Shown: positions 1-35,340 of the stretch, piece by piece | Position numbering within the stretch: the first letter of the stretch is position 1 | Layout: each line of letters begins with the position of its first letter | Source of the DNA: an uncultured bacterium | GTDB lineage: Bacteria > Patescibacteriota > Gracilibacteria > Absconditabacterales > Absconditicoccaceae | Length of the DNA stretch: 35,340 nucleotides | Direction: 5' to 3' | Assembly: GCA_947170225.1 (NCBI GenBank) | Contig: CAMVSQ010000010.1 | Location: 1 to 35,340, forward strand | Position numbers and translations under genes: made by a program | The notes under the pieces: generated by a model | The model's input: the letters and a program-made list of their open reading frames with translations, nothing else | Told to the model about the DNA's origin: nothing | The model's database searches: none

Positions 1-1663
1 TGAAATTATTGTTTGGCATATTGATTCACATAATTCATAGCTGATATGCTAGACTAACTCCGTCATCATATTCAGCATCTAATTTTTCATCTACATCATT
101 AAATTTATTTGTTCTTGTTTCGTCTGGTGTTTTTCAAAGTACATTGATAGCGTATTTGCTGAGCATCTTTGCCATAGCAATTCTAGTCAAGTTTCCGTTC
201 AAATCAGCTTTTTCTACCGTATCCATTGTAGTGATTCAGTTTTCATATGCTCGCTCATATGCTATTTGAAATTCACCTTCTCCGTCATTTTGAGCCTGCG
301 AAGAATCTTTACTTCCACATGTTCCGTCGTAATATGAGTCTGAATAATCTCCATTTGGACAGTCATCTTTTTCTTTCTTTACTCATCCTCATCATGCTGT
401 TCATCCATTATTTAGTGCATTTCTCCAGATAGCTTTCAAAGTCGCTCATCCAAGTGGCATAGTATCTGGAAATGCTGGACTCCAGCTATCAAACACTGCC
501 CCTGCTTTTGTAGGATTTGCTGGTGCTGATACTGGTGCATTATATGGTGCTGTGATTGGACTGATTGCTGATCATCAGTCTGTGTCAAATATAATTGTAT
601 ATTCATTTACATCCCATCTAGCTACAAGGTCTAGATTTCCTGTAATGGCTGTTGTAAGGTCATATTGTGTATCTGTTCAGCTAATAAACCATCCACTAAA
701 TGTATGTCATGTTTTTATTATCGCTGTATAATCTGCAAGGATATCCATTACTGTACCAGAGTTTGAAAGGATGGTCCCAGATTCTACTTCTCCACTCCAG
801 ATTTGAGTTGTTTGGTCTTCGTCGTAAAATGATATTTGAAACATAGTAGGCAAGAAATTTAAAGGAGAATTTTTGAAACAACGAAGAGAAAAAGCAGATG
901 AACGATAATCTAGCATAAATCTATATCAATTTGCATCAATATCGATAAAAAATGCATGAACAATACTATTTTTACTAGGTGTAGATGTCCAAAAGCGAGC
1001 TGTACCTCCAATATGATAAACAGCATTATTTTTTAAACGGAAACCAGCAAGTGGCACATTAAACGGTATATTGAAAACTTCCTGAAAATTTCATGTGTTA
1101 TTATTTCACCATGCATTCATAAACAGCCAAAACTCTCCATAACTTGGTATATGATATCAATTTGGACACGGTCATTGCCTATCTGTCACTGGCACATCTG
1201 ACTGTAATCAATAATCATTACTGTTGTCATCTCCACTTCATCATCGCAAATTATCATTAATCACCGCATCCCAATTATCATGTCAATATATGAAAGTTCA
1301 TGACATATACCAATTTCATGGTCAATATCCACTAGTATCTACCTGCGTATTATCAGCATTTTCTCCTCATGGGAAAGCGGTACATCCATAAGCATCTGTA
1401 CATGGCATAAATCAATGGCCATTTCACCACTGAAAATGATATCAATAAGAATCTTCTCATGTTCAGGCTACACTTGCTCATAGATTTTTGTCCATCATTG
1501 TAACGCAAGTTTTAAATCTTCCTGGATCACATACAGTAATTGTGCCTATTCCATCTACTTCTTCATAATAAACAAAATTACTCTCTGCATTTACCTTTGA
1601 AAATCACAATACTCCTACCGCAAATCACATTAGTAATGCAATCAAAAAACTTTTTCTTTTCAT
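1..1663 (-). CDS. Secreted FISUMP / InlB-repeat surface protein with SLH-like C-terminus (3' end outside window)
   Basis: Read with TGA as Gly, one frame runs from the ATG at 1663 through the left edge (554 codons visible). It starts with a signal peptide (KRK, then a hydrophobic stretch ending near VNA, residues 1-26). Residues about 40-270 form a Fibrobacter succinogenes major paralogous (FISUMP) domain: MDKNLGA, SYGYHFQWGNG, CPNGYHIPS and the closing AFSLRC. Two InlB/Listeria-Bacteroides-type beta repeats follow, each ending in a short aromatic motif (LVARW, LKAIW). A Gly/Lys/Cys-rich linker leads to a region resembling an S-layer-homology domain (ITRIAMAKMLSKYA-like segment, then KFNDVD). 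This architecture suggests an exported cell-surface or adhesion protein; the ligand is unknown. It stands alone behind a promoter with a homopolymer spacer. Domain calls come from motif recognition, not a search. Confidence 0.85.
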
Positions 1664-1778
1664 CAATATTTCTTAATAATTAAAAAACTCTATCAAATCA
1701 CCATCCAACAAATAGTAATTTGAATCCATAAAATATATTTTATATTCCATTTTTTTATCCAAATTTCAAGCCTTTTCT

Positions 1779-1805
1779 CTAATACCCCCCCCCCCATTCT
1801 GTCAA
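1779..1805 (-). promoter_or_regulatory. Promoter with poly-G tract between -35 and -10 (candidate phase-variable)
   Basis: On the minus strand a perfect -35 TTGACA (1805-1800) is followed by GAAT, eleven consecutive G (1795-1785) and TATTAG (1784-1779, 4 of 6 matches to the -10 consensus). The spacer is therefore 15 nt, of which 11 are one base. Gain or loss of G would move it toward or away from the 17-nt optimum. The start codon of the surface protein is about 115 nt downstream. A weaker alternative promoter (TTGAAA ... TATAAA) lies nearer the gene. Confidence 0.55.
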
Positions 1806-1847
1806 ATTTGTGATATAATATGGGTAAAATGTTTTTTTAATATAAAG

Positions 1848-1873
1848 AAAAATAACTGTTTCCAGTTATTTTT
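1848..1873. terminator. Intrinsic terminator hairpin
   Basis: AAAAATAACTG and CAGTTATTTTT form an 11-bp stem around a 4-base loop, with A and T flanks that allow termination in both directions. No gene lies immediately on the plus-strand side, so the relevant direction is probably minus, where it ends the two-hairpin RNA element upstream of the surface-protein promoter. Confidence 0.7.
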
Positions 1874-1923
1874 CACCCTACGATTTGTTAGTTCGTTTGA
1901 TTGTGGTATTTAAACTTACTAAC
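1848..1923 (-). ncRNA. Two-hairpin RNA element with intrinsic terminator, copy 1
   Basis: On the minus strand GTTAGT (1923-1918) pairs with ACTAAC (1892-1887), with a further 4-bp GTTT/AAAC helix inside. The loop contains ACCACAATC. The linker carries TCGTAGG (1883-1877), followed by an 11-bp terminator hairpin (1873-1863 with 1858-1848) capped by a GAAA tetraloop. Copy 2 at 15873-15951 shares loop, linker and terminator stem but has a different first stem that still pairs. A possible promoter (TTGAAA, 16 nt, TATACT at 1961-1956) precedes it, so it may be an independent RNA of about 100 nt. Function unknown. Confidence 0.5.
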
Positions 1924-2158
1924 TTATGCAAAGACTCATCATCTTTACAACATACAGTATACTATTTACTGTATCAATTTCAAGTGGTTTTTCATATTTT
2001 TTATCATAGTTTAAATAGCAGGTAAACACTACTATTGTGCAAATTCCTATATTTTTTGATTTGACATTTTTTCAAAAAAATAGCTTATTGTTCATACAAA
2101 TTCACAGCAAATAGATTTCTCCATTTCACTTCTTCTCTCTCAAAATAACCCAATTCTC

Positions 2159-2237
2159 GTCATTTCAAACCTGAGCAAAGCGAATAGTGAGAAATCCATA
2201 GTGCAAGAATTAGGTTTCTCGTTTCACTCAAAATGAC
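2159..2237. repeat. Palindromic repeat, family B (GTCATTT...AAATGAC)
   Basis: An imperfect palindrome bounded by GTCATTT and AAATGAC. It contains CTGAGCAAAGCGAATAGTGA and GAGAAATCC-type segments that recur at 10829-10882 and 35096-35188. It begins about 20 bp after the leuS stop and may serve as its transcript end. Confidence 0.75.
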
Positions 2238-2255
2238 AATTTTGTCAACTACCGA

Positions 2256-4865
2256 CTACAGCACTATATTACAAATCTTTCATGGAATATATATCACTTT
2301 CTTTATTTCAGATGTCAGATTTCTACTAATTTTCTCATCATTTTTCACTATTTCCATCACTTCTTCTTGTGTAGCTGTTTTAGAAATTTCGATAGTTCAT
2401 CTTACCTTTCCATTTACTTGTACAGCCATAGTGATAGTATCTTGTACCAAGTACTTTTCATCCACTTCTGGCCAATGTTTTTCATCAAATATACTAAATT
2501 GATTTCCCAATTTTTCTCGGAATTCTTCAGCCAAATGAGGAGCAAACGGAGCTATCAAAATTATCAAAGTTTCAAAGGTCTTTTTTGATATTTTTTCCTG
2601 TCAAGTTAATTCATTTACTAGTATCATCATTTGTGCAATCGCTGTATTAAACCCAAATCTATCACTAATATCTTCATCTACTTTTTTGATTGTCTGATGT
2701 AATGTCATCAATATTTTTTTATCATCTTCATAATTTTCATGTATCTTTGGATACAAATTGCATACCCTATCCAAAAACTTTTTTACTCATTTTACTCCGT
2801 TTGTATTCCAGCTCACTGCTTGATCAAAAGGTCACATAAACATCTCATAAACCCTCAATGTATCAGCTCCATATTCATTCACGATATCATCTGGATTTAC
2901 CACATTTCACCATCTCTTGGACATCTTACGACCATCCTCTGCCATGATAAGTCACACAGACTGATATGCTTTAAATGGCTCTTGGACACTAGTAATCCCC
3001 ATATCATACAAAAACATATTCCAAAATCTTGCATAAATTAGATGTCTATTGATATGTTCAGCTCATCATACATACATATCTACTGGATGCCAAAACTTTT
3101 CTTTTTCTGGAGAGACAAGCTGTTTGTCATTGTGTGGATCCATATATCTGATCCAATACCAGCTTGATCCAGCCCATCCGGGCATAGTATTTGATTCTCT
3201 CTTTGCATCAGCTCCACAGTGTGGACATTTTACATTCATCCAGTCATGGATATTTGCCAGCGGTCATTCTTCTGTACCTGTTGGTTCATAATTTTCCACA
3301 TCAGGCAAAGTCAAAGGCAAATCATCTTCAGTCAACGGTACAATTCCACAATTTGGACAGTGAATCATTGGAATTGGCTCTCACCAATATCTTTGACGTG
3401 AAAATACTCGGTCTTGGAGTCTATAATTTACTTTCTTTCATCAAATTCATCTCTCAGTCAACCATTCTTGCATCTTTGCAATAGCTTGATCTGAAGTTAA
3501 TCCACTAAATTCTCATGAATTGTTTACTATTCACTTATCAGGATAACAAACTTCACAATTTAATATTCTATCATAATTTTCGTGATTTTTATCTTCTGGT
3601 AAAATACTATTTATGATTTCTATATCGTATTTTCTCGCAAAATCAAAATCCCTTTCATCATGTGCAGGCACAGCCATTACGACTCATGTACCATATCATG
3701 CAAGTACATAATCTCAAATATAAATTGGGATTTTCTTTCCATTAAATGGATTTATTGCATATGATCATGTAAATTGTCATGTCTTTTCTTTTTGAAGTCA
3801 TGTCCTTTCAAGCTGAGTTTTGTGTTTTGCTTGATCTACATAAGCATCTACAGCTGCTCTGTACTCAGCAGTCGTAATCCTATCTACTAATTCATGCTCT
3901 GGTGCCATCACGACAAAAGACATTCCAAACACCGTATCCACTCTAGTAGTATAAACACTGATAGATAGTTGTGTGTCATTCTGAGGCGTAGCCGAAGAAT
4001 CTAAATTATATCCTTCGCTTTCAGCTCAGGATGACATATTATCAAATATCTTCATATCGAACTCAGTACCTTCAGACCTTCAAATTCGATTCCTTTGTTG
4101 ATCTTTTACACTATCTGCTCGTCATGGCAAACTATCCAATCATTTCAAAAGTCTGTCTGCATATTTTGTGATTCTGATTACTCGCTGTTTCATAGGTTTT
4201 TGCTCTACCATACTTCCACATCTTTCACAAGTTCCATCAGCCTCCAAATCCTCATTTGAAAGTCCAGTTTTGCAATGCGGACATCGATTGATCGGCTTGT
4301 AGTCCATATAACAAAGCCTCTGACTATTTATAAATTCCTCCTTTGTCATTGTATCTGGGACTTTGATTTCTCCAGCGTGAATTTTCTCCTCCAAAACCAA
4401 AATATCATAAGCTTTTTGGTCTTTTTCATCAAAATAACTATTGTACATTTTCAAAAATGTTGCTTGAGTCCATTTAAAATAGTCTGGATCAGCAGTATTT
4501 ACTTGTCTATCTCGATCATAAGTACACCCAAACATTGCTAACTGCCTTTTGTATGTAGCAATATTGTCTGCAGCTGCTCTTTGGGGTTTTACTTTATGTG
4601 CTATAGCATACTGCTCCGTCCCAAGCCCAAAAGTATCAAATCCCATTGGATGCAAAACTTTTTCTCCCAAAAGCATATGTTTACGAGCCATCACATCTGT
4701 AGCTATATATCATTTTGGATGTCAGACATGCAACCCAGCACCACTAGGATATGGAAACATATCCAAAATATAAAAACTCTGTTTTTCTGGATCTTCCACG
4801 ACTTTATAAGTCCCAGCTTCTTCTCGCCTTTTTTGCCATTTTTTTCCAATTTCTACAAAATCCAT
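2256..4865 (-). CDS. leuS: Leucyl-tRNA synthetase
   Basis: Class Ia aminoacyl-tRNA synthetase that charges tRNA-Leu; 869 residues, in the usual bacterial range. The HIGH signature is HVGH (residues 46-49) within GLHVGHPKGY, and the second signature is KMSKR (647-651). A zinc-type pair of CxxC motifs (CPHC, CERC) lies near residues 190-210. The CP1 editing domain follows, with IGRSEG and TTRVDTVFG, and the C-terminus has the family ending KVIYIPGK. In-frame TGA codons fall at family glycines. Residues 277-297, between IGRSEG and [10 protein letters not shown], are encoded by a dispersed palindromic repeat (3975-4035) and have no counterpart in LeuRS sequences I know. The ATG at 4865 gives the normal N-terminus; no Shine-Dalgarno is visible. 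Confidence 0.96.
3975..4035 (-). repeat. Palindromic repeat, family A, embedded in frame in leuS
   Basis: Read on the minus strand it starts GTCATCCTGAGC and ends CTCAGAATGAC, matching the intergenic copies at 9617-9687 and 26942-27002. Here it is translated as about 21 residues from M277 to D297 of LeuRS. Its TCC-TGA-GCT start is read Ser-Gly-Ala; under the standard code it would stop translation. Confidence 0.85.
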
Positions 4866-4991
4866 GATTATAATCAAAATTTAATAAATTATAGCCATTA
4901 GCCATTATGCTATACGGTCAATTTATACTACACAAAAAACAAAAAAATTCAATAAAAAAAAATTTTTTTTCTACCAAATATAGACTGTAGA

Positions 4992-6671
4992 TTATTCTAT
5001 CTTTTCCAAAAGTTTCCTATGCTCTGGAGACAAAAATAAATTCTTCAATGCCGAAATCAAATCCAGACAAGATAAATAAAAATAACGATTTACATGCAAA
5101 GCATCAGATAAGATTGTTTGATCTAAATCATTTTTTCCAAAATTTCATGTAAACTCTCACACAAAATCTTCATCTGTAATTTTTATAGATTCCATCAGAC
5201 TTATCATCCTTTCCAGCAAATCAGTATCATCTTTCCCATCTATCACAAGCGAAATGTCTTTGTAAAGTTGTGCCAATTTTTGCCTATAATCATAATATTT
5301 GCTAGAAATCCATTTGTTTTGACTATACTGCATATTCATTATTCCCTTTGTCACATCTTTCATATATTTTGCTGCAGAAATCATTTTCCCAAGTGCTCAA
5401 ATATACAAATATAATTCATCTTGATCTTGTGCAGACAGCTGTTCATTTTTTAGTTGTGTCTGAAAAACCACCAATTTTTGCTCTATTTCTTTGATTATAT
5501 TGTATTGCATTTCCAGACGATATTTATCAAAAAATACTTCAGTAGGCTCAAAATTTTTGCCATTCACATCCATTTTCAGCACTTCTTTTTCATTTATACT
5601 CCATATATTCAAAATATATTTAAATATTTTTTTCAACAACGATATTTGATCTTTACGTATTGCCAACATCGATGCATCCACTACATTAGGAGAAATATTT
5701 TCAATAGACAATCATAGGTGAGTGTGCTTTTTTGGAAATAATTTTGTGATAAAAGCCACAAAATATCTAAAAAATGGCAAAATTAGCAAAACTGTAATTA
5801 CCTTAAACATTACCGCAAAAATAGACAATCACAATACCTTATCCACTGGTAACCAACTCAAAATCGTCTCAAACAATCTATATGTCAAAAAGCCAAAAAT
5901 CGTAGAAAATAAATTAAAGAAAAAATGACTATATGCTACTTGTTTTTTTAGATAATTCCCATCCAATGATCCCAAAATCGTAGTCGATGTCGTTCCCAAA
6001 AATGATCCCAAAATAAACATAATTCACATAGGATAATTTATGAGTCCTGTATTGGCTGCCGTCAAAATCAGCACAATAGGGATTGAACTAGAATTGGTAA
6101 TTACAGTCAATAGCAGTCATATCAAAAAATACAAAATTATAGGATATGATGCCAATTTATCAAATTCTACATATCAAGACAAAAATATCATACTATCATT
6201 TACATATCCCAATCCCAAAAACAGCAATGCAAGCCCTACCACTATTTTAAATACATTTTTCAGTGTATCATTTTTGGAAAACATAAACAACAAAAATGCA
6301 AAAATTCAAATTACTGGCATAGCTACAGATGCAAATGATATCCTCAATCACAAATTTCATAGTATAACACTGACTATCGGAGTCCCCAAATTTGCTCACA
6401 AAATAACTCATACTGCACTATTTATATTGATAATTCCAGCCGCCACAAAAGATACCGCAATCAGAGCCACAGCTGTACTTCACTGCAAAATCACAGTCGA
6501 AACAGTTCCTGTTCATATAGATTTAAACAGTGTATTTGTAGTTTTTTGTATCAATGTTTTAAATGAGTTTGTGGTCAGTTTTTTTATCGCTTCATCAAAA
6601 AGAAATATTCACAAGATAAACAGTCACAATCATCATATAAAATCAAATATATTGTCTCGCATAAAACCCAT
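4992..6671 (-). CDS. Na+/phosphate symporter (NptA/PhoU-like fusion type)
   Basis: 559 residues. The N-terminal half is a polytopic membrane protein. It opens with a Gly-rich helix (GGLGLFILGIFLF, 13-25), then the signature ILQGSTAVALIAVSF (61-75; QSS in most members, QGS here) and GANLGTP (92-98). The inverted second repeat has GSFLGTTSTTILGSLDG (near residue 222). From about residue 320 the protein is soluble, helical and charged, as in the PhoU-like tail of Na/Pi-cotransporter II-related proteins. The likely role is Na+-coupled phosphate uptake; substrate is inferred from the family. It is a single gene divergent from ahpC. The stop is TAA at 4992, with only a weak A/T-rich terminator-like sequence after it. 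Confidence 0.85.
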
Positions 6672-6826
6672 AAAATATAAAATACAAATCAATTATACGC
6701 AAATTTTCCAAAAATAGCAAATTTTCCAAACAATTTTTTGTTTTCTAACTTGACAAACCAAAATTTTTTCATTTGCTTTTTAGCTTGTTTTTTTGCTGAC
6801 TTTTTTTATCCTTTACTATACTTTTA

Positions 6827-6832
6827 TATAAT
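6827..6832 (+). promoter_or_regulatory. Probable -10 box for ahpC
   Basis: A perfect TATAAT sits 12 nt before the ahpC ATG at 6845. No good -35 is visible at 16-18 nt, only a T-rich stretch. The short distance implies a very short or nearly leaderless transcript. Confidence 0.4.
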
Positions 6833-6844
6833 TAAAAAACTAAA

Positions 6845-7465
6845 ATGATGGAAACTATACATACAAACGCAGATTTATGTGCCAAAATCGAAGACATCTT
6901 GCCAAATTTTGACCTCACCTTCTACAATCCGCTCACTGACGATGTAGAAAAAAAATCCATAAAAGATTTTAGAGGTAAATGGCTAGTTTTATTCTTTTAT
7001 CCTGCAGATTTCACTTTTGTCTGCCCTACTGAACTAAAAGATTTAAATCAGAAATTTGATGAAATTAAACAAATGGAAAATGTAGAAACTATGGTAGTCA
7101 GCGTCGATTCCGTATTTTCCCACAAATCACGGATCGAATCCGAACCACTACTCCAAGGATTCAAATTTCCAATGATAAGCGATAGAACTACCACTCTTTC
7201 CAAATATTTTGGAATTTTAAACAAAGATTCTGGAAATGCAGAGAGATGAACTTTCATAATTTCACCTGAATGAATTTTGAAAACAATTGAAATACATACA
7301 GATCCAGTTTGAAGAAGTGCAAAAGAATTAGTAAGAAAACTTTATGCTCTCAAATTTGTCACAGAAAACAAATGACATGCTTGTCCTGCCAGCTGGGAAA
7401 ACAACATGAAAACCATGCAACCAACTATCAAAAAAGCTGGTAATGCAGGAGAAACTTTGTCCTAA
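6845..7465 (+). CDS. ahpC: Peroxiredoxin, AhpC/2-Cys Prx type
   Basis: Thiol peroxidase that reduces H2O2 and organic hydroperoxides in the cytoplasm. 206 residues, normal for AhpC/typical 2-Cys Prx. The peroxidatic Cys60 lies in FYPADFTFVCPTEL and the resolving Cys180 in GHACPASW. Four of ten glycines are TGA: after NAER, in SPEG, in DPVG and in NKGHACP. A standard-code reading would stop at residue 134, before the resolving cysteine. A second ATG follows directly (MM start), so residue 1 or 2 may be the true start. No reductase partner (AhpF) is nearby, so the electron donor is unknown. Confidence 0.96.
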
Positions 7466-7570
7466 AACTGCAGAATGTAGACTCGACTACCAACTAAACT
7501 ATCTCTTGAATAAAAAAATATATTAGTTATAAAATTATAAGAAAAATCTTTTAGATTTTAAGTTTTTGGT

Positions 7571-8026
7571 ATGGAATTAAATATCTACAATTGAGAAAAA
7601 TTTGAAAGAAACAAACGACGATACACGATATTGGCTGCAATAATTATAATAGTTTTGTGAATTTGTATTTATTACAAAAATTTGACATGATTTATCCTCA
7701 TTTTCATCGTTTTGTGATGATATATTTATTTATGACTAGTAAATTTCAAAGAAATTAAACTAAAAATCACAGAAAATTGACTAATTTTGTGAGATAAAAT
7801 TATCCCACGAACTACTTTGACATGATATGTAGTAGAAATAGACAAAGAAACTCAACAAATCAAAAATATAGTATTACTATCTGAAAAAAGGCACTCTGTA
7901 CACACAATATCTGACACTCCCGAAAATATAAAACTATTTTTGTCACAATTAGACAATTTTATACCCATGGTTTCCGAATACGACCAAACCACTCGAGAAA
8001 AATTAGCCAGAATTTTAAAATTATAA
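7571..8026 (+). CDS. Two-helix membrane protein of unknown function
   Basis: 151 residues. A short charged N-terminus (NGEKFERNKRR) is followed by two adjacent transmembrane helices (about residues 21-36 and 41-58) rich in Ile and TGA-encoded Gly. A soluble domain of about 90 residues follows, with short beta-like stretches (KLKITENGLILGDKIIPRTT). The layout, two helices then a beta domain, resembles PH-like (bPH/DUF) membrane proteins, but I do not recognise the family with certainty. It ends 19 nt before the flippase gene and is probably cotranscribed with it. Confidence 0.7.
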
Positions 8027-8045
8027 AATTTTAAGAATTGAAATT

Positions 8046-9608
8046 ATGAACTGAAGTAGACTAGTGATAAAAGATGCTGCACGACAACTTTTTGGTAGAG
8101 TAATATCTGCCCTTTTTGGTTTTGTGATAACAAAAATTATTTCATCATATCTTTGACCACTCAGATACGGAGATTATGGGACAATTTTTCGCTTTTTTGC
8201 TCGATGGACAGCTTTAGTTGATTTTTGAATTTATGTCATTGCTGTCAAAAGATTGTGATCTATCAAAGAAACTCAATGATGAAAATCGCCAGAGCTAAAA
8301 GACACTTATCACAAATTTGTGTGAACTAGAGTTTTTATGATTGTGGTGATATACACTATCGCAATCATAGCTGCTTATCTCATACCTGCATACACCGACA
8401 ATCAGTTTATCATACGAGCTTTACCCCTTGCTATGCTATACTCTGCAAGCAATATGTTTGTCTGAATCCAGCAATTACCACTCCAGCTTTTTTGGAAAAT
8501 GAAAAGATTGAGCCGATCTTTGATTATTGCCAGATTGTCACAGCTCGCTGTTTTATTGCCTGCTGTATTTTGGATATTCAAAGATGTGGACTTTTCAGAG
8601 CCAACAACCACTCCAGTAATGATTGTTGCGTTTTGTATTGTAGTATTTTCTGTGGTCGCTAGCTCTGTATGACAAAATGTAGAAATCCACTTAAAAACAA
8701 AAGATCTTTTGCCATTCAAAATAGACATAGATAGACAATTCATCAAAGATATTTTTAAATGAAATTGGAAATACGGATTTGCATATTTTTTTAGTTCGTT
8801 CCACACACTCATTGTCTTGATGTTTTTGGGACGGATTTTCCCAACTTCTGCAGGATACGAATATTCGTGATACTGGGCACTTGCGTTATCTTTGATAGAA
8901 ATATTGCTAATTATCCCATCATCACTTGGAAATAGCTTGCTACACAAAATACCAAATTACACCACACTAAACAAAAGAAAAAGTATGTGAAATTTACTAT
9001 CTCTAATTGTTTGGATTTGAGCAATAATTGCTATAAATTTCCGAGTTTTTGGAAAAGAAATCATCAATTTCGTTTCAAGTCCAAAATTCCTTGGTAGCCG
9101 AGACAGCTTTTCATCTCGATGATCAGATCAATTACTTCCATTTTTGTGATTTGTATTATTGCTGAGTTTTATCAAACAAGTTTTCAATTACCTTTTTGTA
9201 TCAATAGACAAACAAAATATATTATTTAAAATCAATCTAACATGAATCATCATTGGAATACTTACTGCAATTTTTGTAATTCCAAGACGAAATTTGCTAT
9301 GATGAGTAATTACTCAAGTATTTTTGGAAACCATCTTCACTGGATGAGCCATCCTCGTTGCAAAAAAATGGAAAGTTTTGCCTATAATACAAAAAAATAT
9401 AAATCTAAAATTATTTGCCATACTGTGTTTAGCATTGCTAATTTGATTATTTGTCCACAAATATCTAGTAAACAAAGAATTTAATTACATTTTATTTTTT
9501 GGACTTGCGATAATATACAACTGACTAACTGTATTACTATCTCTCCCTTCAATCAAAAAAATTGCACGCTGACTAACTCGAGAAGAAAATGAAATCAAAA
9601 ATGAATAA
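8046..9608 (+). CDS. Polysaccharide/lipid flippase, MATE/Wzx-like membrane protein
   Basis: 520 residues with about 12-14 hydrophobic segments across the whole length. The N-terminus (VIKDAARQLFGRVISALFGFVITKII) is typical of oligosaccharide flippases (Wzx/RfbX, MVF superfamily), with SSYLGPLRYGDYG shortly after. Such proteins move lipid-linked sugars or cell-wall precursors across the cytoplasmic membrane. No glycosyltransferase or murein gene is adjacent, so the substrate, O-unit or lipid II, cannot be told. TGA codons are frequent. It ends at TAA 9606-9608, just before a palindromic repeat. It likely shares a transcript with the small membrane protein upstream. Confidence 0.8.
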
Positions 9609-9616
9609 CAATATTT

Positions 9617-9687
9617 GTCATTCTGAGCGATAGCGAAGAATCTTATTTATATTTTTAGATTCTTCGTCGCAAGCTCCTCAGAATGAC
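9617..9687. repeat. Palindromic repeat, family A
   Basis: GTCATTCTGAG (9617-9627) and CTCAGAATGAC (9677-9687) form the ends of a near-perfect palindrome; GAAGAATC and GATTCTTC form the inner arms. It lies 9 bp after the flippase stop and before tsaD. Confidence 0.85.
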
Positions 9688-9719
9688 ATATAAGATACTT
9701 TTTAATTATTATTTCTACT

Positions 9720-10814
9720 ATGAAAACATTAGCAATAGAAACAAGCTGTGATGACACATCTATCTGAATAGTAAATTTCGACTGAACTACTTTTTCAGTA
9801 GACAAACTTTTGGCATATTCTCAAGTAAAAGAGCATAATGAATTTGGTTGAGTTGTGCCTGAAATCGCATCTAGATTGCACTCAGAAAAAATTATAGCTG
9901 TGCTCACAGAAATTTGACGAGAAAATATCAAAAATGTAGATTTTATTTCCGTCACCACTCATCCTTGACTGCCTTGATCATTGGTAGTTTGAGAAACTGT
10001 TGCAAATTTATTGGGAGAATATTTTGATAAAAAAGTGATAAGTATAAACCATATCGTAGGTCATGTTTTAGCATTACTTTTGGAAAGAGATATAAATGAA
10101 ATCCAATTCCCTATGATGGTTTTGACAGCATCTGGAGGTCACAACAATATTTACTATGTCCAAAAAGATTCAAACGAAACAAATATACAAGACATAAAAC
10201 AATGACCATTCACTTTGAGCAAAATAGGTCAAACTTTGGATGATGCCGCTGGAGAATGTTTTGACAAAGTAAGTAGAATGCTTGGTTGACCATATCCATG
10301 AGGTCTACGAATTAGCCAACAAGCAGCACTTTGACATCCAAACAAAGAATTTGAATTACATAGGATTTGGCTAGATAATGATAAATTTGAATTCAGTTTT
10401 TCTGGTACAAAAGCTCAAATGAATCAAATAATTAGAAAACAAGAAGAAAAGGTTTGAAAGACAAAAAATATTTTTTCAGAAGATGAAATTCACGACATCG
10501 CCTATGAATTTCAAGAATCAGTAGTAGAAATTTTGGCAAAAAAACTCATCAGAGCAGCCATAAAATACAATGTAAAAACCATCTGACTTTCAGGATGAGT
10601 TTCAGCCAACGATAGGTTAAAAGAAACTATTTTGGAGCTTTTAGAAAATGAAACTTGGCTAAAAAACCAAATTCACGAATTTGGAACACAAGAACAATTG
10701 TGAAATTTCAAACCAAAATTATTTGTCCCAGCAAAAAAAGTTTACTGCACCGACAATGCAGCTATGATCTGAGTCGCTGGAATTTTAAGTAACAAAGCTA
10801 CTAAAGTCAAGTAG
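9720..10814 (+). CDS. tsaD: tRNA N6-adenosine threonylcarbamoyltransferase TsaD
   Basis: Transfers the threonylcarbamoyl group to A37 of ANN-decoding tRNAs (t6A), normally with TsaB and TsaE, which are not in this window. 364 residues, a little longer than usual. Motifs: N-terminal LAIETSCDDTS, EFGGVVPEIASR, metal-binding HIVGH (H111 and H115), LTASGGHNNI, GQTLDDAAGECFDK, FSFSGTKAQ, GLSGGVSAND and the C-terminal YCTDNAAMIG. Many of these glycines are TGA, for example in SIGIV, FGGVV and GGVSAN. A standard-code reading would break the gene into many fragments. Confidence 0.96.
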
Positions 10815-10828
10815 TTCGACTCCACTTT

Positions 10829-10882
10829 GAAATGACAAGAACTGTGGTCATTTCGACTCTGAACAAAGCGAATGGTGAGATC
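10829..10882. repeat. Palindromic repeat, family B, partial copy
   Basis: GAAATGAC (10829-10836) and GTCATTTC (10847-10854) face each other. The second arm continues into CTGAACAAAGCGAATGGTGA, homologous to the family B copies at 2159-2237 and 35096-35188. It lies just after the tsaD stop. Confidence 0.65.
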
Positions 10883-11011
10883 AAGAGAGATTTATAGAGA
10901 TTTGTTTAATAAAAAATAGTTGCCGACTACTGGCTAAATCATCTCTTGACATTTTACATAAAATAATTAAAAGTATGTTTGCTAAAAAACATAAACTAAA
11001 ATAAAAGAATT

Positions 11012-12046
11012 ATGCAACAGTACTTAAATTTGCTTAAAGCCATTTTAGACAATGGTGTGAAGACAGGAGATCGCACTGGAACGGGTACTTACACCCTACC
11101 AGGTTATCATTATGTCTGTGAAATGCAGAAGAATGAGGATGGAATTATTCGTAAATTTCCACTCCTGACTACTAAGAAAATGAGTCTCAAATCTGTATTT
11201 GAGGAACTCATCTGGAAACTTCGCGGAGACACCAACATCCGTTTCCTGGTGGAGCATAACAATCACATCTGGACGGAATGGCCTTTCAAGAAGTGGCTCC
11301 AGGAAACGAAGCAGTTCAATATCTTGGAAAACATGTGGAAGGATGATCAAAAAACCGACTACACAGACGAATGGAAAGAAGCAAAAGCTTTGTTTGAGAG
11401 ATTGATTCTTGAGGATGATGTATTCTGTGAGGAATGGGGAGATCTCGGACGGACTTATGGGCACCAGTTTCGTCGCTTCGGAGAGGTTAAGTTGAGTGAT
11501 TTTGATGGTGATCTTCGTGAAGCTCTTTTCTTTGGAATAGATGGTCCAATGCCGTCACCTTTCATTAAGGGAGAAGATCAGCTCATGATAGCACTTGATA
11601 AAATCAGGAATAAACCCGAAGATCGCCGCATCATCATCTCACTTTGGAATCCAGCAGACGAAAACAAGACTCTTTTGCCGCCGTGCCCATGCTTCTATCA
11701 GTTCTTCGCGAATGAGCCGGGTATGCTTCACTTGAATCTCTATCAGCGTAGCTGTGATATATTTTTGGGTGTGCCGTACAATACGGCTCAGGATGCTCTG
11801 TTCCTTTGTCTAATGGCACATGTCACAGGCAGAAAACCCGGAAAGTTCAACCACTTTTTCGGTGATGCCCACATCTACTTGAATCATATTGATCAAGTGA
11901 ATGAACAGTTGACTCGCACTCCACATCCTTTGCCATCTATCCGACTGAATCCAGATGTGAAGAATATTCTGGGTTTCACTTGGGATGACATCGAGCTCAT
12001 CGGGTATGAGCATGATGCTGGAATAAAAGGTGCTGTATCTATCTAA
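11012..12046 (+). CDS. thyA: Thymidylate synthase (ThyA type), foreign-looking
   Basis: Converts dUMP plus methylene-tetrahydrofolate to dTMP plus dihydrofolate. 344 residues, longer than the 264-residue E. coli type because of an insertion around residues 90-140. Motifs: TGDRTGTGT near the N-terminus, FPLLTTKK, ELIWKLRGDTNI, the catalytic Cys225 in LPPCPCFYQFF, the RRIIISLWNP phosphate-binding segment and YQRSCDIFLGVPYN. All 24 glycines are GGN and none is TGA, unlike every other gene of comparable size here. The gene is also visibly richer in G and C. It stands alone between its own leader and a strong terminator. I infer recent acquisition from a standard-code donor; the donor is not identified. 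Confidence 0.96.
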   Translation: MQQYLNLLKAILDNGVKTGDRTGTGTYTLPGYHYVCEMQKNEDGIIRKFPLLTTKKMSLKSVFEELIWKLRGDTNIRFLVEHNNHIWTEWPFKKWLQETKQFNILENMWKDDQKTDYTDEWKEAKALFERLILEDDVFCEEWGDLGRTYGHQFRRFGEVKLSDFDGDLREALFFGIDGPMPSPFIKGEDQLMIALDKIRNKPEDRRIIISLWNPADENKTLLPPCPCFYQFFANEPGMLHLNLYQRSCDIFLGVPYNTAQDALFLCLMAHVTGRKPGKFNHFFGDAHIYLNHIDQVNEQLTRTPHPLPSIRLNPDVKNILGFTWDDIELIGYEHDAGIKGAVSI

Positions 12047-12053
12047 CCAACCA

Positions 12054-12083
12054 AACAGCAGGATTTTTATTCTGCTGTTTTTT
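12054..12083 (+). terminator. Intrinsic terminator of thyA
   Basis: AACAGCAG (12054-12061) pairs with CTGCTGTT (12072-12079) around a 10-base loop, followed directly by a T run. It starts 8 bp after the thyA stop. The GC-rich stem is unlike most terminators in the window, in keeping with transfer together with thyA. Confidence 0.85.
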
Positions 12084-12094
12084 ACAAACAAACA

Positions 12095-12123
12095 TTGACA
12101 AATTATAAAAAATATTTTATAAT
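12095..12123 (+). promoter_or_regulatory. Perfect consensus promoter of a short transcription unit
   Basis: TTGACA (12095-12100), a 17-nt spacer and TATAAT (12118-12123) match the housekeeping consensus at all twelve positions. Transcription should start near 12130, about 270 nt before frr and 20 nt before a 27-codon ORF. Confidence 0.75.
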
Positions 12124-12150
12124 ATTAAATGTAAATAAATATAAAAAATT

Positions 12151-12234
12151 ATGAACAAATACTTCATCGCTGTAGCCGTCACAAACAAAGAAGAAAATTA
12201 TTTTGAATTTTTCAACCTCAAGAAACAAAGCTAA
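12151..12234 (+). CDS. Possible 27-residue small ORF
   Basis: The first ATG of the transcript expected from the consensus promoter opens a 27-codon frame (MNKYFIAVAV... ending LKKQS, then TAA) with ordinary composition. Directly after the stop another frame gives a basic, protein-like stretch (KLKYNINVLNWRKFEQ). The gene may therefore be a longer small protein broken by a frameshift, or the region may be a non-coding RNA. I do not recognise either product. Confidence 0.3.
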   Translation: MNKYFIAVAVTNKEENYFEFFNLKKQS

Positions 12235-12305
12235 AGTACAATATCAATGTACTCAACTGGCGAAAATTTGAACAGAAACAGCGTAAAAAAATCTAACTTC
12301 ATTAA

Positions 12306-12333
12306 ACAACAAGAAATTATTGTCGTTTTTTTT
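12306..12333 (+). terminator. Possible terminator with GAAA loop
   Basis: ACAACAA and TTATTGT pair at six of seven positions around a GAAA tetraloop (12313-12316), followed by CG and eight T. With the promoter at 12095 it would bound a transcript of about 200 nt. Confidence 0.45.
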
Positions 12334-12402
12334 CTTAATTTTCTTGAAAGTCCCAAACTTTTCATTATAAGAAAATAATATTTATCTTTTCACGACAAAA
12401 TA

Positions 12403-12951
12403 ATGGATACGACAATGTACAAAACACAAATGGAAAAAGCCTTGAAATACTTGGAAACAGAATTTATGTGACTACAGCTTGGTAGAGCATCTGTAGCTCT
12501 TGTAGAAAATATCACAGTACATGCAAGCTACTGAGACATGAAAATTCCTCAAATTGCACATGTGACAATACTTGATCCACAAACTCTAAAAATAGAACCT
12601 TGGGACAAAAAAGAATGCGGAGCTATCGCAAAAGCTATTTACGATGCAGAATTGGGATTGGCTCCACAAAACGAATCCACACATGTTTTGATCAAAATCC
12701 CAGCCTTGACCCAAGAAAGGAGAGACGAGATAGGAAAAAAAGTAAAATCTATGTGAGAAGATACCAAAGCAAAAATCAGAGTCACCAGACAAGATGCCAT
12801 GAAAGCCACCAAAAAATTACTGGAAGACAAACAAATATCTGAAAACGAAAACAAAGCAAACGAAGCCAACATAGAAGATCTGACAAAAGATTTTAACACA
12901 AAAATAGACAATCTAGTCAAAGCAAAAGTGGAAGAAGTAATGAAAATATAA
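12403..12951 (+). CDS. frr: Ribosome recycling factor
   Basis: Splits the post-termination ribosome together with EF-G. 182 residues, the normal size. Family segments: FMGLQLGRASVALVENITV near the N-terminus (both loop glycines conserved, one TGA), YGDMKIPQIA, IPALTQERRDEIGKKVK, and the coiled-coil part KAKIRVTRQDAMKATKK. Three glycines before KSM and in it are TGA-encoded (FMGLQ, SYGDM, SMGED). It is followed by yidC after 22 nt and probably shares a transcript. The region between the small unit at 12095-12333 and this gene has no clear promoter of its own. Confidence 0.95.
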
Positions 12952-12973
12952 TTTATAATTTTTTACAAAAAAA

Positions 12974-13789
12974 ATGTGAATATTTCTAAAGTTTTTTTAC
13001 ACTCAATTGATCACTCGCCCCGTATTCAACCTTTTGATTGTCTTTTTGGCAGCTTTCAATTGAAATTTATGACTTGCTATCATATTGATTACATTAATTT
13101 TTAGGTTTGCACTTATCAAGTTTACATCTGCCTCAAATCAGATGTCCCACGGTATGAACGAATTGCAACCAAAAATAAATGAAATCCAAGAAAAATACAA
13201 AGACGATCCAAACAAAATGGCTGAAGAAACCATGAAAGTTTTCAAAAAAGAATGAAAATCCCCTATGAAATGATGTTTGAGGATGCTCATACAAATTCCT
13301 ATACTTTTGTGATTATACACTGTAATCAGAAAATTAACACAATGAACAATATCGCCAGATCGATTATATAGTTTCTTTTTTGATTTTGGAAGCAGATTTG
13401 TATCAGACACTGCAGAACTAAATGTAAACATACAAAATACATTTTTGTGAATGGACTTATTTGGATACAACAATACTATTTTGGCAATAATCACAGCCGT
13501 ACTCACATTTTTGCAAATGAAATTGACAACTCTTGTACAGCCAAAACAAAAAGCTCAAACCCTACCAAACTGACAATCAATGCCAGACATGTCCAAAATG
13601 ATGTGATGAATGGCTCGAGCTATGGCCATCATGATATGATTTACTGCATACCAATTGCAAGCTGCTATGGGTCTTTATATAGTGACTACCACATTATTTT
13701 CTATTTGCCAATATACACGACAATATAGAAGCTTACTTCATGCAAAACGATTAGAATTGAGAGGAAAACCAACCATCGTAAAATGATAA
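12974..13789 (+). CDS. yidC: Membrane protein insertase YidC/Oxa1 (short form)
   Basis: Inserts proteins into the cytoplasmic membrane, alone or with SecYEG. 271 residues, the short form without the large periplasmic domain. The order of segments fits: a first hydrophobic helix, GLAIILITLIFRFALIKFTS with its positively charged residue, a charged cytoplasmic hairpin (QEKYKDDPNKMAEETMKVFKKEG), PMKGCLRMLIQIPILLGLYTVIR, and a Met-rich stretch before the last helices. The frame ends Val-Lys-Gly(TGA)-TAA. The tandem TGA-TAA may be a relic of an ancestral UGA stop. It is 8 nt upstream of the YigZ-family gene. Confidence 0.93.
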
Positions 13790-13797
13790 AAAAGTAA

Positions 13798-14436
13798 ATG
13801 GAAAAATTTTTTTACAAAAGCATAATTGAGCATTCTGAATTTGAAATGCCAAAAATAAAATGATCTAGATTTATTTGAAATGTTTTTCATGTAAAAAATA
13901 AAGAACAAGCAGAGCATTACATAACCGAAATTTCCAAAAAATACAAAGATGCCACCCACAACTGCTTTGCATACACATATTGAGCAAATATAAATTTTGA
14001 TCTATTTTGAAATTTGGACATCACAGCAGACAGCACTAGACAAAGCGATGATTGAGAACCAGCAAATACTGCAGGAAAGCCAATTTTAGCACAAATACAA
14101 GGACAAAATTTGCACAATGTTTTACTTATCATCACTAGATATTTTGGATGAACGCTTTTGTGAGTGTGATGACTAATCCAAGCCTATTGAGAGTGTGCAA
14201 AACAAACCATTTTACAGGCAAAAATACAGGAAATAGAATTAACAGAGACCAAACAAATCTCCTTTGAATACGAAAACATGAGTTTAGTAATGAATTTGCT
14301 AAACAAATACAACGCAAAAATCACAAACGAAAATCACGGAAATTTTGCAAATATTTCATTTGAGATAAACAAATGATTTTTGGATTCTTTTAGTTCAGAA
14401 CTAATAGATCTATCCAAAGGAAAAATAAAAATATAA
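13798..14436 (+). CDS. YigZ / IMPACT (UPF0029) family protein
   Basis: 212 residues. The N-terminal UPF0029 domain is clear: SRFIGNVFHVKNKEQAEHYI, ATHNCFAYTYG, SDDGEPANTAGKPIL, then NVLLIITRYFGGTLLGVGGL and AYGECAKQTI. The C-terminal part fits the DUF1949 ferredoxin-like domain common in YigZ. The family is linked to translation regulation in eukaryotes (IMPACT); its bacterial role is not settled. Several signature glycines are TGA, including YFGG and GVGG. It probably forms an operon with frr and yidC. Confidence 0.92.
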
Positions 14437-14452
14437 AAAAGTCGACTTTTTT
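14435..14452 (+). terminator. Weak terminator-like palindrome
   Basis: An 18-base perfect palindrome (AAAAAAGTCGACTTTTTT) starts within the stop codon of the YigZ gene and runs into T-rich sequence. There is no real loop, so the hairpin would need to open at the centre. Confidence 0.35.
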
Positions 14453-14513
14453 TGTCACAAAATGAATTTTCATTCGTATATAGATATAGTGGTATTTAGA
14501 CTTTTTATGTAAA

Positions 14514-15836
14514 ATGAAATTAAAAGATTATTTCCAAGATAAAAAAGAATTTACAATGAGCGAAAGCCAAAAGCTAGCTCTTTACGAAAAAATCCTTTCC
14601 AAAAACAAAAAAAGGTCATTTTTTCATGTATTCAAAATCAAATCTCTAGCATACAGCTTTATTATTATGATATTGTTTGTATGAATATATTGAGTATACT
14701 TTTTCAATTGAGATTACGACTGACTAATTACAAAAAATCCTGTAAATCAAGTAAATGCAGACTTTATCGCCAAAGTTGTTGATTTCAACTGAAATTTTTA
14801 TATACAGCGTGACTGAAAAATATTTAAATCCAGCAATATCTCAAACTGAGACAATATCATCCTAAAAAAATGATCAGATATAGTTTTTGATATCAACTCT
14901 GGTACAAAAGCAAAAATTACCTGACCAGCCAGATTTTCTTTATACCAAAATGACAGTGAATACCAAATACTCATAGCAGAATGAGATTTTATCCAAATGG
15001 AATCTTCCCAGCCTGATCAAGCACCTATGGAAGTAATAATAAATGACTTCACAGTATCTAGTCAAAACAATATCAATTTGCTGATCACAAAAAAAGACAA
15101 TGAATACAAAATCGACAACCAATGAGACAACATAAAAGTAATCAGAAACAACGATACTACAGAAGTAAAAACCAAAGAATTGCTTGCGATAAACGAACAC
15201 GACATCACACTCATCCAAAATGTAGAAGAATTTCAAACAGCATTTGTAGAAAATAAAATCAACCAAACATTTGAAATACAAGAAGAACAAGATACTCAAA
15301 AAATTACAGAAAATCTAATAAAAGAGATTTCTACATGAACTGTCCAAATCCAAAATACTTGACTTGCACAAGATTTGTGAATCATTGATTCAAAACAAAT
15401 CCCTACAGAAGAACAATCAAAAGTTTTGTACAGTGCTTTGGACAAAACTGCTCTTATGCGAAATTTAGAAAATATGCGAGAATACCGAAACATCTGAAAC
15501 CAACCAGATTACTATTTTAGCAAATCTCAAATAGACACCAAAATCCAAAAATTATACAGTGCATTTGGTATCCCATACCAAAAATTGGGTACAAAAGCCG
15601 ACATACAAGACCTGATACAAAATTTACAAGATTCATACCATATACCAAATACACAAATATCAAATCTAAAAACACTGATAAATTGGATAGACTACATTGA
15701 AAATTTACCAGTTCCTCATACACAAACAAACGAAAACAGTGAAGATAACGAAAATAAAGAGATGCTAAAAAATGAAATCGAAGCAAAACGAACAGAATTT
15801 GAAAACAATCTTCCAAGCAACTTGATACTATATTAA
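14514..15836 (+). CDS. FecR-like single-pass membrane protein
   Basis: 440 residues. The N-terminus is short, cytoplasmic and basic (KNKKRSFFHVFKIKS), then one transmembrane helix spans residues 44-64. A FecR-type beta domain follows, with an NGDNIILKKGSDIVFD-like core and INSGTKAKITGPARFSLY, about residues 95-160. The C-terminal half is Gln/Asn/Lys/Glu-rich and probably helical. FecR domains occur in anti-sigma regulators and in surface or sensor proteins of many phyla. No sigma-factor gene is adjacent, so a structural or sensing role at the envelope is equally possible. The gene is followed by the two-hairpin RNA/terminator element. Confidence 0.65.
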
Positions 15837-15872
15837 GAAGCTACCGAATTATCCAAAATATAATACGGTAAA

Positions 15873-15951
15873 TTTAGTTAAAAAAACCACAATCTATTTT
15901 AACTAAACTCGTAGGTAAAAAATAACTGGCCACAATCGACCAGTTATTTTT
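15873..15951 (+). ncRNA. Two-hairpin RNA element with intrinsic terminator, copy 2
   Basis: TTTAGTTAAAA (15873-15883) pairs perfectly with TTTTAACTAAA (15897-15907), leaving a loop with ACCACAATC. The linker carries TCGTAGG (15909-15915), then a 12-bp terminator hairpin follows (15918-15929 with 15940-15951). Its loop again contains CCACAATC. The loop, linker and terminator arms match copy 1 on the minus strand at 1923-1848, while the first stem differs in sequence yet still pairs. A perfect TATAAT lies at 15859-15864, so an independent start is possible; otherwise it is the 3' end of the FecR-like transcript. Confidence 0.5.
15918..15951. terminator. Bidirectional intrinsic terminator
   Basis: A 12-bp stem (AAAAATAACTGG / CCAGTTATTTTT) lies between the converging FecR-like gene and FKBP lipoprotein gene. 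A on one flank and T on the other can serve both strands. Confidence 0.85.
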
Positions 15952-15979
15952 GTTATAATAAATATTAAACATTTATTTT

Positions 15980-16594
15980 TTATTTAATTTCTTTTATAGT
16001 TATATCAAATATCAAAGTTTCTCAAGCTAATTCATGGTTATATGTCAAATAAACTTTGTCTTCTGTTTCTTTGTAAACCCTAACCACATAACCATTTTCA
16101 TCATAAAAAGCTAATCAAACTTCGTATTGTCATGGATCTTGCAATTTCGATTTTTCTATCTCAAAATCCAATTCTTTGTTCCATTCTCCATACGCTTCAC
16201 TTGGTGCTATTTCTATTGTTTTTGTCTGTCAAATTTTCATTCATTCTACTCATCTATCAAAACCAGCTATCATCTGTCCAGCTCAAACTTCAAAAGCCAA
16301 TCATGCTGAGTAATCTCTACCTTCTGCATATTTTCCACATCATTTAGCTACAGATTCTATACTTGTATCAAATACCGTACCATCCGCCAATCTTCCAATA
16401 TAATCTACTACAATACTATCTCATTTGTGGACCTGTTGCCCTTTTCATTCAAAATCAGCATTTGATAAATATTCTTTTACACTATCACACATATTATTAT
16501 TTTGATTAGAAACTAAAACATTTGAACAACCTCACAAAGCAAATACAGTCAGTCAAGACAGGCATACTAGTGTTTTTTTTAAGCCCTTTTTCAT
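15980..16594 (-). CDS. FKBP-type peptidyl-prolyl isomerase, lipoprotein
   Basis: 204 residues. The N-terminal signal has a lipobox ending ALGGC, with Cys23 as the predicted lipidated residue; two lipobox glycines are TGA. The FKBP domain shows GDSIVVDYIGRLADGTVFDTS, LAFEVGAGQMIAGFDRGVEGM, KIGQTKTIEIAPSEAYG and the closing ETLIFDITIKEI. It should catalyse cis-trans proline isomerisation outside the cytoplasmic membrane, perhaps helping the large exported proteins encoded next to it. The insertion after the AYG motif resembles the SlyD/FKBP flap region. The divergent neighbour is the PKD protein gene. Confidence 0.92.
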
Positions 16595-16675
16595 TTAAAT
16601 TAAAATAAAAAATAAAACAAAAATGAGATTAAATAAAAAATGTCAAATTTCAATACAAAAAAAAGTATCAAAAAT

Positions 16676-16704
16676 TTGCTTTTTTTGTAAATTATGACTA
16701 TAAT
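16676..16704 (+). promoter_or_regulatory. Promoter of the PKD surface-protein gene
   Basis: TTGCTT (16676-16681), a 17-nt spacer and a perfect TATAAT (16699-16704) end 31 nt before the ATG at 16736. It lies in the 141-bp region divergent with the FKBP lipoprotein gene. Confidence 0.6.
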
Positions 16705-16735
16705 TAGTTGTACATTTTAAAACATAGCACAACAA

Positions 16736-19700
16736 ATGAAAAAAACAAAACTTCTAACAACCATTATTTTGGCTTTATCTACGATAGGAATAAGCTTGGC
16801 AAATGTGCCAGAACACTACAAAGCTAACTATCTCATTTCCAATGATTGGGAAAATATCAAAAAAATTTTTATAGAAATTGAAGCCAACAACCAAATTTGA
16901 GAAGAGACTTCTACAGCAAGTTTCAGTAGTTTGTACCACAGCTTCAACAATGTTTTTCCCAAATTTCCTCAAGAATATAATTTTCAAATTGTATACGAAA
17001 AATGTAAAGCTTTGAGTCAAACATTGTGAAATTGATACAATTATAACACATTTGCTTCATTTATGAACAACTGTTTTAAACCATTGTCTCAAATTTTGAC
17101 TACCATAGACAATTCGTACACTGTCAAAGCAAACATAAAAGCAAATCCAGCTACATGACCAGCTCCTCTGACAGTCACCTTTAATGCTAGTGCTAGCACA
17201 GATCCATCTTCTGAAACTATCCCAGAAAACAATTATTTTTGGTATTACAGAGATATAAATGGAGTAGATCAAATGATCTGAAACAAATCTGTTTTGAGCT
17301 ATACTTTTGAAAAAGCGGGTACTCATATTGTACATCTCACAGTCAGAAGCTCAAACAACAATAATGGAATTTTTGATTGAGAAAAAGATATAGCTATAAA
17401 TGTAAAGCCTATGTCCGCTGCCATTTCAGTATATGCAAACTGAAAAAAATTAAACACTATAGAAAAAACCAAATTTGGTACACAAGAATGAATCAACTGA
17501 ATTGTTTTGGATTGATCCGCTACAATTCCTATTTGAGAGAGGGTAATTGAACAATATTCATGGAAAATAGTGTGATCAAACAATTTTTCTATCACAAAAA
17601 ATGGAGAATGAAATCCATGAGTCATCAAAGTATTGTTACCAAACGAATGAGAATACAAAATAACTCTCACTACTATAGACAATGAAGCAAATTCAATATC
17701 TGAAACATATTCTATCGTTTTGGCGGATCCTGTAGCAATAATCAAAAAAAGCCCCGATGAATGAACTACAAGCAGTACATTTACTTTTGATGCTAGTTCT
17801 TCGTACTCTGTCACATCAAATATAAAACTGTATACTCGAGAAATATTTGATAGTAATTGAAACAAAAAAACCACATATCAATGAAAATCAATAAAATATC
17901 AATTTTTAGAACCATGATCATACACAGTAAAATTGACCGTGACAGACAACTTATGAGAAAGCAATACAGAAACAAGCCAAGTATATGTAGAATCCACAAC
18001 TCCAATTGCCCAATTTACATACACACCAGACTCAAATCGAAGATATCCATCCAAATTTACTTTCGATGCTACTCCATCTTCAGATATTGATGTAATAAAT
18101 GGAGTAGATGAGCTAACTTATTCTCGAAATTTCTCAAACCCAAGCACCACAAATATACAAGCTATAGAATGAAACAACAAAAAAGTAAAAGTAAGTTTCG
18201 ACTCAGTTTGAGAGCAGACAATAAAATTGACCGTCACAGACAAATATGGAAAATCAAGTGAAATAGAAAAAAAAATAAACATACAATCAATTTTGAGACC
18301 AGAAATCGTTATCGCACCAAAAGCAGCCACTTGGTGAACTCCTATAAATTTTGTAGTTCAAAGCAATCAAACAATATTAAATTATTCACGAAATTTTGCA
18401 GACTGAAATACTGTTTCCACTCAGACAAATAAAATAAGACATACATTTAATAAAGTATGAAATTTTGCTGTCATATTAAATGTTAATTGAGAAAATGGCG
18501 ATACCAACACCATCACTGAAAATGTATTTATATGAGAAAAAAATCTGCCAACAGCAGCATACAAAGTCAGAAATCAAGCAAATGAAATCATAAAAGAAAA
18601 CGAAGAATGTATAGAAAAAACAGAATTGGAAAATGTAGTACATCCTGCATACAAAGTCACAAGATACAATCAAATTACTATAGATCCAAGTGATTCTGTA
18701 AACACAAAATGAACAAATTCAGACCTAAAATATTTCTTTAAACAAAAATATTGAGAAATATACAATACAAGCTCTTTTAAAACAAGCTTCAGTGAAATGT
18801 GATGTAGCTATGTGGATATGACTGTAGAAGATGCTGCCATGTGAGTAAATACACAACAAAGAATTTGGTTTAAAGTTTTCAATAATTTGCCAATACTAGA
18901 CAATGTTGTCTTATCGTTTCCGCAATATGGAAATGAAGTTTGAATTTGACTAAACCAAAATAATGTACAAGATATATTCAATGGAGATACAGATCTTACT
19001 GTAAAAGTCACTGCCACAAATGCAAAAGATACAGACTGATTTATTTCTTATTTCAAACGATATTACTATTACAAAGATGATCCAAGTAGATGGCTGGAAA
19101 CAAAAATTACTCCAAGCAATATAAATTATACTTATTTTCAGCTAAAAGAGGCTGGAGAATACATGTTTTGAGTCACAATATACGACAATGATGATTGAAA
19201 AACAGTGAGTGAAGATACACTATGAAATTGACCAATAGTGCTATTGATCCAAGACTCAAAAAATATTGACATACCTATCGTCACACTTATATCAAACAAA
19301 AGTACCGTAGAAGTATGAGATGAAGTCACTTTCAATGTCAGTGCAAAAATCATTTCAGATAGGAGCAATTTTTTGCAAGAAAGGACTATAAGATACGATT
19401 TTGATGGAGATGGAGAACGAGATTTAATCACAAAAGATGATGAAGTCACTTATGTTTACGAAAAACCAAATGCAAATTGATTTACACCAAGAGTATGAGT
19501 ACTATATAGATGATACGAATGAACTGCCAAATGATGAAGCATAGTAGTAAAAGATGCTCTAAAACCTAGACTTTTGTACTCAAATGCAGGTAAATTTGTA
19601 TTGTTTAGAGATATAAGTTTGTGAGAAATTGCAAAAAGTACCACATGTTTAAGTCTAGTTGACTGCAAAAGTAATAATGATTGATACTTATTAGATACAA

Positions 19701-20911
19701 AAGACACAAATTATTACACTTTTGAATATCCTGAATACCAAAAATATTTTATATCTATTGACTTACAGGATGAATATGCAAATGTAATAAACAAAAAAAT
19801 GGCAATAACATTGAACGGAATACAAACCGACAATTGACAAATCATAAATCACACATGAGACATAAAACTACTAACAATCCCTGAATACCAAGAAAAATCT
19901 GGCTGAGCAATCGAAATTTTTGTATGAAATAGCCTAGAAAACAGTGTTTTATTTTATGTATTAAATGACAAAGACATAAAAAATTGTTATGTGGATTTGG
20001 ATATTACAGATGAAATTGAAAAAGATTTTTCTTGTAATGAAGCATATTTAGCAAGCTATACTCCTCAATATACAAGTAAAATTTGAAGAATATACTACGA
20101 AAAAAATGGAACATGAACATACAAAGAATTTTCTGTATCATTTTTGGATTATTCTATCAAATTAAATGAACAAGACCAAGAAATTTACGACCAAATTGCT
20201 GATTTGCTAAAAACTACAAAAGATGAAAATTTGAAAATATTGTTGTTAAATTTACAGCAAGGTCTAGTGAGTGAAGCTGAAAAAGAAGCAAATACAATAG
20301 CTTTGCAAGAATATTTGATAAACTGAAAGGATCTAAATATTGAAGACGATGAAAAAGAAAAACTTATGGAAATAGTAAACAAATTATCAAATGCCACCGT
20401 GATTTCCGCATTATGATGAACTGAATATGACATAGCAAAACAAGAAATTTTGGGAATTTTGCCTACCAACTTAAAAACGACAGTCTCTAGATTATTTGGT
20501 GATTTTGAAGTTGCTGAAGCAAATTTTGAAAGTTGAAACTCTCAATTGGATGAAAGGAAAAATATATTACAAGAGATTTTGCAAACTATAAAAAACAAAA
20601 GCACACAAGATTTGGCAAATCAAAAAGAAGATGAAATTACCAAATCTGATTTGGACGAAATCGTAGTGCCAAATATCTGCAAAATCATGAATTATTACAA
20701 TATCGCTAGCAATACTGGCTTGTGTACTGGCACAGATGTACCACAAGTACCAGAAGCAAAAGATGTGGAAACAGTATCAAAAAACAAATTATCAAAATGA
20801 CTAAAAATATTGATAATCACTCTGTCTTCTTTGATTTGAATATTTGCAGTATTGGTTATCTTCTTTGCTGTCAAAGCAAAAATAAATAGACAAAGGGAAG
20901 ATGAAGAATAA
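16736..20911 (+). CDS. Giant PKD-repeat surface protein with C-terminal membrane anchor
   Basis: 1391 residues, the largest gene here. A Lys-rich signal peptide covers residues 1-22 (cleavage near SLA). An N-terminal alpha-rich region is followed by a series of PKD/immunoglobulin-like beta domains, visible from repeated motifs such as PLTVTFNASAS, GTHIVHLTVRS, SSTFTFDASSS, SYTVKLTVTDN and TIKLTVTDKYG. A coiled, charged segment (about residues 1140-1330) precedes a transmembrane helix (KILIITLSSLIGIFAVLVIFF) and a short basic tail. It should be anchored in the membrane with the repeats outside, for adhesion or host contact by analogy with other PKD proteins. Dozens of TGA-Gly codons are in frame. 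The binding partner is unknown. Confidence 0.85.
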
Positions 20912-20944
20912 AAACCACTTTTGATGTTTTTTACAAAAAAAGAA

Positions 20945-20972
20945 TTGACTTTTATTATAAATAGTATATAAT
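20945..20972 (+). promoter_or_regulatory. Promoter of the exported-protein gene
   Basis: TTGACT (20945-20950), a 16-nt spacer and a perfect TATAAT (20967-20972) end 33 nt before the ATG at 21006. The gene can therefore be expressed separately from the PKD gene. Confidence 0.65.
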
Positions 20973-21005
20973 CTAAATAATTTACCATATAATATAAATA
21001 ATATT

Positions 21006-23084
21006 ATGACAAAAGAAAGCATATCTACAAACAATTTCAGAGACAAAACTGAAAAATCTAAATCAACATGAAAAAAACTAATCACACTAGCTACATTAGC
21101 ACTAGCACTTTCTGGATCACCAAAACAAGCTCAAGCTATCGATACAAAAAAACAAGAAATCAAAATCGAGCTAGCAGATAATTTCTCAAATTGAGATGAA
21201 AAGAAAAATAAATTGAGAACCAAAGAAGAGATGACTATTGATTATATCAGTAGAAATCTATATATAAACGGAAAAAGCATAAAAGATACAAACGCGAAAA
21301 TAGAAAAGATTGCTGAAAATCTATATTCTGTAGAGTTTGAACATGAATTTTTAGAATGATCAAAAAAAATCAAAATGATTTTTGAAACAAGATATGAAAA
21401 TAATGGTATTTTTATGAAGTTTCAAAATCATCAAATATCTACAGACAAATGAATGAAGAAATTTCCTACAAACACAATTTTGGAAGACAAAACTACACAC
21501 AACAATTACGATACTAGAGTTACTCCAGACACAAAAACAAGTAATTTTACCATAAAATACAATCCTTACAAGACACAAAATACTATCAAAAACATTGTAT
21601 CAAAACAAGAGATTTCATCAAAACAGACATTTGAAAGGATTCCTGAATTTGAAAATACACAACTAACAAGACTAAATAATCCAACATTATGAAAATATGT
21701 TTTTGATGAAAAAAGTAATACTTATCATAGAGAATTATTTTATCAAGACAATCTAGATTATACAAAAATAGTACAAATATATTTCAATGAAAATGGTGAA
21801 ATAGATATACAAAAAACACTCGAAAACAAAAAAGATTTAGAAATTTTGTGAATAAAAGTACAATACAATATAGATGACAACTGACAATTTTCTATTTTGG
21901 ATGAATCAAAACAAGAACTAATAGAAAAAGTAAGACACGATAGAGAAATTTTGATAAATATGATAAACAGTACAAAAATTGCATCAAATAAGGATTTTCC
22001 ATGATTAAACAAAATTGAATACAACGATATGCGAGCTCCTGACTCAAAAATAATTTCTCTAAATCCAATAAAATGAATATACGAGATTCAGCTAAATGAA
22101 AATCACGAAAAACTTCACTGCAAAGTAGAATGAGAAAGTATAATTTTGGTAGATGAAACCGGAAAAACTACAAACAATACTTTTTATTTTAATCAATGAA
22201 AAAACTATTATAAATTGAGTATAAATGGTTGAGCATTGTCTGCTCAAATAATAAACAAAGCTGGAGAAAATCCGCACAAAATATTGCCAAATTATTCTGG
22301 AGATATAAATGCAAAAAATATATTAAACAACAAATGACTACTGACAAATATAAACACAAACAATATCCAATATTTTGACAATAATTGATATTTGATCGCA
22401 CAAATTCCTTGCAAAAAAGAAAATGAAACATTTAAAATGCTAGATGAATATTCTACTCCACTAAATATGTTAGATTTGTATAATTATGACTGATTTAAAT
22501 CAATCACAGACAATATAAATTGACTGTGTGAACAGTTGTGAATTGTAGACATAGATATTCGAAAAGCTTTTGAAAAATCTTTAAAAGAAAAAGGTATTGA
22601 TTTTAATCTCAAAGATATAAAAATATCAAATCCTGACTCAAAAAAATCAATATACTACAAAATATCAGACAATTTTGATATCAAACAAGATGAAAAATTG
22701 TATAAAACAGCCAAAAACTGCTTAGAAACTATAAAATCTAGATTAGAATTTATAAAAATGATCAACAATTGTCAAATTTTGCGAAAAAATGGAAAACAAA
22801 TAGAAGATTTTGAGCAGTTTATATGATGAGAATCTGGAATTTGAAAAAACTTTGAATCACAAGAAGATATTTTGAAATTTTTATCTGGAGAAATCAATGA
22901 AATAAATGTAAAACTAATACGATGAAATTGACAATCTGAAATAGTAAATTACAGTGTCATTTGAAACAGACTAAAAGCCTTGTTGACAGGACAATGAAGC
23001 GTATATATTTCAGATCAACGGTACAATGTAAAGACAGACGATAGATGAAATATAATAGTTGAAGTAAAAGCAGAAAAAAAATAA
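21006..23084 (+). CDS. Exported protein of unknown function
   Basis: 692 residues, not assigned to a family. A 22-residue polar leader precedes a hydrophobic core (KKLITLATLALALSG) and a typical cleavage site AQA|ID near residue 44. The mature part is rich in Asn, Lys, Ile and Glu. It alternates short beta-like stretches with charged helices; a cysteine appears about once per hundred residues in the second half. No catalytic motif stands out. Its position behind the PKD protein, own promoter and terminator suggest a secreted partner or a separate surface factor. About 30 TGA codons are read as Gly. Confidence 0.7.
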
Positions 23085-23100
23085 ACAATCATCATTTTCA

Positions 23101-23135
23101 AAAAAACAATCGGTATCACAGATCGATTGTTTTTT
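23101..23135. terminator. Bidirectional intrinsic terminator
   Basis: AAAAAACAATCG (23101-23112) pairs with CGATTGTTTTTT (23124-23135) around an 11-base loop. It serves the exported-protein gene on the plus strand and possibly adk on the minus strand. Confidence 0.85.
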
Positions 23136-23199
23136 ATTTTTGTATGCAAAACATCAGTTATCACCACCATCAAATTGCACTAAACAAACATCCAACACA

Positions 23200-23769
23200 C
23201 TAATCCAATAGTTTAATAGTTTCCTCAAAAATATCTTCAATTTGATTATCAGCATCAATAGAAATCACTTTTCATTTTTCTTTGAAATAATCTATCACAG
23301 GCATTGTCTCATTTTCAAAAGCAGCTAATCTCACTTTGATAGACTCTTCATTATCATCTGCGCGTCATTCTTTTTTTGCTCTATCCAAAATCCTTTCAAT
23401 AGCCTTTTGTTTAGATAATTCATAGTGAATCACTACAAAATCTCTGTTGTATTTTTCTATCATATTCTCCATAAATTTAGCTTGCTCAATAGATCTTGGG
23501 AAACCATCTGTCATCAAAGTCACATTTTTTCATTGTACAATTTGCAAAGCAATTTCATATCGACCAAAGCTGACAAAAGGAGGTACTAATTCCCCAGCAT
23601 TTACTATATCTTTACAAAAATTTCAAATAATATTGTCATTGGACATATTGGCTCTAAAAAGTTGCCCCATCTCCAAATAATCCATTTTTCATTCAAAATG
23701 TTTTAGTAATAATTTAGCTTGTGTACCTTTTCCACACCCCTGAATACCCAAAAGAAAAATATCTTTCAT
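23200..23769 (-). CDS. adk: Adenylate kinase
   Basis: Interconverts ATP + AMP and 2 ADP. 189 residues, the short form without the zinc/LID insertion. The P-loop is GIQGCGKGT (residues 8-16), followed by the AMP-binding segment [20 protein letters not shown] and the LID region [20 protein letters not shown]-Gly codons occur at HFEGKMD, IIGNF, VQGKN and KEGRAD. It lies at the end of the ribosomal block, as in many bacteria, but a terminator after rpsI separates it, so it likely has its own promoter in the 144-bp gap. Confidence 0.95.
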
Positions 23770-23863
23770 AACAAAAAATTTACAAAATAAAACATACCAT
23801 GTATTTACAGATATCTCACAAAAAAACAACCAAAAATCCAAATTTTATACATTTCAGAAAACA

Positions 23864-23895
23864 AAAAACAGTACACATTTCTGCATACCGTTTTT
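23864..23895 (-). terminator. Terminator of the ribosomal protein operon
   Basis: On the minus strand AAAAACGGTA pairs with TACTGTTTTT (one G-U) around a 12-base loop and is followed by T-rich sequence. It lies 18 bp after the rpsI stop. Confidence 0.7.
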
Positions 23896-23913
23896 ATATT
23901 TAAGATAGAAATT

Positions 23914-24336
23914 TTACCTCTTTGACCAAGTAGGAGCTTTTCTAGCTTTCTTCAATCATGGTTTTTTCCTTTCTTTGATTCTAGGATCTCTTTTTAAGAA
24001 ACCAAAAGGCTTTAAAGTAGTCCTAAAATCTGTATTTCGATCTATCAACGCTCTGGCAAATCCCAATTTGATAGCATCAGACTGTCACGAAATTCCACCT
24101 CATCTAATAGTGATTTCAGCATCAAATTGCTTTAGATAATCCTTTCCAAGTGTCATAAGTGGAGCAATAGCATTTTCATACAAATGAGTATTTCCTCAAA
24201 AATATTCTTTCAAAGAAATTTCTTTTCCACTTGATGTCTTCAACATATAATTTCCCTTTCCTTTTGGAAACAATTTTACTACAGCTGAAGTCTCTTTTCT
24301 CCTACCAACTGCATGATTATATTCTTGTGTAGCCAT
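23914..24336 (-). CDS. rpsI: Small ribosomal subunit protein uS9
   Basis: 140 residues. Family features: [19 protein letters not shown] near the start, [23 protein letters not shown] in the middle and the basic tail ending APTWSKR. The invariant C-terminal Lys-Arg contacts the P-site tRNA. The RGGGISGQ loop uses TGA for two glycines. The ATG overlaps the rplM stop by one base (TAATG), so the two are translationally coupled, in the conserved rplM-rpsI order. Confidence 0.96.
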
Positions 24337-24797
24337 TATTTATATAGATTTACAGGTTTAAAATTATCATATTTAGTTGTTGTTGCAACTTCTAATTTCA
24401 ATCTCTTCATCCTAGAGTCTCTCAATTTATTCTTTGGTAGCATTCATCTAACAGCAAACCAAAGAGCCTTAGTAGGATCTTTTACTATCAATTCTCACAA
24501 AGTGATACTTTTCAAATTTCCTTTGTATCCACTGTAAGAATAGTAAATTTTTTGCTTCAATTTGTTATTTCATTTTACCACAAATTTTCCAGCATTTTCT
24601 ACTAAAACATAAGATCAAGCATCCCAAAAATCAGACAAATAAGCACTATCTTTTCACATAAGTTTATTTGCTATATCTACTGCTAATCTACCTAAAGTTT
24701 TTCCTGTAGCATCAACTCTATATCGTTTTCTGCTTTTTTCTTGATCAACTCTCTTTACCCAAAGAGTCTTGTTCAAATCTTTTTTTGTAAATTCCAT
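24336..24797 (-). CDS. rplM: Large ribosomal subunit protein uL13
   Basis: 153 residues. Shows TLWVKRVDQEKSRKRYRVDATGKTLGRLA-type N-terminus, DSAYLSDFWDAGSYVLVENA, YSYSGYKGNL and the signature AVRGMLPKNKLR. Binds 23S rRNA early in assembly of the large subunit. TGA is read as Gly in LMGKD, DAGSY, VKGNN, LGELI and VRGML. It is the first gene of the rplM-rpsI pair and follows rplQ after 26 nt. Confidence 0.96.
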
Positions 24798-24823
24798 CTT
24801 AACTAAGATTCTTTATATAAAAA

Positions 24824-25210
24824 CTATGACAACTTCAACATAATCTTTTCTGCAGCATCTCCTTTTCTAAATCACATTTTGTATGATGCAACAAAAGATT
24901 TTGGTTTATCCTGCAGATATTTTGGCAACAAAGTATTTATCACTTTTTTACCCTCTTCTTCTCCAAAAATTTCTGCTTTTACTATATTTATACATTCCCT
25001 CTTTGAATCTGTTTCATTAGAGTATCTAGTATAAGTTTTAACTAATTTTGAGAAAAAAGCATCAGCTTCAGCTTTCAATACTTTTGCTCTTTTTGGTGTT
25101 GTGGTAATTTTTCCATTTTTCACCAAATTTGAAAGCATAATTTTTACAAAAACTTCTTTCTTTTTTGCTCATGTATTAAGTTGAGTTAACTTATTAATTC
25201 TATGTCTCAT
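24824..25210 (-). CDS. rplQ: Large ribosomal subunit protein bL17
   Basis: 128 residues with the typical MRHRINKLTQL start, then MLSNLVKNGKITTTPKRAKVLKAEAD and a charged C-terminal part. Only two glycines are TGA (NTGAK, KMGFR). The usual partner order rpoA-rplQ is kept, with 26 nt between the genes. The start at 25210 restores the conserved N-terminus that a later ATG would miss. Confidence 0.95.
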
Positions 25211-25236
25211 TTTAAATAAACAAATAATCTAAATCA

Positions 25237-26229
25237 CTAACCAATCAAAGATTTTCCTATATTTCATAGAGATTGATTTATTTCATCTATAGCTTTTCTT
25301 CCTACTCATTTCATGAGTAATAATTCTCATTTTTTCTTTTTTTCCAAATCTTCTACATACAGTATATTATTTTTTATCAATGCATTTCTAGTCCTCTCAC
25401 TCAATGGCAATGCATCAATAGGCATTGTTTTTATATCTGCCTCCACTGGCAATCTTTCTCTTTCAAAACCTAAATCGTCATACTCAACCAATACTGATTT
25501 ATCAATGTATACATCATCAAATATAAACAATTTTGCATAAGAAGCCAAAACCTCTCCAGCAAACATTACCATTTCTTTTGCAGAAACTCAATCAAACAAT
25601 GATCAAACTTCTATCTTTAAACTATCTTTTGTTCATCATGTGAAGTCGTCAATAACTTCATCAACATCGTATTTGATATAATCAACTAATTTAAACTCAT
25701 TATCAATTACCAATGTATTTACATCATTATTTTCTTCTTCTATATCACGACTTCTAAGATATTCCACACTATAATATTTATATCACTTTTCTACTCTAAT
25801 ATCCATATTTATTTCCAAAGATGGATCAGTTATCTCAAACAAATATACATCTTTATTCAACAATTCTACTCCAGCTGGCAATTTCAAAGCTTCTGATGTA
25901 TATTGTCATATACCTTTAAACCTCTGTGGAATCCATTGTATATTTTCCACACTAGAATCAAATTTAAATTTCAATTTTTTGAAGTTCAACATCATAGATA
26001 TCACATCCTCTTTTACTCAATCCATTACGCTATATTCATGAGGAACTCCTTTTATCTTCAATCAAGTTATAGCTCATCATACATTATAAGACAATATTAT
26101 TCTCCTTATTGCATTTCCCAAAGTATGTCCAAATCATCTAGGCAAGTAATTTAATTCAAATTTTGTCACTTTACCATCTTCAGATACGATGATTTTTGGT
26201 GTACCTATAAGTTTTTGAATATCTAACAT
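25237..26229 (-). CDS. rpoA: DNA-directed RNA polymerase subunit alpha
   Basis: 330 residues. The N-terminal assembly domain has ELNYLPRGFGHTLGNAIRRIILSY and GGAITGLKIKGVPHEYS. The C-terminal domain has MPIDALPLSERTRNALIKNNI and LMKGVGRKAIDEI, which contacts the UP element and activators. About 14 glycines are TGA, including the GG of YNVGGAI. Conserved place after rpsD (42 nt) and before rplQ. Confidence 0.96.
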
Positions 26230-26271
26230 AGGCGTATAAAAAAGATATAAATTTTTGTATTTTTTTACAAA

Positions 26272-26892
26272 CTATGCTCTAGCATAGAACTCAATTACTT
26301 TCAAAATATCAGCATTGCTTCCCAACTCTCCCAATTTTGGCAAAGATAATAATTCTACTTCATATTTATTTCTATCCACTTTTATCCAAGATGGAACTTT
26401 CAAAGTTTTGCTAACTGTAGCTCCAGCATACAAAGGAGAAGATTTCAATTTCTCTTTCAATGTTATTTTGTCTCCTACTTTCAAAAAAGTTGAAGGTACA
26501 TTGTGCTTTTTTCAATTCAACAAAAAATTTCCATGACTTACCATCTGTCTTGCTTGTATAATAGTTTTTGCTATTCCAGATCTATACAATACAGAATCCA
26601 TTCTAGCTTCCAAAAACATATACAAAGCTTCATCATGGCTTATACCATTATTTTTTGAATATTTAGCAGATGTTTCATGTACAAGTTTTACAAATTGTTT
26701 TTCTGACAACATATAAGATCTTTTCAAAACTTGTTTATTTCTCAACAATTTTCCATATTCAGAATTTCTTTTCATAGAAGAACCATGCTGTCCAGGAAGA
26801 GATCTCCTATTTTTTATATCATACTTATCACTTCCAAACAAGTTTACTTGTTCTCTCCTACATAATTTAAATTTTGGTCCTGTGTACCTCAT
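26272..26892 (-). CDS. rpsD: Small ribosomal subunit protein uS4
   Basis: 206 residues. MRYTGPKFKLCRREQVNLFG, RSLPGQHGSSMKRNSEYGKLL and the S4 RNA-binding fold MDSVLYRSGIAKTIIQARQMVSHGNFLLNG are all clear. One of the 16S rRNA assembly initiators. The only TGA lies after NFLLN; a standard-code reading would cut the protein there into two fragments. The 120-bp gap to rpsK upstream contains a palindromic repeat. Confidence 0.96.
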
Positions 26893-26941
26893 TGATTTAA
26901 CTAATTTATAAATAAAGTTGTTAATCGTTAACTATTTAACC

Positions 26942-27002
26942 GTCATTCTGAACGAAGTTAAGAATCTTATTTTTAGATTCTTCGGCAAAGCCTCAGAATG
27001 AC
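26942..27002. repeat. Palindromic repeat, family A, inside the ribosomal operon
   Basis: GTCATTCTGA and TCAGAATGAC bound a 61-bp palindrome with inner arms AAGAATC / GATTCTT. It separates rpsK from rpsD, which elsewhere in this operon are at most about 40 nt from their neighbours. Confidence 0.85.
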
Positions 27003-27012
27003 ACAAATACTA

Positions 27013-27402
27013 TTAATTTCTCTTTGGTCTTTTTCATTTACATCATCCAAATTGTATTGGTGTTTCTTCTTTTATATACATAATATCTATCATTCATATT
27101 TCGTTTATAGCTTTGAAAACACCATCTCTAGCCATACCTGCTCACCTAAAAATTATACCAATATCTTTTAGTCAAAAAGATTGAGCATCTTTTAGTATAC
27201 TTTTTGTAAGCATTTCTGCAGCATATGGAGTATTTTTCTTTGCTCCTTTGTATCACAAAAGTCATGTTCATCATCATAGAACCTTATTTCCTTCCTTGTC
27301 AGTCAATACTATCATTGTATTATTATCAGTAGTTTTTACAGACAATATTCCACTTACAAGTTTAACATCTTTCTTCTTACTTGCTTTTTTTACAGCAGCC
27401 AT
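27013..27402 (-). CDS. rpsK: Small ribosomal subunit protein uS11
   Basis: 129 residues. Family segments: GILSVKTTDNNTMIVLTD, GYKGAKKNTPYAAEMLT, GIIFRGAGMARDGVFKAI and the C-terminal GGCKGKRPKRN. Lines the mRNA exit channel of the 30S platform. TGA-Gly is dense in VLGGGTGLLGYKG and in GGCKG. It ends with tandem TAA-TAG, then the family A repeat. Confidence 0.96.
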
Positions 27403-27428
27403 TATTTATACAAATTATTTAAATAAAG

Positions 27429-27812
27429 TTATTTTTTCAAAACAGGTCTAACTTTTGATCTACCCAAAAGCTTTTTAGCAGTCCTTGCATTTTTTCTAGT
27501 ACACTGTCATCTCACAGGCAATCACATATTATGTCTAATTCATCTATAACATTTTATTTCTTTAAGTCTTTTTATAGCAGAAGCTACCTCTCTTTTTAAA
27601 TCATTTTCCAATACATATTTTTGCAATTCGTCGCTTATCTTTTTTTGTTCATCTTCTGAAATATCTTTCACTTTTTTCATAAAAGGAATACTTAAATTAT
27701 CTAATATTTTTTTAGATCTATTTCTACCAATTCCATAGATATTTGTAAGTGCAATCCATATTGACTTATCTTCTGGCAAAACATGTCCCATCAATCTAAA
27801 CATTTCAATCAA
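27429..27812 (-). CDS. rpsM: Small ribosomal subunit protein uS13
   Basis: 127 residues from the ATG at 27812; an in-frame ATG at 27803 is an equally good start. Family segments: [50 protein letters not shown] and TRKNARTAKKLLG. Located at the 30S head, contacting the P-site tRNA and 50S subunit. TGA-Gly is used in [8 protein letters not shown], NMGLP and VRGQC. It sits between rpmJ and rpsK in the conserved order. Confidence 0.95.
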
Positions 27813-27844
27813 GTGTTAATTAATAAATAATACATTTTGCAAAA

Positions 27845-27961
27845 TTACCCTTGTCTAGTTTTATGTCTAGGGTTTCTTTTACATATAACATAAAGTTTAC
27901 CTTTTCTCTTTACTATTTGGCAAAACATACATCTTTTTTTTATTGAACTCTTTACTTTCAT
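27845..27961 (-). CDS. rpmJ: Large ribosomal subunit protein bL36
   Basis: 38 residues: starts [11 protein letters not shown], then [14 protein letters not shown] and the ending NPRHKTRQG. It carries the C-x2-C ... C-x4-H zinc-ribbon residues of the C+ form. No TGA codons. Placed between infA and rpsM, as in most bacteria. Confidence 0.95.
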
Positions 27962-27990
27962 TTCCACAATAATAACCAATTAAATATATT

Positions 27991-28251
27991 TTATTCAGAA
28001 AGCTCATCAGCCTCCAAATGTGCACTATAGTTGTTGTATCTGTATACCACACGACCTTGTGTCATATCATACTGATTTACCTCAACTTTTACTCGATCTC
28101 AAGGGATAACAGAAATGTGTTTCTGCTTCATTTTTCATGACAACTTACAGCGAATTTCAGCATTTATATCCTTTAATTTCACTTTCAAAATTCATGCTGG
28201 CAACTTGTCAATCACCTCTCCATCTCGTTCCAAAGTTCATTCTTTAACCAT
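27991..28251 (-). CDS. infA: Translation initiation factor IF-1
   Basis: 86 residues, slightly longer than the usual 72 because of an acidic C-terminal tail (SAHLEADELSE). The OB-fold is clear: EGTLERDGEVIDKLPAGILKVKL, then GKMKQKHISVIPGDRVKVEV and QGRVVYRY. Binds the ribosomal A site during initiation. TGA encodes the Gly in KEG, PAG, SGK and PGD. The start overlaps the end of rplU by 8 nt (28244-28251), suggesting translational coupling of the two. Confidence 0.95.
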
Positions 28252-28567
28252 TAACCTCTATTTTTTTAACTTCTAAAACAGTTTGATAAGGTCTAAATCC
28301 GATTCTCCTTGTGTATCTAACTTTTCTCTTAAATTTCAAAACATCTATTTTTTCTCATTTTTTATTTTCCACTACTTCCAAAGATACTTTAGCACCTTTT
28401 ATATATGGTTTTCACAACAATACAGTTTCTGCTTTTTCATCAAAAGCCGCCAAAACCTCAACAACATCAACTTTTTTTCATTGTTCTATATTCATATTGT
28501 CAACCACGATAGTATCTCATTTATTTACTATATATTGGTGTCATTTCAACTCTATTACAGCATACAT
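28244..28567 (-). CDS. rplU: Large ribosomal subunit protein bL21
   Basis: 107 residues. MYAVIELKGHQYIVNKGDTIVVD is the typical start, and KFKRKVRYTRRIGFRPYQT matches the conserved RNA-binding end (YRRKQGHRQPYT-like). TGA-Gly codons: LKGHQ, NKGDT, EQGKK, LLGKP and KKGEK. It lies next to infA rather than rpmA, its usual partner, which is not in this window. Confidence 0.92.
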
Positions 28568-28606
28568 TTTTTAAAAAAATTATTACATAAAACACACAAA
28601 AGCAAA

Positions 28607-28870
28607 CTAAGCAATTTTTCATAGTTGAGCTAATGTATTATATTTTTTCTTGTTTGTCTTGTAAGCATTTGAAACAACAGCTTTCATCCTATTGTATCTC
28701 CTAAAACTAGGAAAATCATAAGACACAAACTTTCTATACCATTTTGTACCATAATGCTCTTGTTTTTTTGCTTTATCCAAAATATGAGAAGATCGCAATT
28801 CCTTTTTGTAAAAAGAGATCAATCTCTCGTTTGTGTTTAAATCTCAAGTTCTTCGAACGATAAATCACAT
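28607..28870 (-). CDS. Small basic protein, probably bS21-like
   Basis: 87 residues, Lys/Arg/Tyr-rich. The N-terminal MGFIVRRTGDLNTNERLISFYKKELR and a following helix ending in a basic cluster (FRRYNRMK) resemble ribosomal protein bS21. The match is weak and I rely mainly on size, charge and its position between rplT/tRNA-Leu and rplU. Three TGA codons (residue 2, near 9 and near 84) are read as Gly. The C-terminal GKIA follows the last TGA and could be a late extension. Another divergent ribosomal protein is possible. Confidence 0.55.
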
Positions 28871-28902
28871 AATTGTATCATAAACAAATAAATGTTTCTA
28901 AC

Positions 28903-28989
28903 TGCCGAGGACCGGAATCGAACCGGTACTCCATATTAAGTGGAAATGGATTTTAAGTCCATCGCGTCTACCAATTCCGCCACCCCGGC
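28903..28989 (-). tRNA. tRNA-Leu (UAA)
   Basis: 87-nt cloverleaf with a long variable arm as expected for Leu. Acceptor GCCGGGG pairs with CCTCGGC (one mismatch-tolerant G-U position), anticodon loop CTTAAAA gives anticodon TAA, and the T-loop is TTCGATT. CCA is not encoded. It lies between rplT and the bS21-like gene. Confidence 0.95.
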
Positions 28990-29063
28990 AAACGCTGGCA
29001 AACAATCTTACAAGACTGTACCAAGACCATTTACCACCTCATTATTTAAGATCTACTTCTTAA

Positions 29064-29411
29064 CTATTTTACAATTTCCTTAAACATCTTGTCAAACACT
29101 TCAGGAAAAGCCACAGCAATATTTGACAAAACTTTTCTATTGATAATTATATCTTTTTGTGCCATAGCATGTATAAATGTGTTGTATTTAGATCATTTTT
29201 CCCTCAATACAGCAGACAATCTTTCTGTCCAAAGAGTCCTAAAATCTCTCTTTTTTAGTCTCCTGGATACATAAGCATGTTGTCATTTTTTTATCAAAGC
29301 ATCTTTAGCCTGATTATAAACTTTACTTCTACCAAGTCTAAATCATTTAGCCTCACTCAAATATCTTTTGTGACTTCTTTGTCTTTGCAATCAATTACTA
29401 ACTCTAACCAT
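29064..29411 (-). CDS. rplT: Large ribosomal subunit protein bL20
   Basis: 115 residues. MVRVSNGLQRQRSHKRYLSEAKGFRLGRSKVYNQAKDAL-type N-terminal basic arm, then RRLKKRDFRTLWTERLSA and the C-terminal NRKVLSNIAVAFPEVFDKM. An assembly protein of the 50S subunit and a known autoregulator of the infC-rpmI-rplT operon in other bacteria. TGA-Gly codons: SNGLQ, AKGFR, KKGQH and EKGSK. The gap to rpmI is 8 nt. Confidence 0.96.
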
Positions 29412-29419
29412 TTTTTATA

Positions 29420-29617
29420 CTATTTATAAGGAAGTAAATTTTTTATCATCTTGCTATCCGCCTTTGCTAGTACTTTTCCATATGGAGATTTTTTGTTTGA
29501 ATCTCCCTTATTCGTCAACAAATGATTATTACAAGATTTTTTTGTCATAACTTTATTTTTCTTTGTTATTTTAAATCTTTTTGATGCTCAACTATGAGAC
29601 TTCATCTTATTAGCCAT
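29420..29617 (-). CDS. rpmI: Large ribosomal subunit protein bL35
   Basis: 65 residues, the standard size: MANKMKSHSGASKRFKITKK start (family pattern MxKxKTHxxAxKRFK), Lys-rich throughout and ending NLLPYK. One TGA (HSGAS) is Gly at the conserved position. It is flanked by infC (7 nt) and rplT (8 nt), the classic order. Confidence 0.95.
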
Positions 29618-29624
29618 AATTTTT

Positions 29625-30182
29625 CTAAATTTTACTGAATAAAATTACACTATATCACCAAACTTCTTTTTTTGGATCAGGATACTGAGTTCTTCATGCA
29701 TCTTCCAACGAAGACACAATTCATTTAAGTTTCAAGAAAGCCTTTTCTTCATATATCTTTTCCCTTCATCTAAGTTTGATAAAATACTTTACATTGTATC
29801 AATCATTCAAAAACTCTCTTCACTTTTTCACCTTCAATTCCAAATCATTGTCTCAGATCGAATAACTTATTTTCAACTCTTTTAATCATTTTTGCTTTTG
29901 TGCTTTCTTTTTTTCTTTGATATCTTTTTGTTTTTTGTACATATATTTTCCATAATCCCCCAGCAAAGCAGTACAAATTTGCTTTACAGGATCATAATGC
30001 ATTTGTATCAAATCAACTCATTTTTCCTCTGCCATTTGCAGCGCAACCCTCCTAGGAAAAGATCAAAGATTGTTTTTATCTTCATCAAGTACAACAATAG
30101 TAGGAGCTTTTATAGCTTGATTTATATAAATAGTAACCTTATCATTTTTGTCATTCCTTTGTACAAAAGGTTTATCCTGCAT
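29625..30182 (-). CDS. infC: Translation initiation factor IF-3
   Basis: 185 residues. Keeps subunits apart and checks the start codon. NDKVTIYINQAIKAPTIVVL is the N-domain start (RVNEQIRAPEVRLI-like), followed by ALQMAEEKGVDLIQM and YGKYMYKKQKDIKEKKKAQ, the basic linker. The C-domain has GDNDLELKVKKGREFL and IKLRGREKIY. About nine TGA-Gly codons. The start codon is assumed to be the ATG at 30182. It heads the infC-rpmI-rplT set directly behind tRNA-Glu. Confidence 0.93.
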
Positions 30183-30223
30183 AAAACAAATTATTAAATT
30201 AAATACAAATAGCCGCCACAAAT

Positions 30224-30297
30224 TACTCCCGGCGGGACTCGAACCCGCGATCTTCGCCGTGAGAGGGCGACGTCCTAAACCACTAGACTACGAGAGC
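30224..30297 (-). tRNA. tRNA-Glu (CUC)
   Basis: 74-nt cloverleaf. Acceptor GCTCTCG pairs with CGGGAGT (two G-U), anticodon stem TCGCC/GGCGA encloses CTCTCAC with anticodon CTC, T-arm GCGGG/CCCGC. The T-loop is TTCGAGT. No encoded CCA. A UUC tRNA-Glu must exist elsewhere. Confidence 0.93.
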
Positions 30298-30376
30298 CTA
30301 AAATTTCAGAATGTAGAATTTTTAACATATAGCACTCATTTATACACTAGAAATTCTACACCCTAAAAAACAAAAT

Positions 30377-30450
30377 TATCCCCAGATGGACTCGAACCAT
30401 CAACTTACAGCTTAGAAGGCTGTTGCTCTATCCAATTGAACTATGGGGAC
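30377..30450 (-). tRNA. tRNA-Arg (UCU)
   Basis: 74-nt cloverleaf with acceptor GTCCCCA/TGGGGAT, anticodon stem ACAGC/GCTGT around CTTCTAA (anticodon TCT) and T-loop TTCGAGT. It decodes AGA/AGG, which are common in the genes here. Confidence 0.93.
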
Positions 30451-30477
30451 TCGAACAACAAACTTTAATTTTAAATT

Positions 30478-30551
30478 TGGACCCTACGAGAGTCGAACTC
30501 GTCACCTCCTGCGTGCAAAGCAGGCGCTCTAGCCAAATGAGCTAAGGGCCC
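30478..30551 (-). tRNA. tRNA-Ala (UGC)
   Basis: 74-nt cloverleaf. Acceptor GGGCCCT pairs with AGGGTCC including a G-U at the third pair, the alanine identity position. Anticodon stem CCTGC/GCAGG encloses TTTGCAC, anticodon TGC. Confidence 0.94.
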
Positions 30552-30556
30552 AAAAT

Positions 30557-30639
30557 TGGGGAGAACCGGATTTGAACCTGTGTAGCCGTGAGGCGTCAGA
30601 TTTACAGTCTGATGCAATTGACCGCTCTGCCATCTCCCC
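30557..30639 (-). tRNA. tRNA-Tyr (GUA)
   Basis: 83-nt cloverleaf with a long variable arm. Acceptor GGGGAGA/TCTCCCC, anticodon loop CTGTAAA (GTA). The T-stem ACAGG/CCGGT has one A-G mismatch, unlike the perfect T-stems of the neighbouring tRNAs. Confidence 0.93.
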
Positions 30640-30647
30640 ATAGACAA

Positions 30648-30869
30648 TTATCATTGTGCAACTGGTGATCCACTTTGTAAAACACCAAACATAAACAATA
30701 TTCACAAAACTATCACCACAAACCCAAACAAAACAACAGCATTTCTTGTTCATCATACATTTTTTTCTGCCCATTCTATCCTCCCCAAAAACCCAACAGC
30801 CTTCGGTGAAAAATAAATAACAGCGATTCACAATGCAACAATAAGTAAACCAATCAAAAAGTGTCACAT
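30648..30869 (-). CDS. Small two-helix membrane protein among the tRNA genes
   Basis: 73 residues in code 25. Two hydrophobic helices (FLIGLLIVALGIAVIYFS, residues 4-21; NAVVLFGFVVIVLGILFMFG, about 45-64) flank a polar loop (LGRIEWAEKNVGG). It ends Gln-Gly(TGA)-TAA. The size and two helices recall SecG, but the SecG motifs are not visible, so I leave it unnamed. It lies between tRNA-Tyr and tRNA-Gly(UCA), 25 nt from the latter, on the same strand, and must be processed from a common transcript or have its own start. Confidence 0.7.
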
Positions 30870-30894
30870 AATTTAGATTTGTTAATACACAAAT

Positions 30895-30968
30895 AGCGGG
30901 TAACGGGACTCGAACCCGTACGAGCAGAGCTGAAGTCTGCTATGCTACACCAACTACATCATACCCGC
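30895..30968 (-). tRNA. tRNA-Gly (UCA), decoder of UGA as glycine
   Basis: 74-nt standard cloverleaf. Acceptor GCGGGTA pairs perfectly with TACCCGC, and the discriminator is T, as in bacterial tRNA-Gly. Anticodon stem GCAGA/TCTGC encloses CTTCAGC, so the anticodon is TCA, complementary to UGA. T-arm ACGGG/CCCGT with TTCGAGT. It lacks the long variable arm and extended acceptor of tRNA-Sec. The same type of tRNA is described for SR1 bacteria. It is the first gene of the minus-strand block and has its own probable promoter. Confidence 0.95.
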
Positions 30969-30998
30969 ACATACGAAAAAATACATTTCGTGTTCCAA

Positions 30999-31026
30999 CT
31001 TATAATAAAATAAAAAACAAAATCAA
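30999..31026 (-). promoter_or_regulatory. Probable promoter of tRNA-Gly(UCA)
   Basis: On the minus strand TTGATT (31026-31021), 16 nt and TATAAG (31004-30999) precede the tRNA. A small hairpin (ACGAAA/TTTCGT) lies in the 25-nt leader just before the tRNA 5' end. Confidence 0.45.
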
Positions 31027-31198
31027 GTCATTTTTTAAAAAAAATGGTTGTTTAAAACTTTAGGTCACAAGCACATTTTATTTTTTTAAAATTGACTTAT
31101 TGATTTTTTATGGCTTTAAAAGTATCAAAAAAATACAACATACACAAATTTTTCTATCATCAACCACATTATCAAAATTAAAAAAAAATTCAATAATC

Positions 31199-31226
31199 TT
31201 GTTTTTGTACATTTTTTAGTTATAAA
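31199..31226 (+). promoter_or_regulatory. Possible promoter of the GMP reductase gene
   Basis: TTGTTT (31199-31204), a 16-nt spacer and TATAAA (31221-31226) lie 32 nt before the ATG at 31258. The rest of the 289-bp gap to tRNA-Gly is AT-rich with nothing else recognised. Confidence 0.4.
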
Positions 31227-31257
31227 TTCTTTTTGTTTTACTCAAAAATTTATTGCT

Positions 31258-32697
31258 ATGAAATTCAACAATCCCATCTATGAAAACGAAGAGTTAACTT
31301 ACCAAGATGTTTTTTTATTTCAAAATTATTTTGACTGATATTCTAGGTCCAAAGTAGATATCACGCCAATCTACAATTTTGGCACACACATACCAATCGT
31401 CAGTGCAAACATGAATGCTGTCACCTGAAAAAGGATGGCTGAAACCATTGCTCGTTATGGTGGATTGGGAGTTTTGCCACAAGATATGGATATAAACACA
31501 CTCCAAAGAATTGTAAAAGAAGTAAAAAATGCAAATATCAAATATGATACCGCCATCACTGTAAAACCTGAAAACACTATCAGAGATGCTATGTGAATTA
31601 TCCACAAAAGATCACACAATCGTGTAATTATGATAAATGAAAACCACGAACCAATCTGAATCTTCTCCGAAAAAGATATGGCAAATTTGGATCAGTATTC
31701 ACAACTTTGAAATTTGAAAACAAAAAAACTTATCACATGAAAAATCTGAATTTCAAACAAAGAGGCATATCTTTTGATGGATGAAAACTGAATTTCTTCT
31801 CTGCCAATAATAGATGAAGACAACAAATTAGTCTGAATTTTGACCAAAAAAGATTGTATCAGACAGGATATGTATAGCCCCACCTTGGATAAAAATTGAA
31901 AACTAAATTTAGCAATAGCAATCTGAATAAATGGAGTAGAAAAAATCAAACCACTTTTTGATATGTGAATAAATATTTTTGTCTTGGATACTGCACACGG
32001 CTTCCAAAAAAGGATGATAGAAGCCATCAAAGAGTTTAGACAAAATTTTTGAAACGAACCAATACTTATCAGCTGAAATGTTATCACCCCAGAGTGAACA
32101 AAAGCGCTGATACAAGCATGAGCAAACGGAGTAAAGGTATGAATTTGACCATGAGCAATGTGTACTACTAGGATGCAGACATGAGTATGAAGACCTCAAT
32201 TTACCGCCGTTTACAAATGCTCATTACAGGCAAAAGAATTAGGATGATTTGTCCGAGCAGACGGATGAGTCAAAGAACCTAGAGATTTAGCTTTAGCTCT
32301 CGCTGCTGGTGCAAATCATGTCATGCTTGGTACAACTTTTGCTTGAACTTATGAATCTACATGAGATATCAGATATGATGAAAACGGTATGATGTACAAA
32401 GAAAATTACTGAATGGCTAGCAAAAAAGCTGTAGAACTCAGAAACGGAAAACAAGACAATTTTGAGATAGAAAAAAGAGGGATGTACCGCGAATGAATCA
32501 GCAAATCAAAAATTTACCTCAGAGAGTGATTTGAATCTGTTTGAGATATTATTGACACATTTACTACAGGACTTCGCTCAAGTTTGACCTATGTTTGAGC
32601 AAATAATTTACAAGAATTTAACGAAAAAGCTATCATCTGAGTCCAGACAAATGCATGATTTGTAGAATGAACTCCACATGGCAAGGTGAGGAAATAA
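31258..32697 (+). CDS. GuaB1-type GMP reductase (IMPDH superfamily with CBS domains)
   Basis: 479 residues: IMPDH/GMPR barrel with a CBS pair inserted at about residues 95-215 (TVKPENTIRDAMGII and DENGISSLPIIDEDNKLVGIL). The catalytic loop is GPGAMCTTRMQTGVGRPQ with Cys302. This sequence, plus FAGTYESTGDIRYDENG, YGMASKKAV, RGMYREGIS and SLTYVGANNLQEF, follows the actinobacterial GuaB1 subfamily rather than GuaB2. GuaB1 of mycobacteria has been reported to be a GMP reductase, so the likely reaction is GMP + NADPH to IMP + NH3. IMP dehydrogenase remains possible. It ends with tandem TAA, 22 nt before the AGOG gene. More than 30 TGA codons are read as Gly. Confidence 0.88.
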
Positions 32698-32719
32698 TAA
32701 ATTTATATAAAAAATATGT

Positions 32720-33439
32720 ATGATTGATTTAGAAAATTTTTTGAAACAATACAACACAAAAAAAGCCAAAGATCTTTTGCACCAAGATCCACAGTTTTTG
32801 GCGTTACAAGACTGCCGAAACCATATAGCTCCAAAAGATGAAAATCTTTTTTTGTTTTTGGTAATACAATGTGCTTTGGTATCATACCAGATAGCATGAA
32901 GTGGCGAACAATGGCGGACAGAATTTGGACAAAAAGTACAAAAAAATTGGGACATTCTCCTCGATATATGGAAAAACAACCAAAACAATACAGATCGACG
33001 ATTTAATTTTTTGAAAACATCCAAAAATAACAAAAGAATCTACAATATCAAAAAATCCAGAATTGAAAAAATAAACACAATTTTGCAAACAGAAAAAAAT
33101 TTTTTCCAATTCCAAAACAAACTAGAAGAACTAAACAACCTACTAGCAAAAACCATGAAAACAACACTACAATCCAAAACCATAGTTTTTGCTACTAAAA
33201 TGTTTGGCTATGCTTGTACCATTATCACATGAAAAGATACAATTTACCCTATGTCTATCAATATTCCTATAGATAGTAGGATCAAAAAAATTTATCTACT
33301 AAACACAAAAAACACACAAGCAAATGAAACAGAAATTTGCAAATATTTCCAAAATTTGAGCCAAACTTTTCAGATTTCACCTTTGGATTTAGATACTATC
33401 TTGCGGCTAGATTACTGGAAGATCATCAAACAAAACTAA
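32720..33439 (+). CDS. AGOG-type 8-oxoguanine DNA glycosylase/lyase
   Basis: 239 residues. A helical protein with YQIAGSGEQWRTEFG near the N-terminus, SKTIVFATKMFGYA in the helix-hairpin-helix region, IPIDSRIKKI and the ending PLDLDTILRLDYW, a pattern I associate with archaeal AGOG (N-glycosylase/DNA lyase). Lys153 and Asp185 are 32 residues apart, the same spacing as the catalytic Lys140 and Asp172 I recall for the Pyrobaculum enzyme. It should excise 8-oxoguanine from DNA. Probably cotranscribed with the GMP reductase gene, linking repair of oxidised guanine to purine salvage. Two TGA-Gly codons only (IAGSG, ITGKD). Confidence 0.78.
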
Positions 33440-34119
33440 TCAAAAAGCCTAATATTTCCATTTTTTGCATCTACTTCATAATCATATTTTACTCCGTTCA
33501 ATACAAAATCTACATCATATATCCCATCTTCACGATCCAAATCAATTTCTACAAACTGAACACTTCCCGCATCAACACTCAAATAATTGATCACCAAGTT
33601 TTTTACTTCGTCTACTGATAAATAGTCTGTAGCAGATGTATTGTTGTTTATTTCTGCACAGTTTCCGGAAATAATTTGTCATCTATTGGCACCAACTACA
33701 TATTCACACACTTCACTATCATCTCAAAACTTAATATTATAAACCGTTTTTCCATCCACTGTCTGTGTATCATTATCAAAAATTTTTACATTATTTGAAT
33801 AATATCCTGCATCTTCCAAAGCTATTGATTCAGCATCTTTTGATGAATACAAAATAAAATCATCATCCACTATTATATCTCCACTTCTTGCGTCTACCTC
33901 ATATTCATATCTTATCCCATCTGCAATAAATTCCACATCATAAATTCCATCTTCACGATCCAAATCAATCTCCACAAATCTAACATTTTCTGACTCTACA
34001 CGAGCATCTTTTATCACAATATTTTTTACTTCATTTTTTGATATATATTTTCCATTGCACCCAAAAAGCAAAAAAGCCAGCATAAAAACTCACAAAAAAG
34101 CAAAAATTTTTTTAGACAT
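33436..34119 (-). CDS. PepSY-repeat lipoprotein
   Basis: 227 residues. Signal peptide with lipobox LLFGC (Cys21), then three PepSY-like units: ISKNEVKNIVIKDA / YSSKDAESIALEDA / LSVDEVKNLVINYL, each followed by a strand ending in EVDARSGDI- or KFG-type sequence. Units one and three are nearly the same even in DNA (33512-33554 and 33932-33978), so the gene grew by internal duplication. PepSY domains bind or inhibit peptidases; here the protein would sit at the outer face of the membrane. The middle unit has acquired two cysteines (CEYV, GNCAE). The stop overlaps the converging AGOG stop by 4 nt. Confidence 0.85.
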
Positions 34120-34293
34120 CTCGTTTTTAAATAAAGGATAAAAAAAATAGACAAATCAAGAAATAAAAAAAAGCTAAAAAAAATCAACAAATTTTTTAAA
34201 AAAAGTACAAAAAAAATCAAAAAAAAACTTTCAATACAGAGTTTTGCTTGTTTATAATCGGCATATCTCAAACACAAAAAAGTCCTCAAAAAT

Positions 34294-34322
34294 TTGACAA
34301 ATAAACATTTTTTGGTTATAAT
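34294..34322 (+). promoter_or_regulatory. Perfect consensus promoter of an orphan transcription unit
   Basis: TTGACA (34294-34299), a 17-nt spacer and TATAAT (34317-34322) match the consensus fully. Transcription should begin near 34329, at the 5' arm of a hairpin. Confidence 0.75.
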
Positions 34323-34334
34323 ATATATGTCATC

Positions 34335-34448
34335 ATGAATGAGTGCATTGTCCATCAATCGCTATCACATGATGAATGAGATCTTTATCAGTTGGAAAAC
34401 TTACATCATTTGTTATCTACATCAAATTATCTACAGGCAAAATTGTAG
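34335..34448 (+). CDS. Possible 37-residue small ORF
   Basis: ATG 13 nt after the -10 box opens a 37-codon frame with one TGA-Gly (SHDEG) and a composition (Leu, His, Ser, Glu) not typical of random AT-rich DNA. It overlaps the 5' hairpin of the candidate RNA. No family recognised. Confidence 0.2.
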
Positions 34449-34993
34449 ATCATAAATGTTTGTACACATGATTTCATTGTGAAAGTATTTTCAATAATAA
34501 TTGCTAATCCAATTATCATTGATAGTAAAAATTTGAGAAATTTTACATGCACAAATGCAAATATTTTCACACTATATTGTATGCTTATATGTATTTATCT
34601 CAAAGACATATTTCATCACAATATCGACAGTTATCATCCAGATTTCATTATAAAAATATTTTGGTCTCTCTTTTAGAGGAATACCAAAACAATACTTGAG
34701 ATATATTGTAGTATTTATTACTGTATTTTTATACTGATAGTTATCCCTATTTTTGCTCTTTCTCTACAAAAATACATAACCATTTGACAGTTATCTACAA
34801 ACATTTTAAGAAAATCTTTCAATCATAATTATTATTTAACTACCAATTGTTAATTATTGATTATATTTTGAATCAAATGTATGCCCATTTGTTGTTTCTT
34901 ACAATATACATATTATATTGATGACGATAATTTAATTTAGAATATTAAACATTTGACCACTTTCCAACAATGATAAAATCAACAAAAAAATTT

Positions 34994-35026
34994 AGACCTT
35001 GGGAAATGTTCTGAGGTCTTTTTTTT
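34994..35026 (+). terminator. Intrinsic terminator of the orphan unit
   Basis: AGACCT (34994-34999) pairs with AGGTCT (35014-35019) with partial pairing inside the loop, followed by an eight-T run. A second possible promoter (TTGACC ... TAAAAT) lies just upstream near 34954. Confidence 0.7.
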
Positions 35027-35095
35027 GATTTAAAACCAAATTATTTCAAAACTTGGTTATAAGACAACAAAACTGAAATTCACTTTTCGCTGAAT

Positions 35096-35188
35096 GGATT
35101 TCTCACCATTCGATTTGCTCAGGTTCGAAATGACGGGAGTTTAGTCATTTCGAGTTTATGCAGCTATGCTGTATGCAACGAGAAATCC
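35096..35188. repeat. Palindromic repeat, family B
   Basis: GGATTTCTC (35096-35104) and GAGAAATCC (35180-35188) are the outer arms. Inside are TTGCTCAGG and opposing TCGAAATGAC / GTCATTTCGA segments, as in the copies at 2159-2237 and 10829-10882. Confidence 0.8.
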
Positions 35189-35340
35189 ACTATATTTCAT
35201 GCAATTTCACCGCAAGCTACTCAAGTCCATCTGCCAATTATTATCTGTACTACGGCGAATGAGCCTATGCGAGTGAGCTTCGTATTCAATATACTTGTAT
35301 GGAATACTGAACATTACTTGCTGAAATTGACATGCCAGAG
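35189..35340. other. Terminal stretch without an assignable gene
   Basis: Richer in G and C than the rest of the intergenic DNA. With TGA as Gly all three plus frames and one minus frame stay open to the edge, so coding cannot be decided. A plus frame from ATG 35173 (56 codons to the edge) and a minus frame entering from the right and ending near 35163 are the two candidates; both run into the palindromic repeat. Confidence 0.3.

Follow-up and report, generated by a model that had tools for sequence, protein, structure and literature searches.

A poly-G tract in the spacer of a candidate phase-variable surface-protein promoter from an uncultured Absconditicoccaceae bacterium

A run of 11 G was found between a −35-like and a −10-like hexamer upstream of a predicted surface-protein gene, and it is probably a PorA-like contingency element in the promoter of that gene, with a length that would vary by slippage. 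The window (the whole stretch of DNA analysed) comprises 35,340 nt of contig CAMVSQ010000010.1 from assembly GCA_947170225.1 (952,577 bases in 24 contigs), and was called contig C10 in the genome comparison.

The minus strand reads TTGACA (1805–1800), GAAT (1799–1796), G11 (1795–1785) and TATTAG (1784–1779), exactly to the base as the preliminary description had it, and the plus strand of the same site reads CTAATA (1779–1784), C11 (1785–1795), ATTC (1796–1799) and TGTCAA (1800–1805). The homopolymer forms the bulk of a 15-nt spacer. TTGACA matches the −35 consensus at 6/6 positions and, across the class, co-occurs with a following G run; TATTAG is a weak −10-like hexamer (4/6, with no T at position 6). 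A homopolymer of at least about 8 between the two hexamers characterises porA-type promoters, and the window site carries one of 11 G, with a weak −10. The tract was present in 0 of 100 dinucleotide-preserving shuffles of the window (GC 31%), and a search of either strand gave no second run of at least 6 G. A sigma-70 promoter scan of the region did not list the site, because of the missing T at position 6 of TATTAG and the spacer of 15.

The tract lies 121 nt upstream of the ATG of the target gene (2–1663, minus strand), of which 554 amino acids could be read before truncation by the contig end. Its N-terminus, MKRKSFLIALLMGFAVGVLGFSKVNAES, is signal-peptide-like by inspection, and the frame matched List_Bact_rpt (E 3.9e-14) and Fib_succ_major (E 1.2e-6, under its curated cut-off). 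About 10 paralogs were found in the genome, one of which, on contig C3, additionally carries an SLH domain (1.4e-6) at an SLH-type C-terminus. The product is predicted to be surface-exposed from its signal-peptide-like N-terminus, its List_Bact_rpt and FISUMP matches and the SLH domain of the paralog, in agreement with the earlier description of a signal-peptide FISUMP surface protein behind the tract, with the Fib_succ_major match remaining sub-cut-off. UGA is read as glycine (code 25): 28 in-frame TGA were counted in the neighbouring leuS, many of them where glycine is expected. Between this upstream leuS (4865–2256) and the promoter lies an intrinsic-terminator-like hairpin (1847–1874, minus strand), which would end the leuS unit, so that the surface-protein gene needs a promoter of its own within 1846–1664.

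Seven G runs of at least 7 were found in the whole assembly (G12, G12, G11, G10, G9, G8 and G7). Their lengths are flat where chance would give a drop of several-fold per base, and the tract is therefore not a chance run. Of the five runs of at least 9, four precede a gene for a secreted surface protein or belong to a copy of the same control region. Besides the G11 of the window, before its List_Bact_rpt signal-peptide ORF, these are a G12 on C9, 82 nt upstream of a List_Bact_rpt signal-peptide ORF; a G12 on C7, 49 nt upstream of the start codon of a signal-peptide ORF with a DUF285/BspA domain; and a G9 on C24, in the same element as those of C9 and C10 and 45 nt from the contig end. The C7 tract is part of TTGCAA-T-G12-ATATG-TATAAT (18-nt spacer) with 38 nt from TATAAT to the ATG, and is a cleaner promoter case than the window site. 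The G10 on C3 was ruled out as a further switch, as it makes up the 5′ side of the stem of a terminator that follows the stop codon of the paralog. The remaining runs are a G8 on C4 and a G7 on C18.

The element shared by C9, C10 and C24 reads ATATTATATCACAAATTnnACnnAAT-G(9/11/12)-TATTAGAGAAAAGGCTTGAAAT and occupies 1763–1822 (minus strand) in the window. The tract is 12 G long in C9, 11 in C10 and 9 in C24, and the flanks that adjoin it are kept, with one change downstream of the tract in C24; kept flanks around unequal tracts appear to be a direct in-genome sign of length change. TATTAG is identical in the three copies, while TTGACA at the −35 position is peculiar to C10, C9 having TAAACA and C24 TTTACG in its place. 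Distances within the copies vary by up to 3 nt, so that spacing is not constant. No further occurrence of the element, beyond short AT-rich matches, was found in 49 genomes of the family. On the opposite strand, TGTGATATAAT (1810–1820, plus strand, and also in C9 and C24) forms a perfect extended −10 that points opposite to the gene; the C tract occupies the corresponding −35 position. A divergent promoter was rejected as the cause of the conservation of the element, given that a divergent gene (nth-like) is found only at C9 and is absent from C10 and C24. Locus L013 on C24 holds, between 54 and 732 (plus strand), a small ORF, MSLFGDEIDQNYVDFAFIPKNQFSIDSWLAFI, preceded by TTGACA-16-TATAAT and followed by a terminator-like hairpin.

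Slipped-strand mispairing at replication would add G to the tract or remove them from it in the living population. A changed number of G would change the −35 to −10 distance, and with it the rate of transcription, if transcription starts at this site with TTGACA and TATTAG as its boxes; the outcome would be a population whose cells differ in this surface protein. In view of the T missing from position 6 of TATTAG and the 15-nt spacer, the promoter as assembled would be OFF or only weakly active. Tracts of G12–G13 would be stronger, with G13 giving 17 nt, at which the spacings of ordinary promoters peak among the matches listed in the all-bacteria control. The arithmetic of the earlier statement that two more G would give the 17-nt optimum thus holds, and its premise is weak for TATTAG as the −10 and unconserved in C9 and C24 for TTGACA as the −35. 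The boxes are for these reasons the least certain part of the reading. The distance of 115 nt from the −10 to the ATG also counts against it, being longer than the 24–56 nt found mostly in class members with a clear −10. The genome encodes a MutS-domain protein, which may be MutS2; no mutator state can be invoked in its presence, and loss of mismatch repair was ruled out as support for switching.

The class was surveyed in 353 genomes with the pattern TTGACA-N1-8-G7+-N0-8-TANNNT. About 44 distinct places in 30 of these genomes matched TTGACA-G7+-TANNNT; the same genomes gave 2 matches to the reversed pattern and 5, in 3 genomes, to the C-run pattern. Spacer G runs on the non-template strand are thus about nine times as frequent class-wide as C runs, and poly-G in the spacer is, as judged from these matches, a recurrent and strand-biased feature of the class. 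Many, and not all, of the products behind a clear −10 are secreted, lipo- or membrane proteins. Four G9 runs were found in the congener G001, and three of them are part of TTGACA-AATT/AAATT-G9-A/T-TATACT/TATAAT; the products of the three genes concerned gave no match to Pfam and begin without a clearly hydrophobic stretch. Eight matches to the spacer-tract pattern were found in viral contigs. A pattern scan of all bacteria (84,980 species genomes) included, among the matches listed, Clostridia, Bacilli, Treponema, Saccharibacteria (G14, G9), Nomurabacteria and Peribacteria.

Tracts of other placement were found in two genomes. In G016, of the same family, a G11 (L068, 2508–2518) and a G9 (L069, 2533–2541) are inside the 5′ coding part of genes for signal-peptide surface proteins, and the other two frames meet stops after 1–55 codons; both look like translational switches. 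In G029, ATGA-G10 (L084, 2472–2481) starts a prepilin-like frame that, read by eye, does not share the frame of the pilin domain at the assembled length, and another G10 (L079, 2491–2500) interrupts a GNAT-like frame; an error at either run is possible in view of the fragmented assembly of G029.

Spacer length was regressed on G count over 160 sites from all retrieved loci, excluding the window site itself, and gave a slope of 0.92 ± 0.13 (0.99 ± 0.32 for relatives only, n = 30), with a non-G flank of about 8 nt in the 160-site set. A constant optimal spacing predicts a slope of about 0, and spacer length is therefore uncompensated. The slope was not forced by the pattern, because its flank limits (1–16) permit compensation. 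Random co-occurrence would also yield a slope of 1, and is ruled out for the class by the reversed and C-run controls, not by the slope. A spacing of 17 nt was found in 12/124 G-tract promoters and 36/87 ordinary promoters of the same loci (p 1e-7; all bacteria, among the matches listed); for relatives only, the counts were 4/30 and 8/53, small numbers with no significant difference. The comparison with related genomes for which the preliminary description had called gave a divided answer. Lengths vary within G216 (a pair of G14 and G10), G373 (copies with spacers of 15 and 18 nt before near-identical downstream DNA) and G554 (a pair with spacers of 15 and 16), and are constant in G394 (spacer of 19 in all three paralogs), in G034/G040 (both G8) and in G112/G529 (spacer of 16 in both, by substitution). 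The earlier proposal of a phase-variable promoter is partly supported: the copies of 9, 11 and 12 G, C7, the congener, the class set and the slope favour a spacer homopolymer that could vary a promoter, while TATTAG as its −10 is weak and TTGACA as its −35 is not conserved.

The leader of 115 nt downstream of the tract (1664–1778, minus strand) has a stable fold (z −2.9 against shuffles; −4.1 for its hairpin part). The hairpin has 14 pairs, followed by U6, and lies shortly before the start codon. Terminator-like hairpins with U-runs were also found in the leaders of three paralog or sibling surface genes (z −2.6 to −4.1), and the leaders of L159, L162 and L169 have in common TTTGGCGACT, followed by its complement. 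An Rfam search of the window leader region gave no match. It is possible that these hairpins are attenuators and form a second layer of control over the surface genes. A short upstream frame, MEYKIYFMDSNYYLLDGDLIEFFNY, runs from about 1750 to 1670 (minus strand) in the window leader; its start is also found in C24, and the frame may be due to chance.

Several other readings of the tract were weighed. It may be slippery and yet lie outside the spacer, with transcription starting elsewhere in the leader, for example at TTGAAA-19-TATAAA within 1769–1735, so that its length would alter the distance to an activator or UP element, as is the case for upstream poly-G tracts in certain other bacteria. 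TTGAAA and TATAAA each match at 5/6 positions in C10, the AAAAGGCTTGAAAT block is the best-conserved part of the three-copy element, and in G016 a G10 lies immediately before a clear promoter, TTTACA-17-TATAAT, that belongs to a List_Bact_rpt gene. A spacing of 19 nt is poor, however, C9 diverges directly past TTGAAAT and lacks a similar −10, and the tracts of C7 and of the class-wide set are within spacers; a start downstream is considered unlikely. We consider it rather improbable that a G-rich spacer belongs to the fixed structure of one class of promoters (as a DNA shape or a regulator site), with constant spacing and incidental length changes. The constant sets (19/19/19 in G394, 16/16 in G112/G529, G8/G8 in G034/G040), the strong preference for G rather than C in the non-template strand (about 44 against 5) and the MutS domain would fit such a feature, whereas spacers that grow one-for-one with the G count and copies of unequal length in G000, G216, G373 and G554 do not; moreover, slippage of pure G tracts of 9–14 is to be expected whatever the bacterium.

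Control mainly by attenuation at the leader hairpin, with the tract a by-product of duplicated upstream DNA, would draw on the z values of the leader (−2.9, and −4.1 in the hairpin part), the terminal hairpin with U6 and the comparable hairpins of the three other leaders. It is very improbable, as it leaves unexplained the G tracts that mark surface-gene promoters, had no match in Rfam, and invokes a layer that can coexist with the tract. Hardly any weight was given to an artefact of sequencing or assembly (poly-G from dark cycles in two-colour chemistry) or to a chance run: the assembly is in 24 contigs and three tracts lie close to the end of a contig (C24 at 46, C7 at 1001 and C10 at 1785), but unique homologous sequence flanks the tract on both sides at three loci, shuffles do not produce it, its placement in the genome is non-random, and it recurs class-wide in independent assemblies. 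A slippage-variable tract within the promoter spacer is accordingly the reading that we prefer.

Among the closest known systems is porA of Neisseria meningitidis, in which a poly-G of 9–11, the same lengths as here, is in the spacer of the promoter of a major surface protein, and surface PorA is high at 11G, about 2-fold lower at 10G and 13-fold lower at 9G (PMC3639595). Both the length change and its effect on expression were measured for porA, whereas the window system is known from sequence alone; its −10 is weaker, its leader longer and its host a candidate-phylum bacterium with UGA as glycine. The Gracilibacterium BD1-5 is of the same broader group, reads UGA as an amino acid, and has a hypervariable PTD-repeat gene in which repeats vary what is probably a surface protein; its repeats are of nine bases and in coding sequence, unlike the G11 promoter tract, and the words ‘homopolymer’ and ‘promoter’ are absent from the text of that paper (PMC6851277). 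The promoters found in Saccharibacteria, Nomurabacteria, Peribacteria, Clostridia, Bacilli and Treponema (TTGACA-flank-G8..14-flank-TATAAT) share the arrangement and have stronger −10 boxes than the window site, and they too are known here only as sequence. The tpr genes of Treponema pallidum, which encode putative outer-membrane proteins, carry poly-G tracts in their promoter regions, and the likeness, homopolymeric G upstream of putative surface genes, is one of general description.

In the open-access literature, no report was found that joins phase variation with promoters of Absconditabacteria or Gracilibacteria, nor any of spacer poly-G promoters in UGA-Gly bacteria or Patescibacteria; the coding repeats of BD1-5 were the one link of phase variation to these lineages that the searches gave. 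The earlier claim of novelty stands in so far as no report was found for UGA-Gly bacteria, and has to be narrowed in that the kind itself is widespread in bacteria, other Patescibacteria included: the type of promoter is already known, and its occurrence in this lineage is what no report was found for. On the broader claim, that phase-variable promoters with poly-G spacers, nearly always on the non-template strand, have been placed independently before surface and secreted genes throughout the Gracilibacteria-type Patescibacteria and would be the first phase-variation system to be described in UGA-Gly bacteria, our judgement is evenly balanced. If the class-wide set is what it seems, stochastic surface switching would be part of how presumed episymbionts meet their hosts or phages. 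Should the tract slip, the contingency-locus logic of well-known host-adapted bacteria would extend to uncultured bacteria of candidate phyla, and the surface variation of the latter would be directly measurable in existing metagenomic reads. Such tracts would mark surface proteins under selection from outside, by a host bacterium, a phage or a predator, and would supply, for organisms that do not grow by themselves, ready-made reporters of switching within the population.

Follow-up and report, generated by a model that had tools for sequence, protein, structure and literature searches.

What is a short element that lies twice on one bacterial contig, on opposite strands, with a hairpin that changes its letters from copy to copy and two motifs that do not? 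The window analyzed here is the whole of that contig (35,340 nt), taken from a genome of 952,577 bases in 24 contigs. Long open reading frames emerged from the ORF scan when UGA was read as glycine and were absent without that reading, and a tRNA with the anticodon UCA was found in the genome; both observations fit the code-25 lineage Gracilibacteria/Absconditabacteria, to which the genome would belong. ARAGORN calls a tRNA-SeC (anticodon TCA) at 30895-30968 (-), but if the genome uses code 25, a tRNA-Gly(UCA) that decodes UGA is the likelier identity. Our comparison sets comprised 49 genomes of the order (the source genome included), 288 genomes drawn from the class, a collection of 84,980 species, and viral contigs. 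UR.bin133, a Patescibacteria group bacterium isolate, is the only congener of the source genome among them.

Two other features of the window were recorded in passing. A run of 11 G at 1785-1795 (-) (GC content of the window: 31%) lies about 120 nt upstream of a surface-protein gene (Pfam Flg_new/Fib_succ_major) that reaches the contig edge, and it is possibly a phase-variation tract. Dispersed inverted repeats of 34-80 nt (78-94%) pair 3972-4005 with 26972-27005, 2139-2218 with 35075-35154, and 10840-10880 with 35101-35141; among them are TCATTCTGAG...GAAGAATCT-type units with the look of small mobile repeats.

Structure and distribution of the elements

The first-pass annotation had placed the two copies at 15873-15951 (+) and 1923-1848 (-), and both were found there, folding as described and with terminators at their ends (Table 1). 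Both copies fold better than all 200 dinucleotide shuffles of their own sequence (z = -4.4 for the plus copy and -3.5 for the minus copy), and folding bore out the claim that the first stem is built from different bases in the two copies and is nevertheless paired in each. The annotation also listed a loop, a linker, and terminator arms as shared parts. The loop CCACAATC and the linker TCGTAGG are indeed the same in four of four copies, counting two in UR.bin133, but the shared arms did not hold, because the UR.bin133 plus copy has quite different ones. The loop motif does return in the terminator loop of the plus copy, as had been noticed; among the four copies compared, this second CCACAATC belongs to that copy only. 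Within the window, CCACAATC occurs 4 times against 1.0 expected, with 3 of the occurrences inside the two elements, and TCGTAGG 4 times against 0.5 expected, with 2 inside them; over the whole source genome, the motif pair at the spacing of the elements occurs exactly twice.

Table 1. Positions of the elements, their parts, and the associated genes in the window
Feature	Position	Strand	Basis and remarks
Putative stand-alone sRNA gene, ~115 nt	1841..1955	-	Predicted transcript; start placed just past the -10, end past the terminator
Promoter-like TTGAAA-N16-TATACT	1956..1983	-	Promoter scan; equivalent-position pair in UR.bin133
5' hairpin	1927..1949	-	Folds: 9 bp in the source genome, 10 bp in UR.bin133; pairing kept, sequence not kept
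Motif hairpin, minus copy, 6+4 bp	1887-1923	-	Fold; loop motif CCACAATC at 1899-1906
Linker TCGTAGG, unpaired, minus copy	1877-1883	-	Same in all four copies
Intrinsic terminator, minus copy, 12 bp, 4-nt loop	1847-1874	-	Terminator scan
440-aa membrane protein, host mRNA of the plus copy	14514..15836	+	ORF; FecR/anti-sigma-like by eye; no Pfam match
Motif hairpin, plus copy, 11 bp	15873-15883/15897-15907	+	Fold; loop motif CCACAATC at 15887-15894
Linker TCGTAGG, unpaired, plus copy	15909-15915	+	Motif search
Terminator hairpin, plus copy, 12 bp	15918-15951	+	Fold; second CCACAATC in the loop, 15930-15937

Selection at the level of RNA structure, which the annotation had proposed, is what the comparison suggests: pairing of the stem is kept where its bases changed, both between the two copies and across the two genomes, and the possibility of recent duplicates without covariation did not hold, since the copies differ in sequence with pairing retained. 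In an alignment of four rows, 3 of the 9 pairs of the first stem are altered on both sides, and 88% of cells are paired, compared with 26-44% in slid controls. The covariation score is 0.259 versus 0.124 in shuffles (23 of 500 shuffles reach 0.259), as read from rows that were trimmed so that the stems align, on a preset structure, two of these four rows being almost the same. Between the plus copies of the two genomes, the stem has taken up a compensated T-A pair insertion, and the terminator has been wholly replaced yet is still paired. With four sequences the statistical power is low, and a terminator has to be paired in any case; we take covariation as support, not proof, of a selected RNA structure.

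The search of relatives with a covariance model, which the annotation had proposed, returned two more copies, both in UR.bin133. The model spans the motif hairpin together with the linker. Under it the four elements score 64-77 bits among the 49 genomes of the order, while the next best match there reaches 24.5 bits (E = 0.13) and is unconvincing once aligned; 15 weak loci were inspected, and the top five were aligned and discarded as elements. In the class, 2 of the 288 genomes have a match at E <= 0.05, namely the source genome and UR.bin133. The DNA pattern CCACAATCN{6,30}CGTAGG falls at seven places in 5 of the 49 genomes of the order: two in the source genome and two in UR.bin133, all of them elements, and three isolated matches elsewhere that have no terminator after them in the flanks inspected by eye. 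Its occurrences in the elements are not chance. The same DNA pattern search found 22 stretches in the 84,980-species collection, two of them in UR.bin133; the other 20 were folded and rejected, as none combined the loop hairpin with a terminator by eye. Among viral contigs it found five stretches, none convincing. Full blastn matches to the 80 nt over the 49 genomes were confined to the source genome and UR.bin133, and eight weaker loci that we inspected held no element. The annotation had recognized no known RNA family, and no Rfam family matches the elements at gathering score; tRNAs are the sole Rfam matches of the whole window, and the best score in relaxed scans is 26.7 bits, where the threshold is 54. 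Within the reach of these tools, the family is restricted to the genus.

Genomic setting of the minus and plus copies

By its layout the minus copy appears to be an sRNA gene standing alone, which would be transcribed from its own promoter. The predicted RNA folds into an architecture of three hairpins plus terminator, and UR.bin133 has a TTGAAA/TATAT(A/T) pair at the equivalent place, upstream of its minus-type RNA. Matches of this kind are equally frequent in shuffled sequence, and the support for the promoter comes from its equivalent position in two genomes, not from the scan score. The minus RNAs of both genomes have a GTATG start in common, and their 3' 80 nt are 99% identical, while five protein pairs from the same two genomes are 30-65% identical. 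The minus-type RNA of UR.bin133 has different neighboring genes, and the letters upstream differ too. Purifying selection on an RNA gene would be the simpler reading of the 99% identity, because a recently transferred 80-nt block would need to have arrived next to a promoter and hairpin of this kind in both genomes. At 1953-1973 (-) in the source genome, the -10 of the minus RNA is overlapped by an inverted repeat, TACAGTA-N7-TACTGTA, which was not seen at the minus-type locus of UR.bin133 and is possibly an operator of the sRNA gene.

The plus copy is, judging from its position, a 3'-UTR module of the membrane-protein gene. The order of membrane-protein gene, element, and convergent FKBP gene is the same in the source genome and UR.bin133, and CCACAATC and TCGTAGG are the sole parts of the UR.bin133 plus copy left unchanged, against an altered stem and terminator. 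On the strand of the plus copy, the promoter scan found no promoter. Relatives of the membrane protein occur in 43 of the 49 genomes of the order. The 170 nt past the stop codon were read at the 30 loci returned, two of which are the elements; the CCACAATC hairpin is present at none of the 28 homologues read in other genera, and many of these end in a plain terminator. Two other roles were rejected. For the plus copy, control of a downstream gene as a riboswitch or attenuator is ruled out, the gene that it faces being convergent. Flanking 14 kb and directed outward, the two copies were also considered as terminal repeats of a mobile element, but what lies between them looks like housekeeping genes (leuS-, tsaD-, thyA-, frr-, and yidC-like by eye), and the location of the two UR.bin133 copies on separate contigs also counts against such termini.

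We conclude that the two elements are real and that, on the sequence comparisons available, they are best described as a new sRNA family, a genus-specific pair of structured RNAs made up of a probable sRNA gene and its 3'-UTR sibling.

Possible modes of action and candidate partners

How such RNAs might act depends on how translation starts in these bacteria. Our search pattern for the 16S rRNA tail matched 36 of the 49 genomes of the order; 30 tails were read, and the CCTCC core is kept in one of them. The source genome and UR.bin133 have the tail GACCACCATC, with GACCACCATCCTAAAC as the tail of the source genome. No Shine-Dalgarno (SD) sequence was found upstream of 190 ORF starts in these two genomes; the starts look short-leadered, and TANNNT is the most frequent motif near -20. 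Loss of the anti-Shine-Dalgarno sequence in Absconditabacteria has already been reported. Since the lineage has no anti-Shine-Dalgarno core and its genes have no SD, regulation by SD occlusion is unavailable.

The reading we favor, and to which we would give about an even chance, is that the elements are sibling regulatory RNAs acting on other RNAs through base-pairing seeds. The stems would serve as scaffolds, free to change as long as they are paired, and the two invariant unpaired motifs, CCACAAUC and UCGUAGG, would be the working parts. In the plus copy the 3' module is fused to the membrane-protein mRNA and could be released from the 3' UTR or act within it. With CCACAAUC and UCGUAGG as seeds, both transcripts would reach the same partners, tying the expression of envelope genes together. 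Pairing would hit leaders, early coding regions, or mRNA stability, because the SD-covering mode cannot apply. This reading draws on four sequences from one genus, in all of which the motifs are identical at the same structural places while the stems differ, and on the reuse of CCACAATC by the plus copy in its terminator loop, a feature it has in common with multi-seed sRNAs.

The invariance of the motifs in a fixed structural context, together with the repeated loop motif of the plus copy, would also suit a protein that recognizes CCACAAUC and UCGUAGG, for which the minus copy might act as scaffold or decoy and the plus copy as a tag on the membrane-protein mRNA. Such a protein-binding pair would account for the conservation of the whole minus copy, which extends beyond the need of two seeds. 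We nevertheless hold it to be doubtful, though a possibility to be reckoned with: two RNAs per genome with the motif pair are few for a global protein, and among the folded CCACAATC sites none besides the elements is intergenic, in a loop, and accompanied by a terminator. It is improbable that the copies are ordinary terminators with an extra hairpin, modules that end transcription or protect 3' ends and have no function in trans. A good terminator hairpin does end both copies, and the plus copy stands directly 3' of a coding gene; what stays unexplained is why 8-nt and 7-nt unpaired motifs should be invariant across differing stems, why a promoter-led copy has no gene inside, and why the homologues of other genera have no such module at their ends. 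An element acting as DNA (an operator, attachment site, or small mobile repeat) is very improbable. Near-identity of the minus copy in two genomes with different neighbors would agree with it, but each genome has one minus-type copy, the promoter and 5' hairpin upstream of it are made of different letters in the two genomes, and paired stems with changed sequence suit RNA. Least probable of all is a mimic of the 16S rRNA 3' tail, in which the loop ACCACAAUC, resembling the source genome's own tail ACCACCAUC and having 8 of 9 letters in common with the tails of both genomes, could titrate a tail binder, as this is one short likeness among many noticeable ones, leaves TCGTAGG unexplained, and meets T, not A, directly 5' of CCACAATC in the UR.bin133 plus copy. 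Pairing of UCGUAGG with 16S rRNA was also rejected (tail CCCTACGA in the source genome, CCCTACCGG in UR.bin133), the complement not being conserved.

If the elements do act by base pairing, complements of the two motifs should mark candidate partners. The complement of the loop motif, GATTGTGG, has 63 sites in the two genomes, 58 of them placed relative to genes (the others are four in the window and the UR.bin133 element itself). They include one orthologous upstream pair, at distances of 39 and 36 nt from the start of a gene for an SLH-domain protein (PF00395), where the site sits within a conserved AAAGATTGTGGTAC. The linker complement CCTACGA has 53 sites, 47 of them placed (outside these are four in the window, one in the UR.bin133 element, and one seen when the SLH region was inspected), again with one orthologous pair, which precedes a PF10107 gene divergent from a serS-like gene; a naming of the gene behind this pair as RNase Y was discarded, as Pfam gives PF10107. 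The PF10107 site is upstream of a conserved TTGAAA-N16-(C/T)ATAAT promoter-like pair, and the SLH site would occupy the -35 position with TATAAT/TTTAAT near the ATG taken as the -10. Because they lie upstream of likely -10 boxes, both lead sites are perhaps untranscribed. Duplex energies of the element RNAs with these upstream regions were no better than with shuffled targets (fraction at least as good, 0.05-0.88 in eight comparisons). Seven orthologous upstream pairs, including both lead genes, share a mean of 11 8-mers, compared with 2.6 for non-orthologous pairs. Chance would give about 0.1 conserved upstream matches per motif, assuming 900 genes, so each target lead is only suggestive.

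The best of these leads, the conserved GATTGTGGTAC upstream of the SLH-protein gene, may itself belong to a promoter. Ten contiguous pairs are possible between GAUUGUGGUAC and the loop of each of the four copies. One could picture a two-seed system in which the loop CCACAAUC pairs with the GAUUGUGGUAC leader of the SLH gene while UCGUAGG acts on the PF10107 nuclease-like gene, joining an envelope protein and a DNA-handling gene in one regulon without a ribosome binding site, but we think this unlikely. The SLH-protein and PF10107 genes are also the exactly two places per genome with TAATGTAYACATGA and its inverted repeat ATGT-N2-ACAT, which looks like a candidate shared operator just past the -10.

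Comparison with known RNA systems

Both copies resemble intrinsic terminators in ending with one, and differ from them by the extra conserved hairpin and the unpaired motifs. The 3'-UTR-derived sRNAs are a class of bacterial sRNAs; the plus copy is like them in lying between the stop codon and the terminator of a coding gene, with putative release by processing, and unlike them in having a stand-alone sibling. In a title-level survey that took in the candidate phyla radiation and Saccharibacteria, we found no paper on sRNAs of the recoded Gracilibacteria/Absconditabacteria lineage. The presence of an sRNA family here would suggest that dedicated RNA regulators are retained even in very reduced bacteria, and in a lineage without SD pairing the question arises directly of how translation is controlled by an sRNA that has no SD to block.

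Sibling sRNAs with motifs in a hairpin loop, a single-stranded stretch, and a terminator loop are described for LhrC of Listeria monocytogenes, which acts by SD occlusion and has lapB as a target, according to a published account (PMC5880928). The present elements are likewise small sibling RNAs, and the three-place layout of motifs described there recurs in the plus copy of the source genome. The product of lapB is a surface adhesin. The differences from LhrC as there described lie in the number of members (two versus seven), in the unrelated sequence, and in the terminator-loop motif, which one of our four copies has. Unlike the CU-rich, SD-covering motifs of LhrC in that text, CCACAAUC and UCGUAGG are not complementary to an SD, and they occur in a genus without SDs; relaxed Rfam scans gave no LhrC match. 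By analogy, it seems that the two elements may work as a multi-motif family of sibling sRNAs, one that stands outside LhrC and any Rfam family.
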